The notes beneath the pieces were generated by a model. That model did not search any database, had not been told where the DNA came from, and was given only the letters and a program-made list of their open reading frames with translations. From NCBI GenBank assembly GCA_938002655.1, contig CALLAC010000018.1, positions 1 through 64,000 of the forward strand: a stretch of DNA of 64,000 nucleotides. The letters are read 5' to 3'. The stretch is from an uncultured Cytophagales bacterium. GTDB taxonomy: Bacteria; Bacteroidota; Bacteroidia; Cytophagales; Thermonemataceae. The stretch's first letter is position 1. Every line of letters begins with the position of its first letter. Positions 1 to 64,000 of this stretch are shown one piece after another. Both the position numbers and the translations under genes were made by a program.

Positions 1-198
1 AACAATCTCGCTGAACAAGCTATTCGGGGGATAAAAATCAAGCAAAAGGTGGCTATGTGTTTCAGAACCCTGCAAGGGGCGGTTATCTTTGCTCGATTGC
101 AAGGCGTGATGAATACCCTTAGAAAACAAGGACTTCATCTATTGAAAGCTCTGTTCAATATCTATCACAAAAATCAGATACTTTTAAGATATACCTAA
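1..198 (+). mobile_element. C-terminal fragment of an IS66-type transposase (cut by window edge)
   Basis: The frame is open from the first base to a TAA at 196-198 and encodes 65 residues. It begins NNLAEQAIR and continues with a KQK segment, CFRTLQGA and TLRKQG. This matches the end of the IS66-family DDE domain, where the Glu of NxAE is the last catalytic residue. The start of the gene lies left of the window, so I cannot tell whether the element is intact. No inverted repeat end could be defined before the next gene at 222. Confidence 0.65.
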
Positions 199-221
199 AC
201 AGTTACAAAAATTAAACGTAT

Positions 222-1169
222 ATGTCTTATCAGTATAATGTATATCGGAATCTGAGTACACAAGAAGTTATTCAGCAATTTGAGCTTTACACTTTTCCTA
301 GTTTCAGGCAAAAGAGCAAAGTTCGTTTTTTGCAAGAACCCTTTTTTGTAGTAGAAGCAAGCAAAAATAACGAAAAAGTTGGAATAGCAGTGTTAGAAAT
401 TACACGTAATCGATCTTATAGCTTAATGAAAGTTTTGAGTTTGTGGGTAAAAGAAGAACACCGTAGGAGAGGAATTGCTTCACAAATCTTACGTATTGCC
501 GAAAAAATTGCTGTTAACAACCAAATCAATTACCTGAATATCATTTTTCAAGACAACTGGGATAGCTTCAAATGGATGCCTAATCTTTTGCAAAAATTGG
601 GATGGAATAAACCCGATAAAAGAACAATTTTAGTAAAACTAAGCTACCAACAAGTATGTAATTTGCCTTGGTTCAAATTGCAGGAATATCCTGAAATATT
701 TCGGGTAGTTCCTTGGGTAGAACTTTCACAAGACGATTACGAATACATCAAAAATAAGCAGAAGAATGAAAATTGGTACAACGAAGAAATTTCACCTTTT
801 CAGTTGCCGCATCTTTTAGAGCCTTTGGGTAGTTTGGCTCTGAAAAATACTGAAAATCAAGTAGTGGGTTGGCTGATTGTGCATAAAGTAGCCCCTCGTA
901 CGGTTCAATTTACAAGCTATTTTATTGATAAAGCCTATCGAGAAACTCCCGCAACTTTCAACCTGCTCGTAGATTCCATTCAACGAATGTACAAAGCCGA
1001 TGTAGGTGATGATGCCATCTTTATGTATAGGGCAAGCAACGAGAAAATGCACTTTTTTGCTAAGGCCATCGTAGGTGAGCATAATAAAGGAGCTTTCACT
1101 GAGATATGGACAGGGCAGAAATGGGTTTATGGAGAATTTAAATCTGATACATCAGACGAGCCACACTGA
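222..1169 (+). CDS. GNAT-family N-acetyltransferase
   Basis: A 315-residue cytosolic protein with a clear acetyl-CoA binding motif A (LWVKEEHRRRGIASQIL, about residues 74-90) in an N-terminal GNAT fold. The C-terminal half (about 190-310) looks like a second, weaker GNAT-like domain, so this is probably a tandem-domain acetyltransferase. The substrate cannot be read from the sequence. It starts 23 bases after the transposase stop. Its last 32 bases overlap the 3' end of the convergent mgtE gene, so the two messages are complementary at their ends. Confidence 0.75.
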   Translation: MSYQYNVYRNLSTQEVIQQFELYTFPSFRQKSKVRFLQEPFFVVEASKNNEKVGIAVLEITRNRSYSLMKVLSLWVKEEHRRRGIASQILRIAEKIAVNNQINYLNIIFQDNWDSFKWMPNLLQKLGWNKPDKRTILVKLSYQQVCNLPWFKLQEYPEIFRVVPWVELSQDDYEYIKNKQKNENWYNEEISPFQLPHLLEPLGSLALKNTENQVVGWLIVHKVAPRTVQFTSYFIDKAYRETPATFNLLVDSIQRMYKADVGDDAIFMYRASNEKMHFFAKAIVGEHNKGAFTEIWTGQKWVYGEFKSDTSDEPH

Positions 1170-2511
1170 AATACACTGCCAAGCCAATCAGGTCATTAGC
1201 TGTGGTGATGAAAGGTCCTGCCGCTAAGGCTGGGTTAAAACCTAAACGGTTCAGTATCAAAGGAGTAATCGTACCTGTAAAAGAGGCTAATAGTATTACA
1301 GAAAATAACGCCGTTGAAACCACTATGGCTACTTTTATCTCATAACCAAATAGCAAGCAAAACAAAAACACTAAGGTTCCAAGAATTGTTCCGTTCAAAA
1401 GAGCTATCAGAAGCACTTTGAAAAGCCTTTGAAAAGTGCTCAACTCAAAAACAGATTTATGAGCCAAGCTTTGTAAAATCACCGACGAAGACTGAATACC
1501 CACGTTACCACCTGTTCCTGCAATAAGGGTAGTAAAATTCGCTAGTACCGACACTAAAAGAATAACAGGTTGGCCGAGCATGTCAGTAACTGAAGCGGCA
1601 AGCATTCCACCTGCCATGCCAATAATAAGCCAAGGCAAACGAGCTTTCACCGATTGCCATAGGGTATCATCTTCTTCGGTATCGCCCGAAAGCCCCGACA
1701 TAGCTTGCCTTTCGGCATCAGCTTTTTCCTGAATAACGTCAACAATATCATCAATAGTGATTCGTCCTAAAAGTTTACCTTGTGTATTTACAACAGGAAT
1801 AGCTTCTAGATCATATTTTTGCATGATTTCAATCACCTCTTCTTGGGTACGATAGCTTTCTACCGAAACAATATCTTCATCTTCATAAATGTCGGCAATG
1901 AGCGTATCATCGCTACTCAAAATAATTTTTTTCAGCGAAACTCTGCCTTTTAAGATGCCATCGTTATCTACAACATAAATTGAATAGACCTTTTCGACTT
2001 TTTCGGCTTGCCGACGAATTTCCTCAATACATTGTTTTACGTTCCAGTTGATATTAGCTTTGATAAGCTCTTTTGCCATCAAAGCACCAGCTGTGCCTTC
2101 TTCATAAGGCAAAAGATGAATAATATTGCGAGCTTTTTGGCGGTCTTGTAAAGTTGCAATGACTTGCTCTCTTTTCTGAATATCAATTTCTTTGAGAATA
2201 TCAACGGCATCGTCCGAATCCATCAAATTGATATATTCGGCAAGTTTTTCATAAGAAAGTTTTCTCAGAAAGTCTTTGCGAATATCTTCATCGAGTTCAC
2301 TTAAAACTTGGGAAGCAACTTCTACATCCAAATTTTCAAGTAAAAAATGGGCTTCTTCCTCCTGCAATTCATATACCAAAGCGGCAATATCGGCAGGGTG
2401 TAGCTCTTGCTCAATTTGGTTTTTGATAAAAGCTACATCTAGATTTTCAATCGCATGTTGTAGCGCTTCTAAAAGTTCTTTGCTAAGTGTAGAAGGGGTG
2501 TTTTCTTGCAT
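1138..2511 (-). CDS. mgtE: Magnesium transporter MgtE
   Basis: A 457-residue MgtE: a helical N-terminal domain rich in acidic residues, paired CBS domains (about 140-260) and a C-terminal block of about five membrane helices starting near residue 290 (PWLIIGMAGGMLAASVTDML). MgtE is a homodimeric Mg2+ channel of the inner membrane gated by Mg2+ binding to its cytosolic domains. I chose the ATG at 2511 (MQENTPS) over an in-frame ATG 54 bases upstream, because the extra stretch is basic, Phe-rich and unlike MgtE. A possible promoter reads TTTG (2589-2592) and TCTATTTG (2563-2570) on the minus strand, one base off consensus. No M-box riboswitch is evident in the short leader. Confidence 0.93.
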   Translation of the reverse strand: MQENTPSTLSKELLEALQHAIENLDVAFIKNQIEQELHPADIAALVYELQEEEAHFLLENLDVEVASQVLSELDEDIRKDFLRKLSYEKLAEYINLMDSDDAVDILKEIDIQKREQVIATLQDRQKARNIIHLLPYEEGTAGALMAKELIKANINWNVKQCIEEIRRQAEKVEKVYSIYVVDNDGILKGRVSLKKIILSSDDTLIADIYEDEDIVSVESYRTQEEVIEIMQKYDLEAIPVVNTQGKLLGRITIDDIVDVIQEKADAERQAMSGLSGDTEEDDTLWQSVKARLPWLIIGMAGGMLAASVTDMLGQPVILLVSVLANFTTLIAGTGGNVGIQSSSVILQSLAHKSVFELSTFQRLFKVLLIALLNGTILGTLVFLFCLLFGYEIKVAIVVSTALFSVILLASFTGTITPLILNRLGFNPALAAGPFITTANDLIGLAVYFSVARLMYQI

Positions 2512-2654
2512 AGCTATGAAGTTCGAAGTGAGGCAATTTTTGAAAAAAAAGTTTTTTAACTGCAAATAGACAGATCGCTACAAAAATACAAACAGAATAT
2601 TCCATTTCTCATATAATTTCGTCTGTTTTTTTACAAAATTTTCGGAGAAAATCT

Positions 2655-2662
2655 TATATTTG
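2655..2662 (+). promoter_or_regulatory. Bacteroidota -7 element TATATTTG
   Basis: TATATTTG fits TAnnTTTG exactly and lies 18 bases before the S41 protease ATG at 2681. No good -33 TTTG is present at the expected distance, so only the -7 half is supported. Confidence 0.5.
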
Positions 2663-2680
2663 CTCAAAATACTTTTATCT

Positions 2681-4036
2681 ATGAAACATTTGCAGTTTTT
2701 ATTTTGGGTAATTGTGAGCGTTTGGATGCTTTCGTGCCGCCCACGTACCGAAATTTACCAAGTAGGAGCAGATATTCGTGATAGTGTTTATATCTATTCC
2801 AAAGAATTGTATCTTTGGACAGATAACCTTCCTGATATTTTTGCTTTTAAGCCTAAAAATTATAGCTTGCCTGAAGAAGTAATCTTGGCTGTCAGGACGT
2901 TTAGCCCTGTTATCAATGGCAAACGTGCCGATAGGTTTTCGTTTGTTTCACGCAAATTGGATTGGGACAATGCTTCGGCAGGCAACCGAGTGGATTACGG
3001 CTGTGGCTATCGCTTTCTTACTCCCAACGATTTACGTATTTCATTCGTGTATGCCAATTCGGCGGCAGGGAAAAAAGGTATTCAGCGAGGTTGGCGTTTG
3101 CTGAAAGTCAATAATATCGTGCCTGATACTTCTGCAAGTACGATCAATCAGTTAAATGAAGCACTTTTTGCAAGCAATAGCGTAACCATTGAGTTTCAAA
3201 AGCCCAATAACAGCACCGAAATTATTACGCTTACACCTGAAAATTATTTGGCAAATTTTGTCTTGCATAAGCAGGTTATAAATACAGGTGGCAAAAAAAT
3301 TGCTTATTTGGTGCTCAATGCTTTTTTAGGAGCGAACAATGGCAAAGCTACCGAAGAAGAACTTTCTCAGACCTTTGATTTTTTTGCTAATGCAGGTGCC
3401 GATGAGCTGATAGTAGATTTACGCTATAATACAGGAGGATATGTTTATTTGGCTCATCATCTTTGCAACCTTATTGCTCCTGCTTCTGCTAATGGGCAAG
3501 TAATGCTTCAAGAACGCTGGAATGAACGTTACAAAAATTTTAATACTACCACCAAATTCAACAATCCGAATCCTAAACTGAATTTGAGTAGAGTAGTATT
3601 TATTACAACAAGTTCGACAGCTTCGGCAAGCGAGCTGGTTATCAATGCTCTCAAACCTTATATGGAGGTAAAAATTATTGGCAGAGCTACTTCAGGCAAA
3701 CCTGTAGGCTTTCCGATAATACCTATCATTATGGATAAAAACAATGCATCAGCAAATTATGTAGTGGCTCCTGTGGCTTTTCAATCGTTCAATGCCAACG
3801 GTTTTGGCGATTATTTTGAGGGCTTACAACCCGATAAAATTCAAATTGATGATGTCAGTCGCAACTTTGGTGATATCCAAGAAGTTTGCTTGCAAGATGC
3901 TATCACGTATCTGACCACAGGCATTTTGCAAAGAGGCGTGAATACTGAAAGAATTTTAGAACAGCCTACAAACGCCAACCAAAAACTTCAAAAAGAAGAT
4001 TGGGGAGCCTTCAAATATATGCAACAGAAACAGTAA
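2681..4036 (+). CDS. S41-family (tail-specific) peptidase lipoprotein
   Basis: A 451-residue exported protease. The N-terminus is a lipoprotein signal ending in a lipobox (WMLSC, Cys about residue 19), so it should be anchored to the envelope. A PDZ-like segment (about 105-150, NSAAGKKGIQRGWRLLKVN) precedes the S41 catalytic domain. The nucleophile region STASASE (about 312-318) and the Lys-containing TSGKPVG (about 338-344) match the Ser/Lys dyad of C-terminal processing peptidases. I placed the start at MKHLQF because it gives a normal lipoprotein signal and sits just after the -7 element. The substrate is unknown. It is a single gene with its own promoter. Confidence 0.85.
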   Translation: MKHLQFLFWVIVSVWMLSCRPRTEIYQVGADIRDSVYIYSKELYLWTDNLPDIFAFKPKNYSLPEEVILAVRTFSPVINGKRADRFSFVSRKLDWDNASAGNRVDYGCGYRFLTPNDLRISFVYANSAAGKKGIQRGWRLLKVNNIVPDTSASTINQLNEALFASNSVTIEFQKPNNSTEIITLTPENYLANFVLHKQVINTGGKKIAYLVLNAFLGANNGKATEEELSQTFDFFANAGADELIVDLRYNTGGYVYLAHHLCNLIAPASANGQVMLQERWNERYKNFNTTTKFNNPNPKLNLSRVVFITTSSTASASELVINALKPYMEVKIIGRATSGKPVGFPIIPIIMDKNNASANYVVAPVAFQSFNANGFGDYFEGLQPDKIQIDDVSRNFGDIQEVCLQDAITYLTTGILQRGVNTERILEQPTNANQKLQKEDWGAFKYMQQKQ

Positions 4037-4063
4037 TAAGACCTCTGAAACCCGCTTTCGAAG

Positions 4064-4090
4064 CCTGATAGGTTCTAAAAACCTATCAGG
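4064..4090. repeat. Dispersed palindrome, copy 1
   Basis: cctgataggtt (4064-4074) and aacctatcagg (4080-4090) are perfect 11-base inverted arms around a 5-base loop. The same core occurs at 28812-28843 and 57859-57885. Here it sits between convergent genes and could serve as a bidirectional terminator. No other feature is visible in 4037-4200. Confidence 0.75.
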
Positions 4091-4200
4091 TTTGATGTGT
4101 TAAGAAAAAAATTTGAACACAAATATTAAAATTTTCAAGATGTTGCTACTTGAAGTGAGATTTTGCTCATTTAAGCTAAGTAAGTTATTTCACTACTTTC

Positions 4201-4377
4201 CTATGATTTTACAAAAGTGAAGGTAATGTAAAGAATATGCTTATCAGCAACGAGTTCTACATTGGAATGTGTTTCTTTGATTTTCCATCCGTCTTTAAGC
4301 AATTCTTCTACCTCACTAAAATCAACAACAGTATTTTGCATGAGATTTACTGCTTTGTTTATGACTTTGGTTTCCAT
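4201..4377 (-). CDS. Small hypothetical protein
   Basis: A 58-residue ORF beginning METKVINKAV, with an acidic middle (FSEVEELLKDGW) and a beta-strand-like end (HILYITFTFVKS). It reads like a compact alpha/beta protein, not a random frame. I do not recognise the family. The ATG at 4377 is preferred to an upstream in-frame ATG at 4452, whose extension is very basic and low in complexity. It lies 94 bases downstream of the malic enzyme stop side, on the same strand as maeB reads away from it. Confidence 0.45.
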   Translation of the reverse strand: METKVINKAVNLMQNTVVDFSEVEELLKDGWKIKETHSNVELVADKHILYITFTFVKS

Positions 4378-4471
4378 ACAAAATTGGGCAAAATTTTTTA
4401 GTAATATGTTTGCAGCAAAAATAGTCTTTTTTCTTAAACTTTTTTTAACCAAGTAAGAAAAATACGATTTT

Positions 4472-6733
4472 TTATCGGTGCTGTTGGGCGTCTACTACTG
4501 CTATGGCAACAACATTGACAATTTCGCCTACTGAGCTACCCAACTGCAAAATATGAACAGGTTTGTTCATTCCCAACAATATAGGACCAATAGTATCACA
4601 ATTTCCTACTTCTTGTACAAGATTAAACGCAATATTGCCTGACGAGATACCTGGGAAAATAATAGTATTACATTCTTTTTCTGCTAAAATACTAAAAGGA
4701 TAAACTTCTTTGAGAAAATCGGGATTGAGAGCTATGTGTGGCTGAATTTCACCATCTATGACTAGATTGGGGTAGCGTTTTTTGCAAATAGCAAGTACTT
4801 CTTGCATTTTGCTTGGAATTTCGCCTTGTGCGGCTCCGAAATTAGAGTAGGCTCCTAAGGCGATATGGGGCTCGAAGCCGAAAAACTCTACGCCTCGTTT
4901 CACTAATCCGACAATTTCAACGAGTTCTTCGGTAGTAGGACGCTCATTTACAGCTACATCAGCAAAAAATAGAGTTCTTCCTTTGTTGATAACAATTCCC
5001 ATTCCTGCTACCAGTTCGTTAGCTTTGCTTCCAATTACACGCAAAGCAGGACGAACCGCTTTCACAAAATCTCGGCTCATACCTGAAATAAAAGCATCTG
5101 CTTCACCAATTTCTACAAGCATTGAGCCGAAGTAATGTCGCTCTCGCATCAGCTTTTGAGCCTCGTAGCGGGTCATACCTTTGCGTTGGCGTTTGTTGTA
5201 CATCATTTCTGCAAAAGCAAGGATTCTATCTTCGTGTTTCTGAGGGTCTATGATGGTGAAGCCGTTGAGGTCAATAGAGTATTTTTCTGCAACGGTTTCA
5301 ATTTCTTTTTCATTTCCAAGCAATATAGGGATAGCAATGCCTTCGTCTGCCACAATGCGTGCGGCTTTTAGGATTTTGTGATGGTCGCCTTCGGCAAAAA
5401 CTACTTTTTTGGGGTTCATTTTAGCTTTCTGAATAATGCCATTCATTAGTTTTTGGTCGATGCCTAATTTTTCGCTGAGTTGTTGTTTGTAGGCTTCCCA
5501 GTCGGTAATAGGTTGGCGAGCTACACCCGATTCCATAGCGGCTTTGGCAACCGCAGGAGCAATGGTAGTAATCAGGCGGGGGTCTATCGGTTTAGGGAGA
5601 ATGTATTCTCTACCAAATTTTAAATCATTTTTGTTGTAGGCTTTTTTGACAGTTTCGGGGACGGGCTGTTTGGCAAGCTCAGCAATTGCATAGACTGCGG
5701 CGAGCTTCATAGCTTCATTGATTTTGGTGGCTCTTACGTCTAATGCTCCTCTAAAAATATAGGGAAAGCCCAGTACATTATTCACTTGATTGGGGTGGTC
5801 GGAGCGTCCAGTAGCCATAATTATATCAGGACGAGTCTTAACAGCCAAATCATAAGCAATTTCAGGGTCTGGGTTGGCACAAGCGAAAACGATGGGCTTT
5901 TCTGCCATAGAAAGGAGCATTTCAGGGCTTACAATATTGCCTTTGGAAAGTCCTAAAAACATATCTGCACCTTTCATCGCTTCTTCCAAAGTGTTGATTT
6001 TTCTGTCGGTAGCAAATTCGGCTTTGATAGCATCTAAACCTTCTCTATCTTTACGGATAACACCTTTGCTGTCCAGCATCACGATATTTTCCTTTTTTAC
6101 ACCAATAGCTACATACAATTTGGTACAAGAAATCGCTGAGGCACCTGCACCATTTACTACCACCTTTATTTCTGAAAGTTTCTTACCTACAAGCTCTACG
6201 GCACCCAATAAGGCTGCTGCTGTAACAATAGCGGTTCCGTGCTGGTCGTCGTGCATGATAGGAATGTTCATTTCTTCTTGCAGGCGAGCTTCTATTTCAA
6301 AACATTCAGGAGCTTTGATATCTTCCAAATTGATACCTCCAAAAGTAGGTTCAAGCGATTTAACAATCTCGATAAACTTTTTAGGGTCTTTTTCATTGAT
6401 TTCAATATCAAACACGTCAATACCTGCAAATTTCTTAAAGAGCACTCCTTTTCCTTCCATTACGGGTTTAGAAGCTTCAGCACCGATATCGCCTAAACCT
6501 AGTACAGCCGTACCATTAGAAATAACAGCCACCAAATTGCCTTTGGCAGTGTATTTATAAACTTCTTCTACTTTTTGAGCAATTTCTTTACAAGGCTCTG
6601 CTACACCCGGTGAATAGGCTAAAGCCAAATCAATTTGTGAAATAAGTGATTTGGTAGGGACTACTTCGATTTTTCCAGGTTTACCTTTGGCGTGATAATC
6701 TAGGGCATCTTCGCGACGTACTTTGATGGACAT
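4472..6733 (-). CDS. maeB: NADP-dependent malic enzyme fused to a phosphotransacetylase-like domain
   Basis: A 753-residue protein with the MaeB architecture. The N-terminal malic enzyme (about 1-390) carries [21 protein letters not shown] and a Rossmann NAD(P) site ([13 protein letters not shown]). The C-terminal phosphate acetyl/butyryltransferase-like domain (about 430-753) regulates activity in characterised homologues and often lacks transferase activity itself. The enzyme decarboxylates malate to pyruvate, giving NADPH and linking the TCA cycle to gluconeogenesis. Length is normal for the family. The start [14 protein letters not shown] is the family's usual N-terminus. It appears to be a single-gene unit. 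Confidence 0.95.
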
Positions 6734-6899
6734 GGTTCAGTAAGTTTTAATTTTTCTATGCCAAACTATAAAAAGCCTCGAAAAAATCAAAATTTTTGTT
6801 GATTTTTTACAAGATTCTTTCAAAAACTTTTTTGCTCTACAAAAAATTTATAAAACAATAGCACTACTTTTTTTCTGCAACAAAATAAGCTCTATTCCT

Positions 6900-7091
6900 A
6901 TGGAAAAACCTGAAACTTGTGAAGAAAACAAACCGCAAAACGCCTTTGAGAGTATATTAGAGAAGCAGAAACAAAACTTTGGCAAAGATTTTGCGACTCG
7001 TTGGTTAGAAGCAAATCTGAAAAAAACTTGCAAATTGGCAAAGGCTTTGCCTTGCAAAGAGGCAAATCAACTCAAAGAACAACAAATTTAA
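6900..7091 (+). CDS. Small hypothetical protein (63 aa)
   Basis: MEKPETCEENKPQ opens a highly charged, mostly helical 63-residue protein with three Cys residues. The composition is hydrophilic (FESILEKQKQNFGKDFATRW). I know no family for it. It is followed after 13 bases by a second short basic ORF on the same strand, which suggests a small two-gene unit. There is no recognisable Bacteroidota promoter directly upstream, so confidence is limited. Confidence 0.4.
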   Translation: MEKPETCEENKPQNAFESILEKQKQNFGKDFATRWLEANLKKTCKLAKALPCKEANQLKEQQI

Positions 7092-7104
7092 AAATTTAGC
7101 ACTA

Positions 7105-7230
7105 TGAAACTTACAGCAAAACAAACAGGCGTAACTCCCCAAAGCCAACCTCAAAAGGCTGTAAAACGGGAAACAGCCCAACAGCGTTCTAAAAAACAAG
7201 AAGAACGCTATCGGCAAAGAGTAGATTAGT
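7105..7230 (+). CDS. Very small basic protein (41 aa)
   Basis: ATG at 7105 to TAG at 7228-7230 encodes 41 residues: MKLTAKQTGVTP, a Gln/Pro stretch, then a strongly basic helix (QRSKKQEERYRQRV). The composition would suit a nucleic-acid binding or ribosome-associated peptide, but that is inference only. It follows the 63-residue ORF after 13 bases. An ORF on the other strand ends on top of its stop (7226-7228). Confidence 0.35.
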
Positions 7231-7355
7231 AGGCTTTGGGTAAAAAATATTCTTTCCAAATCTTTTCGTAAGATTGATGCAATTTCTTTTCTTTGTAGCC
7301 ATGAACAAAAGCGGCAAAGTTTTTGCTCACAGTTTTCAGAACTTCTTTGATGGCT

Positions 7356-8552
7356 ATGAAAATTCTGGATTGGTATGTATTTAGAAAGTTTGTGAAAACT
7401 TTCTTTTTTGTTGTTTTGATTTTTGTAATGGTAGTGCTTATCATTGACATTGTAGAAAAAATTGAGTATTTCCGTAAAATGAAGCCTACATGGGTAGAAA
7501 TCGTTACGCAGTTTTATTTCAATTATATTCCTTATCTTATCAATTTGGTTAGCCCTCTTCTGATTTTCATTGCGGCGGTATTTGTTACAGCTCAAATGGC
7601 TTCACGTACCGAAATAATAGCTATTTTAAGTGCAGGAGTTACTTTTTGGCGTTTTTTTAGACCTTTTTTACTGGCTTCTAGCATTTTTGCAATTATTACT
7701 TTTATACTTACGGGCTGGATTATCCCCAATGCTAACAAAGTACGAGTAAATTTTGATATAGAACACATTAAAGGAAAAGATATCAGAGCTTATCGCAATT
7801 TGCATGTGGGTATAGCTCCCAACGTGTATGCGTATATGCAAGATTATCAAAGTTATTCGCAAACAGGCTATCGTTTTACTTTGGAGAAAATTCAGGGGAA
7901 TAAACTTTTAGAAAAATTAGAGGCTCCTAGCATTACTTGGGATACCACCAAACGCAAGTGGCGCTTGGATAGGTATGTTTTGCGTAAATTTAAGGGAGAA
8001 GAGGAAGAACTCGTGTTTCATAATACCCCTGTGGATACTACCCTGAACATCAATCCCGAAGATTTTGCAGATAAACACTTGTTTCAGGAAAAATTAACTT
8101 TTGACGAACTAGATGCATACATTGCTCTGCTTCGTCAGCGTGGCTCAGAAGGAGTAGATTTGTACGTAACGGAAAAATATGCCCGTTATACCTATCCTTT
8201 TGCAGTCATTATTCTTACTTTTTTTGGGGTGTTGATGGCTTCACGAAAAAATCGTAGAGGCGTAGGAGCTCAAATTGCTTCAGGCTTTGTGCTTGCGTTT
8301 GTGTACATTCTTTTTTATATTTTAGCCACCAAAGCTATTGCTACTAGTGGCTCAATGCCTCCTCTGATAGCAGTTTGGCTGCCCAACACAATTTTTGTGC
8401 TTTTAGGCTGGATAATGTATCGAATAATGATACTCAATGATGAAAAATTGAAAAAAATTCTTACTGGCGAATTTCTGAAAGATTGGCAAATGATTTTCAG
8501 CTTCAAAACGCACACCATCTCAAAACAAAAAATATCGGAAGTTTCAAGTTAG
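7356..8552 (+). CDS. LptF/LptG family (YjgP/YjgQ) permease
   Basis: A 398-residue inner-membrane protein with the LptF/LptG layout: an N-terminal group of membrane helices (KILDWYVFRKFVKTFFFVV onward), a periplasmic beta-jellyroll-like middle (about 130-260), and three C-terminal helices (YTYPFAVIILTFFGVLMA and following). LptF and LptG with the ATPase LptB lift lipopolysaccharide from the inner membrane toward the cell surface. Only one family member is in the window, so I do not assign F or G. I took the ATG at 7356, which puts the conserved first amphipathic stretch at the N-terminus; 7350 is also possible. The DMT transporter follows after 5 bases, so the two are likely cotranscribed. Confidence 0.85.
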   Translation: MKILDWYVFRKFVKTFFFVVLIFVMVVLIIDIVEKIEYFRKMKPTWVEIVTQFYFNYIPYLINLVSPLLIFIAAVFVTAQMASRTEIIAILSAGVTFWRFFRPFLLASSIFAIITFILTGWIIPNANKVRVNFDIEHIKGKDIRAYRNLHVGIAPNVYAYMQDYQSYSQTGYRFTLEKIQGNKLLEKLEAPSITWDTTKRKWRLDRYVLRKFKGEEEELVFHNTPVDTTLNINPEDFADKHLFQEKLTFDELDAYIALLRQRGSEGVDLYVTEKYARYTYPFAVIILTFFGVLMASRKNRRGVGAQIASGFVLAFVYILFYILATKAIATSGSMPPLIAVWLPNTIFVLLGWIMYRIMILNDEKLKKILTGEFLKDWQMIFSFKTHTISKQKISEVSS

Positions 8553-8557
8553 CTTTT

Positions 8558-9514
8558 ATGCAAAAACCTACACTCAAAGATTATTTTCTTTTACATCTGA
8601 TTGTGCTTATCTGGGGCTTTACGGCTATTTTAGGCGATAAACGATTGGTATCTTTAAGCTCGCTGATGGTTGTTTTTTACAGAACTCTGATTACTTCCTT
8701 GGCTTTTGGGATATGGTTTTGGTGGGTAAAAAAGCCCTTTCTACTGCCTACAAAAGATTTCTGGAAAATACTTGGAACAGGCGGAATTATTGCTGTACAT
8801 TGGCTACTTTTTTTTGGAGCTTCGCGGGTTTCCAATGTCTCTATATGTCTAGTAGGGCTTGCTACAACTACCTTTTGGACAAGCCTCCTAGAGCCACTTC
8901 TTTACAAACGAAAATTCCGAACTGTTCAGATTTTTTTAGGAATTCTCACTTTTGCAGGCATTTTTCAGGTATTTAGTGCCGAGTTTCATTATGCCGAAGG
9001 CTTCGTATTGGGTATGCTTTCGGCGTTGGCAGGAGCAGTGTTCAGTGTTTTCAATTCCAAATTTATTCGTCGCTACGACCAATTTACAATCACTTTTTAC
9101 GAAATGATAGGTGCTTTTCTGACTATCACGCTATTTTCGCTGATTTGGGGAGCAGTAGGTTTGGAACATCTTAAACTTTATCCTACGGATTGGGAATGGC
9201 TGTGGATTGGTATCTTGGCTCTGGTTTGTACGGTTTTTGCTTATCCTATGGGCGTAAAACTGATGAAAAAATTTTCAGTCTTTGCTGTAAATCTGACGGT
9301 AAACTTGGAACCAGTCTATGGTATCTTATTGGCTTTTATGATTTTTGGAGAAAAAGAAAAAATGTCTGCTAATTTTTATTTAGGAGCAAGTATCATTTTG
9401 CTTGCAGTATTTTCATATCCACTGATGATGTACACTTCTGCACAGCGTAAAAAACGTAAAGAGTTGCTTACCAACATACCAATTTTAGAATCATCGGCTA
9501 AAAATAAGCACTAA
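8558..9514 (+). CDS. EamA/DMT-superfamily transporter
   Basis: A 318-residue protein made almost entirely of hydrophobic helices, consistent with ten membrane spans in two EamA repeats (first about 10-140, second about 150-295). The second repeat has the typical end NLEPVYGILLAFMIFGEK. Family members export amino acids, drugs or other metabolites; the substrate is not deducible. The ATG at 8558 (MQKPTLKDYF) lies 5 bases after the permease stop, so it is probably translated from the same message. Confidence 0.85.
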   Translation: MQKPTLKDYFLLHLIVLIWGFTAILGDKRLVSLSSLMVVFYRTLITSLAFGIWFWWVKKPFLLPTKDFWKILGTGGIIAVHWLLFFGASRVSNVSICLVGLATTTFWTSLLEPLLYKRKFRTVQIFLGILTFAGIFQVFSAEFHYAEGFVLGMLSALAGAVFSVFNSKFIRRYDQFTITFYEMIGAFLTITLFSLIWGAVGLEHLKLYPTDWEWLWIGILALVCTVFAYPMGVKLMKKFSVFAVNLTVNLEPVYGILLAFMIFGEKEKMSANFYLGASIILLAVFSYPLMMYTSAQRKKRKELLTNIPILESSAKNKH

Positions 9515-9646
9515 CGGCAATACAAATTTAGAGAAATTGATGGGCAAAATGTGCTTTTCATTTTTCATCTAAAAAATTTTTTCTCGAAAACTAAATTATT
9601 CGCAACCCTTTCGCCTCCAAATGCGTTTTTTATAAAACTTTTAAAT

Positions 9647-10879
9647 ATGAAATCTGCAAGTCACCTAGACATTCAAGCAATACGTGAGCAATTTCCTATT
9701 CTGAAACAAACTGTTCAGGGGAAAAGATTAGTGTACCTGGATAATGCCGCTACCTCCCAAAAACCTATTTCGGTGATCAACGCTCTCAATGTGTATTATA
9801 GTTCTTACAATGCCAATATTCACAGAGGGGCTCATTATCTTGCGGCAAAGGCTACCGAAGCATACGAGCAAGTTCGAGAGCGAGTAGCCAAGTTCCTCAA
9901 TGCTTTTAGTAGCGAAGAAATTATTTTTACGCGTGGCACCACCGAAGGAATTAACCTTGTAGCCAGCACTTTCGGTAGAAAATTCATAGGCGAAGGAGAT
10001 GAGATCATCATTTCCACTATGGAGCATCATTCCAACATTGTGCCTTGGCAAATGCTTTGTGAAGAAAAAAAAGCTATCTTGAAGGTTATTCCTATCAATG
10101 AAAATGGCGAAATCTTGCTCGATGCATATGAAAAATTGCTTTCACCACGTACCAAACTCGTTTCGATAGTGCATATTTCTAATGCTTTGGGCACTATCAA
10201 TCCTATCAAAGCCATGATACAGAAGGCTCATAGTGTTGGGGCAAAATTTTTGGTAGATGGTGCACAAGGTGCCGTACATCTACCTATCGATGTACAAGAT
10301 TTAGATTGCGATTTTTATGCTTTTTCAGGGCATAAAGTATATGCCCCTACGGGTATAGGAGCTTTATATGGTAAAAAAGAAATTTTAGAGCAAATTCCTC
10401 CTTACCACGGGGGCGGCGAAATGATAAAAGAGGTAACTTTTGAGAAAACTACCTACAACGACTTGCCTTTCAAATTTGAAGCAGGTACGCCCAACATTGC
10501 CGATGTAATTGCTTTGGGTAAAGCTATTGATTTTGTAGACCAATTGGGCAAAGAAAATATTTCTGCGTACGAACAAGAGCTACTTGCATATGCCACCGAA
10601 AAAATACAAAAAATAGAAGGCATCAAAATTATTGGTACGGCTTTACAAAAAGCGAGTGTGCTTTCTTTTGTGGTTGCAGGTGTACATCATTCGGATATAG
10701 GAACTATCTTGGATACGCAAGGTGTAGCCGTAAGAACAGGACATCACTGCACCCAACCGCTAATGAAACGCTTGGGCTTGGAAGGTACTACAAGAGCATC
10801 TTTTGCTGTCTATAATACCTTTGAGGAAGTGGATATTTTTATCGGAGCTCTCGAAAAGGCTATCAAGATGTTGAAATAA
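9647..10879 (+). CDS. sufS: Cysteine desulfurase SufS-type
   Basis: A 410-residue PLP enzyme. The PLP lysine lies in FSGHKVYAPTG (K about 230), and the persulfide-forming cysteine in RTGHHCTQPLM (C about 368) with the SufS-type flanking residues. It takes sulfur from cysteine for Fe-S cluster assembly, releasing alanine. I chose the ATG at 9647 (MKSASHLDIQAIREQFP), the usual group II start; the upstream in-frame stretch is Phe-rich and unlike the family. No other suf genes lie beside it, so the rest of the SUF machinery must be elsewhere. A weak 6-bp hairpin (10878-10897) lies at its 3' end. Confidence 0.93.
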   Translation: MKSASHLDIQAIREQFPILKQTVQGKRLVYLDNAATSQKPISVINALNVYYSSYNANIHRGAHYLAAKATEAYEQVRERVAKFLNAFSSEEIIFTRGTTEGINLVASTFGRKFIGEGDEIIISTMEHHSNIVPWQMLCEEKKAILKVIPINENGEILLDAYEKLLSPRTKLVSIVHISNALGTINPIKAMIQKAHSVGAKFLVDGAQGAVHLPIDVQDLDCDFYAFSGHKVYAPTGIGALYGKKEILEQIPPYHGGGEMIKEVTFEKTTYNDLPFKFEAGTPNIADVIALGKAIDFVDQLGKENISAYEQELLAYATEKIQKIEGIKIIGTALQKASVLSFVVAGVHHSDIGTILDTQGVAVRTGHHCTQPLMKRLGLEGTTRASFAVYNTFEEVDIFIGALEKAIKMLK

Positions 10880-10900
10880 AGAGGACTTTTACTCTTTTTC

Positions 10901-11086
10901 CTAATAAGTTTTCTCTTTCTTGAAACTTTTCAGACGAGCTTCAAGAACATCTTTAATTTCGCTTGCCTTTTTGGCAATTTTTTGGCGAGTTTCTTTACCG
11001 CTTTTAGGGGCAAGTAACAATCCTGCTACTACACCTGCGGTGGCTCCTGCTATAAACGAAACAAATATTTTTTGGCCGTTGCTCAT
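10901..11086 (-). CDS. YtxH-domain small membrane protein
   Basis: A 61-residue protein with one Gly/Ala-rich hydrophobic segment (about residues 8-28, FIAGATAGVVAGLLLAP), followed by the family's signature SGKETRQKIA and a basic helical tail. This is the YtxH layout: a single short membrane anchor and an amphipathic cytosolic helix. Function is poorly defined, and stress association is known for Gram-positive members. It is convergent with sufS and transcribed alone. Confidence 0.75.
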   Translation of the reverse strand: MSNGQKIFVSFIAGATAGVVAGLLLAPKSGKETRQKIAKKASEIKDVLEARLKSFKKEKTY

Positions 11087-11188
11087 AAATTATCAGATTT
11101 TTCGAAGAAATATCTCTTTGTTTAGTGCAAAAATCTTGCAAAAGTAACCCAAACAAGAAAAAATTTTTTCTAAAATTTTCGAAACAGA

Positions 11189-11944
11189 ATGCTACAAATA
11201 GCTCTTCTAAACGGAAAACCTGAAATTTTTTACAGCTTGCAAGGTGAAGGCAAAAATATAGGCAAACCCAGCATTTTTATTCGCCTTTCTTTGTGTAATT
11301 TGTACTGCTTTTGGTGCGATACCGATTACACCTGGAATTGGGAGCATACTAGTTATTCTCACCAAAATGATAAAGAGCCTAGCTATCAAAAGTTCAAAAA
11401 ATCGGAAAGTATTATCCAACTTAATAACGAGCAAATAATTGCAGAAGTTCAAAAATATAATTGCAATCGTCTCATTTTTACGGGTGGGGAGCCACTAATT
11501 CAACAAAAAAAACTCTTGCCTCTGCTGAATCAGCTCAAAAAGCAAAATCCGCAATATTATATTGAATTTGAAACCAATGGCACGATTATTCCTGAACCTG
11601 AATTAGAAGCTCTCGCCGACCAATTCAATGTTTCCTTGAAATTAGCCCACTCAAAAGTTTTACTTCAAGAAAGATTAAAAACACAAGCTATTGATTTCTT
11701 CGCTCAAAATGCTAAAAGCAACTTCAAATTTGTTGTAGATAGCCCCAAAGATTTAGATGAAATTCTAGAAATTATCCAAAAATATGCTATCTTTCACGAC
11801 AAGGTGTATTTGATGCCCCAAGGAACCAAGTCCCATATCTTACAGGAAAAACAGCAGTGGCTTATAGAAATTTGCAAACAGTATCAATTTAATTATACCG
11901 ACAGACTGCACATTCTCATTTATGGAAACAAAAGGGGAGTGTAA
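11189..11944 (+). CDS. queE: 7-carboxy-7-deazaguanine synthase (radical SAM)
   Basis: A 251-residue radical SAM protein with the 4Fe-4S motif C36-x3-C40-x2-C43 (LCNLYCFWCDTDYTW). It opens with the QueE-typical GEGKNIGKPSIFIRL and has FTGGEPL for SAM binding. QueE converts 6-carboxy-tetrahydropterin to CDG on the way to queuosine. It is alone here. The PTPS-like genes at 29537 and 30745 have the PTPS-II motif, not the QueD motif, so the QueD partner is either elsewhere or replaced by one of them. The start is the first ATG and gives the normal N-terminus. Confidence 0.88.
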   Translation: MLQIALLNGKPEIFYSLQGEGKNIGKPSIFIRLSLCNLYCFWCDTDYTWNWEHTSYSHQNDKEPSYQKFKKSESIIQLNNEQIIAEVQKYNCNRLIFTGGEPLIQQKKLLPLLNQLKKQNPQYYIEFETNGTIIPEPELEALADQFNVSLKLAHSKVLLQERLKTQAIDFFAQNAKSNFKFVVDSPKDLDEILEIIQKYAIFHDKVYLMPQGTKSHILQEKQQWLIEICKQYQFNYTDRLHILIYGNKRGV

Positions 11945-12268
11945 TTTTTGTATTGCTATTGCTATCTGAACATAAACTGTTTTCTCGAAATACAGTAGAC
12001 ATTGGTTTTAGTTGTGCCGAATACATATGAGCATTGTAGGCAAAAGATACAAGCAATTGAGATGGTACATCAATTTATCTATCTTTGCTATTCCATTTGT
12101 TGGGCTCTTACGACTATCAAAATTTGGTGTATTTTCAGGGGTACGAGAGCTATAAAACAATGAATATAGTTTACTTGGCAAAGAAGGGGCAAAAATACAA
12201 GGTTTTTATACTCGTAAGTAAATAAAACAATACACTTTTGGCTTGAATTGTTTTTGTTCTTCCAATTC
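11945..12268. other. Intergenic stretch with a possible gene remnant
   Basis: About 390 bases separate queE from the next gene. The only sizeable frame is 12027-12155 (+), 42 codons, MSIVGKRYKQLRWYINL then a hydrophobic segment (FAIPFVGLLRL) ending at TAA. It is preceded in frame by TAG. It looks more like a membrane-protein N-terminus than noise, but I could not match it to a family. Nothing else was identified. Confidence 0.3.
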
Positions 12269-12299
12269 TTTGTTTTCCCAATTAAATTTTATACTTTTG
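12269..12299 (+). promoter_or_regulatory. Bacteroidota promoter, TTTG-N19-TACTTTTG
   Basis: TTTG at 12269-12272 and TACTTTTG at 12292-12299 are separated by 19 bases. Both match the Bacteroidota housekeeping promoter exactly. The lipoprotein ATG lies 33 bases downstream. Confidence 0.7.
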
Positions 12300-12332
12300 C
12301 AGTGTTGCAAAATACATTTTCTGCATGCAGTT

Positions 12333-12926
12333 ATGAAATACTCTTCTTTGCTTTTACTTATTTTCAGTTTCTTTGCTTGTAAAAATCAGCATCAAAAAAA
12401 TAATTATTCGCCCCAAAATAACACAGAATACTTTAAAGTTCAGGCTGATACTATCCAACTAGCTATTCCTGATAACTTTACCATTGAAGAGGAAGATTTT
12501 ATTATCAATTTTCCTGCGATGCCTGTACGCGTAGAAGATTCTACTGATAGAGATGTGGAATATTCGGTGCAAATGGGCGATTCGGTAAATTACATTCTAT
12601 ATTTCCGAGATTACAAAGAGGGGGTTATTCAAAAAATGGGGGCAAAAAGATTTTTACAAAATCAGGAAAAGCAAGTAATTGATAAAATGGGCTTTCCACA
12701 AGAAGAGATTTTTGAAAATAAAGAAATTGAAATCAGCGGCTTTCCTGGTATTTCACTGAAAGCAGGTAGCAAAAAAAATAGCTTTTTGGTATATCGTATT
12801 TACTTGGTGGGCAATCGCTTGTATCAGTTGGGTATTTCTCATACCAAACGCAACCCTACCGAAGAAGAACAAAAAAATTTTTTAGATTCTTTCCAGCTTA
12901 AAAACAGCAAAGTTTCAAGGTCTTGA
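12333..12926 (+). CDS. Uncharacterised lipoprotein
   Basis: A 197-residue exported protein with a lipoprotein signal (MKYSSLLLLIFSFFAC, Cys about residue 16) and a mature domain rich in beta strands and aromatic residues (NFPAMPVRVEDSTDRDVEYSV). No enzyme motif is visible and I do not recognise the family. The start at 12333 gives a canonical signal peptide and lies just downstream of a consensus promoter. A short inverted repeat (gtttcaag/cttgaaac, 12912-12929) overlaps the stop and may help termination. Confidence 0.7.
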   Translation: MKYSSLLLLIFSFFACKNQHQKNNYSPQNNTEYFKVQADTIQLAIPDNFTIEEEDFIINFPAMPVRVEDSTDRDVEYSVQMGDSVNYILYFRDYKEGVIQKMGAKRFLQNQEKQVIDKMGFPQEEIFENKEIEISGFPGISLKAGSKKNSFLVYRIYLVGNRLYQLGISHTKRNPTEEEQKNFLDSFQLKNSKVSRS

Positions 12927-12971
12927 AACCTTTTGAGGGCTTTCTTTGTTTTGTAACAAAAATTTTAAGCC

Positions 12972-13508
12972 ATGCAAACCGAAACTACCAAGCCCCAGCT
13001 ACTTAATAAAACATTGGTCAATGTTTTTTCTATTGCTATTCCTGTGGCTGTAGCAGTGCTTTTAGGGATTCGCATCAAAGTAAATTTAGGCGAATGGACA
13101 AAATTGCTTCCACACTTAAACGCTGTTATTAATTCTCTAACTTCTGTTTTGCTTATTTTAGGATTAGTCTTCATTAAACAGAAGAAAATCAAAGCTCATC
13201 AGAATATCATGCTTGTTTCTTTTACGTTGGGCAGTTTGTTTTTGGTGACTTATGTCTTGTATCATTTTTCAAACGAAAGTACAGTTTATCCAGATAGTGC
13301 ATGGAAACCGGTATATTTATTTGTACTCATTAGCCATATTACGCTTTCTATTGGCGTAGTACGCTTTGTGCTTTTGGCTTTGTATTATGCTTTACAAAAA
13401 GACTTTGCCCAACATAAAAAAATAACTAAAATCGCTTATCCTGTTTGGTTGTATGTTTCTATTACAGGAGTAATTGTGTATCTGATGATAAGTCCGTATT
13501 ATTCTTAA
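12972..13508 (+). CDS. DUF420-family membrane protein
   Basis: A 178-residue integral membrane protein with five likely helices. It has the family's conserved His-bearing turns (LLPHLNAVINS, KAHQNIML, LYHFSNEST, HITLSI). DUF420 proteins resemble a haem-copper oxidase assembly or subunit family in context, but the function is not established. No oxidase genes lie nearby here. ybaB follows 17 bases later on the same strand, so cotranscription is likely. Confidence 0.75.
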   Translation: MQTETTKPQLLNKTLVNVFSIAIPVAVAVLLGIRIKVNLGEWTKLLPHLNAVINSLTSVLLILGLVFIKQKKIKAHQNIMLVSFTLGSLFLVTYVLYHFSNESTVYPDSAWKPVYLFVLISHITLSIGVVRFVLLALYYALQKDFAQHKKITKIAYPVWLYVSITGVIVYLMISPYYS

Positions 13509-13525
13509 CTTTAATGCACAGAAGT

Positions 13526-13864
13526 ATGAATTTCAATTTAGAAAATTTGATGGGTAAAGTGAAAGAGTTGCAAACTAAACTTCAAGAAGCTCGTGAAGGG
13601 CTAAAATATATTACGGCTACTGCCGAATCGGGGGCAGGCCTCGTGAAAGCTACCGTAGATGGCAATAGAAAACTTGTAAGCATAGCAATTGATAACGAGC
13701 TCATCAAAATAGAAGAAAAAGAAATGTTGCAAGACCTGATTGCGGCGGCTGTCAACAAAGCTATGCAAGAAATTGAAAATAAAATAGTTGAGCATTTTCG
13801 GAACATAACAGGTGGTATTATGCCCGATATGCCCAATTTAGATTTTGGAAAATTTGGTTTTTGA
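13526..13864 (+). CDS. YbaB/EbfC-family nucleoid-associated protein
   Basis: A 112-residue protein with the YbaB pattern: an N-terminal helix (NLENLMGKVKELQTKLQEA), a central beta sheet with GLVKATVDGNRKLVSI, and a C-terminal helix ending in a Met/Pro/Gly tail (GGIMPDMPNLDFG). Members bind DNA as dimers. I chose ATG 13526 over 13514 because it begins at the conserved first helix. Its stop TGA shares one base with the ATG of the next gene (tgATG), showing translational coupling with comB. The usual neighbours dnaX and recR are absent. Confidence 0.88.
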   Translation: MNFNLENLMGKVKELQTKLQEAREGLKYITATAESGAGLVKATVDGNRKLVSIAIDNELIKIEEKEMLQDLIAAAVNKAMQEIENKIVEHFRNITGGIMPDMPNLDFGKFGF

Positions 13865-14589
13865 TGCCCAACCTTGAAGTTTGTCTTTCTCCCAATTTAC
13901 TTCCTTTACACACACTCACGCATAAAATTGTGGTAGTGGTAGATATTTTGCGAGCCACCTCTTGCATGGTTACGGCCATAGCTTGCGGAGTAGAAAGCAT
14001 TTTGCCTTTGCAAGATACTGAAACTTGCCGAGCAATGAAAAGCCAAGGTTACTACATTGCCGCCGAAAGAGACGGAAAGCAGGTAGAAGGCTTTGATTTA
14101 GGAAATTCACCTTTCAGCTATATGGAAAAACATTTGATAGGGCAAAAAATAGCTTTTACTACTACCAATGGCACGCAAGTTATCAAACTTTCTGAAAAGG
14201 CTGAACAAATTATCGTAGGAGCTTTTCTGAATTTATCTGCGGTAGCAAGTTATCTTTTGGAGCGTCAGAAAGATGTTTTGGTGGCTTGTGCAGGTTGGAA
14301 AGGAAACATAAACCTAGAAGATACACTTTTTGCAGGAGCCTTAGTAGATGTTTTAGCCACTCAAAATTTTACAATTTCCAACGACTCGGCTCTTTTGGCT
14401 CAATCTTTATACCCAAAAAAACAAAGCGATTTGCTCGGTTTTGTAAATCTTTGCTCTCATGTACAACGTCTGAAAAACTTAGGCATACAGAAAGATGTTG
14501 AATTTTGTTTGCAGAAAGATGTATACGATGTTGTGCCTACACTACAAAATGGAAGTATAGTAAAACTGGCTTCACAAACAGCCCTTTAA
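13864..14589 (+). CDS. 2-phosphosulfolactate phosphatase family (ComB-like)
   Basis: A 241-residue protein with ComB family features: VVVDILRATSCMVTAIACG near the N-terminus, AERDGKQVEGFDLGNSP, FTTTNGTQ and ACAGWKGNINLEDTLFAGA. The archetype hydrolyses 2-phosphosulfolactate in coenzyme M synthesis. Bacteroidota do not make coenzyme M, so the substrate here is probably another phosphorylated sulfonate or acid; that is inference. The ATG overlaps the ybaB stop by one base. Confidence 0.8.
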   Translation: MPNLEVCLSPNLLPLHTLTHKIVVVVDILRATSCMVTAIACGVESILPLQDTETCRAMKSQGYYIAAERDGKQVEGFDLGNSPFSYMEKHLIGQKIAFTTTNGTQVIKLSEKAEQIIVGAFLNLSAVASYLLERQKDVLVACAGWKGNINLEDTLFAGALVDVLATQNFTISNDSALLAQSLYPKKQSDLLGFVNLCSHVQRLKNLGIQKDVEFCLQKDVYDVVPTLQNGSIVKLASQTAL

Positions 14590-14607
14590 TACTGAATCTT
14601 TAAAGAA

Positions 14608-16647
14608 ATGAATGCACTTGCTCGCGAAACCAGCCCTTATCTACTTCAACACGCTCATAATCCTGTAAACTGGTATCCTTGGGGGAAGGAAGCTTTGCAA
14701 AAGGCTTTGCAGGAAGATAAACCTATTATTGTAAGTATCGGCTACTCTACCTGCCATTGGTGCCACGTTATGGAGCGAGAAAGTTTTGAAAATAAAGAAA
14801 TTGCAGAGATCATGAACCAATACTTCGTGTGTATCAAAGTAGATAGAGAAGAAAGACCCGATGTGGATAATATCTATATGGATGCTATTCATGCGATGGG
14901 CCTGAGAGGTGGCTGGCCCTTGAACGTATTTCTTATGCCCGACCAAACTCCTTTTTACGGAGGTACTTACTTTCCGCCTCAAAACTGGAAACATTTGCTG
15001 CTGAATATCGCTACTGCCTTTCAGAAAAATCGGGCGGAACTAATGGAATCGGCTCGTGAGTTTTCTCAATTTCTCAACCAAAGTGAAGTTCAAAAATATG
15101 GCTTAAAACCTCTAAACTCACCCAATACTTTTGCCGAATTAGAGCAAATGTATCAAAACCTTGCTAAAAACTTTGATGCTTTGCACGGTGGCATTGATAA
15201 AGCCCCCAAATTCCCTATGCCAAGCATTTGGCGTTTTTTGTTGATATATACTTTTCTGACTAAAAATGCCGAAGCCGAAAAACATTTACATCTGACTTTA
15301 CAAAAAATGGCTTTCGGCGGTATTTACGACCATTTGGGCGGGGGCTTTGCCCGCTATTCGGTAGATGCCGAATGGTTTGTACCTCATTTTGAAAAGATGC
15401 TCTACGACAACGCCCAACTGCTCACACTGTATGCCGAAGCCTATCATTTTAGTCAAAAACCTATTTACAAAGAAGTTGCTTACGAAATTTTTGAATTTCT
15501 ACAAAGGGAACTAGAAGCAAGTGAAGGCGGTTTTTTTTCTGCTCTTGATGCCGATAGCGAAGGGGAAGAAGGCAAGTATTACGTTTGGAAAAAAAGACAT
15601 CTTGTAGAAATTTTGGGGGAAGATACAGAGCTTTTTTGTGCCTACTACAATGTTTTGCCACAAGGTAATTGGGAATATGCCAACAATATTCTCTACAAAA
15701 CACTCAGCGATGAAGAGTTTGCCCAAAAATATAACATTTCTCTGCAAGAATTGCAGGAAAAAGTCAAGAAATGGAAAGCAACTTTGCTCAAAATTCGGCA
15801 AAAACGAACCCCCCCTGAATGCGACGATAAAATTCTTACTTCTTGGAATGCTCTAACAATCAAAGGACTTGTAGATGCCTATAAAGCCTTTGAGAACGAA
15901 GAATTTTTGGCAACAGCTCTGTACCATACAGAGTTTTTGATGACAAAGCTATACAACGCACAAGAAGGATTTTTGTATCATACATTTAGCTACAAAACCA
16001 AGGAAGCCAAACAAAAAGCCTTTTTAGAAGACTATGCCTGCACCATTGAAGCACTCCTAGCCTTGTATCAGGTAATTTTTGAAAAAAAATATTTGTTTTG
16101 GGCTCAAAAACTTTGCGATTATACTCTGCAAAATTTCTACGATTACAACGAAGGAATGTTTTTCTATACTGATAGCTCTGCTGAAAAGCTCATTGCTCGT
16201 AAAAAAGAGATTTTTGATAATGTAATTCCTGCTTCCAATTCTATCATGGCTCATAATTTGCATTTCTTAGGGATTTTACTTGAAAAGCAAAATTATCAAA
16301 CAATCGCTACAAGTATGTTATCCCAAATGAAGCATCTTTTGCTCAAAAATGTAGAATTTACAGCCAACTGGGCTTTGCTTTTTGCCTATACACTTACGCC
16401 TACGGCAGAAATAGCAATTGTAGGTGAAAAATATAGAGAAGCTCGCCAAAGCATAGAAAAATATTTTTTCCCTAATAAGGTGCTTGCCGCAAGTGCCGAC
16501 GCTGATGCAGAAATTCCTCTATTAAAAAATAGAACAGCACTCAATAAGCAAACTACATTTTACGTTTGTTTCAATAAAACTTGCCAATTGCCTACACACA
16601 GCGATGAAGAAGTTTACAGGCAGCTTTTGCAAAGTCTGAAATTTTGA
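14608..16647 (+). CDS. YyaL-type protein: thioredoxin-like DUF255 plus glycoside-hydrolase-like barrel
   Basis: A 679-residue cytosolic protein. The N-terminal thioredoxin-like domain (about 1-160) begins with the family signature of [10 protein letters not shown] and carries a CHWC motif at residues 49-52 ([12 protein letters not shown]). The rest is an alpha/alpha-barrel like those of N-acylglucosamine epimerases and glycosidases ([39 protein letters not shown]). Length is normal. The reaction is not established for bacterial members. It lies 18 bases after comB and probably belongs to the same operon. Confidence 0.85.
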
Positions 16648-16697
16648 TTTTGAGCGAAAAATTCTTAATTTTGTTCAAACCTTTACTATTTACTGGT

Positions 16698-17012
16698 ATG
16701 ATGCTTGTGCTCTTAAATCCTGCAATCATAACCTCTGTTTTATTCTTTTCTATTCCATTGGTAGCTATTATCGGCGGCTATTATGTAAAAATAAAGCGAA
16801 TGGAATTGGAAAAAAGTGGAGTATCGGAAAAAGATCGCAAGAATATTGATTTTCTTTTGCAAGAAAATGAGCAATTGCGTCGGCGAATTGAAAATTTAGA
16901 GCAGATTATCACCAGCATAGAACCCGATTTGCTTTCGCTTAAACCGCTTCAAAAAGAAAATAACTTGCAAAAACAAGTAGAGGAATTGGCACGTAAGCTA
17001 CGAAACGAGTAA
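16698..17012 (+). CDS. Small membrane protein with C-terminal coiled coil
   Basis: About 104 residues: one long or two short hydrophobic segments (LLNPAIITSVLFFSIPLVAIIGGYY), then a charged heptad-rich helix (LLQENEQLRRRIENLEQII) that reads as a coiled coil. The layout recalls small envelope-stress proteins, but there is no specific match. The start is uncertain. An in-frame TTG at 16644 overlaps the yyaL stop and would add an 18-residue extension; I took the first ATG. Its position just after yyaL suggests cotranscription. Confidence 0.55.
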   Translation: MMLVLLNPAIITSVLFFSIPLVAIIGGYYVKIKRMELEKSGVSEKDRKNIDFLLQENEQLRRRIENLEQIITSIEPDLLSLKPLQKENNLQKQVEELARKLRNE

Positions 17013-17076
17013 TTTTTTCAAAAAAAATTGTTTTTCGGATTGAATTTTTGCAATTTTGCGTTCCAAATTGGCAGTG

Positions 17077-18102
17077 ATGGAAAATGTAAGTCAGTTGAAG
17101 GAATTTCTAGCTACACCTAAAAATATCGTTATTACTACACACTATAAACCTGACGCAGACGCTTTGGGTTCATCTTTGGGTTGGGCAAGATATTTGAAAA
17201 AATTAGGACACAATGTAAAAGTGATTTCTCCAAGCGATTATCCTAAATTTTTACATTGGATACCCGGCAACGAAGAAGTGCTTATCTACAATCAAAAAAA
17301 TACAGCTGAAATAGAGCAGATTGTCAAAAAAGCAGATCTAATTTGTTATTTGGATTTTTCTTGCTATCCTCGTTTAGAAGAGATTGCTGCCGTGTTTGAG
17401 CGTGTTAATGGCTCAACAAAAACTTTGCTTATAGACCATCACATCAATCCTACTATTCAGCCTACTTTTAGCTGCCATGATACCAAAGCCGCCGCTACGG
17501 CTCAACTGGTTTATGAACTCATCAACGAATTTGGAGATAAGGATAAAATAGATGTACCCATTGGCGAGGCTCTTTATGCAGGCATACTTACCGACACAGG
17601 TTCTTTCAAGCACCCTACTACTACCCGCAGAGTTCACGAAATTGCAGGCGAACTGATTGATATAGGCGTTAATACTACCAAAGTCCACAATCGCATTTAC
17701 GATAGTAATTCTGAATTGAGATTGCGTTTTTTAGGCTATGTATTGAGCCAAAAACTCAAAGTTTTGCCCGAATTGCGTACTGCTTACATTACTATCACAG
17801 CTGATGAGCTCAATCGTTTTCATTCGCAAACAGGTGATACCGAAGGGGTAGTAAATTATGCTCTTTCCATAGAAGGTATTGTGCTTGCCGCTATTATGAT
17901 TGATATAGGCGAAAATATAAAACTCTCTTTTCGCTCTGTGGGCGACTTTTCGGTAAATGACCTTGCCGCCGAATATTTCAATGGCGGTGGGCATAAAAAT
18001 GCCGCAGGAGGTACTTGTTATTTGAGCCTGCAAGAAACTGAAAAGAAATTTTTAGAAATCATTGAAAGCAAAAAAAGTGAACTTTTAAGCGTACAGATAT
18101 AA
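17077..18102 (+). CDS. nrnA: DHH/DHHA1 phosphoesterase (NrnA-like oligoribonuclease / pAp phosphatase)
   Basis: A 341-residue DHH-family phosphoesterase. It has motif I (KPDADALGSSLG, about 25-35), the DHH motif (LLIDHHINP, about 118-126), DTGSFKHPTTT, and the DHHA1 glycine motif (FNGGGHKNAAGG) near the end. NrnA-type enzymes degrade nano-RNAs and dephosphorylate pAp using Mn2+. The ATG at 17077 is preferred because the upstream in-frame start adds a basic stretch absent from the family. Confidence 0.88.
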   Translation: MENVSQLKEFLATPKNIVITTHYKPDADALGSSLGWARYLKKLGHNVKVISPSDYPKFLHWIPGNEEVLIYNQKNTAEIEQIVKKADLICYLDFSCYPRLEEIAAVFERVNGSTKTLLIDHHINPTIQPTFSCHDTKAAATAQLVYELINEFGDKDKIDVPIGEALYAGILTDTGSFKHPTTTRRVHEIAGELIDIGVNTTKVHNRIYDSNSELRLRFLGYVLSQKLKVLPELRTAYITITADELNRFHSQTGDTEGVVNYALSIEGIVLAAIMIDIGENIKLSFRSVGDFSVNDLAAEYFNGGGHKNAAGGTCYLSLQETEKKFLEIIESKKSELLSVQI

Positions 18103-18145
18103 ATAAAAACTTTTTCACTTACAAACTCTCTCAACCCCAAATTCT

Positions 18146-19093
18146 ATGAGTCACAGTCAAAATCTACTTACTCTCCTTTTACTGATTTTTGCCTTTTTTG
18201 CTTGTGAAAAACCTCGTAAAAACGATAAAAACGAAGAAAGACTTCCTTCGGGAGTGATATTTCAAATTCTTGAACGCAACCCCAAAGGAGAAAAACTCAA
18301 AGAAGGTGAATATGCAATGATACACCTTATCAGCAAAGTTGATACTATTGAAATGGATAACACTTACAAACGTGCTTTGGTAGATACAAGCGTTAAAAAC
18401 GGCTTTTCTTTACTAATCAAACCAGAAAGAGGTATGCCTACCGAAGTATTACCATTCTTGCAAGTAGGCGATAGCGTGAAAATTAAAGTTTCTATGGATA
18501 CTTTGGTGAAAAGATATCCTTTCTTTGACCAATTTGCCCAAGAAATGCAAATGAGGGGAAAAAAGAATGTGTATTTTGAATATTGGGTAAGAATTACAGG
18601 CAAGAAAACCAAAGAGCAAATCCAAAAAGAAGCCCAACTTGCCGAACAAAAAGAGCAAGAAAACATAAAAAAGAAAGAGGCAGAAGAAGAAAACAAATTG
18701 GAAGCATACATCAAAGAAAACAAATTAGAAATGCAAAAAACAGCTTCTGGGCTTTACTACAAAATCATTAAAACTGCTCCTGATAACCCACAAGCCAAAG
18801 CATACGATACGGTATATGTACATTATACAGGTAAATTTTTAGATGGCAAGGTTTTTGATAGCTCTCTCAATAGAAATGAACCTTTGCAGTTTGTACTTGG
18901 AATAGGTAGTGTTATCAAAGGATGGGATGAAGGCATTGCCTTGCTACGCAAAGGTGAAAAAGCCCAACTGCTTATTCCTTCCAAATTAGCTTATGGTGCA
19001 ATGGGAGGAGGAACTATTCCACCATTTTCAACTTTGCTTTTTGAAGTTGAGCTGGTAGATATTAAACCTAACAATAACCCTAACCAAAAATAA
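18146..19093 (+). CDS. FKBP-type peptidyl-prolyl isomerase lipoprotein
   Basis: A 315-residue exported protein. Residues 1-20 form a lipoprotein signal (LLTLLLLIFAFFAC). The N-terminal half is a degenerate FKBP-like domain, followed by a Lys/Glu-rich coiled-coil linker (about 150-190). The C-terminal canonical FKBP domain (about 205-310) has VYVHYTGKFLDGKVFDSS, GVIKGWDEG-like VIKGWDEGIALLRKGEKA, and PPFSTLLFEVELVDI. It probably assists folding of envelope proteins. The next gene is a related protein 26 bases downstream, so the pair is a tandem duplication within one transcript. Confidence 0.9.
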   Translation: MSHSQNLLTLLLLIFAFFACEKPRKNDKNEERLPSGVIFQILERNPKGEKLKEGEYAMIHLISKVDTIEMDNTYKRALVDTSVKNGFSLLIKPERGMPTEVLPFLQVGDSVKIKVSMDTLVKRYPFFDQFAQEMQMRGKKNVYFEYWVRITGKKTKEQIQKEAQLAEQKEQENIKKKEAEEENKLEAYIKENKLEMQKTASGLYYKIIKTAPDNPQAKAYDTVYVHYTGKFLDGKVFDSSLNRNEPLQFVLGIGSVIKGWDEGIALLRKGEKAQLLIPSKLAYGAMGGGTIPPFSTLLFEVELVDIKPNNNPNQK

Positions 19094-19119
19094 ATTGTAA
19101 GAACTTGACTGAGTCTCAA

Positions 19120-20052
19120 ATGAAACCCTTAAAAATCCATATTTTCGCTGCGATTTTAGGCGTGGCACTACTTTTTGCTTGCAAACGCAAAGACCCAAAT
19201 GTCGATTTTTTGGCAGAACAACTTGCCCGCAACGAGCAGGAAATTCAAAGCTATATTGCCCAAAAAGGTTTACAAATGCAAAAAGATGAAAATGGCATTT
19301 ATTACCAAGTATATGGCACGCCTCAAAGCAGAACCCCTGATACTACTTTTCGCCACGTTATTATTAAATACGAAACACGCCTAATTCCTTCGGAAACACC
19401 CATTGATACCAATTACAAACTGTCAGGAAGTAAAACGCTTACAGTTGCTCTGCTCAATCCCACAGGCAACAATAGAGCCCTGATTATGCCTCGTGGTATT
19501 GATATTTTTTTGCAACTTGGTAAAGAAAAAATGTTCAAAGGGCAAAAAGCTGTTTTACTGATGAACAACACTCTGGGCTATGGCACTGCCTCTTCACCAT
19601 TTTTACCACCCTATTCAGCTATCCGCGTAGATCTAGAACTGCTTGATGTGAAAAGCGAAACCGAATTTATTGCAGAAAAAATTACAGAGCTCGGTTTGCC
19701 TGTTACACAAAATAAAGAGGGTGTAATTTTTAGCCTCACAAATGTAGGCACTATCGACCCGATACGTGATTCTTCTACGGTAACTGTAAAATATATCGGA
19801 CGCCGAGTGATTGATAATACTATTTTTGATGCAAATCAAAGTTTTACTTTCAAGCCTATCGGTAACGTAATTAGCGGATGGCGAATTGGTGTTCCTTTGA
19901 TGAAACGCGGTGAAAAAGGCTATTTGTTTATTCCCTCTAATCACGCATACAAAGGTATAGGCTCTACCAATCCCAGGACAGGAAGTTTTATCATTTTCCC
20001 TTTTGACCCCATTTATTTTGAGATGGAAATTCTCAATGTTAGCAACGATTAA
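19120..20052 (+). CDS. Second FKBP-type lipoprotein, two FKBP-like domains
   Basis: A 310-residue lipoprotein (signal ending ALLFAC). Both halves show FKBP signatures. The N-terminal half ends LGYGTASSPFLPPYSAIRVDLELLDV. The C-terminal half has VTVKYIGRRVIDNTIFDA, ISGWRIGVPLMKRGEKGYLFIPS and a matching final strand. Active-site aromatic residues are partly replaced in the first domain, so isomerase activity is more likely in the second. I chose ATG 19120 over an upstream in-frame TTG. It lies in tandem with the preceding FKBP gene, and a nitroreductase follows 12 bases later. Confidence 0.82.
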   Translation: MKPLKIHIFAAILGVALLFACKRKDPNVDFLAEQLARNEQEIQSYIAQKGLQMQKDENGIYYQVYGTPQSRTPDTTFRHVIIKYETRLIPSETPIDTNYKLSGSKTLTVALLNPTGNNRALIMPRGIDIFLQLGKEKMFKGQKAVLLMNNTLGYGTASSPFLPPYSAIRVDLELLDVKSETEFIAEKITELGLPVTQNKEGVIFSLTNVGTIDPIRDSSTVTVKYIGRRVIDNTIFDANQSFTFKPIGNVISGWRIGVPLMKRGEKGYLFIPSNHAYKGIGSTNPRTGSFIIFPFDPIYFEMEILNVSND

Positions 20053-20064
20053 ACAAAAACCGCT

Positions 20065-20631
20065 ATGGAAATTAATCAAATTATCCGCAACAGACGTTCC
20101 ACTTATCCTGAACAGTTTGAGGTAGGTAAAAAAGTTGACGATGCTATCATTTGGCAAATGCTTGAAAATGCCAATTGGGCTCCTACACACAAAAAAACAG
20201 AGCCTTGGCGTTTTGTAGTTTTTACAGGCGAAGGATTAAAAAAACTCGCCGATTTTCAGGCAAATTTGTACAAAGAAAAAAATCAGGGGGAGGCTTTTAA
20301 TGAAAAAACTTACCAAATGCTTGCCAGCAAACCGCTCAAAGCCTCGCATATCATCGCTATTGGCATGAAAAGAAACGAACAAGTACCTGAAATAGAGGAA
20401 ATTGAAGCCGTAGCTTGTGCCGTTCAGAATATGTATCTTACTGCTACTGCATATAAGATTGGTGTATATTGGGGCAGTGGCGGTATTACGTATTATCCCG
20501 AAGCTAAACCCTTTTTCGGTCTGGGTGAAAATGATAAGCTTTTAGGTTTTTTGTATGTGGGGCATATCGCTAAGCCTTCTGCCGATAGTTCTCGCAAGCC
20601 TATTCAAGAAAAAGTTACTTGGGTAGAATAA
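20065..20631 (+). CDS. Nitroreductase-family protein
   Basis: A 188-residue FMN-dependent oxidoreductase. It has the N-terminal signature IRNRRSTYPEQF, the NWAPTHKKTEPWRFVVF segment that binds FMN, and a late AVACAVQNMYLTATAYKIGVYW. Members reduce nitro compounds, quinones or flavins with NAD(P)H; the physiological substrate is unknown. The closest known type is the YdjA-like short nitroreductase. It lies 12 bases after the second FKBP gene and is probably cotranscribed with it. Confidence 0.85.
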   Translation: MEINQIIRNRRSTYPEQFEVGKKVDDAIIWQMLENANWAPTHKKTEPWRFVVFTGEGLKKLADFQANLYKEKNQGEAFNEKTYQMLASKPLKASHIIAIGMKRNEQVPEIEEIEAVACAVQNMYLTATAYKIGVYWGSGGITYYPEAKPFFGLGENDKLLGFLYVGHIAKPSADSSRKPIQEKVTWVE

Positions 20632-20644
20632 AATTTTTCAAAAG

Positions 20645-20676
20645 TTTGACTTTTACAGAGAAAAAATCTACATTTG
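20645..20676 (+). promoter_or_regulatory. Bacteroidota promoter, TTTG-N20-TACATTTG
   Basis: TTTG at 20645-20648 and TACATTTG at 20669-20676 are separated by 20 bases, an exact match to the phylum consensus. It lies 46 bases before the ATG at 20722. Confidence 0.68.
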
Positions 20677-20721
20677 CAAGCTATCTCAATGAAAAAATGC
20701 TAATTCAAACATGTTGTTTTA

Positions 20722-21441
20722 ATGGGCTGTCCGCATAAAAAAACTGCCTTGCTTGTAGGGGCTACAGGCTTGGTAGGCTCCCTGCTTTTGGAGCAAATGC
20801 TTTCAGATGATTATTACCAAGAAGTTATCGTTCTTACCCGTAAGCCTATACCTCTGCAACACATCAAACTCACCCAACACATTATTGATTTTGAAAATTT
20901 GGAGGCTTATGCTCCTCTTATCAAAGCCGACGATGTGTATTGTTGTTTAGGGACAACCATCAAGAAAGCTAAAACTAAAGAACAGTTCTATCGAGTAGAT
21001 TTTGTATATCCTACCGAGATTGGAAAAATTGCGAAATTTAATGGTGCAAGCCACTTTTCTATAGTTACTGCAATGGGGGCTTGTAAAAATTCTACTTTTT
21101 ACTACAATCGTGTAAAAGGTGAGGTAGAGGAAGCTATTGAGCACCTACAATTCAAAAGTACGCATATCATTCGTCCTTCTTTACTTCTGGGCGAAAGGTC
21201 GGAATTTAGGTTGGGCGAAGAAATAGGCAAAGTAATAGCCAAAGGACTTGAATTTATGATGGTGGGTGGGTTGAAAAAATATCGCCCCATTGAAGCCAAA
21301 GCCGTAGCCGTAGCCATGTACCAACTTGGTAAAGATGCCTGCAAGCTACAAGGGGGGGTCAAAGTTTTTGAATCTTCTTTCTTACAAACTATCTACGACG
21401 AAGAACGCTTCGCAAGGTATGTCACCTTGCAGGCGTCTTAA
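20722..21441 (+). CDS. NAD(P)-binding Rossmann protein (HTATIP2/NmrA-like)
   Basis: A 239-residue atypical short-chain dehydrogenase-like protein with a dinucleotide site at the N-terminus (ALLVGATGLVGSLLLEQML). Further family marks are VYCCLGTTIKKAKTKEQF, the YNRVKGEVEEAI active-site-like Tyr/Lys region, and IIRPSLLLGERSEFR. The substrate is unknown. It has its own consensus promoter. Its last 4 bases overlap the 3' end of the convergent pth gene. Confidence 0.82.
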   Translation: MGCPHKKTALLVGATGLVGSLLLEQMLSDDYYQEVIVLTRKPIPLQHIKLTQHIIDFENLEAYAPLIKADDVYCCLGTTIKKAKTKEQFYRVDFVYPTEIGKIAKFNGASHFSIVTAMGACKNSTFYYNRVKGEVEEAIEHLQFKSTHIIRPSLLLGERSEFRLGEEIGKVIAKGLEFMMVGGLKKYRPIEAKAVAVAMYQLGKDACKLQGGVKVFESSFLQTIYDEERFARYVTLQAS

Positions 21442-22019
21442 TCTGATAGTTTTGCCCTGCTATTAAACCTATTCATTGCATTGTTGATGCCTTCCAAACA
21501 AAAAGCAAGCACGGCTTGGCAAGCAGTTTCTAAAATATGTGGTAATTCTTTTTGCTCATCAGCAGAGAAAGGACTAAGTACGTATTCGGCTTGCATACCT
21601 TTGGGATAGTTGTTGCCTACTCCAATACGCATACGGGCATATTCCTGACTTTGAAGCACCTCTTGAATATTTTTGAGCCCATTGTGTCCTCCATCAGAAC
21701 CTTTGCTACGCAAACGAATTTTTCCGAAAGGTAGAGCTACATCATCAGTGATAACCAAAATATTTTCTTGTGGGATTTTCAGTTCTTGTTTCCAATAGTT
21801 TACTGCCTTGCCACTCAAATTCATATAAGTAGAAGGCTTGATGAGAAAAATATATTTGCCTTTGTGCTTAAAATCAGCAATATCGGCGAGGCGGTTGGTT
21901 TTGAAAGTAGTTTCTTGCATAGAGGCAAGTTTATCCACCACCATAAAACCAATATTGTGCCGAGTAAGAGCATACTCTAGGCCAATATTGCCGAGTCCTA
22001 CGATAAGAAATTTTTGCAT
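21438..22019 (-). CDS. pth: Peptidyl-tRNA hydrolase
   Basis: A 193-residue Pth with the catalytic His21 in TRHNIGF, Asn11 in GLGNIG, the PSTYMNLSGKAV loop, and DDVALPFGKIRLR with GSDGGHNGLKNI. It hydrolyses peptidyl-tRNAs released by drop-off. The length fits the bacterial family. It starts 6 bases after the typA stop on the same strand, so the two translation genes likely share a message. Confidence 0.95.
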   Translation of the reverse strand: MQKFLIVGLGNIGLEYALTRHNIGFMVVDKLASMQETTFKTNRLADIADFKHKGKYIFLIKPSTYMNLSGKAVNYWKQELKIPQENILVITDDVALPFGKIRLRSKGSDGGHNGLKNIQEVLQSQEYARMRIGVGNNYPKGMQAEYVLSPFSADEQKELPHILETACQAVLAFCLEGINNAMNRFNSRAKLSD

Positions 22020-22025
22020 AGCTAC

Positions 22026-23828
22026 CTAACTGAACTCTTTTTCTATTTTTTTTCTTTCGTTTTCATCAAGGTGTATTTTACGCATACGAATAGCCGTAGG
22101 CGTAATTTCTACATACTCATCTTTCTGAATGTACTCCATAGCCTCTTCTAATGAAAACTGGACTTTGGGGGCAATTTTTACGTTTTCGTCAGAGCCGGCG
22201 GCACGCACATTGGTAAGTTTTTTGGCTGTTTGTACATTCACAACCAAATCGGAGCCACGTGTATGTTCGCCGATGATTTGCCCAGCATAGACTTCTTCGC
22301 CGGGGTCGATGAAAAATTTACCTCTATCTTGCAGTTTATCAATAGAATAAGCTGTAGCAGGACCTGTGTCTTTGGAAATCAATGAGCCGCTGGTACGTTG
22401 AGGAATATGGCCTTTGTAGGGTTCGTAGCCGATAAAGCGGTGTGTCATTACAGCTTCGCCTTGGGTAGCAGTAAGCACTAAATTTCTTAGGCCAATCAGC
22501 CCTCGGGAGGGAATTTTGAACTCCAAATGTTGCAAATCGCCCTTGGGCTCCATGACTATAAGTTCGCCTTTGCGTTGGGTAGCAAGTTCTATTACTTTGC
22601 CTGCTACATTTTCGGGAACATCAACCACAAGGGTTTCGATGGGCTCGTGTTTTTGTCCATTGATTTCTTTGAATAGTACGCGTGGCTGTCCTACTTGCAA
22701 TTCGTAGCCTTCTCTTCGCATGGTTTCAATGAGTATGGAAAGATGCAAAATGCCTCTGCCGTAAACAATAAAAGTATCTTCGCGGTCGGTAAATTCTACA
22801 CGTAAAGCAAGATTTTTTTCGGTTTCTTTGAGCAATCTATCTCGCAAGTGTCTTGAAGTTATAAATTTGCCGTCTCTACCAAAGAAAGGTGAATTGTTGA
22901 TAGTGAAAAGCATACTCATTGTGGGCTCATCTATGGCAATACGAGGCAAAGGTTCGGGGTTTTGGATATCGGCAATAGTATCACCGATTTCAAACTCTTC
23001 TAAACCAATCACGGCACAAATATCTCCTGCCTGTACTTTTTCTACATTAGTTCGGTTCAGGCCTTCGAATGTTTGTAATTCTTTTACACGCATTTTTTTC
23101 ACTGAGCCATCAGCCTTACATAAAGCCACCTGCATACCTACGGCAATTTCGCCTCTGTACACACGCCCAATGGCAATTCTGCCCAAAAAGTTAGAATAAT
23201 CTAAGGAAGTAATTTGTAGTTGTAAAGAACCGTCTTGGGTTTGGGGAGCTGGTATAACTTTCAGAATGGTATCTAAAAGGGGGGTAATATCATTGGTAGG
23301 TTGTTTCCAATCATAGCTCATCCAGCCTTGTTTGGCAGAACCATAAAGAGTTACGAAATCTAATTGGTCTTCGTTTGCTCCTACATTAAACATCAAATCA
23401 AATACGGCTTCGTGTACTTCATCGGGGCGGCAATTGGGTTTATCTACTTTATTGATAACCAAAACAGGCTTCAAACCTAACTGAATGGCTTTGGTTAGTA
23501 CAAAACGTGTTTGAGGCATAGGTCCTTCAAAAGCATCTACCAAGAGCAATACGCCATCAGCCATTTTCAGTACACGCTCTACTTCGCCGCCAAAATCAGC
23601 GTGCCCAGGTGTGTCTATGATATTGATTTTTGTATCTTTATAGCGAATAGAAACATTTTTGGAAACAATCGTAATACCACGCTCACGTTCCAGCTCGTTG
23701 TTGTCTAAAATCAGATCATCGAATTGTTGATTTTCTCTGAAAAGTTTGGCAAAGTGAATCATTTTATCTACGAGTGTCGTTTTCCCGTGATCTACGTGTG
23801 CAATAATTGCAATATTTCGGATATTCAT
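22026..23828 (-). CDS. typA: Translational GTPase TypA/BipA
   Basis: A 600-residue EF-G-like GTPase. G1 is AHVDHGKTT (residues 10-18), G3 is [14 protein letters not shown], and G4 is [10 protein letters not shown]. The C-terminal TypA-specific region contains [10 protein letters not shown] and [12 protein letters not shown]. It acts on the ribosome in assembly and stress adaptation. The start [11 protein letters not shown] at 23828 is the family N-terminus; an upstream in-frame ATG adds an aromatic-rich extension not seen in TypA. A -7 element TATCTTTG lies on the minus strand at 23851-23858, 23 bases upstream. pth follows in the same direction. Confidence 0.96.
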
Positions 23829-23935
23829 AGATACTTCATTTTTGAAGGTGCAAAGATACAAAAAAAGACTAAACCTTGTATTTTTGTTTGCGGTTTTGTA
23901 AGAAAAATGATACATTGTTTGCTAAATCTTAACCT

Positions 23936-24589
23936 ATGGATAATAAACTTTCTGTCATTGCTCCACCGCCCTGGAAACTGTATGGTAAAGGATACATTTT
24001 GCTATATCGTTTCGCAAAAGAATTTATAGAAAAGAATGGCTTTTTATCCGAAGATTTATCAAAAAAGTTCAAGGGAATTGTGGGTAGTGTAATGCTTGTG
24101 GATTATTACGATTCGCCTGTGGGAGCATACCAGGAACTTTTGTTTATCCCTGGACTTTTTCAGTTCAAGCGGCGAAAGGCTTTTCATATTTCCAAGATTT
24201 ATGTTTCTACTTATGATAGTGTGTATAATGGGATAGAAAATTGGGGCATTCCCAAAGAACTGGCAGATTTTCGTTGGGAAAAAGCGGAAAAGGGTTTTGA
24301 ACGTTTTGTAGTGGAAAAGCAGGGTAAAAACTTTTTCAGTGCCGAACTCAAAACATTTGGTTTGCCTTTTTACGTAAATACGGCTTGGTTCCCATTTCAT
24401 TTTTATCAGTGGCGAAATGGGACACTTCTGCATACCCATCCACAAGGCAAAGGCTGGGCAAAACTTTGTAAAGTGCAACATATTCGGGTTTCTTCCGATT
24501 TATTCCCTGATATTAGCAAGCAGAAGCTCCTTGCCGCTATGGCTGTGCCACATTTTACAATGAATTTCCCTGAACCCAAGCAAGAATGA
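23936..24589 (+). CDS. Acetoacetate decarboxylase-like protein
   Basis: A 217-residue protein resembling the acetoacetate decarboxylase fold family: IAPPPWKLYGKGYILLYRF at the start, VDYYDSPVGAYQELLFIPG, and YVSTYDSVYNGIENWGIPKELADFRW in the middle. I could not confirm the Schiff-base lysine environment of true acetoacetate decarboxylases, so enzymatic function is uncertain. It is a single gene. Its stop lies only 3 bases from the stop of the convergent radA. Confidence 0.65.
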   Translation: MDNKLSVIAPPPWKLYGKGYILLYRFAKEFIEKNGFLSEDLSKKFKGIVGSVMLVDYYDSPVGAYQELLFIPGLFQFKRRKAFHISKIYVSTYDSVYNGIENWGIPKELADFRWEKAEKGFERFVVEKQGKNFFSAELKTFGLPFYVNTAWFPFHFYQWRNGTLLHTHPQGKGWAKLCKVQHIRVSSDLFPDISKQKLLAAMAVPHFTMNFPEPKQE

Positions 24590-24592
24590 TTT

Positions 24593-25963
24593 TCAAAAAA
24601 TGGCTCTAAACACTTCATCAAGTTTGCTCATAGCCTTGATTTGAATTTTGAACTGTGAAGTTTGTAAGCCTTTCAGGTTGTAACGAGAAATAAAAATGGT
24701 TTCAAAACCTAGTTTTTCAGCTTCACTGATACGATTTTCTATTCGGCTGATAGCTCTAATTTCTCCCCCCAAGCCTACCTCTGCGGCAAAGCAAATTTTG
24801 GGCGAAATCGGAATATCTTCATACGAAGAAGCTACTGACGAGCAAACAGCTAAATCGATAGCAGGGTCTTCTATTCGCAAGCCTCCTGTGATGTTCAAAA
24901 AAACATCTTGTGTGCTTAAACGGAAACCTGCTCTTTTTTCTAGGACAGCTAGTAGCATATTGAGGCGTTTGTTATCAAAACCTGTGCTACTGCGTTGGGG
25001 TGTTCCGTAAGTAGCAGAGCTCACCAAAGACTGCACTTCTATGAGTAGTGGTCGGTTGCCTTCTAAGGTTGCTCCAATGCTTACGCCGCTTAATGTTTCT
25101 TCTCGTTGAGAAATGAGAATTTCGGAAGGGTTGCTTACTTCACGTAAGCCCGTGGCAAGCATTTCGTAAATACCTAGTTCCGAAGTAGAGCCAAAGCGAT
25201 TTTTAGTAGTTCGTAAAATACGATATGCTAAATGCCTATCGCCTTCAAATTGCAGAACTGTATCTACCATATGCTCCAATACTTTGGGACCTGCCAGTGT
25301 ACCTTCTTTGGTGATATGTCCTATCAAGAAAACTGGCGTAGCTGTTTCTTTGGCAAATTTCATTAGTTCGGCACTGCATTCACGCACTTGCGAAATACTA
25401 CCCGCCGAAGATTCAATAAAAGCTGAATGTAAAGTTTGAATAGAATCAATAATTACAATATCGGGCTCTAAATTTTCAATTTGCTTGAAAATATTTTGTG
25501 TAGAAGTTTCACAAAGTAAATAACACTCTGAACCTTTTTGTTCTAAGCGTTCTGCTCTCATTTTTATTTGCTGTTCGCTCTCTTCTCCCGAAACATACAG
25601 TACTCGCTTTCCTTGCAAACCCAAAGCGATTTGAAGCATTAGCGTAGATTTTCCGATACCTGGCTCGCCTCCAATTAGTACCAAAGAACCAGCTACGATG
25701 CCTCCTCCCAAAACTCTGTTGAGTTCTTTATCAGAGGTAAGCAAGCGAGGTTGTGTTTCAAAATCTACTTCTGTAAGCAATTTGGGCTTATTGCTAATTT
25801 TTGTAGAAGTGCTACTTTTCCATTCTCCTTTGGTAGGCTCGGTTTTTTCTACAATTTCCTCTACAAAAGTATTCCACTGCTGACAAGAGGGACATCTGCC
25901 CAGCCACTTGGGCGACTGATAGCCACAACTCTGACAAAAAAAGGTTGTTTTGGTTTTAGCCAC
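24593..25963 (-). CDS. radA: DNA repair protein RadA (Sms)
   Basis: A 456-residue protein with a four-cysteine zinc finger (C10, C13, C24, C27), a RecA-like ATPase core with Walker A GGEPGIGKST (about 98-107), the RadA-specific KNRFG motif, and a C-terminal Lon-like domain (ITGGLRIEDPAIDLAVCSSVASS). RadA promotes branch migration in recombinational repair. The length and start are normal. It is transcribed alone. Confidence 0.96.
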   Translation of the reverse strand: MAKTKTTFFCQSCGYQSPKWLGRCPSCQQWNTFVEEIVEKTEPTKGEWKSSTSTKISNKPKLLTEVDFETQPRLLTSDKELNRVLGGGIVAGSLVLIGGEPGIGKSTLMLQIALGLQGKRVLYVSGEESEQQIKMRAERLEQKGSECYLLCETSTQNIFKQIENLEPDIVIIDSIQTLHSAFIESSAGSISQVRECSAELMKFAKETATPVFLIGHITKEGTLAGPKVLEHMVDTVLQFEGDRHLAYRILRTTKNRFGSTSELGIYEMLATGLREVSNPSEILISQREETLSGVSIGATLEGNRPLLIEVQSLVSSATYGTPQRSSTGFDNKRLNMLLAVLEKRAGFRLSTQDVFLNITGGLRIEDPAIDLAVCSSVASSYEDIPISPKICFAAEVGLGGEIRAISRIENRISEAEKLGFETIFISRYNLKGLQTSQFKIQIKAMSKLDEVFRAIF

Positions 25964-26150
25964 TGAATAATTTGTTTTACGTCTTGAAAATACGAATATT
26001 TTAGTAATTTGTACAATAATTGTTCTGAGAAAGAAATTTTCAAAGTTTGGTAAAATAGTAAAGCATATTGTATCAGCATAACCTTATTTTTTAATAAGAC
26101 AATTGCACTTTGGAGAATTTTTTCTATCTTGAAAGCATAAAATCAGAAAA

Positions 26151-27521
26151 ATGAGAATACTGCATGCCTTTATTTATACACCGACCTTGTTTCCTTTTCT
26201 GCTTTTTGCCCAAAATCGTATGGGTTGCAAAATAGATACTGCCTTGTACTACCGAGCTGTGTTACCTGCTTACAATATTTTACGAGGAGATGAAAATTTA
26301 CCAAAAAGTACTAGTTTGAAGAATTTTTGTCCTACACCTCGCAATCAAGGTGAATATGGCACTTGTGTGGCATGGACAAGTGCTTACTATGCCCGAAGCA
26401 TTATGTTGGCTCAAATGTATGCTTGGAGCAGGAAGGAAATAGAGAGCAAAGCTGGTTCGCCATTTTTTGTATATGAGCATATCAAATCTTATAGCGACAA
26501 AAACTGCCAAGAGGGAACAGGTCTGGTGATAGCATTAGAAGCACTAAAACAATATGGCACCCTAGCTTTTGAAGAGTTTTCGCAGAAGTGTGGTCAAAAA
26601 ATTCTTGCAGAGCATTATCCCAAAGCCGAATTTTACAAGATAGGTGAATACAGAAGACTTTTTCTAGCAAATAGCAAAGATAAAATTGTGCCTATCAAGA
26701 AAGCTCTTTCACAAAAAAAGCCCGTTGTTATTGGTCTGTATTGCTATTTCAAAAGTTTTATTCAAACCAAAGATACCTTATGGAAGCCAAGCGAAACCGA
26801 ACTGAGTGCCTTGGATTTGAACGAAAACGGACACGCCTTGTGTTTGATAGGCTATAATGATGAGCTTCAAGCCTTTGAGGCTGTCAATAGTTGGGGTGAA
26901 AAATGGGCAAACAAAGGCTTTATTTGGATACCTTACAAAGTTTTTGAAAAAGTATGCTTTGAGGCTTACGAAATGTATGAAAACAACGACCTGAAAACGA
27001 AAATTGCAGGCGAAATAAAATTGCAACTCGCTGTTGGGCAAGAAATTCCAGTTCGCCTGAAAGAGGGTTTTTATGAAAGTAGTAAAATTTTTCAGGCAGG
27101 TACTTTGCTGAAACTATCGGTATTTAACCAAGAACCTGTTTTTTTATATGCTTTTAGCATAGATAACAAAGGGAATTTGACACGGATTTTTCCATCGGAC
27201 TTTGTAGGTTCGCCTTTACTTTTTCCTTTTGGGCAATTGAGCCTTCCTGACGAGAAGCACTACTTGCAACTTTCTTCACAATCGGCTGTGGATTATATTT
27301 GCGTGCTGTATAGCAAAGAAAAACTCCATTGGCAATCTTTTACTGAACAATTTGTAGTAGTAGAGGGTAGTCCGCTAGAACGCTTACAAAAAATTTTAGC
27401 AGGCAAACTTATCCCTTTGCAAGAAATTTATTTTCAAGAAATTGAAAAAATAAAATTTGAAGCAAAGACACTGAAAGGCGCTATTTTGCCTATTATTATT
27501 GCTATTCCGAAGAAAATATAG
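26151..27521 (+). CDS. Exported papain-like (C1-family) cysteine peptidase
   Basis: A 456-residue protein with a signal peptide (residues 1-20, ending FLLFAQ) and a C1-like peptidase domain. Gln66 and Cys72 lie in RNQGEYGTCVAW, His228 in ENGHALCLIGYND, and Asn246 in AVNSWGEKWANKGF, so the catalytic set is complete. The C-terminal 200 residues form a separate beta-rich domain of unknown role, with a DUF4384-like look (FAGTLLKLSVFNQEPVFLYAF-type strands). Substrate and partner are unknown. Its last 20 bases overlap the 3' end of the convergent purK. Confidence 0.8.
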   Translation: MRILHAFIYTPTLFPFLLFAQNRMGCKIDTALYYRAVLPAYNILRGDENLPKSTSLKNFCPTPRNQGEYGTCVAWTSAYYARSIMLAQMYAWSRKEIESKAGSPFFVYEHIKSYSDKNCQEGTGLVIALEALKQYGTLAFEEFSQKCGQKILAEHYPKAEFYKIGEYRRLFLANSKDKIVPIKKALSQKKPVVIGLYCYFKSFIQTKDTLWKPSETELSALDLNENGHALCLIGYNDELQAFEAVNSWGEKWANKGFIWIPYKVFEKVCFEAYEMYENNDLKTKIAGEIKLQLAVGQEIPVRLKEGFYESSKIFQAGTLLKLSVFNQEPVFLYAFSIDNKGNLTRIFPSDFVGSPLLFPFGQLSLPDEKHYLQLSSQSAVDYICVLYSKEKLHWQSFTEQFVVVEGSPLERLQKILAGKLIPLQEIYFQEIEKIKFEAKTLKGAILPIIIAIPKKI

Positions 27522-28641
27522 AACCTTTTACTTTACATTTTTGCTTGAGAGAGGCGATTTTTTGCTCTATTTCTTCAAAACTTTCTCCTATGATTGTCAA
27601 ATGCCCCATTTTTCTGCCTGCTTTGGTAAAGGTCTTGTTGTAAAGATGTAAATACACTTTTGGCACTGCCAAAATGTCTGATAGTCCTTCATAAATGGCT
27701 TCTCCTTCGTAGCCTTTTTCTCCTAAAATGTTGAGCATACCTGCCTTGGTATGCAGCTGCGGATTTCCCAAAGGTAGCCCTGCAATAGCTCTGAGATGCT
27801 GGTCGTATTGAGAGCAAAAAGCCGCCTCAATGGTATGATGACCACTATTGTGAGGGCGTGGAGCAAGTTCGTTGATAAGTAAATTATCGTTTTCGTCTAA
27901 AAACATTTCTACTGCGAGAATGCCTGTCATCTGTAATTTTTCAATAACCTTTTGGGCTAAATCTTGAGCTTCTTTGGCTTTTTGTTTGCTGATACGAGCA
28001 GGTGCGAGTAGGTAATCTACCAAATTTAGCTTTTTATCAAAAACCATTTCCACAGATTCATAAACTGCAATACCACTTTGGTTGCGGGCTACAATCACTG
28101 AAATTTCTTTTTGCACTGAAACTTTCTTTTCTAGTAAACTCTTTTGCGTAAAAGCCTTGTGCAAATCTGCTTTACTTTCAAGGGCTTGTACGCCTCTGCC
28201 ATCGTAGCCACCTCTGGCAAGTTTCTGAAAAGCAGGCAGGAAATCTACGTGTTTATGCAAATCTTGATGATTTTCTACAACAATAAAATCGGCAGTAGGT
28301 AAATGATTTTCTTTGAAAAATTGCTTTTGCAAGCATTTATCGGCAATTAGTTCCAAAACACGAGGTTCAGGAAAAACCTTTTTACCCTCATTTTCTAGTG
28401 CTTTCAGAGCCTCAATACTTACGTTTTCAATTTCTATGCTCAAAATATCCATTTTTTTCCCGAAGTTATACACGTCTTGGAAGTTGCGTATATCACCTTG
28501 CTGAAAGAAAGGGGTCACCTTGGCACAAGGAGCATTAGTATCATTGTCTAAAATATGTATCTGAAAGGGGTAGGAAAAGGCATTTTGTAAAAACATTTGC
28601 CCTAGTTGCCCACCCCCCAACAAGCCAATACGTAAACTCAT
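27502..28641 (-). CDS. purK: N5-carboxyaminoimidazole ribonucleotide synthase
   Basis: A 379-residue ATP-grasp enzyme. It opens with RIGLLGGGQLGQMF, has LARGGYDGRGVQ in the ATP lid, VEMFLDENDNLLINELAPRPHNSGHHTIE at the Mg2+ site, and GKAGRKMGHLTI near the end. It carboxylates AIR with bicarbonate and ATP in purine synthesis. purE does not lie beside it. I used the ATG at 28641 (MSLRIGLL). A likely -7 element TACTTTTG lies on the minus strand at 28658-28665. Confidence 0.95.
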   Translation of the reverse strand: MSLRIGLLGGGQLGQMFLQNAFSYPFQIHILDNDTNAPCAKVTPFFQQGDIRNFQDVYNFGKKMDILSIEIENVSIEALKALENEGKKVFPEPRVLELIADKCLQKQFFKENHLPTADFIVVENHQDLHKHVDFLPAFQKLARGGYDGRGVQALESKADLHKAFTQKSLLEKKVSVQKEISVIVARNQSGIAVYESVEMVFDKKLNLVDYLLAPARISKQKAKEAQDLAQKVIEKLQMTGILAVEMFLDENDNLLINELAPRPHNSGHHTIEAAFCSQYDQHLRAIAGLPLGNPQLHTKAGMLNILGEKGYEGEAIYEGLSDILAVPKVYLHLYNKTFTKAGRKMGHLTIIGESFEEIEQKIASLKQKCKVKGSIFSSE

Positions 28642-28678
28642 AGGCATTTTTTGAGAGCAAAAGTAGAAAAATTGCTGG

Positions 28679-28768
28679 TATTCAACAAGTAAGGCTGTTT
28701 GAATAATGAGACAAGACTTACTTTTCTGAAAAATGCTTTTTTATAGGCTAAAAGTTGAGCAAAAACCT
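28679..28768. repeat. Dispersed intergenic repeat pair, copy A
   Basis: Two blocks, 28679-28694 (tattcaacaagtaagg) and 28751-28768 (aaagttgagcaaaaacct), recur in the same order and orientation at 52991-53006 and 53014-53031. Here 56 bases separate the blocks, against 7 in the other copy. The intergenic region 28642-28957 holds this repeat, the palindrome that follows it, and nothing else I can name. Confidence 0.6.
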
Positions 28769-28811
28769 AACAAATCAATGAGACTTTAAGGAGTTGGGTA
28801 CTGCATGTGCC

Positions 28812-28843
28812 AAACCTGATAGGTTTTAAAACCTATCAGGTTT
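28812..28843. repeat. Dispersed palindrome, copy 2 (perfect 32-base palindrome)
   Basis: aaacctgataggtttt (28812-28827) is followed directly by its exact reverse complement (28828-28843). It shares its core with copies at 4064-4090 and 57859-57885. It sits between the divergent genes purK and the YbjN-like gene, where a terminator would not be expected. Confidence 0.75.
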
Positions 28844-28957
28844 GAGTATAACACTACCGAAAAATCATGTACGAAATAACTATTTTCGAAAAAAAATCTG
28901 AAAAAAAATTTGGGAATTCTTATAAAAAAAATTACATTACGGAAAAAATCTAAAGTC

Positions 28958-29353
28958 ATGGACATTGCCAAAACTCTTCAAAAAATCGCAGATGAGCTCG
29001 GTGGGAGCTTCACCGAGTATTCGGATAACAACCTAATCATAACCGTTCCTACTAATGATGGTAGGTTTCAGGGTATTACAACTTACATTATTGAACATGA
29101 AGGCAAAAAAGTACTTGAAGTAGCTTCAAGAGTTTGTGATGAAAACTACGAAGGCGTGGATTACAAAAAACTTTTAAAAATGAACCAGGAACTTACTTAC
29201 TCAAAAATTGTAATTTTTGATGGCTTTATTCAACTTGCCGCAGAAGTTTTAGTAGAACATATCAACGAGGTAATCCTGAAAGATATAGTAGAAGAAATTG
29301 GGCGTACAGCCGATAAAATTGAGTTCGAACTCACGGGCAAAGATGTCCATTAA
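28958..29353 (+). CDS. Small YbjN-like protein
   Basis: A 131-residue alpha/beta protein: MDIAKTLQKIADELGG, a strand-rich middle (NNLIITVPTNDGRFQGITTYII) and helical end (FIQLAAEVLVEHINEVILKDIVEEIGRTADK). The pattern resembles the YbjN / type III secretion chaperone-like fold, which is often regulatory or chaperone-like. I cannot be more specific. The ATG at 28958 is chosen because the upstream in-frame stretch is low-complexity Lys/Ile. It ends in a strong terminator at 29373-29406. Confidence 0.6.
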   Translation: MDIAKTLQKIADELGGSFTEYSDNNLIITVPTNDGRFQGITTYIIEHEGKKVLEVASRVCDENYEGVDYKKLLKMNQELTYSKIVIFDGFIQLAAEVLVEHINEVILKDIVEEIGRTADKIEFELTGKDVH

Positions 29354-29372
29354 AGAATGATTGCTTGATAAG

Positions 29373-29406
29373 AGCCTTTTACAAATAGTAAAAGGCTTTT
29401 TGTTTA
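29373..29406 (+). terminator. Rho-independent terminator
   Basis: Perfect 10-bp stem, agccttttac (29373-29382) and gtaaaaggct (29388-29397), 5-base loop, followed by tttttgttt. It closes the YbjN-like gene. Confidence 0.85.
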
Positions 29407-29536
29407 ATTTTTTACTTGAATACTTAAACAAAAAAACACCTTATCGAGTTATCTGCTATGAGAAACGATTTTTTAGTACGCTTTTTGAAAGATTTTGCTC
29501 GAAAATTTGTTATTCTTTTGCTGAATTTTTAGAAAC

Positions 29537-29944
29537 ATGAAAATCAAAGTTTGTCGGAAAGAGCATTTCAACGCCGCACACCGCTTGCACAATCCTACTT
29601 GGGACGAAGCTACCAACCAGAAAATTTTTGGAAAATGCAATAATCAGTATTTTCACGGGCACAACTACGAACTCATTGTGGAGGTGATTGGCGAAATCAA
29701 TCCTGAAACAGGCTACGTAATGGATATGAAAGAACTTTCCGATATTATCCGCAATCACGTAACCGAACGCTTTGACCATAAAAACCTAAACCTTGAAATA
29801 GATGAATTTCGTAACCTTAACCCAACTGCAGAAAATATTGCTGTGGTTATTTGGAATATTTTAAGAAAACAAATCAATCCCCAACACGAACTCAAAATTA
29901 AATTGTATGAAACCGAACGAAACTTCGTTGAATACCCTGCCTGA
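29537..29944 (+). CDS. 6-pyruvoyl-tetrahydropterin synthase family protein, copy 1
   Basis: A 135-residue COG0720 protein. The zinc ligands are a His in EHFNAAHRL and the two in FHGHNYEL. The catalytic Cys is in GKCNNQYFHGHNY, i.e. C-x5-HGH. By published motif classes this spacing marks PTPS-II (tetrahydrobiopterin pathway), while QueD has C-x3-HGH. It also has ERFDHKNLN with the catalytic His and the acidic NPTAENIAVVIW. It precedes folE with almost no gap, so the enzyme and its substrate supplier are co-expressed. A role in queuosine synthesis cannot be excluded. Confidence 0.85.
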   Translation: MKIKVCRKEHFNAAHRLHNPTWDEATNQKIFGKCNNQYFHGHNYELIVEVIGEINPETGYVMDMKELSDIIRNHVTERFDHKNLNLEIDEFRNLNPTAENIAVVIWNILRKQINPQHELKIKLYETERNFVEYPA

Positions 29945-29954
29945 TACTTGGCAA

Positions 29955-30614
29955 ATGATGGAAGAAATAGGTGAAAACCATTTTTCAAGTAATCCAGACA
30001 CACCCCTGCGTGATGATGCTTTTGAAATAGACGACGAACTAAAAATTGAACTCATCGAAAAGCATTTCCGAGAAATTATGCATATCTTGGGTTTAGACCT
30101 CACAGACGATAGCCTTAAAGGTACGCCCCATAGAGTTGCCAAAATGTATGTAAAAGAAATTTTCAGCGGTCTTAATCCTAACAATAAGCCCAGAATTTCC
30201 CTTTTTGAAAATAAGTACGAATATAACCAAATGCTCGTTGAGAAAGATATTATTGTGTATTCGTATTGTGAGCATCATTTTGTACCTATCGTAGGAAAGG
30301 CTCATGTAGCGTACATTTCCAAAGGACAGGTGATAGGTCTTTCGAAGCTCAATCGGATTGTGCAGTATTATGCTCGCCGTCCCCAAGTACAAGAGCGTAT
30401 GACTATGCAGATTGGCAAAGAGTTGCAAGAGACTCTACAAACAGAAGACGTAGCAGTAGTGATTGATGCCAAGCACCTGTGTGTATCTTCGCGTGGAGTG
30501 CAAGATGTTTGCAGTGCCACCATTACAGCATTCTACGAAGGAAAGTTCAAAGAAGAAGCTACTAAAAACGAATTTCTGAAATATCTTTCACTTTCTACCG
30601 AATATGGTATCTAA
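29955..30614 (+). CDS. folE: GTP cyclohydrolase I
   Basis: A GTP cyclohydrolase I of about 219 residues. Zn2+ ligand Cys and His residues lie in YSYCEHHFVP, followed by GKAHVAYI, RRPQVQERMT and KHLCVSSRGVQD (the second Cys ligand). It converts GTP to 7,8-dihydroneopterin triphosphate, the precursor of folate, biopterin and deazaguanine compounds. An earlier in-frame ATG at 29907 would overlap the upstream PTPS gene by 38 bases; I prefer 29955 (MMEEIGENHF), 10 bases after that stop. It ends at a strong terminator. Confidence 0.94.
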   Translation: MMEEIGENHFSSNPDTPLRDDAFEIDDELKIELIEKHFREIMHILGLDLTDDSLKGTPHRVAKMYVKEIFSGLNPNNKPRISLFENKYEYNQMLVEKDIIVYSYCEHHFVPIVGKAHVAYISKGQVIGLSKLNRIVQYYARRPQVQERMTMQIGKELQETLQTEDVAVVIDAKHLCVSSRGVQDVCSATITAFYEGKFKEEATKNEFLKYLSLSTEYGI

Positions 30615-30618
30615 TCTG

Positions 30619-30648
30619 AACCCCTGAAAAATCAGGGGTTTTTCTTTT
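30619..30648 (+). terminator. Rho-independent terminator after folE
   Basis: Stem aacccctga (30619-30627) and tcaggggtt (30632-30640), 4-base loop, then tttctttt. It ends the PTPS-folE message before the second PTPS gene. Confidence 0.85.
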
Positions 30649-30744
30649 GGTAAATTTTTTGTAGCTTTGCACGGCTATTGCGTTTCAGTTTGCAAGCACT
30701 AACCTGTACGCAGTAGTTTTGTTTGGCCCAAAAACTTGCAAAAA

Positions 30745-31173
30745 ATGGTATTTGTTTGCAGAAAAGAGCATTTCAACGCCGCTCATAGGCTTTTTAATCC
30801 CGCTTGGAGCGAAGAGAAAAATGAAGAAGTCTTTGGCATTTGTGCCAATAAATATTTTCATGGACACAACTTCGAGCTAATCGTAATTGTAAAAGGTATT
30901 CCCGACCAAGATACAGGTTGCGTGATTGACCTAAAAAAACTTTCTAAACTTATCCGTAGCGAGGTTATTGAAAAATTAGACCACAAAAATATCAACTTGG
31001 AAGTAGATTTTATGCAAGGCAAAATTCCCAGTTGCGAAAACTTAGTGATTGCTATTTGGGAAATTCTTGCACCCAAAATTTCAGATATTGCCTACGACAA
31101 AAATGCCCGCTTGCATTGTGTTCGTTTGTTTGAAACACAAAACAACTTTGTAGAGTATTATGGCGAAGGATAA
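30745..31173 (+). CDS. 6-pyruvoyl-tetrahydropterin synthase family protein, copy 2
   Basis: A 142-residue paralogue of the 29537 gene with the same zinc site (EHFNAAHRLFNP, YFHGHNFEL) and again C-x5-HGH (GICANKYFHGHNF). The two share CRKEHFNAAHRL and the overall plan but differ through the C-terminal half, so this is an old duplication. It has its own start after the folE terminator, with a -7 element TAGCTTTG at 30662-30669 some 75 bases upstream. The ATG at 30745 is used; an in-frame TTG lies 9 bases before. Its 3' end overlaps the convergent kinase gene by 16 bases. Confidence 0.82.
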   Translation: MVFVCRKEHFNAAHRLFNPAWSEEKNEEVFGICANKYFHGHNFELIVIVKGIPDQDTGCVIDLKKLSKLIRSEVIEKLDHKNINLEVDFMQGKIPSCENLVIAIWEILAPKISDIAYDKNARLHCVRLFETQNNFVEYYGEG

Positions 31174-32024
31174 GTATTCTTGCTAATGTGGTAGTTTATT
31201 AAGCCTTCCATAGGGCTTTTGATAATTTTACCGAGTTTCCAACCTCGCTTTTGCAGACATTTTTGCAATAAATGCTCAAATACAACTGCGATAGAACCAA
31301 CAAAATGAATAGGCAAATGCTCTACCAAAGGTAATTTGCCAACATATTTGCCAAGAAAATCTTCAAAACCTTTGTAGAGCAAGTTTTCTATGAAAGGATG
31401 TTTGGCATTTTGCAGAGCAAATGGAGCAAAAGAGGCAAAATAGCGATTAGGAAAGGGATTTTGGTAAGCATTTTCCAAAACTTCTGCAACATCAATCAGA
31501 TAAGTTTCTTTCAGGGCTTTATACAAATCTGCGGGCATTTCTTGATGCAAAAAGGCTTTGAGTAATTTTTTGCCAATATAGCCGCCACTGCCTTCGTCAC
31601 CGAGCCAAAAACCTAAATTGATAGGCTGAGCCGTTATCTCTGAGCCGTTAAATACGCAAGCATTAGAACCTGTGCCCAGAATACAAGCTATGCCTTGGGT
31701 ATTTCCACATAAAGCTCTTGCCGCCGCCAGTAAGTCGTGCCCTACTGAGATTTGAGCATTCGGAAAAACTTTGTGTAAGGCCGAAGCCACTACTTGCTTT
31801 TTTTCATCAGTAGAGCAACCTGCTCCATAAAAAAATATTTGTGCAACTTTCCGTTCGCTTACGCGTGGGGCAACATTTGCCCAAATTTCTTCTATGATTT
31901 GTTCGCTTGTCCAGAAATAAGGATTGATGCCTATGCTTTGAAATTGCTCTTGCAGCTGCTTGTTGCTATTTAGCACTGCCCAATCTGTTTTTGAAGAGCC
32001 GCTATCGGCAATAAGATAAATCAT
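31158..32024 (-). CDS. BadF/BadG-type ATPase, probable N-acetylglucosamine kinase
   Basis: A 288-residue actin-fold sugar kinase. It has the phosphate-1 loop ADSGSSKTDWAVL at residues 6-18, VGHDLLAAARALCGN, the phosphate-2 region IACILGTGSNACVFNG, and GFWLGDEGSGGYIGKKLL. This set is typical of the BadF/BadG family members annotated as GlcNAc kinases in Bacteroidota, which phosphorylate amino sugars recovered from cell wall. The substrate is inferred. It lies on the opposite strand within the pterin island and is probably unrelated to it. Confidence 0.78.
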   Translation of the reverse strand: MIYLIADSGSSKTDWAVLNSNKQLQEQFQSIGINPYFWTSEQIIEEIWANVAPRVSERKVAQIFFYGAGCSTDEKKQVVASALHKVFPNAQISVGHDLLAAARALCGNTQGIACILGTGSNACVFNGSEITAQPINLGFWLGDEGSGGYIGKKLLKAFLHQEMPADLYKALKETYLIDVAEVLENAYQNPFPNRYFASFAPFALQNAKHPFIENLLYKGFEDFLGKYVGKLPLVEHLPIHFVGSIAVVFEHLLQKCLQKRGWKLGKIIKSPMEGLINYHISKNTYPSP

Positions 32025-32065
32025 TGTACGTTATGATAAAAATCAGTAGGTTTTTTGCGTGAAAA

Positions 32066-32096
32066 TTTGCATTTTTCCGTGAAAATAGTATATTTG
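32066..32096 (+). promoter_or_regulatory. Bacteroidota promoter, TTTG-N19-TATATTTG
   Basis: TTTG at 32066-32069 and TATATTTG at 32089-32096, 19 bases apart, match the consensus exactly and lie 36 bases before the phenylalanine hydroxylase ATG. Confidence 0.72.
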
Positions 32097-32131
32097 TAGT
32101 TCCGAAACAACGTTCATTATTAAAATTTTGT

Positions 32132-32893
32132 ATGATTATGCTTTCTCAAATGCGTCAAGAATACGAAAAGTACACCGAAGAAGATTTTGAGGTGTGGAAA
32201 ATTCTTTTTGAAAGGCAAATGAAAAACTTGCCGGGCAAAGCTACCCAAGAATATTTAGACGGCATAGAGCGTGTAGGTTTTGTTGCTGACCGAATCCCCA
32301 ATTTTGATGAAGTGAATGAAAGGCTCAAAAAGTACACAGGTTGGCGAATTTATGTAGTACCTGGGCTTCTGCCCAACAAAGAATTTTTTGAACTGATGAA
32401 AGACGGCAATTTTTGTGCTACCACTTGGCTTCGTAAAAAAAGCCAATTAGATTACCTGCAAGAGCCTGATATGTTTCACGACGTATTTGGGCACGTGCCA
32501 CTACTTACCAACCAAGATTTATGCAACTTTTTGGTAGATTTGAGCAAAATCGCTTTGCAATACATTGAAAGTGAAATTGCTATTGAACTCATTGCTCGCT
32601 TGTATTGGTACACCGTAGAGTTTGGTCTTATCAACGAACCGCAAGGTTTGCGAATTTACGGAGCAGGTATTCTTTCATCAAGGGGCGAATCTGATTATTC
32701 TTTGTTCAGCGATATACCGCAACGCGTTCCGTTTAATGTAGCTGAAATTTTAGACACTCCCTACATCAAAGACCGCTATCAATCTAAATACTTTGTGATA
32801 GATTCTTTTGAGCAGTTGTATTCATCGGTGCCTGAAATAGCTCGTTTAGTAGGCAAAGCTGTTACTGAAAATTGGGAAGTTGTAATTTCTTAA
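32132..32893 (+). CDS. phhA: Phenylalanine-4-hydroxylase
   Basis: A 253-residue pterin-dependent aromatic amino acid hydroxylase. The Fe(II) ligands are His116 and His121 in DMFHDVFGHVPLL and Glu163 in YTVEFGL. GLINEPQGLRIYGAGILSS forms the substrate and pterin side of the pocket. It hydroxylates phenylalanine to tyrosine with O2 and a tetrahydropterin. There is no N-terminal ACT regulatory domain, as usual in bacteria. It has its own consensus promoter. Lying 1 kb from folE and two PTPS-II genes, it is the likely consumer of the pterin they make. Confidence 0.95.
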   Translation: MIMLSQMRQEYEKYTEEDFEVWKILFERQMKNLPGKATQEYLDGIERVGFVADRIPNFDEVNERLKKYTGWRIYVVPGLLPNKEFFELMKDGNFCATTWLRKKSQLDYLQEPDMFHDVFGHVPLLTNQDLCNFLVDLSKIALQYIESEIAIELIARLYWYTVEFGLINEPQGLRIYGAGILSSRGESDYSLFSDIPQRVPFNVAEILDTPYIKDRYQSKYFVIDSFEQLYSSVPEIARLVGKAVTENWEVVIS

Positions 32894-32965
32894 TTTATAC
32901 CCCAAAAGGCAAAATGTTGTAGCTTTGGATTTTCTGTTTTATATTTGCAGAAAGAATGCAAATCA

Positions 32966-34204
32966 ATGGAGAACGCTTGTGTCTTTGAATTTGCGAACGG
33001 CATTCGCTTTGTGCATAAACAAGTACCTTATATTCGAGCTAGCTATGTAGGTTTTGTATTAGATGTGGGGAGCCGCAATGAAACTGCTCAGCAAGCAGGT
33101 CTAGCTCATTTTTGGGAACATCTGGCTTTCAAAGGTACACGCAGACGCTCTGCAAGGCAAATCATCAATACACTAGAAAACGTAGGTGGCGAACTCAATG
33201 CCTATACTACCAAAGAAAAAATCTGCTTCTATGCCACTTGCCTCGATAAACACTACGAAAAAGCAATCAATTTACTTACCGATATTACTTTTAACTCTAT
33301 TTTTCCCGAAAGGCAAATAGAAGTAGAGCGTGGGGTTATTTTAGAAGAAATCGCTATGTACAAAGACTCACCCGAAGAATCGTTGCAAGATGATTTTGAC
33401 GCAATTCTCTTTGGTTCGCACCCTTTAGGGCATAATATCTTAGGAGAGCCTGAAACCGTTGCCTGTTTTCATAAGCACGATTTTGAAGAATTCTTCCGTG
33501 CCAACGCCGATACTTCCAAAATTGTGCTGGCTTCTATCAGCAATCTGCCTTTTGCCAAAGCCCTTCCTATTGCTGAAAAATATTTGAAAGCTATTCCTAC
33601 ACTGAAAGCTACGCACAAAAGAGTGCATTTCAGGCATTACCAAGCCTCACAGAAAACTATCTACAAACCTATTTCGCAAGCACATCACGCTATGGGTTGT
33701 ACAGCGTATTCGCTCAACGATAAAAAAAGAGTACCTTTTTTTATGCTTAACAACATCTTGGGCGGTCCTTCTATGAATACTCGGCTCAATATGGCTCTAC
33801 GTGAAAAAAATGGCTTGGTTTATGGTATAGAAGCTTCATACATTCCTTATACCGATACAGGCGAATGGGGAATCTACTTTGCTACCGACCTGAAAAATCT
33901 TGCAAAAGCTCAAAGACTTATTTACAAAGAAATCCGAAAACTCAAAGAACAGAAATTAAGCTACTTACAACTGCATACTGCCAAACAGCAACTCATAGGG
34001 CAAATAGCTATTGCAGAAGAAAACTACATGAATCTGATGCTGGGGCTAGGGAAAAGCCTTCTCGATACAGGTGAAATTGAAAGTTTGCAAGAAATTTTCA
34101 AAAAAATTGAAGCAATTTCTGCCGAAGATATTTGGGAAGTTGCCAATGAAATCTTTGACGAAAGTCGATTTTCTACGCTTACTTACTTACCTGAAAACGA
34201 ATGA
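32966..34204 (+). CDS. M16-family zinc peptidase
   Basis: A 412-residue insulinase-type protease. The inverted zinc motif HxxEH is present as HFWEH (residues 48-52), and the distal Glu ligand lies in VERGVILEEIAMYKDSPEE. The C-terminal M16 domain shows MALREKNGLVYGIEASY. There is no signal peptide, so it is probably cytosolic, like processing-peptidase homologues that degrade peptides. A -7 element TATATTTG at 32940-32947 lies 18 bases upstream of the chosen ATG (MENACV). The stop overlaps the next ATG (ATGA), so the downstream pair is coupled to it. Confidence 0.9.
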   Translation: MENACVFEFANGIRFVHKQVPYIRASYVGFVLDVGSRNETAQQAGLAHFWEHLAFKGTRRRSARQIINTLENVGGELNAYTTKEKICFYATCLDKHYEKAINLLTDITFNSIFPERQIEVERGVILEEIAMYKDSPEESLQDDFDAILFGSHPLGHNILGEPETVACFHKHDFEEFFRANADTSKIVLASISNLPFAKALPIAEKYLKAIPTLKATHKRVHFRHYQASQKTIYKPISQAHHAMGCTAYSLNDKKRVPFFMLNNILGGPSMNTRLNMALREKNGLVYGIEASYIPYTDTGEWGIYFATDLKNLAKAQRLIYKEIRKLKEQKLSYLQLHTAKQQLIGQIAIAEENYMNLMLGLGKSLLDTGEIESLQEIFKKIEAISAEDIWEVANEIFDESRFSTLTYLPENE

Positions 34205-34590
34205 AGAAAATCATTTTCATTACTTTGCTACTAGTTTGGTTGCCTTTTGCCTTACTTACCGATGTTTTCCCTTTTTTACGTTTCGGAATGTTTGCCGAGC
34301 CTGTAATTTTGGCAAAACAAGAACTATTTGAACTTTACACCCTTGAAAGCGGAAAACTTCGCAAATTCAATACCTATCTGTGGGGGATTGATGAAGGCGT
34401 TTTTCATTATCTTGTCCGCAAATACTATTACCAAAACCGAATGAATGAATTTTGGGAAAAAATCTGTATCACACACCGAAAACTTTATCCCGATAGTTTA
34501 CCGCAAGTTTGGGAACTTTATCAAATTTCCTTCACGAGTGGAACAAAAGAAAAAAAACGCATAGCTACGTATGCCGAATGTAAGCCTTAA
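34201..34590 (+). CDS. Hypothetical protein with N-terminal membrane segment
   Basis: A 129-residue protein with one hydrophobic N-terminal segment (KKIIFITLLLVWLPFALLTDV), which is a signal anchor, followed by a soluble aromatic-rich domain (YLWGIDEGVFHYLVRKYYY). I do not recognise the family. It overlaps the protease stop by 4 bases and its own 3' end overlaps the next gene by 20 bases, so all three are translated from one message. The obligate pairing with the HTTM-like protein suggests they act together. Confidence 0.65.
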   Translation: MKKIIFITLLLVWLPFALLTDVFPFLRFGMFAEPVILAKQELFELYTLESGKLRKFNTYLWGIDEGVFHYLVRKYYYQNRMNEFWEKICITHRKLYPDSLPQVWELYQISFTSGTKEKKRIATYAECKP

Positions 34591-35671
34591 ATGGAAATTG
34601 CTTGCGGCTATATTTCTAATAGAAATCTGGGCTGTAGCTATTTTTTATGGCTATTTCCGTAAGGAAATTATGGCACTCTATCAGGGTAAAGAAAGCGTTT
34701 GGGCGGGTGTGGTAGAAATCTTGTATCCTCGTTTTTTTACTGAAAAGTATCGTTTTTCTATAGATTTTTTTCTGCAAAAAGGAGAGCAAGTTTTATGGCG
34801 TGTAGTAGCTATCAGTTGGATAGCTGTAGGAATATACTTTTGGGGTCTTAAAAAAGATGTTTTTGAAAGGTTTTGGCAAATAAATACTTCATATCACAGA
34901 GTAAGGTTTTTGCAAATTTTCTTGTTAGCTGGTTGGCTCTACGAAAGTTTGACTTGGTATAAAAGTTTGCTTCGGCTTTCGCAAGCAAGCGTTTTTTACG
35001 AGCCACATTTATTGTTCAAGTATTTACCTTTCCCTTCGCAAGCACTTATTTTTTGGAGTTTTGCAGTGCTATATGCTTTTGGGCTTTTGAGTTTTTTACC
35101 TAAATATGGTAGTATTTTTTGGTTTTTAACTAGCGTGCAGTTAGTTGTTTTTCAGGCTTTTTTGTATGGTTTTGGTAAATTAGACCATACTTATGCTACT
35201 TGGACATACACTAGCCTTCTGCTTGGTTTTCTTCTGTATGAAGCTGAAAAAGCTAAAAAAGGAAATTGGGTAAATGCTTGGGCTCTAAAACTTATGCAAG
35301 TGGTAGTAGCTTCGGTATATTTGCAGGTAGCCTTAGAAAAATTGCTAACTTCAGGTTTGCGATGGTTTGCTCCCGAAACCATGCAAATGCATTTGCTTTC
35401 ACACCCCACAGCTTTGGGACTATGGGTAGCTCAATATCCAATTTTGTGTACTTCTTTGAGTGTGATTGCTTTGGTATGGCAACTCTCTTTTGTACTGATT
35501 TTATTTTTCCCACCCCTAAAAATACCTATTCTGCTTGGTGGTGTGCTTTTTCATACCTTTACTTTTATCTTGATGAATGTTGGAGGTTTTCCTTCGTATT
35601 GGTTTTTGGTGTATGTGATTTGGTTTTTAGAATTAAAAAAACTTCCCGAATTTGACCTTGGGGAAGTTTAG
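34571..35671 (+). CDS. Multi-pass membrane protein, HTTM-like
   Basis: A 366-residue protein with about eight or nine hydrophobic helices. The second half (about 210-355) has the feel of the HTTM domain, known from vitamin K-dependent gamma-carboxylase relatives: Gln/Leu-rich VYLQVALEKLLTSGLRWF, then GVLFHTFTFILMNVGGFPSYW with a conserved-looking His. This is a family-level resemblance only, and I claim no carboxylase activity. It overlaps the upstream hypothetical gene by 20 bases. Its last codons form the stem of the katG terminator on the other strand. Confidence 0.6.
   Translation: MPNVSLKWKLLAAIFLIEIWAVAIFYGYFRKEIMALYQGKESVWAGVVEILYPRFFTEKYRFSIDFFLQKGEQVLWRVVAISWIAVGIYFWGLKKDVFERFWQINTSYHRVRFLQIFLLAGWLYESLTWYKSLLRLSQASVFYEPHLLFKYLPFPSQALIFWSFAVLYAFGLLSFLPKYGSIFWFLTSVQLVVFQAFLYGFGKLDHTYATWTYTSLLLGFLLYEAEKAKKGNWVNAWALKLMQVVVASVYLQVALEKLLTSGLRWFAPETMQMHLLSHPTALGLWVAQYPILCTSLSVIALVWQLSFVLILFFPPLKIPILLGGVLFHTFTFILMNVGGFPSYWFLVYVIWFLELKKLPEFDLGEV
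35631..35669 (-). terminator. katG terminator inside the 3' end of the convergent gene
   Basis: On the minus strand a 9-bp stem (aaacttccc at 35661-35669, gggaagttt at 35639-35647) with a 13-base loop is followed by a run of T (complement of 35635-35641). It lies 17 bases past the katG stop and wholly within the HTTM-like CDS. Confidence 0.75.
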
Positions 35672-35685
35672 AAGTTTAACTGAAA

Positions 35686-37914
<2,229 letters not shown>

Positions 37915-37946
37915 TCAAAGTTGCGTAAAAAAAAATTATTAAGCGA

Positions 37947-37983
37947 AACGATAATTTCTATGAATTACATAGAAAAAATCTAT
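37947..37983 (-). promoter_or_regulatory. OxyR-like operator upstream of katG
   Basis: On the minus strand the order is ATAG-N7-CTAT-N7-ATAG-N7-CGTT. Three of the four OxyR tetranucleotides are exact with exact 7-base spacing (37980-37983, 37969-37972, 37958-37961 on the plus strand read CTAT, ATAG, CTAT). The fourth is degenerate. The centre is also an 8-5-8 inverted repeat, tttctatg / catagaaa. It lies just upstream of the presumed -33 region, as for an activator. Confidence 0.6.
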
Positions 37984-37996
37984 TTTATCACAAAGC

Positions 37997-39097
37997 TCAT
38001 AGATGAACCTCTGGTAGCTTTTGCAGTTCTTTTCCTCTATTTCCATTGATTTTCCCTATCCATTGCCTTACCCCTTTATAGCCATTGCTTTCAAAGAGTA
38101 GTTCTTGCGAAAAAGGCAAAGCAAAGGTTTCAGGCAAGGTATTTACCCCTCCTGCGGGAATTTTAGCTTTATGCAAAACCTCTAATAGCTTTTCTTTTTG
38201 CCATTGGGCAATTTTTTCTTGTAAAATAGGAAGAAGTTTTTGGGCATTTTTTACACGTTGAGCATTGGTAGCGAAATTTTCATTTTCAGCCATTTCGGAA
38301 ATACCCAAAATTTTGCAGAGCTGGGCAAATTGCTTATCGGTGCCTACGGCAAGGGTGATGAATTTTTCATCTTGGGTAGTGAAAATAGTACCGTATGGTA
38401 CAATATTAGGGTGCTGACTGCCCATTCGTTGGGGGATATGTCCTGCATTGAGCCAATTACTTGCCTGATTGACCAGTGCTGAAATGGCTGAATCAAACAA
38501 ACTTACTTCTACATAACTTCCCTCGCCTGTACGTTCTCGGTGCAATAATGCCATTAAAACTCCTTCTTTGAGCTGATGCCCTGCAAGTACATCAATCAGG
38601 GCTACGGGCATTTTGGTAGGTGGGCTATTGGGTTCGCCATTCATATACATAAAACCTGCTTCTGCTTGAATTATGGCATCATAGCCTACTTTATCGTAAG
38701 CATTGCCGTAACCCGTGATATGTCCGTAAATAATGGTAGGATTGATTTTTTGCAAATCTGCATACGAAACCCCTAACTTTTCGGCATCGCCGGGCTTATA
38801 ACTGGCTATTACAATATCGGCACTTTTTACTAATTCATACAATTTTTTGAGTTCTTCGGGGTTTTGTAAGTTCAAAAATATGCTCGTTTTGCCCCAATTT
38901 ACTGAGGCAAAATATGCCGAAATACCGTTTCGGGCTTGTTCATTTTTTACTAACCACGAACGCGTAGTATCGCCACCTGTGGCAGGATTTTCAATTTTAA
39001 TAACCTCTGCTCCCAATTCTGCCAGAAACTGCCCTACGCTGGGTCCTGCAAGTACCGAAGCCAGTTCAATCACTTTACAATTTTCTAGTAAAAGCAT
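37997..39097 (-). CDS. CaiB/BaiF family (class III) CoA-transferase
   Basis: A 366-residue class III CoA-transferase. It starts with LENCKVIELASVLAGPSVGQFLAELGAEVIKIE, has DIVIASYKPGDAEKLG, and the catalytic Asp in MPVALIDVLAGHQ. It moves CoA between organic acids through an aspartyl-CoA anhydride; substrates cannot be read from sequence. It is a single gene, transcribed toward katG with a 100-base gap that holds the katG control region, so readthrough into katG is possible. Confidence 0.88.
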   Translation of the reverse strand: MLLLENCKVIELASVLAGPSVGQFLAELGAEVIKIENPATGGDTTRSWLVKNEQARNGISAYFASVNWGKTSIFLNLQNPEELKKLYELVKSADIVIASYKPGDAEKLGVSYADLQKINPTIIYGHITGYGNAYDKVGYDAIIQAEAGFMYMNGEPNSPPTKMPVALIDVLAGHQLKEGVLMALLHRERTGEGSYVEVSLFDSAISALVNQASNWLNAGHIPQRMGSQHPNIVPYGTIFTTQDEKFITLAVGTDKQFAQLCKILGISEMAENENFATNAQRVKNAQKLLPILQEKIAQWQKEKLLEVLHKAKIPAGGVNTLPETFALPFSQELLFESNGYKGVRQWIGKINGNRGKELQKLPEVHL

Positions 39098-39197
39098 TTT
39101 TTTTGATTTTTAGGGTATAAAAATAAAGTTTTAGCCTCAAAAACTTTGGATTTTTCTTGTAAAAATCCTTTATTACTTGCTCAAAACCACCAAAATT

Positions 39198-40667
39198 ATG
39201 CAAATTACTAAGCACCTGTATAGTTCTTCCCTTTCTTTACTGACCGATTTGTACCAACTCACAATGGCTTATGGCTATTGGAAATCGGGCAGAGGCGAGC
39301 AAGAAGCGGTTTTCAATTTATTTTTTCGCCACAATCCTTTCAGAGGGGGCTATGCCATAGCTTGCGGATTAGAGTATGTCTTAGACTATCTGCAAAATTT
39401 TCATTTGGATAGTTCTGACATTGCCTATTTGGCTTCGCTCAAAGGCAATGATGGCAAAGCTCTTTTTGAAGCCGACTTTCTGGATTACTTATCAAATCTC
39501 AAATTTTCTTGCACCGTAGATGCTATTCCCGAAGGTACGGTAGTTTTCCCTCATGAGCCACTTGTACGTGTGCAAGGTCCTATTATTCAGTGTCAACTCA
39601 TAGAAACACCTTTGCTCAATATTATCAATTTTCAGACACTCATTGCTACCAAAGCTTCAAGAGTAGTGTGGGCAAGTAGAGGCGAAAGTGTACTAGAATT
39701 TGGCTTACGAAGAGCTCAAGGTATAGACGGCGGACTGGCCGCCAGTCGTGCCGCTTATATTGGTGGTTGCAGTGCTACTTCCAATGTGTTGGCAGGCAAA
39801 TTGTTTGGTATTCCTGTTCGAGGTACACACGCTCACAGCTGGGTAATGTCTTTTGAAAACGAATTGCAGGCTTTTGAAACCTATGCAGAAATAATGCCCA
39901 ACAACTGCGTTTTCTTGGTAGATACTTACGACACCATCGAAGGAGTCAGAAATGCCGTAAAAGTAGGGCAAAAACTTCGTGAAAAGGGCTATAAGCTCGC
40001 AGGCATACGATTAGACTCGGGCGATTTGGCGTATTTGAGTATTCAGGCTCGTAAGATACTTGATGAAGCCGGTTTTACCGATACCATCATTGTGGCAAGT
40101 AACGATTTAGATGAAGAAATCATTGAAAGCCTAAAAAATCAGAAAGCTCAAATTTCGGTTTGGGGGGTAGGTACAAAGCTCGTTACTGCCTACGATCAAC
40201 CCGCTTTGGGAGGAGTGTATAAGATTTCGGCTATTCGCCGTAAAGATGCTTCTTGGGATTACAAGATAAAACTATCCGAACAATCCGTCAAAATTTCAAA
40301 TCCGGGCATTCAGCAAGTAAAACGCTTTGAAAAAAATGGCGAATTTATTGGCGATATGATTTTTGATGAGGAAAACTTTACCGAAGGCAACTCTTACACC
40401 ATGATCGATCCTGCTGATAGCACTCGTTTCAAAACGTTCAGCAATGAAAATAGCAAAAACCTGCTTGTACGCGTATTTGAAAATGGCAAAGCCACGTTTC
40501 AAACTCCCGATATTCAGGAAATAAGAAACAGGGTAAAAGTACAACTATCAAAATTTCATGCAGGCATTAAGCGTTTTGTCAATCCACACAGCTATCCTGT
40601 GGGTTTGGAGGAAAACCTCTGGAAAGTTAAACACGAACTTATCAAAAAACTGCGTAAAAAAGGCTAA
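39198..40667 (+). CDS. pncB: Nicotinate phosphoribosyltransferase
   Basis: A 489-residue NAD-salvage enzyme of the long bacterial type. It has LLTDLYQLTMAYGYW at the start, FRRAQGIDGGLAASRAAYIGG-like FGLRRAQGIDGG, GTHAHSWVMSF with the phosphorylated-His region, and GIRLDSGDLAYLS for phosphoribosyl binding. It makes nicotinate mononucleotide from nicotinate and PRPP with ATP. I used ATG 39198 (MQITKHL) over an in-frame TTG at 39177. It appears to be a single-gene unit. Confidence 0.95.
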   Translation: MQITKHLYSSSLSLLTDLYQLTMAYGYWKSGRGEQEAVFNLFFRHNPFRGGYAIACGLEYVLDYLQNFHLDSSDIAYLASLKGNDGKALFEADFLDYLSNLKFSCTVDAIPEGTVVFPHEPLVRVQGPIIQCQLIETPLLNIINFQTLIATKASRVVWASRGESVLEFGLRRAQGIDGGLAASRAAYIGGCSATSNVLAGKLFGIPVRGTHAHSWVMSFENELQAFETYAEIMPNNCVFLVDTYDTIEGVRNAVKVGQKLREKGYKLAGIRLDSGDLAYLSIQARKILDEAGFTDTIIVASNDLDEEIIESLKNQKAQISVWGVGTKLVTAYDQPALGGVYKISAIRRKDASWDYKIKLSEQSVKISNPGIQQVKRFEKNGEFIGDMIFDEENFTEGNSYTMIDPADSTRFKTFSNENSKNLLVRVFENGKATFQTPDIQEIRNRVKVQLSKFHAGIKRFVNPHSYPVGLEENLWKVKHELIKKLRKKG

Positions 40668-40702
40668 TTTTCAGAAAAAAAGTCTTTGATTTATATTTTC
40701 CA

Positions 40703-41656
40703 CTAAAAAATAGCTTCTGCAATTTGCCGTACAGCATCGGATTTACTCATAGAATAGTAGTGCAAAACTGGCACGCCAAACTGAATCAACTCTTTGGATT
40801 GCTGAATTGCCCATTCAATGCCTACTTGTTTGACTTGCTCGGGAGTTTTACAACTTTCCACAGCTTTTACAAGGTCATCAGGAATATCTATGTGAAAAAT
40901 GGCAGGTAAGGTAGTCAGTTGTTTTTGGGTAGTAATAGGCTTGATTCCAGGGATGATAGGAATAGTAATACCCATTTCTCGACATTTGGCTACAAAATCA
41001 AAATATTTTTGATTATCAAAAAACATTTGTGTAACGACATAGTCTGCTCCTAACTCTTGTTTGAGTTTTAGGTATTTGAGGTCTGTTTGAAGATTGGGAG
41101 CTTCAAAATGTTTTTCAGGATAGCCCGCTACTCCTATGCAAAAATCTGTAGCAGAGGCTTGCAACCCTTCGTCAAGGTACTTACCTTTGTTCATATTGAC
41201 AACCTGCTGCAACAAGTCGCTTGCATAGGCATGTCCGTCAGGTTCAGGAATAAAGGTTCCTTCACTTTTGATGGCATCGCCACGTAAGACAAGCACGTTA
41301 TGAATTCCCAAAAAATGTAAATCTATCAAAGCATTTTCAGTTTCTTCTTTACTAAACCCCCCACAGATAATATGCGGAACAGCATCAACCTTGAAGTGAT
41401 TCATGATAGCGGCACAAATACCTACGGTACCTGGGCGTTTGCGTATGCGTTGGCGTTCGAGAAGCCCGTTTTCACGTTTTTTATAGACGTACTCTTCGCG
41501 ATGGTAAGTAACATCAATAAATTTGGGCTTGAACTCCATCAGAGGCTCAATTGCTTTGAAGAGCTGTTGTATGCTTTCACCTTTGAGTGGGGGTAATATT
41601 TCAAAAGAAAATAAAGTTTCTTTGCTTTCACGAATGTATTGAGTAACTTTGGTCAT
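40703..41656 (-). CDS. metF: 5,10-methylenetetrahydrofolate reductase
   Basis: A 317-residue flavin-dependent TIM-barrel enzyme. It has FSFEILPPLKGE with the catalytic Glu, IDVTYHRE, NVLVLRGDA, ADYVVTQMFFDN and PIIPGIKPI. It reduces methylene-THF to methyl-THF for methionine synthesis. The start MTKVTQYI is 27 bases inside a longer frame and fits the family. It lies 83 bases downstream of the secA stop on the same strand, so partial cotranscription is possible. No SAM riboswitch is visible in that gap. Confidence 0.95.
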   Translation of the reverse strand: MTKVTQYIRESKETLFSFEILPPLKGESIQQLFKAIEPLMEFKPKFIDVTYHREEYVYKKRENGLLERQRIRKRPGTVGICAAIMNHFKVDAVPHIICGGFSKEETENALIDLHFLGIHNVLVLRGDAIKSEGTFIPEPDGHAYASDLLQQVVNMNKGKYLDEGLQASATDFCIGVAGYPEKHFEAPNLQTDLKYLKLKQELGADYVVTQMFFDNQKYFDFVAKCREMGITIPIIPGIKPITTQKQLTTLPAIFHIDIPDDLVKAVESCKTPEQVKQVGIEWAIQQSKELIQFGVPVLHYYSMSKSDAVRQIAEAIF

Positions 41657-41739
41657 AGCTGATAAATTTTGCTTTTTAGCCAAAAAATTTTATCAGAAAG
41701 CTAGCAATCTTTGAAAGGGCGATAGCCAATTTCTGTGGT

Positions 41740-44700
41740 TTAGTCAATTAAAACGCATTTATTGGCAAGCAAGTCGGCTTCAATTTTTTTGAATTTTATA
41801 TCTCTTACAATTCTGCCATCTTTGTACATGACATTTACTTTCTGGTTTCTGTCTGCAATTTTCTGCGAGCGAATAGGTTGCGTTTTGGTGCTAGTAGCCA
41901 CCGAAGGCTCGTGGTACGCCCCACTCATTGAAGAAACAAACTGCTCTTTATTTTGTTGGAGGTTTTTATCAAGGCTTGGCTTTTTTATTTCCTGTTGGAG
42001 TGTTGGTGTTTGCTCTTGTGGTACAAATACTTCGGCTTTGATAAGGAAAGAAATGATGTCTTTGTTTACTCTTGTGATAAAGGCTTTGAAAAGTTCAAAA
42101 GCTTCAAATTTATAGATAAGGAGCGGGTCTTTTTGCTCATAAGAAGCCATTTGCACCGATTGCTTCAAATCGTCCATATCGCGGAGATGTTCTTTCCATT
42201 CTTGGTCAATAATGGCAAGTGTAGCATTTTTTTCTAGCTCGCGAATAACTTCCCAGGCATTGCTTTCAACGGCTTTGGCAAAATTTACTTCAAAGTAGAT
42301 ATTTTTTCTGCCATCAGTGAAAGGAATAGCAATATTTTGGAACTTGCCTTGGGTTTGTTCGTATTGAATTTTAAGGTTAGGGGCAAGATTTTCTTCTGCG
42401 AGCTTTTTCATTCGGTTTTGGTAATACGCTACTACTTGGTTGTAAAGTTTGCGAATTAGGTTTGGAGCATTTTTAGAGTGAAACTCATTGGGTTCAAGAT
42501 TGGGCGTAAAACCGAAGGTAGAAATAAAAGACATTTCAAAGTTTTCAAAGTTGCCGGGCGAAAGCATACTTTCTACCATTTGTTTGCAGACTTCAAACAT
42601 CATGGTAAAGAGGTCGAGTTGCAATCTTTCACCAAAAAGAGCATTTCTTCGGCGTTTGTAGATTTGCTCCCGCTGAACATTCATCACATCATCATACTCT
42701 AAGAGCCTTTTACGAATTCCGAAATTGTTTTCTTCTACCTTTTTTTGAGCCCTTTCAATGGATTTGGTTACCCAAGGATGCTGAATGACTTCGCCTTCTT
42801 TCAGTCCGATTCGGTCCATAATTTTGGCGATGCGGTCAGAACCGAACAGACGCATGAGGTTATCTTCTAGACTGACAAAGAATTGCGAGCTGCCAGGGTC
42901 TCCTTGTCTGCCTGAGCGTCCGCGTAGCTGTCTATCCACACGACGAGACTCGTGGCGTTCGGTACCAATAATAGCCAAGCCACCTGCGGCACGCGATTGA
43001 GGGGTGAGTTTGATATCTGTACCGCGTCCTGCCATGTTAGTAGCAATAGTAACAGTACCCGAAATTCCTGCTTGTGCAACAATTTCAGCTTCTTTTTGGT
43101 GCTGTTTGGCATTGAGAACTTGGTGAGGAATTTTGCGTTGGTTGAGCATACGGCTCAAAAGCTCAGAAGTTTCTACCGAAGTAGTACCTACGAGCACTGG
43201 TCTGCCTTGCTCACGCAATTTCACGATTTCTTCAATAACAGCATTAAACTTTTCACGCATTGTCTTATAGACTAAATCCTCGTAGTCTTTGCGAATAACA
43301 GGTTTATTGGTAGGAATTACCACAACATCAAGTTTGTAAATTTGCCAGAACTCGCCTGCCTCGGTTTCGGCAGTACCTGTCATACCTGCAAGTTTGTGGT
43401 ACATTCGGAAATAGTTTTGAAGCGTAATGGTAGCATACGTTTGGGTGGCTTGCTCTACTTTTACATTTTCTTTGGCTTCTAATGCCTGATGCAATCCATC
43501 GGAATAGCGTCTGCCTTCCATGATACGCCCTGTTTGTTCATCAACGATTTTTACTTCACCTTCCAAAACAACATATTCTACGTCTTTTTCAAACAAGCAG
43601 TAGGCTTTTAATAGCTGATTGACAACATGAATACGCTCCGATTTGATGGTATAGTCGTTAATAAGTTGCTCTTTGAGTTTGGCTTTTTCTTCCAAACTAT
43701 GCGAGCTATTTTCAATTTTTGCAATTTCGGAGCCAATATCGGGAAGTACGAAGAAGTTGGGGTCTTCGCCAGCTGTGGTGATGAAATCGATACCTTTTTG
43801 TGTAAGTTCTATAATGTTGTTTTTTTCATCAATAGTAAAATAAAGTGGAGCATCGGCTTCGGGCATTAGCTTTTGGTTATCAGCTAAATAAATAGCTTCT
43901 GTTTTTTGTAAAATGGTTTTAATACCTGCTTCGCTCAAGTACTTGATGAGTGGGCGATTTTTGGGCAAGCCTCTGAAGGCTCTAAACAGGGCAAGTCCTC
44001 CTTCTTTGGTTTCTCCTGCTTGAATTTTTCTGCGGGCTTCGTTCAGAAACTCATTAACTATCTGCTTTTGTGCATTGACAAGTTTTTCTACACGCGGTTT
44101 GAGAGCATAGAACATTTCTTCTTGGCCTGTACGGCTTACAGGACCTGCGATAATGAGTGGTGTACGGGCATCGTCAATCAGCACGGAATCCACTTCATCA
44201 ACCATTGCATAATGCAATTTGCGTTGTACCAGTTCATTAGGCGAACTGACCATATTGTCGCGAAGATAATCAAAGCCAAATTCGTTATTTGTGCCGTAGG
44301 TAATATCTGCCAAATAGGCATTTCGGCGAGCTTGGGAGTTGGGGCGGTGTTTATCGATGCAATCTACACGCAAGCCGTGAAATTCAAAAAGTGGTCCCAT
44401 CCATTCGCTATCGCGGCGGGCAAGATAGTCGTTTACGGTTACAATGTGTACTCCTTTTCCTGCTAAAGCGTTCAAGAAAGCGGGAAAAGTAGCTACTAGC
44501 GTTTTTCCTTCACCTGTTGCCATTTCAGCGATTTTCCCTTTGTGCAAAACTACACCACCAATAATTTGCACGTCATAATGCACCATATCCCACGTGATAC
44601 GATTGCCTGCCGCAATCCAAGAGTTGTACCAGAGGGCTTTTTCACCTTCAATTTTTACGTTGTCTTTTTTGGCGGCAAGTTCTCTGTCGTAGTTGGTAGC

Positions 44701-45108
44701 TGTAACTTCCAGCACCTGATTTTCTTTGAAACGACGTGCAGTTTCCTTGACTATGGCAAAGGCTTGAGGTAAAATTTCGTCTAAAATTTTTTCCAGCTCT
44801 TTATCGTGCTCTTTTTCTAGTTCATCTATTTTATTGAAAATTTTTTCTTGTTCTAGAACATGCATTTGTGGATTTTCGGCAATTTGCTTTCGTAGTGTAG
44901 CAATTTGCTCATCGAGCGGTAATAATTGCTGACGAATATATGCCTTCAAGTCTTGTGTTTTTTGACGCAATTCATCATTACTAATTTCGCGAAGTTTGGC
45001 AAACTCCAAATTCACTTTTCCGATATAGGGTTGTAACTCTTTGCGGTCTTTTTCAACCTTTGAACCACCCACCAGTTTTGCCAAAGCATTTAGAATAAAA
45101 TTTGCCAT
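41740..45108 (-). CDS. secA: Preprotein translocase ATPase SecA
   Basis: A 1122-residue SecA, longer than the roughly 900 residues of proteobacterial forms because of insertions in nucleotide-binding domain 1 that are usual in Bacteroidota. Walker A is MATGEGKTLVA, DEAD-type box VDEVDSVLIDDARTPL, and motif VI TNMAGRGTDI with RQLRGRSGRQGDPG. It drives Sec-dependent export at the inner membrane. The tail ends NKCVLID and has no CxC-x8-C(H/C) zinc motif, so SecB binding through that site is not expected. The start MANFILNALAKLVGG is the conserved N-terminus. It has a consensus promoter at 45132-45162. Confidence 0.97.
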   Translation of the reverse strand: MANFILNALAKLVGGSKVEKDRKELQPYIGKVNLEFAKLREISNDELRQKTQDLKAYIRQQLLPLDEQIATLRKQIAENPQMHVLEQEKIFNKIDELEKEHDKELEKILDEILPQAFAIVKETARRFKENQVLEVTATNYDRELAAKKDNVKIEGEKALWYNSWIAAGNRITWDMVHYDVQIIGGVVLHKGKIAEMATGEGKTLVATFPAFLNALAGKGVHIVTVNDYLARRDSEWMGPLFEFHGLRVDCIDKHRPNSQARRNAYLADITYGTNNEFGFDYLRDNMVSSPNELVQRKLHYAMVDEVDSVLIDDARTPLIIAGPVSRTGQEEMFYALKPRVEKLVNAQKQIVNEFLNEARRKIQAGETKEGGLALFRAFRGLPKNRPLIKYLSEAGIKTILQKTEAIYLADNQKLMPEADAPLYFTIDEKNNIIELTQKGIDFITTAGEDPNFFVLPDIGSEIAKIENSSHSLEEKAKLKEQLINDYTIKSERIHVVNQLLKAYCLFEKDVEYVVLEGEVKIVDEQTGRIMEGRRYSDGLHQALEAKENVKVEQATQTYATITLQNYFRMYHKLAGMTGTAETEAGEFWQIYKLDVVVIPTNKPVIRKDYEDLVYKTMREKFNAVIEEIVKLREQGRPVLVGTTSVETSELLSRMLNQRKIPHQVLNAKQHQKEAEIVAQAGISGTVTIATNMAGRGTDIKLTPQSRAAGGLAIIGTERHESRRVDRQLRGRSGRQGDPGSSQFFVSLEDNLMRLFGSDRIAKIMDRIGLKEGEVIQHPWVTKSIERAQKKVEENNFGIRKRLLEYDDVMNVQREQIYKRRRNALFGERLQLDLFTMMFEVCKQMVESMLSPGNFENFEMSFISTFGFTPNLEPNEFHSKNAPNLIRKLYNQVVAYYQNRMKKLAEENLAPNLKIQYEQTQGKFQNIAIPFTDGRKNIYFEVNFAKAVESNAWEVIRELEKNATLAIIDQEWKEHLRDMDDLKQSVQMASYEQKDPLLIYKFEAFELFKAFITRVNKDIISFLIKAEVFVPQEQTPTLQQEIKKPSLDKNLQQNKEQFVSSMSGAYHEPSVATSTKTQPIRSQKIADRNQKVNVMYKDGRIVRDIKFKKIEADLLANKCVLID

Positions 45109-45131
45109 TTTAATTAGATTTTTTTCAAGTG

Positions 45132-45162
45132 CAAAGTTAAGTATTTTTGCTGGTGCTTCAAA
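45132..45162 (-). promoter_or_regulatory. secA promoter, TTTG-N19-TAACTTTG
   Basis: On the minus strand TTTG (45159-45162) and TAACTTTG (45132-45139) are 19 bases apart, both exact. The secA ATG begins 24 bases downstream. On the plus strand TAGCTTTG (45208-45215), with TTTG at 45181-45184 (23-base spacer), may serve tatD. Confidence 0.7.
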
Positions 45163-45234
45163 ACCTGTGCCAAAAGAAAGTTTGTGCCAAATGTTCATAA
45201 AAAATAGTAGCTTTGCTTTGCAATTTGCCTAAAT

Positions 45235-46002
45235 ATGATAGATACACACGCACATCTGTATTTGGAGGAGTTTTCGCAAGACTACCCCGAAGTAATAGCA
45301 AAAGCTCAAAACGCAGGAATAGAAAAAATTTATTTACCCAACATAGATAGCCAAAGTATAGAGGCTATGCTAGAACTTGAGCTACGCTACCCTGATTTTT
45401 GTATAGCTACCATAGGACTGCACCCTTGTTCGGTGAAAAAAGATTTTGAAAAAGAATTGTACGTAGTAGAAGATTGGCTTGGCAGGCGAAAATTTGTAGC
45501 CATCGGCGAAATGGGTACAGACCTATATTGGGACCAAACTTTTTGGCAAGAGCAACAAGAAGCCTTCAAGATACAAGCCGAATGGGCAAAAAAGTATGAC
45601 TTGCCCCTGATTATTCACTGCCGAAATTCTATCGATGAAACTATCGCTCTGCTAGAAAATTTACAAGAAAAAGAAAAGCCGCTGAAAGGTATTTTTCACT
45701 GCTTTACGGGTAGTTTGGAGCAAGCTCAAAAAATTATTGCTCTTGGATTCTACTTGGGAATTGGCGGAGTAGTTACATTCAAAAACGGAGGTTTGGATAA
45801 AGTTTTATCACATATTGATTTAGAGCATTTGGTTTTAGAAACAGATAGCCCTTATTTAGCTCCTGTTCCATACCGAGGCAAACGCAACGAAAGCGGCTAT
45901 CTTTCGCTTATTGCTCAAAAAATAGCTGAAATACAATCGGTTTCTTTGGAAGAAGTAAAATTAAAAACTACGCAAAATGCTCAAAAAGTCTTTGGTATTT
46001 AA
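45235..46002 (+). CDS. tatD: TatD-family metal-dependent DNase
   Basis: A 255-residue TIM-barrel hydrolase. Metal ligands are in IDTHAHLYLEEF (His4, His6), GEMGTDLYW (Glu), LIIHCRNS (His), FHCFTGSL (His) and LETDSPYLAP (Asp). TatD proteins are 3'-5' exonucleases and D-aminoacyl hydrolases of broad specificity. The 3' end overlaps the broken DUF2490 gene by 26 bases, so that gene would have been coupled to it. Confidence 0.93.
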   Translation: MIDTHAHLYLEEFSQDYPEVIAKAQNAGIEKIYLPNIDSQSIEAMLELELRYPDFCIATIGLHPCSVKKDFEKELYVVEDWLGRRKFVAIGEMGTDLYWDQTFWQEQQEAFKIQAEWAKKYDLPLIIHCRNSIDETIALLENLQEKEKPLKGIFHCFTGSLEQAQKIIALGFYLGIGGVVTFKNGGLDKVLSHIDLEHLVLETDSPYLAPVPYRGKRNESGYLSLIAQKIAEIQSVSLEEVKLKTTQNAQKVFGI

Positions 46003-46705
46003 TTTTGTTTTGAAATGGCTCTGCGTATCTTTGTATGCACAAGGCTTTGATGAGTTAGGTTCTTGGAATATTCTGAACATAGGCTATGCAATAAACGAAA
46101 AGTAGAGTTTGAGTGCAGAAGCTCAACTGCGAAGTTTGGGTTTTTATGGGCGTTTTCATTATTACGAAGCGAAAGTGGGGGCAAATTTTCGGCTCAATAA
46201 GCAATTTTCGGTTTCAGCTTTTGGAGGCACGTACCAAACTTATGCAGATTTGGGAGGAAACTTTGATAAACCCAAAATCAATGATGAAGAAAGGCTGTGG
46301 TTACAAATCAATTTACACAACGAATGGAGGCGTATTTTTATAGAGCATCGCTATCGTTACGAAGCCCGTTTTACATTGCAGGGATTTCGCAATCGGTATC
46401 GGTATCGGTTTCAATTGCAAATACCATTGAATACAGCTTATTTTACTTCCAAAACCCTATTTGCTACACTTTCTAATGAGCTTTTTCTCACGGATAGGGC
46501 TACCTACTTTGAACGAAATCGTTTTTTTGCAGGAGCAGGATATCAGTGGAATCCAAATTTTACTCAACAAATTGGTTGGCTCTATCAGTTTGATTATTTT
46601 GTGAATGACGAAATTGGAAAAAACTTTTTACAAATCACTTTGAATGTTCGTTTAAAGAAATCAGAAAAGGCTTTTTTTGTACCTGTCAATAACGAAAATC
46701 AATAG
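45977..46705 (+). pseudogene. DUF2490 outer-membrane beta-barrel gene interrupted by a TAG
   Basis: ATG at 45977 opens MLKKSLVFNFVLKW, a signal peptide ending SLYAQ, then FDELGSWNILNIGYAINEK. At 46103-46105 there is a TAG, after which the same frame continues SLSAEAQLRSLGFYGRF through a full DUF2490 barrel to 46705. The two halves align without a frameshift. The position of the stop would suit Trp (K-W-S-L), one G-to-A change. Restarting at the TTG at 46109 would give a barrel with no signal peptide, so I regard the gene as inactive or the base as an error. Confidence 0.82.
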
Positions 46706-46710
46706 CTTTT

Positions 46711-48024
46711 TTATGCTTGTTTGACGATGAGCTCTGCTCCTTCTTGTCCAATTACTTCAATAGCAGTGCCTTTTTCAATAAAATCGCCTCTTGTGAAAGC
46801 ATCATAAACATGCCCATCAATAAAAACCTTTCCTGAGGGGCGAAGCACTGTATAAGCAGTGCCTTGCTTGCCTATCATTGTTGGTAAGTTTGAAGACACA
46901 AAGCCTGCTTTGCTATCTAGTGAAGTTTGCAATGCCACGTGCCTAAATGTTTTACTTGTAGCAATTCTGGGTGCAAGCATGGCAATCATTGCAATTGCTC
47001 CTACTAAACCAATGCTAGTGGTTATCAGTGATTCATAAAGGGCTTTTTGCGAAACACCAGCTAAACTAAAACCAACGTTGCCTATCATCATCAGTCCTAA
47101 GGCTCCAAACATTACGATAAGCCCTGCAATAAGGAATATTTTCATTCCAGGGAAAGCAAAAATTTCTAATGCAATAAGCCCTATCCCTGCAAAAAATAGG
47201 AGTAGCTCCCAATTTTGGGCAAGCCCTTGCAAATAATGTGGAATAAAATATAAGGCAAGCCCTACTATTGCCGCTACCAAGGGGAAACCAACTCCCGGTG
47301 TTTGTAGTTCAAAGTAGATGCCTCCGATAATAATCAAGACCAAAAGAGAGCGAATAATGGGATTTAAGAAAAAGCCTATTATTCTGTCTATAAAAGTGGG
47401 TGTATAGCGAATAATTTCAGCTTTTTCCATTTTATAGTGTTTTAAGATTTCTTCAACACTGTTGAATTTCCCTTCGCAATAGCCGTTCTTGATAGCTTCA
47501 GAAGTAGTGTAGACAATCAGTTTGCCTGGTGTTACCAAGCTATCATATTCCAAGGTTTCATCTACCATTGCCTCGGCTATTTTAGGATTTCGGCGATTAG
47601 CTTCGGCAGAGGCACGCATTTTCGCTCTGATAGCGGCTCGGTATTTTTCGGGAGCATATTTGCCTTCGGCATCTACGGGCGTAACTGCTCCTATATTTGC
47701 TCCTTCCGACATATAAATACTATCGCAGGCAATTGCAACCAAAGCTCCACCCGAATAGGCATTGTTATTGATAAATGCCCAAACAGGTATCGGAAAATCT
47801 AAAATCTGCTGATTGATATGGTCAGCGGCACTTACCAATCCGCCGGGTGTATTGAGTTCTACAATTACATAATCTACTTTTTTTCTTTTGGCTTCTGCCA
47901 AAGCCGAATCTACCATTACGCTGGTAGGATCAGAAATTTCACCTTCTATCTTGAAATAGTAAATTTTTTGGGCTTGGGCTTGCAACATTAAAAACAGAAA
48001 AACAACTGGCAGTATCGTTTTCAT
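46711..48024 (-). CDS. NfeD-family membrane protease (SppA-like plus NfeD)
   Basis: A 437-residue protein with a cleavable signal (MKTILPVVFLFLMLQAQAQ). It then has a ClpP/SppA-like serine protease domain (GGLVSAADHINQQIL, NNAYSGGALVAIACD with the catalytic Ser), a block of four or five membrane helices (about 225-350), and a C-terminal NfeD OB-fold (GKQGTAYTVLRPSGKVFIDG). Long NfeD proteins usually accompany a stomatin/flotillin partner; none lies next to it here. It is likely involved in membrane quality control. Confidence 0.88.
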   Translation of the reverse strand: MKTILPVVFLFLMLQAQAQKIYYFKIEGEISDPTSVMVDSALAEAKRKKVDYVIVELNTPGGLVSAADHINQQILDFPIPVWAFINNNAYSGGALVAIACDSIYMSEGANIGAVTPVDAEGKYAPEKYRAAIRAKMRASAEANRRNPKIAEAMVDETLEYDSLVTPGKLIVYTTSEAIKNGYCEGKFNSVEEILKHYKMEKAEIIRYTPTFIDRIIGFFLNPIIRSLLVLIIIGGIYFELQTPGVGFPLVAAIVGLALYFIPHYLQGLAQNWELLLFFAGIGLIALEIFAFPGMKIFLIAGLIVMFGALGLMMIGNVGFSLAGVSQKALYESLITTSIGLVGAIAMIAMLAPRIATSKTFRHVALQTSLDSKAGFVSSNLPTMIGKQGTAYTVLRPSGKVFIDGHVYDAFTRGDFIEKGTAIEVIGQEGAELIVKQA

Positions 48025-48130
48025 TTCAATAGTTTTTGCGATTTTTTATTCAAAGATAAAGCAAATTTATTTCTATGGCAAGATTAAAATGAGTTTCATA
48101 GTCAATAAATTTTAATTTTTCAAAGATTTT

Positions 48131-49675
48131 TTACACCCCCCAATTCTCTTTATCTAAGTCGCGGTAGTGAATGGCTTCGGCAAGGTGTTCTATAAGAATT
48201 TTTTCGCTTCCCGCAAGGTCGGCAATGGTGCGAGCTACCTTCAAGATTCTGTCATAGGCTCTTGCAGAAAGTCCCTTTTTTTCCATAGCGGCTTTGAGCA
48301 AAATTTTGCCTGATTCATCAATTACACAAATTTCCTTGACAAGTTGTGGAGGAATCATTGCATTGGAGTAAATATGCTTCATGCCGAGTTTTTCAAAGCG
48401 TTCGGTTTGCCTTTCACGAGCCTTGATAACCCTCTGACGAATAGTAGCACTGCTTTCTGTTTTGAGAGTAGAGCTTAATTCATCAAAGGAAACAGGAGTT
48501 ACTTCAACGTGTAGATCAATTCTATCCAAAAGCGGACCGCTTACTTTGTTGAGGTATTTTTGCACGCTACCTGGCGGGCAAATACATTCCTTTTCTGGAT
48601 GATTGTAATAGCCACAAGGACAAGGGTTCATAGCGGCAATAAGCATAAAATTGGCAGGAAACTCAATAGAAATCTTAGCTCTTGCAATGCTTACTTTTCG
48701 CTCTTCCAATGGCTGACGCATTACTTCCAGCACGGTTCGTTTAAATTCGGGCAGTTCGTCTAGAAATAAAACGCCATTGTGAGCCAAAGAAATTTCACCA
48801 GGTTGGGGGATAGCTCCGCCTCCTACAAGTGCTACATCACTGATAGTATGATGCGGGGAACGAAAAGGGCGTGTAGAAATTAGCGAAGCGTTGCTATCCA
48901 GTTTGCCTGCCACTGAATGAATTTTGGTAGTTTCAAGGGCTTCTTGAAGGGTAAGCGGCGGCAAAATGGTAGCTATACGTTTGGCAAGCATTGTTTTTCC
49001 TGCTCCAGGCGGACCTATCATAATTACATTGTGCCCTCCTGCGGCGGCTATTTCTAAAGCTCGCTTCATGCTTTCTTGCCCTTGTACATCGGCAAAATCT
49101 ACATCATATTTATCCAAATTTTCAGAAAAAATTTTGCGAGTATCTTTGCGTAAAGGCTCAATGCTCTTTACACCTGTGAGAAAATCAATAGCTTCTTGTA
49201 AATTTTCTATCCCAATGATATCCAAATTATTCACAATAGCGGCTTCGGAAGCATTTGCTTTAGGCAAAATAAACCCTTTGAAACCTTTTTTACGAGCTTC
49301 AACAGCAATCGGTAAAACTCCCTTGATAGGGCGTAACATACCATCTAAAGCCAATTCTCCCATAATGACGTATTGCTCTGCCTCTTGCGAAACTATCTGC
49401 TCGGAGGCAAGCAAAATACCAATGGCTATGGTGAGATCGTAGGCGGCACCTTCTTTACGAATATCAGCAGGAGCAAGATTGACCACAACTTTTTGGCGAG
49501 GGAAAAAGTAGCCAATGTATTTGAGTGCTGATTCTACCCTTTGAGCAGATTCTTTTACGGCACTATCGGGCAAACCTACCATAAAAAGCCCTTGTCCTTG
49601 TCCTACATTTATTTCTATGGTTATCGGAAAGGCACTTACTCCATATACAGCATATCCGTATACTTTGGCTAACAT
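48131..49675 (-). CDS. YifB-family Mg-chelatase-like AAA+ ATPase (ComM-type)
   Basis: A 514-residue protein with an N-terminal Lon-like fold (about 1-170), an AAA+ core with Walker A GPPGAGKTMLAKR, Walker B GVLFLDELPEF, a zinc-like Cys cluster (NPCPCGYYNHPEKECICPP), and a C-terminal Mg-chelatase lid (GLSARAYDRILKVARTIADL). The ComM type acts as a branch-migration helicase in integrating transformed DNA. It follows the small holin-like gene by 3 bases and forms an operon with it. Confidence 0.92.
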   Translation of the reverse strand: MLAKVYGYAVYGVSAFPITIEINVGQGQGLFMVGLPDSAVKESAQRVESALKYIGYFFPRQKVVVNLAPADIRKEGAAYDLTIAIGILLASEQIVSQEAEQYVIMGELALDGMLRPIKGVLPIAVEARKKGFKGFILPKANASEAAIVNNLDIIGIENLQEAIDFLTGVKSIEPLRKDTRKIFSENLDKYDVDFADVQGQESMKRALEIAAAGGHNVIMIGPPGAGKTMLAKRIATILPPLTLQEALETTKIHSVAGKLDSNASLISTRPFRSPHHTISDVALVGGGAIPQPGEISLAHNGVLFLDELPEFKRTVLEVMRQPLEERKVSIARAKISIEFPANFMLIAAMNPCPCGYYNHPEKECICPPGSVQKYLNKVSGPLLDRIDLHVEVTPVSFDELSSTLKTESSATIRQRVIKARERQTERFEKLGMKHIYSNAMIPPQLVKEICVIDESGKILLKAAMEKKGLSARAYDRILKVARTIADLAGSEKILIEHLAEAIHYRDLDKENWGV

Positions 49676-49678
49676 CAG

Positions 49679-50002
49679 TCAATGCTTTTTAGAAGTAAAA
49701 TAATCGGAAACTTTATCAAACATTTTCTTGCGAAAAGTAGGCAAAATACTAATCGTTAGTATCAGGATAAAAAGCAAGCCCACTACCAAAAAGCCCCCGA
49801 AATGGCTTTCTAAAATCTCGTTGAGAGCGTATGCCAAAGCAAAGCACAAGAAAAATAAGCCCGTCGAACCCAAAAAAAGCCAAAAAAGAGCAATAATGGC
49901 TCTGGTAAAAAGTTGATGCAACTCGTCTTGAAGGTGATTTTCTATGAGTTGCAAGCGTACTTCTATGTAACGGCGTAAGAGCTGGTAGAGGTTTTCAAAC
50001 AT
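49679..50002 (-). CDS. Small two-helix membrane protein, phage-holin-X/YqjE-like
   Basis: A 107-residue protein with an amphipathic N-terminal helix (LYQLLRRYIEVRLQLIENHL), two membrane helices (ALFWLFLGSTGLFFLCFALAY and GFLVVGLLFILILTISIL) and a basic tail. This is the layout of the Holin-X/YqjE group. Function is not known, and it is not evidence of a prophage. It begins the short operon with the YifB gene. Confidence 0.65.
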   Translation of the reverse strand: MFENLYQLLRRYIEVRLQLIENHLQDELHQLFTRAIIALFWLFLGSTGLFFLCFALAYALNEILESHFGGFLVVGLLFILILTISILPTFRKKMFDKVSDYFTSKKH

Positions 50003-50073
50003 TTTTGCCTTGCAGAATTGAAAGCTTAAAAATAATATTCTTTCTTGGAAAGAAAAAATCTGCTTGTATAAAA

Positions 50074-50223
50074 TCAGACGGATTTAGGTTTATTCATTCG
50101 GCATTTATCGCTACAATACTTAACTTGCTCCCAAACTTTTTCCCACTTTTTTCGCCATGTGAAAGGTCTGCCACAAGTTGTGCAAATTTTTTCGGGTAGG
50201 TATGGCTTTTTTACTTTTTTCAT
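50074..50223 (-). CDS. DUF2256 zinc-ribbon-like small protein
   Basis: A 49-residue gene: basic start [11 protein letters not shown], then [29 protein letters not shown]. The four cysteines (14, 17, 37, 41) form a CxxC...CxxxC zinc site, and the Trp/Lys pattern is the DUF2256 signature. These proteins often neighbour photolyase/cryptochrome genes; none is here. It lies between the holin-like gene and the IS remnant. Confidence 0.85.
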
Positions 50224-50336
50224 AAAATTATTACTTTCTTACTAACTCAACATGACCGCCAACTTGTGAAGTAGCAGAGATATTGGCGGCGTGCAATTTA
50301 ACAAAATTAAGAAAGATTTCATCATTAAGAAAATCA

Positions 50337-50780
50337 TTAGCTTTTTTTGAGAGGTATAAAAAAATACTTACAGCATATTTCAGCTCTCTGAATGGCTTTA
50401 AGGTCAGTAGTAAAAAAATTAGGGTTTTTGAATAGGAATTTGTACTTTTTCAAGAGGATATGAGCGGCTATCAAACAAGTAAAGGCGATATTGACGGCAT
50501 TAGTGAGTTGATTTCGTTGGTAGTTTTTGAAAGTAGAAAGTCCAAAAAATTGTTTAGCCTTTCTAGAATCGAACTCTATTTGGAAGCGGAGGGCGTAGTA
50601 TTGGATAATCAGCAAAGGGTCTAATGTCAGGTCACTAGTAAAGAGTTTCGCACTGAAATCAAACAGAAAATTCCAAAACAGCAAGACCCGTATCAAAGTC
50701 CAAGACAATGGCTCCCGAGCATAAAATCGCTCTATGGTACGGGTGGATAGCTATGGCTCTTGTGCTTTACAGGAACACAT
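50337..50780 (-). pseudogene. IS4-family transposase remnant, internally deleted and with a TAG
   Basis: The frame starts at ATG 50780 (MCSCKAQEP), meets TAG at 50751-50753, then continues LSTRTIERFYAREPLSW, typical of a transposase N-terminal helix. It passes straight into SAKLFTSDLTLDPLLIIQYY and the C-terminal catalytic motif. The YREK pattern Y-x2-R-x3-E-x6-K is exact in YALRFQIEFDSRKAK. The two Asp-bearing segments of the DDE core that should lie between are absent, so it cannot be active. Confidence 0.75.
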
Positions 50781-50873
50781 AAACGAAATATGCTTGTAGT
50801 TATCTTGGATAATTTTGCTATATTTGCAACAGAAACTTCTGTTTGTAAAACCAAGAGGATTTCTAACAAATTT

Positions 50874-50920
50874 GGCATTTTTTTAGGTTAATCATGAGAA
50901 AATTCTCCTAAATAAATGCC
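50874..50920. repeat. Long imperfect hairpin inside the IS remnant
   Basis: ggcatttttttagg (50874-50887) and cctaaataaatgcc (50907-50920) pair over 14 bases with one mismatch. It lies upstream of the transposase remnant. Such hairpins often shield IS transposases from outside transcription. Confidence 0.5.
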
Positions 50921-51010
50921 ATTTTTTTAATTTATCAAACACCTCAATGGGCGGTCATGTTCATACGATGAAAAATAAAAACGTAGATACAATTTCTCAA
51001 AAATAACGAC

Positions 51011-52006
51011 ATGCAAATCGTAGAAAGTTTTTCAGAATTAGGCAAATATATTTCTCAAATACCTGCCGAAGTAAAACTAAAAGTACATTTACACAATACT
51101 TGGTTTTCAATTGAAAATATTGAAAAAGCACTCAAAGGTATTGAAATTTATTTGCAAAAAGAAAACTTGCAAAAATGGTTAGCTCCTTATCGGGATAGAT
51201 TTCCTATTCAGAACCCCAAAAAAGTAGCTGTAATAATGGCAGGAAATATTCCTTTGGTAGGGTTTCACGATTTTTTGAGTGTGTTAGTTTCAGGGCATAT
51301 ATTGCTAGCTCGTATGAGCAGTGATGATAAAATTTTGTTGCCCTATCTTGCCCAAAAACTTTTAGAAATTCAGCCCGAATTGGCTCAGAAGCTATTTTTC
51401 GTAGAAAAAGTAAACGATGCAGATGCTATCATAGCCACAGGAAGCGATAATACCGCCCTGCATTTTGAATACTACTTTCGTAACAAACCGCATCTTATTC
51501 GTAAAAATCGAGTAAGTGTAGCTATACTCAACGGAAAAGAAAGTAAACAGGACTTAGTAGGTTTGGGTAATGATATTTTTACGCATTTTGGATTAGGTTG
51601 CAGAAATGTTGCTAAACTTTTTGTACCTACTGGTTATGACTTTTCGAACTTTTTTCAAGCTATAGAAGAATTTGCTTCAGTAAAAAATCATCACAAATAT
51701 TTCAATAACTACGAGTACAACAAAGCTATTTATCTGCTTCGCCCTGTAAAACATTTAGATAATGGTTTTTTGTTGCTTTCGCAAAGCGAAGAAATAGCTT
51801 CTCCTGTGGCTTGTTTGTATTATGATTTTTATGCTAATGAGCAGGAATTAGAGCAAAAGTTGAATTTGCATAAGCACAAAATTCAATGTATCGTTTCGCA
51901 AAATGCTTGGTGGATAGGAAGCATTCCATTTGGCAAGGCTCAATATCCCGAACTTTGGGATTATGCCGATGGTGTAAATACTTTGGAATTTTTACTCAAT
52001 CTTTAA
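51011..52006 (+). CDS. LuxC-like acyl-CoA reductase
   Basis: A 331-residue protein of the aldehyde-dehydrogenase-like LuxC family common in Bacteroidota. It has PKKVAVIMAGNIPLVGFHDFLSVLVSGH, IIATGSDNTALHFEYYF, and the nucleophile Cys in HFGLGCRNVAKLFVP. It likely reduces fatty acyl-CoA or acyl-ACP to aldehyde; the partner and product are unknown. No lux or ferredoxin genes are adjacent. It starts 50 bases after the IS remnant and overlaps the convergent DUF3822 gene by 4 bases. Confidence 0.82.
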   Translation: MQIVESFSELGKYISQIPAEVKLKVHLHNTWFSIENIEKALKGIEIYLQKENLQKWLAPYRDRFPIQNPKKVAVIMAGNIPLVGFHDFLSVLVSGHILLARMSSDDKILLPYLAQKLLEIQPELAQKLFFVEKVNDADAIIATGSDNTALHFEYYFRNKPHLIRKNRVSVAILNGKESKQDLVGLGNDIFTHFGLGCRNVAKLFVPTGYDFSNFFQAIEEFASVKNHHKYFNNYEYNKAIYLLRPVKHLDNGFLLLSQSEEIASPVACLYYDFYANEQELEQKLNLHKHKIQCIVSQNAWWIGSIPFGKAQYPELWDYADGVNTLEFLLNL

Positions 52007-52887
52007 GCATTAAGGCAATGATATGCGTTGTATAAATCAAAATAGCGATGATCGATTACCTCGTCAAAAACATGGCTAAAAGATAAACTTGCAGGTTTTT
52101 TACCAAATTCTACATTCAGCACATATTTTTGAAGTAAATTGTAAATACCTGAATCTTTACTAATTTCTCCGTATAATTTCACTTGGCAAGTTTCTGCATC
52201 AAGTTGTAATTCATCTATGGCAAACAGAATAAAATATACAAAATCTTGAGGGCTTTGATAATAGTAACGATTGTGTAAAAGCAAATTATCATTTTGCAAA
52301 ATAGTCATGTTCATGTATTTGCTTTCAACGTAAACAAATATATTATTTCCTTCATGATTTTCTTGTAGAGCTCCTTCTAAAAAAGCATCAGATTGATGCA
52401 AAACTTTAATTTCTTTGTTTGGATAGGCTTTTCTTGACCAATCAACAAACTCTGTTTCTATACGAAAGATGCTGTGATATTTACGTTTACTATGGAAAAA
52501 ACTTCTTATCTCTGTATTATCCAAATTATTAGGGTAGAGTTCGAGGTAAGTGTGCAGAAGCATTGCATCAAAAAAATCATCAGGAATGAGAGCAAAACAG
52601 CCATTACGAGCTATCAAGATGATATCTTTCCAATACCCTGCTCGCAATACCAAATGGTTTTCTAAAATAGCATTGAGTTGTGCTACAACATCAGAGCGAG
52701 TATTTGCACCTGAGAATCGATAGTCTTCTAAAAGCATGCACTTTTTTTGTGTCTCATCAATAACTACTACTCGCAGGTTTTTATCTTCTACGGAAAGCAA
52801 TAATCCATATTGGCTTAATCGATTGATGTCCAAGGAAGGGTCATTGATACGGTGAGTAATCCTGATTTTTTTGCTGACGTCCTGCAT
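52003..52887 (-). CDS. DUF3822 family protein
   Basis: A 294-residue protein of the DUF3822 type, with an actin/ASKHA-like ribosomal-methylase-neighbour fold as known for the family. It has LLLSVEDKNLRVVVIDE, FALIPDDFFD, VLHQSDAFLEGAL, and QVKLYGEISKDSGIY. Function is unknown. In many Bacteroidota it lies beside the rsmD methylase, which is absent from this window. I chose ATG 52887 (MQDVSKKIRITH) because the upstream in-frame part is unlike the family. Confidence 0.7.
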   Translation of the reverse strand: MQDVSKKIRITHRINDPSLDINRLSQYGLLLSVEDKNLRVVVIDETQKKCMLLEDYRFSGANTRSDVVAQLNAILENHLVLRAGYWKDIILIARNGCFALIPDDFFDAMLLHTYLELYPNNLDNTEIRSFFHSKRKYHSIFRIETEFVDWSRKAYPNKEIKVLHQSDAFLEGALQENHEGNNIFVYVESKYMNMTILQNDNLLLHNRYYYQSPQDFVYFILFAIDELQLDAETCQVKLYGEISKDSGIYNLLQKYVLNVEFGKKPASLSFSHVFDEVIDHRYFDLYNAYHCLNA

Positions 52888-52990
52888 TAAATAAAATTTT
52901 GAGAAATTTTCAGAATAGCTAAAACTTCTAACAAGCAAAAAAATAAAATATTTTTCAAAATTCAAACATTTGGAATAAAATTTTTGGTAG

Positions 52991-53055
52991 TATTCAACAA
53001 GTAAGGTTTTTTGAAAGTTGAGCAAAAACCTATGAGGTTTTCAAAAACCTCATAG
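52991..53055. repeat. Dispersed repeat pair, copy B, ending in a hairpin that follows gdh
   Basis: 52991-53006 and 53014-53031 repeat the two blocks of 28679-28694 and 28751-28768. They merge into a hairpin, ctatgaggttt (53030-53040) and aaacctcatag (53045-53055). On the minus strand this hairpin lies 22 bases after the glutamate dehydrogenase stop and is followed by gtttttg, so it probably ends that message. Confidence 0.6.
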
Positions 53056-53076
53056 ATTAGAGAGTGCTCGGTAATT

Positions 53077-54501
53077 TTACGGGAAAATACCCATTAGCTG
53101 ATAGCTTAAAGCAATTTTTTTGATAGCGATATAAAAAGCGGCAGTACGCAAATCACCAAGTTCGGGTTTCTGCTTCAAGGCTTCACGAATTTCCTGATAA
53201 GAGCCTATCATGGTATCTTCTAAGCCAGAGCGTACAATATCTTCTTCATCTGAGCCCTGTACAATTTTGCTTCTTTCTTCATGGGAAAGATGCTTTCCTG
53301 TTAAGGCTTCTAAAGTATCTACAATTTTGCTATAACTTTTTTCTTCGGCACGCTTGCCCATACGTCCAAAACGCACATTGGAGAGATTTTTGAGCCACTC
53401 GAAGTATGAAACTGTAACACCTCCTGCATTCAAGAATAAATCAGGAATAATTACAATTCCTTTTTTGAGTAGAATTTCTTCGGCAAGCATTGTAATGGGT
53501 CCGTTAGCCGCTTCTGCTATCACTTTTGCTTTGATTCTATCGGCATTATCTTTGGTAATTTGATTTTCTAGGGCGGCAGGGATAAGAATATCACAAGGCA
53601 ATTCAAGCATCGAAATCGAATTTTCGATGTTTTGAGCACCAGGAAAATTCAGAATAGATTTGTTTTCTTTGCGATGCTTGAATACAGCTTCTACATCCAA
53701 GCCATTTTCATTATAGATACCACCTTCATATTCGGCAATACCAATAATTTTTGCTCCGGCTTCGTATAAAAATTTAGCCGAATGGTAACCTACATTCCCA
53801 AAACCCTGAATAATAATCTTTTTACCTTCTACACCGGTTGTGAGGCCAATTTTACTTACATCGTCTTCGTATTTCAAGAATTCTCTGATGCCATAAAATA
53901 CACCTAATCCTGTGGCTTCTGTGCGTCCTCGAATTCCCCCAATACCTATGGGCTTACCCGTAACACATCCTTGTGCATCGGTATCTCCGAATTTGAATGT
54001 CATATAGGTATCAGCTATCCAGCCCATTTCTCTGCCACTTGTACCGTAGTCTGGAGCAGGGACATCCACTGCGGGACCGATTAGGTTTTTTTTGATAAGT
54101 TCAGCGGCAAATCTACGAGTAACTTTTTCTAAGACTTTTTCAGAAACTTGACGAGGGTCTATTTTTACACCACCTTTTGCTCCTCCAAAAGGAACATTCA
54201 CTACGGCACACTTGAAAGTCATTAGTGTGGCAAGGGCTTTTACTTCGTCTTCTGACACTTCGGGGCTGTAACGAATGCCTCCTTTGGTGGGGAGTTTGTG
54301 CAGGCTATGCTGAACGCGTATGCCCTCGATGTTGTGAATTTCACCGTCAATTTCTACAGGGAAATATACTTTGTAAACGCTATTACAATTTCTAATTCTC
54401 TCTAAAAGTCCTTTGGGTAGTCCTGTGTGTTTAGCGGCTTTATCATAGTAATACATTACAGTATCTAAAAATTTTTTACCTTCTTCTAGATAATTGCTCA
54501 T
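53077..54501 (-). CDS. Glu/Leu/Phe/Val dehydrogenase (glutamate dehydrogenase)
   Basis: A 474-residue dehydrogenase. It has KGGIRYSPEVSEDEVKALA, the catalytic Lys in VPFGGAKGGVKIDP, the Asp in VPAPDYGTSGREMGW, and a Rossmann NAD site IIIQGFGNVGYHS. It interconverts glutamate and 2-oxoglutarate. The fold and length fit GDH better than leucine dehydrogenase (about 350). Cofactor preference is not settled. It stands alone and is followed by the hairpin at 53030-53055. Confidence 0.92.
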   Translation of the reverse strand: MSNYLEEGKKFLDTVMYYYDKAAKHTGLPKGLLERIRNCNSVYKVYFPVEIDGEIHNIEGIRVQHSLHKLPTKGGIRYSPEVSEDEVKALATLMTFKCAVVNVPFGGAKGGVKIDPRQVSEKVLEKVTRRFAAELIKKNLIGPAVDVPAPDYGTSGREMGWIADTYMTFKFGDTDAQGCVTGKPIGIGGIRGRTEATGLGVFYGIREFLKYEDDVSKIGLTTGVEGKKIIIQGFGNVGYHSAKFLYEAGAKIIGIAEYEGGIYNENGLDVEAVFKHRKENKSILNFPGAQNIENSISMLELPCDILIPAALENQITKDNADRIKAKVIAEAANGPITMLAEEILLKKGIVIIPDLFLNAGGVTVSYFEWLKNLSNVRFGRMGKRAEEKSYSKIVDTLEALTGKHLSHEERSKIVQGSDEEDIVRSGLEDTMIGSYQEIREALKQKPELGDLRTAAFYIAIKKIALSYQLMGIFP

Positions 54502-54613
54502 AATTTTGCAGATTTTAAGGTTAGGATATTGTTTTTTTTCGCATGCTAATTTCTGTTTTTTCTAAAAAAAATCATAAAAATTCTTAAAAAAATTTTATTT
54601 TTTACTTTGCTAT

Positions 54614-55144
54614 TCAATCAAATACTTTGTTGATAGCATGAATGAAACCATTTTTAGCAGGAATATCTGCTGCTACGACTTGGGCTTGGCCAATAGTAAT
54701 TTTATCACCTTCTACCTTTGCTCGGAGTTTTTTTCCGTCCAGAGTAGTTATTTCAGGGGTATTTTGAAGCGTTTTTACATCAAATTTACCCTTGATGATA
54801 TGCCTTTTGATAAATGCTCCTCCTTGCGAAATGAATTTGTTCATTTTAGCTTCACCTAAACTTTCAATCGCTTTGTTGTTAGGAGCAAGTACGGTATATT
54901 CGCCTTCGGTGAGCATTTTTGAAAACTCTGTATTGAGATAAGAAGCAAACATTGAAAAGTTTTCGCCTGTATTCAGAATATCGGTGATGGTAGGTGCTTC
55001 TTTCATATCGGCTATGGGTTTCTGCTCCTGAATAGCTCTGGTGCTATCTTGCAGATTTTCTGTTGGCGTTTTCTGCGAACTTTGCTTGCTATCGCAAGCC
55101 CAAAATAACATAATAGAAGCAATCAGAGAAAGTTTTTTGAACAT
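54614..55144 (-). CDS. Fasciclin-domain lipoprotein
   Basis: A 176-residue exported protein: lipoprotein signal (LIASIMLFWAC, Cys about 17), a Ser/Thr/Gln-rich linker, then one fasciclin domain (about 50-175) with EGEYTVLAPNNKAIESL, FIKRHIIKGKFD, and VVAADIPAKNGFIHAINKVF. Fasciclin domains act in adhesion and surface contacts. It is a single gene. Confidence 0.87.
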   Translation of the reverse strand: MFKKLSLIASIMLFWACDSKQSSQKTPTENLQDSTRAIQEQKPIADMKEAPTITDILNTGENFSMFASYLNTEFSKMLTEGEYTVLAPNNKAIESLGEAKMNKFISQGGAFIKRHIIKGKFDVKTLQNTPEITTLDGKKLRAKVEGDKITIGQAQVVAADIPAKNGFIHAINKVFD

Positions 55145-55278
55145 ATGCTATAAGATTAAATTTGAGAAACAACGTGCAAAGGTGCAAAAAAATTCATTTC
55201 TTCGAAAAACCTTTGTAGGATTTTTGATATTAATTTGACATTTTGCCCTGAAAAAATTTTCTTTGCAAAAAAACTATT

Positions 55279-55935
55279 ATGTCTGTTCATAGAGAAGGTT
55301 TCAAAACAATATTTTTAGTTCTTTTCGTTTCTACCATTTTGTATTTGGGAGCAGTTGGGCTTTTTCCTGAAAATAGACTTATACAAAACATTATTTTAAG
55401 TATTTGCTTGGTAATTTTTGTAATTGTTTTACAATTTTTTAGAAATCCTACAAGGCATATCGAGCAAAACCCTGCTCATATTCTCGCTCCTGCTGATGGC
55501 AAAATAGTGGCTATCGAGGAAGTATTGGAGAGCGAATTTTTACAAAGGCATTGTCGGCAGATTTCTATTTTTATGTCGCCTTTCAATGTACATATCAATC
55601 GCAATCCTGTTTCAGGCGAAATATGCTATTTTAAGTATCATAAGGGGAAATACTTAGTAGCTTGGCATCCTAAGTCTAGTACCGAAAACGAAAGAACAAC
55701 GATCGCTGTACGCACTCCCGAAGGCAAAGAAGTGCTGTTTAGACAAATTGCAGGGGCTTTGGCAAAACGCATTGTTTGGTATGTAAAAGAAGGTCAGAAA
55801 GTACAACAAGGCGATGAATTTGGTTTCATTAAATTTGGCTCAAGGGTTGATATTTTTATTCCTCTTGAAGCAAAAGTAGTAGTAAAAATTGGTGAAAAAA
55901 GTATAGGCGGCAAGACAATTTTAGCTACTTGGTAA
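55279..55935 (+). CDS. psd: Phosphatidylserine decarboxylase (short type)
   Basis: A 218-residue Psd of the short class. It has two N-terminal membrane helices (about 8-58), ILAPADGKIVAIEEV, FMSPFNVHINRNPVSG, and a C-terminal FIKFGSRVDIFIP. Self-cleavage at the Ser of GSR yields the pyruvoyl group. It makes phosphatidylethanolamine in the inner membrane. pssA is not adjacent. A possible promoter is TTTG 55234-55237 with TTTCTTTG 55258-55265. Its stop codon directly abuts the stop of the convergent lipase gene. Confidence 0.93.
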   Translation: MSVHREGFKTIFLVLFVSTILYLGAVGLFPENRLIQNIILSICLVIFVIVLQFFRNPTRHIEQNPAHILAPADGKIVAIEEVLESEFLQRHCRQISIFMSPFNVHINRNPVSGEICYFKYHKGKYLVAWHPKSSTENERTTIAVRTPEGKEVLFRQIAGALAKRIVWYVKEGQKVQQGDEFGFIKFGSRVDIFIPLEAKVVVKIGEKSIGGKTILATW

Positions 55936-56739
55936 CTATGTAATTATTCGGCAGTATTTTTTCAACCTTTCCAGATAAGCTTGTATGGAATGAGCTTGTA
56001 AGCTATCTGTGGAGTAATCCCAGAGCAGGTCCATAATTGTTGTAAAGGTATTTTCAGCGGTTTCAAAAATATTCTTAAAATACTCAATTTCAAAAAGGCC
56101 ATCTGCTTTTAGTCTAACCCCTATGCCCGAATGATATAAATTAGGTGGGTTTTTCACTATGTTGTCTTCTTCCGTATAAAGCCGAAAAGTTTGCTTACGC
56201 AATACATTGTCGTAACTGGAAGCGAAAAGTAAATCGCCTACTTTGGGTTGCCCGAAGGTATAAACGCCTTGTATAGAAAATTTTTCATCAAAAAGCCTAC
56301 GAGCTGTGAGCTGTGCCAAAGCTCCCCCTTGACTGTGCCCTGTAAGCCAAATTCTTTGAGTAGATTTATAATGAGATCGAATTTGATCTAGTAATTGCTT
56401 CCAAACTATTTGGGTTGCTTCCCAAAAACCTTGTCGTACCTTGCCTATGCCATAGGTAAACGAGCGATTGTCTATGTTGTTCAGCCAATCTTCTAGGCTA
56501 TTTTCTTCTGTACCACGAAAAACAATGAGGAAAGTATCTTCATTAGTTGCTACGAAAACATTCGTATCATATCCTTTGTCTTTTCCTTCATGTACAAAGA
56601 TAAAATAGCCATATCCTAGTGCTTGCAGATCATTTTGTAAGCCATTTTCGTCTGTTCGGTATGCCCAAGCCGAAAGTTGTGCCAAATGGAGAGCATTCTG
56701 CAACTCAAAATCATTAGCGTTGTATAAAAGAGGTAGCAT
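55936..56739 (-). CDS. Lipase class 3 family protein
   Basis: A 267-residue alpha/beta hydrolase with the nucleophile elbow GHSQGGALAQ in WLTGHSQGGAL, preceded by FLIVFRGTEENSLEDWLNN (oxyanion region). A catalytic Asp in TEEDNIVKNPP and a late His (LYHSGIGVRL) complete the triad. There is no obvious signal peptide. Substrate is unknown. It is convergent with psd at zero distance. The ABC ATPase gene lies 38 bases upstream on the same strand. Confidence 0.85.
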   Translation of the reverse strand: MLPLLYNANDFELQNALHLAQLSAWAYRTDENGLQNDLQALGYGYFIFVHEGKDKGYDTNVFVATNEDTFLIVFRGTEENSLEDWLNNIDNRSFTYGIGKVRQGFWEATQIVWKQLLDQIRSHYKSTQRIWLTGHSQGGALAQLTARRLFDEKFSIQGVYTFGQPKVGDLLFASSYDNVLRKQTFRLYTEEDNIVKNPPNLYHSGIGVRLKADGLFEIEYFKNIFETAENTFTTIMDLLWDYSTDSLQAHSIQAYLERLKKYCRIIT

Positions 56740-56777
56740 AACTCAAAAAATTCCATTTGAATATGTAAGCTTAAAAT

Positions 56778-57692
56778 CTAAGCATAGGATTTAGAACTTT
56801 CTTCTACAAGTTGTATGAAAATATCATTGATGCTTGGGATATTTTCTTCAAAATGATAAATTTCTACTTGTGGAAGTATAAATCGCAAAAGTTCGTTGGG
56901 AGTTTGCTTTGGTAAAATTTGAATGACAAATTCTATTTCGTTTTCATAGCGATTTTCTTGCAGAATACGCATTCCTTCGGGCAATTCTGCAATAATTCCT
57001 TTACAACGTACTTTGTATGAATGATTTTTGTATTGTTTTTTAATTTCATCCATCTTGCCTTCTAAAACTTTTTTAGAACGATTGATAAGCACGATATAAT
57101 CGCACAATTCTTCTACCGACTCCATTCGATGGGTAGAAAAAAGGATAGTTGCTCCACTTTTTCGTAGTTCTAGTATTTCATTTTTAATAATTTGAGCATT
57201 TATTGGGTCAAAGCCTGTGAAAGGCTCGTCTAGAATTATCAGTTCGGGTTTGTGCAAGACAGTAGCTACAAACTGTACTTTTTGTTGCATACCTTTGGAA
57301 AGTTCCTCGATATTTTTTTCAGCCCAGCCTTGCATATTTAATTTTTCTACCCAGTACTTGATACGTTTTTTAGCTTCTTGGCTATTTAAGCCTTTCAGGC
57401 GAGCCAAATATACGAGTTGCTCACCTACTTTCATCTTCTTGTAAAGACCTCGCTCTTCGGGCAAGTAGCCAATAGCTGGTATATGCGAAGGATTGAGTCT
57501 TTCTCCTTTAAAGGTAATTTCTCCACTATCTAAACTGATAATTTGTGTGATGGTACGAATAAGTGTAGTTTTTCCTGCTCCGTTGGGTCCTAAAAGGCCA
57601 AAAATACTTTGAGCAGGTACATCGAAACTAACATTATCCAGTGCTTTGTGTGTAGCGTATTGCTTGCTTAGGTTTCGAACGCTTAAAATCAT
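56778..57692 (-). CDS. ABC transporter ATP-binding protein (DUF4162 C-terminus)
   Basis: A 304-residue ABC ATPase: Walker A LLGPNGAGKTTLIR, signature ELSKGMQQKVQF, Walker B LIILDEPFTGFDP, and H-loop LFSTHRMESVEEL. It has a C-terminal DUF4162 region seen in NatA-like exporters. The expected permease gene (NatB-like) is not on either side, so the partner lies elsewhere. A TAAATTTG -7 element is on the minus strand at 57719-57726. Confidence 0.88.
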   Translation of the reverse strand: MILSVRNLSKQYATHKALDNVSFDVPAQSIFGLLGPNGAGKTTLIRTITQIISLDSGEITFKGERLNPSHIPAIGYLPEERGLYKKMKVGEQLVYLARLKGLNSQEAKKRIKYWVEKLNMQGWAEKNIEELSKGMQQKVQFVATVLHKPELIILDEPFTGFDPINAQIIKNEILELRKSGATILFSTHRMESVEELCDYIVLINRSKKVLEGKMDEIKKQYKNHSYKVRCKGIIAELPEGMRILQENRYENEIEFVIQILPKQTPNELLRFILPQVEIYHFEENIPSINDIFIQLVEESSKSYA

Positions 57693-57858
57693 AGTAGATT
57701 TTTATAGAATGCAAAATACAAATTTAGTTAAGATTACCAAAATTTACTGAAATCTGATAAGAACGTAATTGATGCGTTTTCGTTACAGGCAAGACGCATC
57801 GAATGTGCTTTGGTAAACTCATCTATGGCTGAAATAAATCTTGTTTCAACGTGTCGGG

Positions 57859-57885
57859 CCTGATAGGTTTTTAAAACCTATCAGG
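57859..57885. repeat. Dispersed palindrome, copy 3
   Basis: cctgataggtttt (57859-57871) and aaaacctatcagg (57873-57885) form a 13-base inverted repeat around one base. It lies just past the ychF stop on the minus strand. Copies 1 and 2 are at 4064-4090 and 28812-28843. The rest of 57693-57895 shows no gene. Confidence 0.75.
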
Positions 57886-57895
57886 TTTAAATATC

Positions 57896-58996
57896 TTACA
57901 CATTAAAACGGAAGTGCATAATGTCGCCATCTTCTACGATGTAATCTTTGCCTTGTACAGCTATTTTACCAGCTTCTTTACAGGCTTGCTCAGATTTATA
58001 ATGTATAAAATCAGCAAACTTGATAACCTCTGCCTTGATAAAGCCTCTTTCAAAATCGGAATGGATAATGCCAGCGGCTTGGGGGGCTTTCCAGCCTCTT
58101 CCGATAGTCCAGGCACGCACTTCTTTTTCGCCTGCGGTAAAGTAGGTGATGAGATTAAGCAACTTGTAAGCGGCACGAATCAGCACATCTAATCCTGATT
58201 CTTCTAATCCGTACTCTTTCAAAAACATTTTTCGCTCTTCTTTATCAGCTATTTCTGCAATTTGAGCCTCCAAAGCGGCACAAATACGCAATACTTCCGC
58301 GTCTTCGTTTCTGACCGCCTCCCGAAGAGCTTTTACGTGATGGTTGTCTTCGTGCAAATATTTTTCATCAACATTGGCTACATACAAAACGGGCTTCATT
58401 GTGAGCAAAAACAAGTCTTTTACGGCTTCTTTTTCTTCTTCGGTAGCATCGGGTAAAGTCCGTGCATTTTTTCCCTGTTCTAGATGAGCTTTGTAACGTT
58501 TTAAAGCTTCCAATTCTACTTTGGCTTTGCTATCTCCCGATTTGGCGGCACGTTCTACTTTGGCAATTTTTTTCTCAATGCTTTCTAAATCTTTGAGTTG
58601 CAATTCCATTTCTACTATTTCTTTATCTGAAACAGGATTCACAGGCCCTGCAGAGCGTACTACGTTGTCATCATCAAAACAACGCAAAACGTGAATAATC
58701 GCATCTACCTCACGAATATTTGCTAGAAAGGCATTGCCACGCCCGCCACCTTTGCTGGCTCCTTTTACAAGCCCTGCAATATCTACAAACTCAACAGTAG
58801 TATGCACAATTTTCTGAGGTTTCACAATTTCGGCAAGAGCATACAAACGGCTATCGGGCACATCTACAATGCCGATATTGGGGTCGATAGTAGCAAATTC
58901 GTAATTCGCCGCAACATTCTGAATACTAGTGAGAGCTGAAAACAAAGTAGATTTTCCTACATTAGGCAAGCCTACAATTCCACATTTCAAAGACAT
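57896..58996 (-). CDS. ychF: Ribosome-binding ATPase YchF
   Basis: A 366-residue Obg-like P-loop protein. It has G1 GLPNVGKSTLF (7-17), G3 DIAGLVKGASKGGGRGNAF, the NVDE-type G4 (VANVDEKYLH) that gives ATP preference, a central coiled coil, and a C-terminal TGS domain (ITYFTAGEKEVRAWTIGRGWKAP). It binds ribosomes and affects stress responses. I used the ATG at 58996 (MSLKCGIVG). Its promoter is at 59021-59052. Confidence 0.97.
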   Translation of the reverse strand: MSLKCGIVGLPNVGKSTLFSALTSIQNVAANYEFATIDPNIGIVDVPDSRLYALAEIVKPQKIVHTTVEFVDIAGLVKGASKGGGRGNAFLANIREVDAIIHVLRCFDDDNVVRSAGPVNPVSDKEIVEMELQLKDLESIEKKIAKVERAAKSGDSKAKVELEALKRYKAHLEQGKNARTLPDATEEEKEAVKDLFLLTMKPVLYVANVDEKYLHEDNHHVKALREAVRNEDAEVLRICAALEAQIAEIADKEERKMFLKEYGLEESGLDVLIRAAYKLLNLITYFTAGEKEVRAWTIGRGWKAPQAAGIIHSDFERGFIKAEVIKFADFIHYKSEQACKEAGKIAVQGKDYIVEDGDIMHFRFNV

Positions 58997-59020
58997 ACCG
59001 ACAATCGTGTTTTGAGCTTG

Positions 59021-59052
59021 CAAAAATAGAGAGAAAAAATTGTTTTCACAAA
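59021..59052 (-). promoter_or_regulatory. ychF promoter, TTTG-N20-TATTTTTG
   Basis: On the minus strand TTTG (59049-59052) and TATTTTTG (59021-59028) are 20 bases apart and both exact. The ATG is 25 bases downstream. Confidence 0.7.
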
Positions 59053-59282
59053 CCAAAAAACCTTATGCAAATTCATTTTCCGCAGGCTCAGCTATTGCAG
59101 ATTATGCAGGTGTTTTGGTAATTTGTTTAAGCACTTGTACCTGCAAAAAAATCTACCAAAAGTTTCACAAAAAAATTCAAAGTCAAAATAAAACTTTAAG
59201 TATTGACTTACTTTCAAATTTTTATTTTATTGCCAAAGCTATCTGCAAAATATCTTTTGGTTTTACTAAAATTTTTACCCTT

Positions 59283-61910
59283 ATGAAAATTTTGAGCATA
59301 CAAGCCTTGCGAGGTCCTAATGTTTGGAGTATCAGTCGTAAAAAACTCATTCAGATGCGTTTGGATTTAGAAGATTTGGAGCAAAAACCCACCAACAAAA
59401 TCAAAGGTTTTTTAAGCCGACTGAAAAAGATGTTTCCTTCTATGTATGAGCATCGCTGTTCGGAAGGCGTACCTGGTGGCTTTTTCATACGAGTAAAAGA
59501 AGGTACCTGGATGGGGCACGTCATTGAACACATTGCTCTTGAAATACAGACACTTGCAGGTATGGATACAGGTTTTGGCAGAACACGCCAAACCAAAACA
59601 CCCGGCGTGTATAATGTAGTATTCAGCTATGTAGAAGAAAAAGTGGGCATCTACGCCGCCGAAGCCGCCGTACGTATTGCCGAAGCCCTTGTAAAAGGTG
59701 AGGAATACGATTTGCAAAAAGATATTCAAAAAATGCGTGAAATACGCGAAGAAGTGCGTTTGGGACCCAGTACGGGCTCTATTGTAGAAGAAGCCATAGC
59801 ACGCGATATTCCTTGGATAAGGCTGGGGACAAACTCTCTGGTGCAATTAGGTTATGGGGTAAATCAAATGCGTTTTCAGGCAACTATCACTTGCAAAACC
59901 AGCAACATTGCCGTTGAAATTGCTTGTGACAAAGAAGAAACTAAGCGTATGCTCGCCAACAATGCCATTCCTGTTGCCAAAGGCGATACTTGCGTAGATG
60001 AAGAAGATTTGGCAAGAACTATCAAAAAAATTGGTTATCCGATTGTAATTAAACCATTAGACGGCAATCACGGCAAAGGGGCTTCTATCAATGTAAAAAC
60101 TTGGGAAGCGGCTCTGGAAGGATTCAAACACGCCAAAAAATACTCTCGCCGAGTGATTGTTGAGCAATTTATTACAGGTTATGATTTTAGAGTTTTAGTG
60201 ATTGACCACAAAGTCGTTGCCGCCGCCCAACGTGTACCCGCACACGTCAAAGGTGATGGCAAGCATACTATCCAAGAATTGATTGATATTGAAAACAAAG
60301 ACCCTCGTCGTGGTTATGGACACGAAAATGTACTCACTGAAATTACCGTAGATAGGGATACCCTTGATTTGCTTGCTAAAAAAGGATACTCGCTAGAAAC
60401 TATTCCGACCAAAGGAGAAATAGTTTATCTTAAATCTACTGCCAATTTGAGCACTGGGGGTACTTCCATTGATGTTACGGACTTGATGCACCCGGAAAAT
60501 ATATTTTTGGCAGAAAGAATTTCACGAATAATCGGATTAGATATTTGCGGAATTGATATTATGGCTCCTAACCTCACCGAGCCCCTTTCTGAAAATGGAG
60601 GCGTAATTTTGGAAGTAAATGCGGCACCAGGTTTCCGTATGCATCTTGCCCCTGCCGAAGGCTTGCCACGCAATGTAGCCGCACCCGTGCTTGATATGCT
60701 TTATCCACCTGGCAAACCTTCACGTATTCCTATTATTGCTATTACAGGAACCAACGGAAAAACTACTACTACTCGCCTGATTGCCCATATTGTAAAAAAT
60801 ATGGGATATCGTGTAGGTTTTACTACTTCTGATGGTATTTATGTACAAAATCATCTTTTGGAAAAAGGAGATACCACAGGACCTTACAGCACCGAATTTA
60901 TCCTCAAAGACCCTACCGTAGAATTTGCCGTTCTGGAGTGTGCAAGAGGAGGTATTTTGCGAGCAGGCTTAGGATTTAGCCGTTGCGATATCGGCATCAT
61001 TACTAATATTGCCGAAGACCATCTAGGCTTGAACGATATTGAAACCCTCGATGATTTGGCTCGTGTAAAAGCAGTTGTACCCAAAAGTGTAAAACCTGAT
61101 GGGTGGGCTATCCTGAATGCTGAAAACGAATATTGTGTAAAAATTGCCAAAGAACTCGAGTGTAACGTAGCCTATTTTAGTATGGACGAAGAGCATCCTG
61201 TAATCAAAAGGCATTGTAAAGCAGGAGGTATTGCTTGTGTTTATGAAAATGGCTTTGTCACAATCAAAAAAGGAGAGTGGAAAATCAGAGTAGAAAAGGC
61301 CACACATATTCCTCTTACAATGGGGGGAAAAGCCAAATTTATGGTTGCCAATGTCCTTGCCGCTACCTTAGCTGCTTATCTTTCAGGCTTCAAAACCGAA
61401 GACATCAAACTCTCTCTGGGAACTTTTATCCCTTCGCCTGCTCAAACACCAGGCAGAATGAATATTTTTAATTTCCGCAATTTCCAAGTAATGATTGATT
61501 TCGCCCACAACCCTGCAGGCTATTTGGCTATTGAAGAGTTCTTGGCAAATGTAGATTCCCCTTACAAAATTGGCATCATTGCAGGAGTAGGCGACCGCCG
61601 AGACCAAGACATTATGGAATGTGCCGCTATTGCCGCTCGTATGTTTGACCACATCATCATCCGACAAGAAAAACACTTACGAGGCAGAACCGAACAAGAA
61701 ATTATTGATTTAATTCTGAAAGGCATTAAAAAATCTAAACGTAAAGTAACCCACGAAGTTATTCGTAAAGAAGTAGATGCCCTCAAACATGCCATCTCCT
61801 TGGCAAAACAGCAAAAAGGTACATTCATTACCGCTCTGAGCGATGTAATTGATAATGCCATCGAGGTTGTACAAGAACATCTTGACAGAGAAATTGAAGA
61901 AAATGAGTAA
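59283..61910 (+). CDS. cphA: Cyanophycin synthetase
   Basis: An 875-residue CphA. It has an N-terminal domain (ILSIQALRGPNVWSI) with HVIEHIALEIQTLAG, an ATP-grasp domain (about 215-480; IVIKPLDGNHGKGASINV, EVNAAPGFRMHLAP), and a Mur-ligase-like domain with P-loop ITGTNGKTTTTRLI at about 488 and MIDFAHNPAGY. It polymerises Asp and Arg into cyanophycin, a nitrogen reserve. The ATG at 59283 gives the conserved start, and the long in-frame stretch before it is not coding in appearance. No cyanophycinase gene is adjacent, and ychF is the divergent neighbour. Confidence 0.93.
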   Translation: MKILSIQALRGPNVWSISRKKLIQMRLDLEDLEQKPTNKIKGFLSRLKKMFPSMYEHRCSEGVPGGFFIRVKEGTWMGHVIEHIALEIQTLAGMDTGFGRTRQTKTPGVYNVVFSYVEEKVGIYAAEAAVRIAEALVKGEEYDLQKDIQKMREIREEVRLGPSTGSIVEEAIARDIPWIRLGTNSLVQLGYGVNQMRFQATITCKTSNIAVEIACDKEETKRMLANNAIPVAKGDTCVDEEDLARTIKKIGYPIVIKPLDGNHGKGASINVKTWEAALEGFKHAKKYSRRVIVEQFITGYDFRVLVIDHKVVAAAQRVPAHVKGDGKHTIQELIDIENKDPRRGYGHENVLTEITVDRDTLDLLAKKGYSLETIPTKGEIVYLKSTANLSTGGTSIDVTDLMHPENIFLAERISRIIGLDICGIDIMAPNLTEPLSENGGVILEVNAAPGFRMHLAPAEGLPRNVAAPVLDMLYPPGKPSRIPIIAITGTNGKTTTTRLIAHIVKNMGYRVGFTTSDGIYVQNHLLEKGDTTGPYSTEFILKDPTVEFAVLECARGGILRAGLGFSRCDIGIITNIAEDHLGLNDIETLDDLARVKAVVPKSVKPDGWAILNAENEYCVKIAKELECNVAYFSMDEEHPVIKRHCKAGGIACVYENGFVTIKKGEWKIRVEKATHIPLTMGGKAKFMVANVLAATLAAYLSGFKTEDIKLSLGTFIPSPAQTPGRMNIFNFRNFQVMIDFAHNPAGYLAIEEFLANVDSPYKIGIIAGVGDRRDQDIMECAAIAARMFDHIIIRQEKHLRGRTEQEIIDLILKGIKKSKRKVTHEVIRKEVDALKHAISLAKQQKGTFITALSDVIDNAIEVVQEHLDREIEENE

Positions 61911-61917
61911 TTGCAAC

Positions 61918-61954
61918 GTGGGGCTTTGAAACTTTTTTCTTTCAAAAGCTCCAC
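61918..61954. terminator. Hairpin between cphA and the convergent Usp gene
   Basis: gtggggctttgaaa (61918-61931) and tttcaaaagctccac (61940-61954) pair with one mismatch and one bulge. There is no clear U-run on the plus side, so it may act as a weak or factor-aided terminator for either gene. Confidence 0.45.
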
Positions 61955-61959
61955 ACATA

Positions 61960-62811
61960 TCACACTTCCCAACGAATAGCAAGTAAAGGTACGTTGGTGG
62001 TATAAACTACTTCTTCGGTACGACTACCATCGAAGATTTTATCCCAAAAACTGCGTTTATGTGTAAACATCACGAGCATATCAGGCTTATAGACACGCAC
62101 AAACTCTTTCAAACCGCCGTGAATATCATTTTCCTTGCGAGTTTGCATAAAGAAAAGTTCCATTTTAGAATAAGCTAATTTTTCACGCAGTTCTGTAATA
62201 AAACGACGATTCGGAAATGTATCTAATTTTACCATTTCTGGATAGTTGGGATATACATGAACTAGCTGTAGGTTGGCCTCAAAAATACGAACCAACTCTA
62301 AAACCTTACTTATTTTGGCTACTGGGTTTATCAAATCGCTTGCAAGGGCAATTTGCTCAATTTTTCCACCCTGATAAGAAGCAGGTACAGCTATTACAGG
62401 CACTTTTGAGTTTTGAATTGTGTTGGAAGTATTGCTACCGAAAAATAGTTTTTTTATTCCGCTGGCACCTTTAGTTCCCATCACAATCAAATCGGCTTTG
62501 TATTGATCGGCTATTTCTGCGATACTTTCGCTTACAAGAGGGCTTAAACGCACTACATAAGCGATTTCTCTTTTGGCAGAGGCTTGTACTCCGAGGGCTT
62601 CTATGTGCTTTTGGAGCTTATCTTTTTGCAAAATAGTATAATTTTCCAGAGCTTCGCTATGTTGCTGTCCTGTAAGATTTACAGGAATTTCCGGTTGTGA
62701 AACATTTACAAATACAAAGCGGCAAGGCTCTTCTTGGTTGATACGTAAAGCAAGTGTTACTGCTAAATCGGCATTGGCAGAAAAATCTGTGGGAATGATA
62801 ATAGTCTTCAT
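61960..62811 (-). CDS. Universal stress protein, tandem UspA domains
   Basis: A 283-residue protein with two UspA folds. The first (about 1-145) has the ATP-binding G-x2-G-x9-G(S/T) type loop in VMGTKGASGIKKLFFGSNTS. The second (about 150-283) is more divergent and ends in VYTTNVPLLAI. The ATG at 62811 (MKTIIIPTDFS) is the standard Usp start. Tandem Usp proteins are common in Bacteroidota and respond to starvation or oxidative stress. It is monocistronic. Confidence 0.9.
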   Translation of the reverse strand: MKTIIIPTDFSANADLAVTLALRINQEEPCRFVFVNVSQPEIPVNLTGQQHSEALENYTILQKDKLQKHIEALGVQASAKREIAYVVRLSPLVSESIAEIADQYKADLIVMGTKGASGIKKLFFGSNTSNTIQNSKVPVIAVPASYQGGKIEQIALASDLINPVAKISKVLELVRIFEANLQLVHVYPNYPEMVKLDTFPNRRFITELREKLAYSKMELFFMQTRKENDIHGGLKEFVRVYKPDMLVMFTHKRSFWDKIFDGSRTEEVVYTTNVPLLAIRWEV

Positions 62812-62892
62812 TGCTTTTATGATTTGCGGTAAAATTATCAAAAAAACGCAAATGCCGAAGATGATTTCGGGTATTTTTTTTAATGATTTTTG

Positions 62893-62923
62893 CAAAAAAT
62901 AAGACATAGCCATAAGCTATGTC
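62893..62923 (-). terminator. Rho-independent terminator after the collagen-like gene
   Basis: On the minus strand gacatagc and gctatgtc (62916-62923, 62903-62910) form an 8-bp stem around 5 bases, followed by ttattttttgc. It lies 40 bases past the stop at 62963. Confidence 0.7.
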
Positions 62924-62962
62924 CTATTTGTTTTCCTTCGTTTTTTTCTTGTATAGCTATGC

Positions 62963-63709
62963 TTAAAGCGTACGAGATGTTACATTGGCTACGGGAATTT
63001 GCATCGTGATAGTAGCACTAGCAGGACCTGTATCACCGTTTAAAGTAGTAGCAATTGCTCTCCCATTGCCATCTCCATCAACTGATAAGTTGTCTTGTAA
63101 AGTTAAGTTAATTGTTAAAATACCTGTACTGCCGTTGTAACTGATAGTATTTATTTTGATAGTGTCATCATTCGTAAGATTAGTGTCACCTGCAGAGAAG
63201 GATTTTTGATGAAAACCACCAGTTATAGGTACTCTTACCGTTGAACTAACTGAAAGATTATTAATATTACTAACAGCCAAACTTCCTAAATTAGGGGCTG
63301 ATGACGATATGTTTAAAAAAAAGGTAGAACCTTGTGCATTACTTAGGTTGAAAAACAATGAACCCGTACTCGAGGAAGAGTTATAGTTATAGTAAGCAGG
63401 CTGGTTTAATCGATTAAAGTTAATGACATCATCAGCTGGTGAACCTCCGAGATGGGTAGTGTTATCGCTTAACTTTGCTCCTACTAGTGTAATGCTTGCA
63501 GGGGTAGCGAGGGTAATAAAAGCATCTTGTCCGTTGGCACCAGCAGGTCCTTGGGGTCCAGCGGCACCATCTTGTCCTGCGGGTCCTTGGGGTCCTTGGG
63601 GTCCTGGGTCACCTTTGTCACCTTTAGGACCTTTGCAAGCACCAAACGTAATTACTAAGCCTAAAAAGAGAGCGGCTAGAATGCGGGTTGTGAGAGTTAG
63701 TTTTTTCAT
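62963..63709 (-). CDS. Collagen-like lipoprotein
   Basis: A 248-residue exported protein: lipoprotein signal (ALFLGLVITFGAC, Cys about residue 25), then about twelve Gly-X-Y triplets (residues 26-62: GPKGDKGDPGPQ and similar) forming a short collagen-like stalk. A globular Ser/Asn/Thr-rich beta domain (about 65-248) of unknown family follows. The design is a lipid-anchored stalk presenting a head at the cell surface. Proline hydroxylation is not expected in bacteria. The ATG at 63709 gives a normal signal peptide. A terminator follows. Confidence 0.85.
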   Translation of the reverse strand: MKKLTLTTRILAALFLGLVITFGACKGPKGDKGDPGPQGPQGPAGQDGAAGPQGPAGANGQDAFITLATPASITLVGAKLSDNTTHLGGSPADDVINFNRLNQPAYYNYNSSSSTGSLFFNLSNAQGSTFFLNISSSAPNLGSLAVSNINNLSVSSTVRVPITGGFHQKSFSAGDTNLTNDDTIKINTISYNGSTGILTINLTLQDNLSVDGDGNGRAIATTLNGDTGPASATITMQIPVANVTSRTL

Positions 63710-63985
63710 AATTATGTCTTTTTTTAAGTGAAACATTGGAAACCTGTTTTTTTACAAACAATTTCCATTCCAGAATTGCCGAAAGAAATTTTTTATTGTC
63801 TGAATGATGCTGTTTATTTCGTGAAAGGCTAAAACGGATTCGTATGAAAAAAATGCAAATGCAATGCAAATTTCGTAAGTGGTTAATTTTTTTGAGTAAA
63901 AGGCGGTTACCTTTGGGGGCTTTTATGGTATAAATAAATACGAAAAAACACTTCTTTTGGTTTCATCTTCTAAAACTTTTTGCCT
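63710..63985. other. Intergenic region at right edge
   Basis: 276 bases between divergent genes. A TACCTTTG -7-like element lies at 63908-63915 (+), but TTTG at 63891-63894 is too close (13 bases), so the promoter is doubtful. A local atgcaa-rich repeat lies at about 63853-63870. No RNA gene was seen. Confidence 0.35.
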
Positions 63986-64000
63986 ATGAAACAACTTGTA
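63986..64000 (+). CDS. Start of a gene cut by the window edge
   Basis: An ATG at 63986 begins MKQLV and runs to the end of the window. Five codons are too few to identify it. The basic start would suit a signal peptide. Confidence 0.3.

Follow-up and report, generated by a model that had tools for sequence, protein, structure and literature searches.

Two old PTPS-family paralogues meet at folE beside phhA in a Cytophagales genome, and one is probably a QueD-type enzyme despite its biopterin-type motif

By a published rule, the spacing of one motif separates biopterin from queuosine enzymes in the COG0720 family, C-x5-HGH marking the former (CxxxxxHGH in the available part of one study, PMC5041015) and C-x3-HGH the latter, and folE is described as a neighbour of PTPS-II in the accessible text of another (PMC5445326). 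For bacterial phenylalanine hydroxylases, those of E. coli among them, the cofactor named in the accessible portion of a third paper (PMC13259868) is tetrahydromonapterin. Here, we analysed a locus in a 64,000-nt stretch of DNA from an uncultured Cytophagales bacterium (the window). The genome that carries it (G000) is 97.5% complete, and the comparison covered 192 genomes.

The gene folE (29907..30614, + strand), encoding GTP cyclohydrolase I (NF006824, 281 bits against a cut-off of 202; TIGR00063 also above its cut-off), is flanked by two PTPS-family genes, copy 1 (29537..29944, +; motif FGKCNNQYFHGH) and copy 2 (30745..31173, +; motif FGICANKYFHGH; a TTG start is possible at 30736). Coordinates and motifs agree with the original prediction that two C-x5-HGH genes surround folE. 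Copy 1 overlaps folE by 38 nt on the same strand. As was also predicted, phhA, encoding phenylalanine 4-monooxygenase (32132..32893, +; TIGR01267, 295 bits against a cut-off of 265), lies within 1 kb, starting 959 nt beyond the PTPS pair, and its product carries FHDVFGH and YWYTVEFGL, which we take to be the usual His/His/Glu iron ligands. Both FolE and PhhA exceeded their Pfam and NCBIfam cut-offs in the profile comparison. A gene for an N-acetylglucosamine-kinase/BadF-like ATPase (NagK-like; 31158..32024, −), scoring under curated cut-offs, sits between copy 2 and phhA on the opposite strand, so that a single operon is possible only for copy 1 and folE. An intrinsic-terminator-like hairpin with a T run follows folE (30618..30641, +; −17.2 kcal/mol, z −3.7, equal stability in 1 of 200 shuffles); the whole scan gave 8 such sites against 4.2 expected. 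TTTG-N-TANNTTTG sites, presumably of the Bacteroidota promoter type, precede copy 2 (30689..30721, +) and phhA (32066..32096, +), and the window holds 22 of them against 6.7 expected from shuffles. The hairpin is a putative terminator and the two sites are putative promoters. This arrangement supports the proposal that copy 2 is under separate control; a dedicated four-gene BH4 operon is rejected in view of the opposite-strand gene, the terminator-like site and the separate promoter-like sites.

The genome contains two PF01242 proteins, copy 1 and copy 2, and a search for a C-x3-HGH QueD, suggested with the original prediction, yielded no third. Both copies scored above the Pfam PTPS cut-off of 22.4 bits (120 and 105 bits for copies 1 and 2, respectively) and below the NCBIfam cut-offs for the PTPS subfamily (93 and 62 against 125.5 bits) and the QueD equivalog (71 and 52.9 against 89.25 bits). 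The best PDB match of copy 1 is animal PTPS (1b66; 118 bits, E 4e-33), and that of copy 2 is PTPS too (90 bits to 1b66). In the window, copy 1 has C-x5-HGH, the zinc ligands, the catalytic Cys, the Asp-His pair and the Glu. Among aligned relatives, a few of which are one gene fetched twice and in which the copy 2 rows drew on 40 of the 80 named loci, C-x5-HGH is kept in 37/37 copy 1 and 83/83 copy 2 rows, so the motif is not due to chance; the zinc ligands together with the Cys, the Asp-His pair and the Glu are conserved in 37/37 and 82/83 rows, respectively. Degenerate copy 1 proteins that have lost the Cys and zinc ligands occur in G044 and G094, outside the aligned rows. The E-x2-HGH motif of the folate enzyme PTPS-III is absent from both window copies, leaving a PTPS-III role unsupported, and a Glu besides the Cys stands at the corresponding place in 24/83 copy 2 rows and 1/37 copy 1 rows.

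In a tree of 120 rows, a branch with support of 97/92 divides copy 1 from copy 2, with six C-x3 rows grouped on a branch of their own. The copies are 52% identical, which together with the separate clades rules out a recent tandem duplication; they are old Cytophagales paralogues. Their usual neighbourhoods differ. At all 37 loci read, folE lies downstream of copy 1 in the same orientation, and copy 2 is followed by lpxB within 400 nt at 68 of the 80 named loci. The lpxB linkage was found at only 9 of the 29 whole-genome loci (1.5-kb flanks) of the nearest relatives of the window's copy 2, and at 7 of 15 further copy 2 loci picked as exceptions. Within the fetched flanks of the named loci (at most 10 kb each side), neither folE nor copy 1 was found near copy 2 (0/80), and a QueE-like gene was found at 7/80; all seven carry names of one family, Cyclobacteriaceae, and may represent one or two events. 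Apart from this genome, the cluster of copy 1, folE, copy 2 and phhA was encountered only in its congener G024, and the copies lie apart in the other PTPS-bearing family members sampled (G039, G053, G066 and G078). By eye, among the rows listed, G000 and G024 are the only genomes with phhA within 20 kb of copy 1.

About 158 of the 171 PTPS-bearing genomes retain both copies. PhhA is present in about 121 of the 162 genomes counted with copy 1, with no match in about 41, and in 7 of the 9 counted as having copy 2 only; PhhA does not track copy 1. A gene for carbinolamine dehydratase (PCD), intact and on another contig, is present here, and phhA and PCD adjoin in the relatives G191 and G070. Sepiapterin reductase gave no match at E 1e-20 in G000 with TIGR01500, a weak detector of bacterial SDRs that exceeded its cut-off in 0/192 genomes and 0/14 controls and matched at E 1e-20 in 61/192.

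In G007 (93% complete), the sole COG0720 protein is an lpxB-linked copy 2 with C-x5 spacing (QueD model, 62.0 bits); side by side in the same genome are genes for QueC (214 bits against a cut-off of 150) and QueF (104 bits against a cut-off of 86.9), QueE-like and QueA proteins are also present, and PhhA gave no match. In G174, the gene that precedes lpxB, at a distance of 13 nt, carries the QueD motif C-x3-HGH; its product scores 75.9 bits with the QueD model, is 50% identical to the window's copy 2 and shows no firm nesting within the copy 2 clade. These two genomes argue that C-x5-HGH probably does not denote biopterin here, making the motif rule applied in the original prediction unsafe for copy 2. 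QueC and QueF also occur with both PTPS copies in G052 and G077, and G046, without a copy 2 match, has a separate, distant C-x3-HGH protein. The weak QueC match of G025 is MnmA-like, judged by eye, and in G002 and G025 the catalytic Cys is missing from the QueF-like proteins.

We lean towards the explanation that the copies are ancient paralogues of one fold with different jobs, copy 2 being the order's QueD and the clustering a recent rearrangement. Copy 1 is probably a 6-pyruvoyl-tetrahydropterin synthase serving a reduced-pterin cofactor, and copy 2 is probably a QueD-type 6-carboxytetrahydropterin synthase of the queuosine pathway. The FolE product would be shared by both. Reduced pterin from the copy 1 side could be used by PhhA and recycled by carbinolamine dehydratase, and copy 2, transcribed separately, would supply 6-carboxy-tetrahydropterin for QueE with PTPS-II spacing. 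As to direction and age, the meeting of the copies at folE beside phhA would be a recent rearrangement in this genus. Several observations count against this explanation. The catalytic residues are common to PTPS-I and PTPS-II. QueC and QueF were absent in a profile search of this genome, as of nearly all 192 sampled, so that the canonical pathway would be incomplete downstream of a QueD. All QueE-like proteins tested score under the QueE cut-offs, including the 251-aa radical SAM protein at 11189..11944 (+), given as queE in the original prediction, which falls short of every one of them. QueE-like matches also occur in G048, which has copy 1 alone, in G012 and G090, which have no PTPS, and in G026, G044, G094 and G156, where copy 2 is degenerate or frameshifted. 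The missing sepiapterin-reductase match at E 1e-20 counts against it at the last step to BH4. The distribution of PhhA, the patchy lpxB linkage near the window's copy 2 and at the exceptional loci, the 93% completeness of G007, the single family behind the QueE linkages and the loose placement of the G174 protein weigh against it as well.

On a rival reading, built on the main idea of the original prediction, FolE and the PTPS-II copies make BH4 dedicated to PhhA, with copy 2 as an additional, separately controlled biopterin synthase. We consider this unlikely: the motif published for PTPS-II, CxxxxxHGH in the available part of PMC5041015, is in both copies, both match PTPS best in the PDB, phhA is close by and PCD is present, but phhA is within 20 kb of copy 1 in just two genomes (by eye, among the rows listed), PhhA does not follow copy 1, the sepiapterin-reductase search (with a weak detector) was negative at E 1e-20, and in G007 copy 2 accompanies queuosine genes with no PhhA match. 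A dedicated island is not supported, the cluster having been seen in no genome but this one and G024. What survives is the putative supply of a pterin to PhhA by FolE and copy 1, the copy nearest animal PTPS and tied to folE. The prediction's own alternative, that copy 2 may serve queuosine, we judge the better reading, and its interpretation as a whole is partly supported.

Exchanging the roles, with the folE-linked copy 1 acting as QueD and the pterin cofactor coming from copy 2, would accommodate the PhhA kept in five f14 genomes with copy 2 only (G057, G070, G082, G124 and G137), the QueE-like match of the copy 1-only G048 and the naming of FolE among PTPS-I neighbours in the available part of PMC5041015. 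This is very unlikely in view of G007, with copy 2 only, QueC, QueF and a QueE-like protein and no PhhA match, of the C-x3 version at the copy 2 place in G174, and of the greater nearness of copy 1 to animal PTPS. Both copies might instead be promiscuous, each covering both pathways, with the loss of either tolerated. Promiscuity in COG0720 was reportedly published by Phillips et al. in 2012, and PhhA in most copy 2-only genomes and the QueE-like match of G048 are in line with it; we regard it as improbable, because the retention of both copies as separate clades argues for different jobs.

Should copy 2 be a C-x5-spaced QueD, misannotation would threaten an entire order, and the copy 2 clade would represent a second type of QueD with a spacing of its own, labelled biopterin synthase wherever annotation goes by motif. 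The pathway also shows a concrete hole: QueE-like, Tgt and QueA proteins are kept despite the absence of QueC and QueF. Tentatively, an undescribed enzyme system may convert 7-carboxy-7-deazaguanine (CDG) to preQ1 in Cytophagales with a C-x5-HGH QueD and QueE and without QueC/QueF, or CDG may have another fate; we hold this possible rather than probable. Among the clusters listed around QueE-like genes at 45 loci, inspected for substitutes of QueC/QueF, nothing QueC-like was found; a folD-like gene lay upstream at 11 of the loci, and 21 had a TPR-type protein of roughly 640 aa (names by eye). A literature search, largely outside subscription papers, found neither a C-x5-HGH QueD in Cytophagales nor a route without QueC/QueF.

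Compared with described systems, both copies resemble PTPS-II (COG0720; PDB 1b66, 3i2b) in C-x5-HGH, zinc ligands, Cys/Asp/His and Glu, and copy 1 does so in adjoining folE. Unlike such systems, the genome gave no sepiapterin-reductase match at E 1e-20 (a weak detector), and copy 2 forms its own clade, stands before lpxB in many relatives and accompanies queuosine genes in G007. QueD/PTPS-I (PDB 4ntm, 3qn0) belongs to the same family, the proposed role of copy 2 would be the same, and the lpxB place of G174 has C-x3-HGH; copy 2 differs in its C-x5-HGH and its QueD score below the cut-off, and the C-x3 rows branch apart. Like bacterial phhA-phhB systems, this genome has both PhhA and PCD, side by side in two relatives, whereas PCD is encoded on another contig here.

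Two PTPS-family genes (COG0720, PF01242), copy 1 (29537-29944, plus strand) and copy 2 (30745-31173, plus), flank folE (29907-30614, plus), followed by a NagK/BadF-like gene (31158-32024, minus) and phhA (32132-32893, plus). Both copies contain the C-x5-HGH motif (FGKCNNQYFHGH in copy 1 and FGICANKYFHGH in copy 2) together with the family zinc ligands, Cys, Asp-His, and Glu, confirming the predicted gene arrangement by coordinates, motifs, and catalytic residues. A terminator-like hairpin lies 3' of folE (30618-30641; -17.2 kcal/mol, z -3.7, with 1 of 200 shuffles equally stable), in a scanned region that contains 8 terminator-like sites versus 4.2 expected and in which sigma-70-like sites are below chance expectation. 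Sites of the form TTTG-N-TANNTTTG, which we take to be the Bacteroidota promoter, are located upstream of copy 2 and of phhA; the window contains 22 such sites versus 6.7 expected. On the basis of the hairpin and these promoter-like sites, copy 1 and folE form a single unit, and separate transcription units are probable for copy 2 and for phhA, in line with the separate control that had been proposed for copy 2.

To place the locus in its order, we used a sample of 192 genomes requested at 90% completeness or more, including the source genome G000 (family f1; 2.64 Mb, 44 contigs, 97.5% complete); fragmented genomes may lose genes from the counts. A PF01242 protein was found in 171 of the 192. 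By hand count, approximately 158 of these carry both copies, nine carry copy 2 only (G007, G025, G057, G070, G082, G109, G124, G137, and G179), and four lack an intact ordinary copy 2 (G026, G046, G048, and G156), with copy type taken from sequence for the fetched loci and from E-values and match counts elsewhere. Six genomes counted as bearing copy 1 (G010, G142, G148, G019, G034, and G074) show no match at the usual copy-1 strength, and their second protein is unread. In a 130-row tree (37 copy 1, 83 copy 2, 10 others; 139 columns) that took in 40 of 80 named copy-2 loci and left many forks unresolved, a single branch divides copy 1 from copy 2 (support 97/92). Six C-x3 rows are separate (99/98), four from f18-family genomes of the order and two from the PDB QueD entries 4ntm and 2oba. 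Two mammalian PTPS rows group with copy 1 (89/90), a long-branch join that drew a tool warning. The two copies are old.

The copies differ in their neighbours. Same-strand folE lies downstream of copy 1 in all 37 loci, 28 best-scoring and 9 from genomes picked as exceptions, with gaps of -34 to 281 nt; it is also found there in G053, of the same genus as G000, and, on visual reading, next to the degenerate copy 1 in both G044 and G094. Of 559 confirmed copy-2 relatives, the best 80, whose titles name Cytophagales groups or Bacteroidetes only, have lpxB within 400 nt downstream in 68 cases and anywhere in the fetched locus in 73. This gene accompanies just 9 of the 29 whole-genome loci closest to the window copy 2 (1.5-kb flanks) and 7 of 15 further copy-2 loci picked as exceptions, and none was found near copy 2 in G000, G024, or G053. 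Convergent clpX, clpP, and tig (named by eye) often lie beyond lpxB in the named loci (L091-L170). Within flanks of up to 10 kb per side, the same 80 loci contain a queE-like gene in 7, phhA in 1, and folE or copy 1 in none; the seven queE-linked loci are not independent because all bear Cyclobacteriaceae names. G066, a member of f1, shares an identical copy-2 row with Thermonema rossianum, so f1 is probably Thermonemataceae (order Cytophagales). By eye over the listed rows, phhA lies within 20 kb of copy 1 only in G000 and G024, which share a genus, and the two copies are widely separated or lie on distinct contigs in G053 and in G039, G066, and G078 of the same family. The dedicated tetrahydrobiopterin (BH4) island of the original prediction is thus not upheld; it looks like a local rearrangement, in which the genes are ordinary and the arrangement is local.

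PhhA is encoded in 129 of the 192 genomes: in approximately 121 of the 162 that count as copy 1-bearing (118 of 156 when the six unread genomes are left out), in 7 of the 9 counted as copy 2-only (one, G179, weakly, at 1.5e-7), and in 1 of 21 without a PTPS match (G012, which also has pterin-4a-carbinolamine dehydratase, PCD, and a QueE-like gene). PhhA does not track copy 1. PCD occurs in 156 of the 192, and that of G000 is an intact 81-aa frame on a separate contig. In G090, of the same genus and 92% complete, a QueE-like gene is present and PTPS, PhhA, and PCD are all without a match. A sepiapterin-reductase model matched 0 of 192 genomes at its cut-off and also 0 of 14 controls, making it a weak test; at E 1e-20 it matched 61 of the 192, G000 not among them. 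A PhhA cofactor system is therefore present in G000, with BH4 as its candidate pterin; the proposal that FolE and PTPS-II supply PhhA gains from the presence of PhhA and PCD and is weakened by the failure of PhhA to follow copy 1.

The alternative that the second copy serves queuosine is the better half of the interpretation, and copy 2 looks like the QueD. G007 (93% complete) has adjacent queC and queF (214 and 104 bits; cut-offs 150 and 86.9), a QueE-like gene, and QueA, no PhhA match, and a single COG0720 protein, an lpxB-linked copy 2 with C-x5-HGH. G174 encodes a C-x3-HGH protein 13 nt upstream of lpxB with 50% identity to the window copy 2, not firmly inside copy 2 in the tree, and G046, which lacks a copy-2 match, has a distant C-x3-HGH protein. 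G052 and G077 combine QueC and QueF with both copies; G025, sister of G007, has copy 2 only and a QueE-like gene, with no true QueC or QueF. QueE-like matches occur in 167 of 171 PTPS-bearing genomes versus 2 of 21 PTPS-less ones, a contrast that depends on a single small-genome family (f21). Most of the matches are short and weak (~40 residues, E 1e-6 to 1e-8); 44 of 45 loci read contained a QueE-like frame. Against copy 2 as QueD, four f18 genomes (G032, G139, G145, and G162) carry a C-x3 QueD alongside both copies, and G048 has a QueE-like gene with copy 1 only; G012 and G090 have one without any PTPS, and the catalytic residues fail to discriminate the two functions. Damaged copies bear on the same point. 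At the lpxB locus, copy 2 of G026 (L220 1247-1657) is diverged and lacks Asp-His (by eye), and that of G156 (L221) is frameshifted. In the 9-10 Mb genomes G044 and G094 (L222, L224, L188, and L189), the active sites of both copies are degenerate, copy 1 having lost Cys and zinc ligands while still upstream of folE and copy 2 the Asp-His pair. As all four retain a QueE-like match, the link between copy 2 and QueE is not absolute.

The QueC/QueF gap is the point of greatest promise arising from the locus. G000, at 97.5% completeness, has QueE-like, Tgt (480 bits; cut-off 307), and QueA genes, and QueC and QueF were looked for and not found: its best PF06508 match is a 26-bit fragment within a 645-aa frame, and PF14489 gave zero matches. 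Only 3 of the 192 genomes, G007, G052, and G077 (contamination 7%), have a PF06508 match at QueC strength (>200 bits); weaker members occur in G171 (73 bits), G108 (70 bits), and a probable mobile element of G139. PF14489 exceeds its cut-off in 5 of 192 (G002, G007, G025, G052, and G077); among the four proteins read (all but that of G077), the CPFSGLPD cysteine is kept in G007 and G052. In the QueF-like proteins of G002 (L065 1423-1860) and G025 (L064 1435-1845), this catalytic cysteine is replaced (FLGVxxQPDF), so they are probably not nitrile reductases. PF02547 (QueA) matches 191 of the 192, including PTPS-less f21 genomes, and by itself is no proof of de novo synthesis; preQ1 salvage is possible. 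G000 and many of the other genomes each show two PF02547 matches. The QueE form at 11189-11944 matches strongly (E <1e-90) in only 7 of 192 (G000, G024, G090, G013, G062, G094, and G044), and the remaining bearers have a very different form, often ~200-230 aa, indicating that QueE was replaced or strongly diverged. The G139 element (L223, G139:C16:51000-57500) encodes, by eye, C-x3-HGH QueD-like, QueC-like, and DNA methyltransferase-like proteins, perhaps a deazaguanine DNA-modification cassette.

In the parts of the literature searched, we found no mention of an lpxB-linked clade with C-x5-HGH that serves queuosine, and the main texts of PMC13329287 and PMC11130926 contain no 'cytophag-' word. 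The portion of PMC5041015 consulted assigns CxxxxxHGH to PTPS-II, CxxxHGH to QueD, and ExxHGH to PTPS-III, and puts the bacterial family members predicted to act in BH4 synthesis at about 50. The portion of PMC5445326 consulted names a cluster of 1183 CxxxxxHGH sequences PTPS-II, with folE in some neighbourhoods at a coverage of at most 0.13. The copy 1-folE pair resembles this cluster in both motif and neighbour and so belongs to a known kind.
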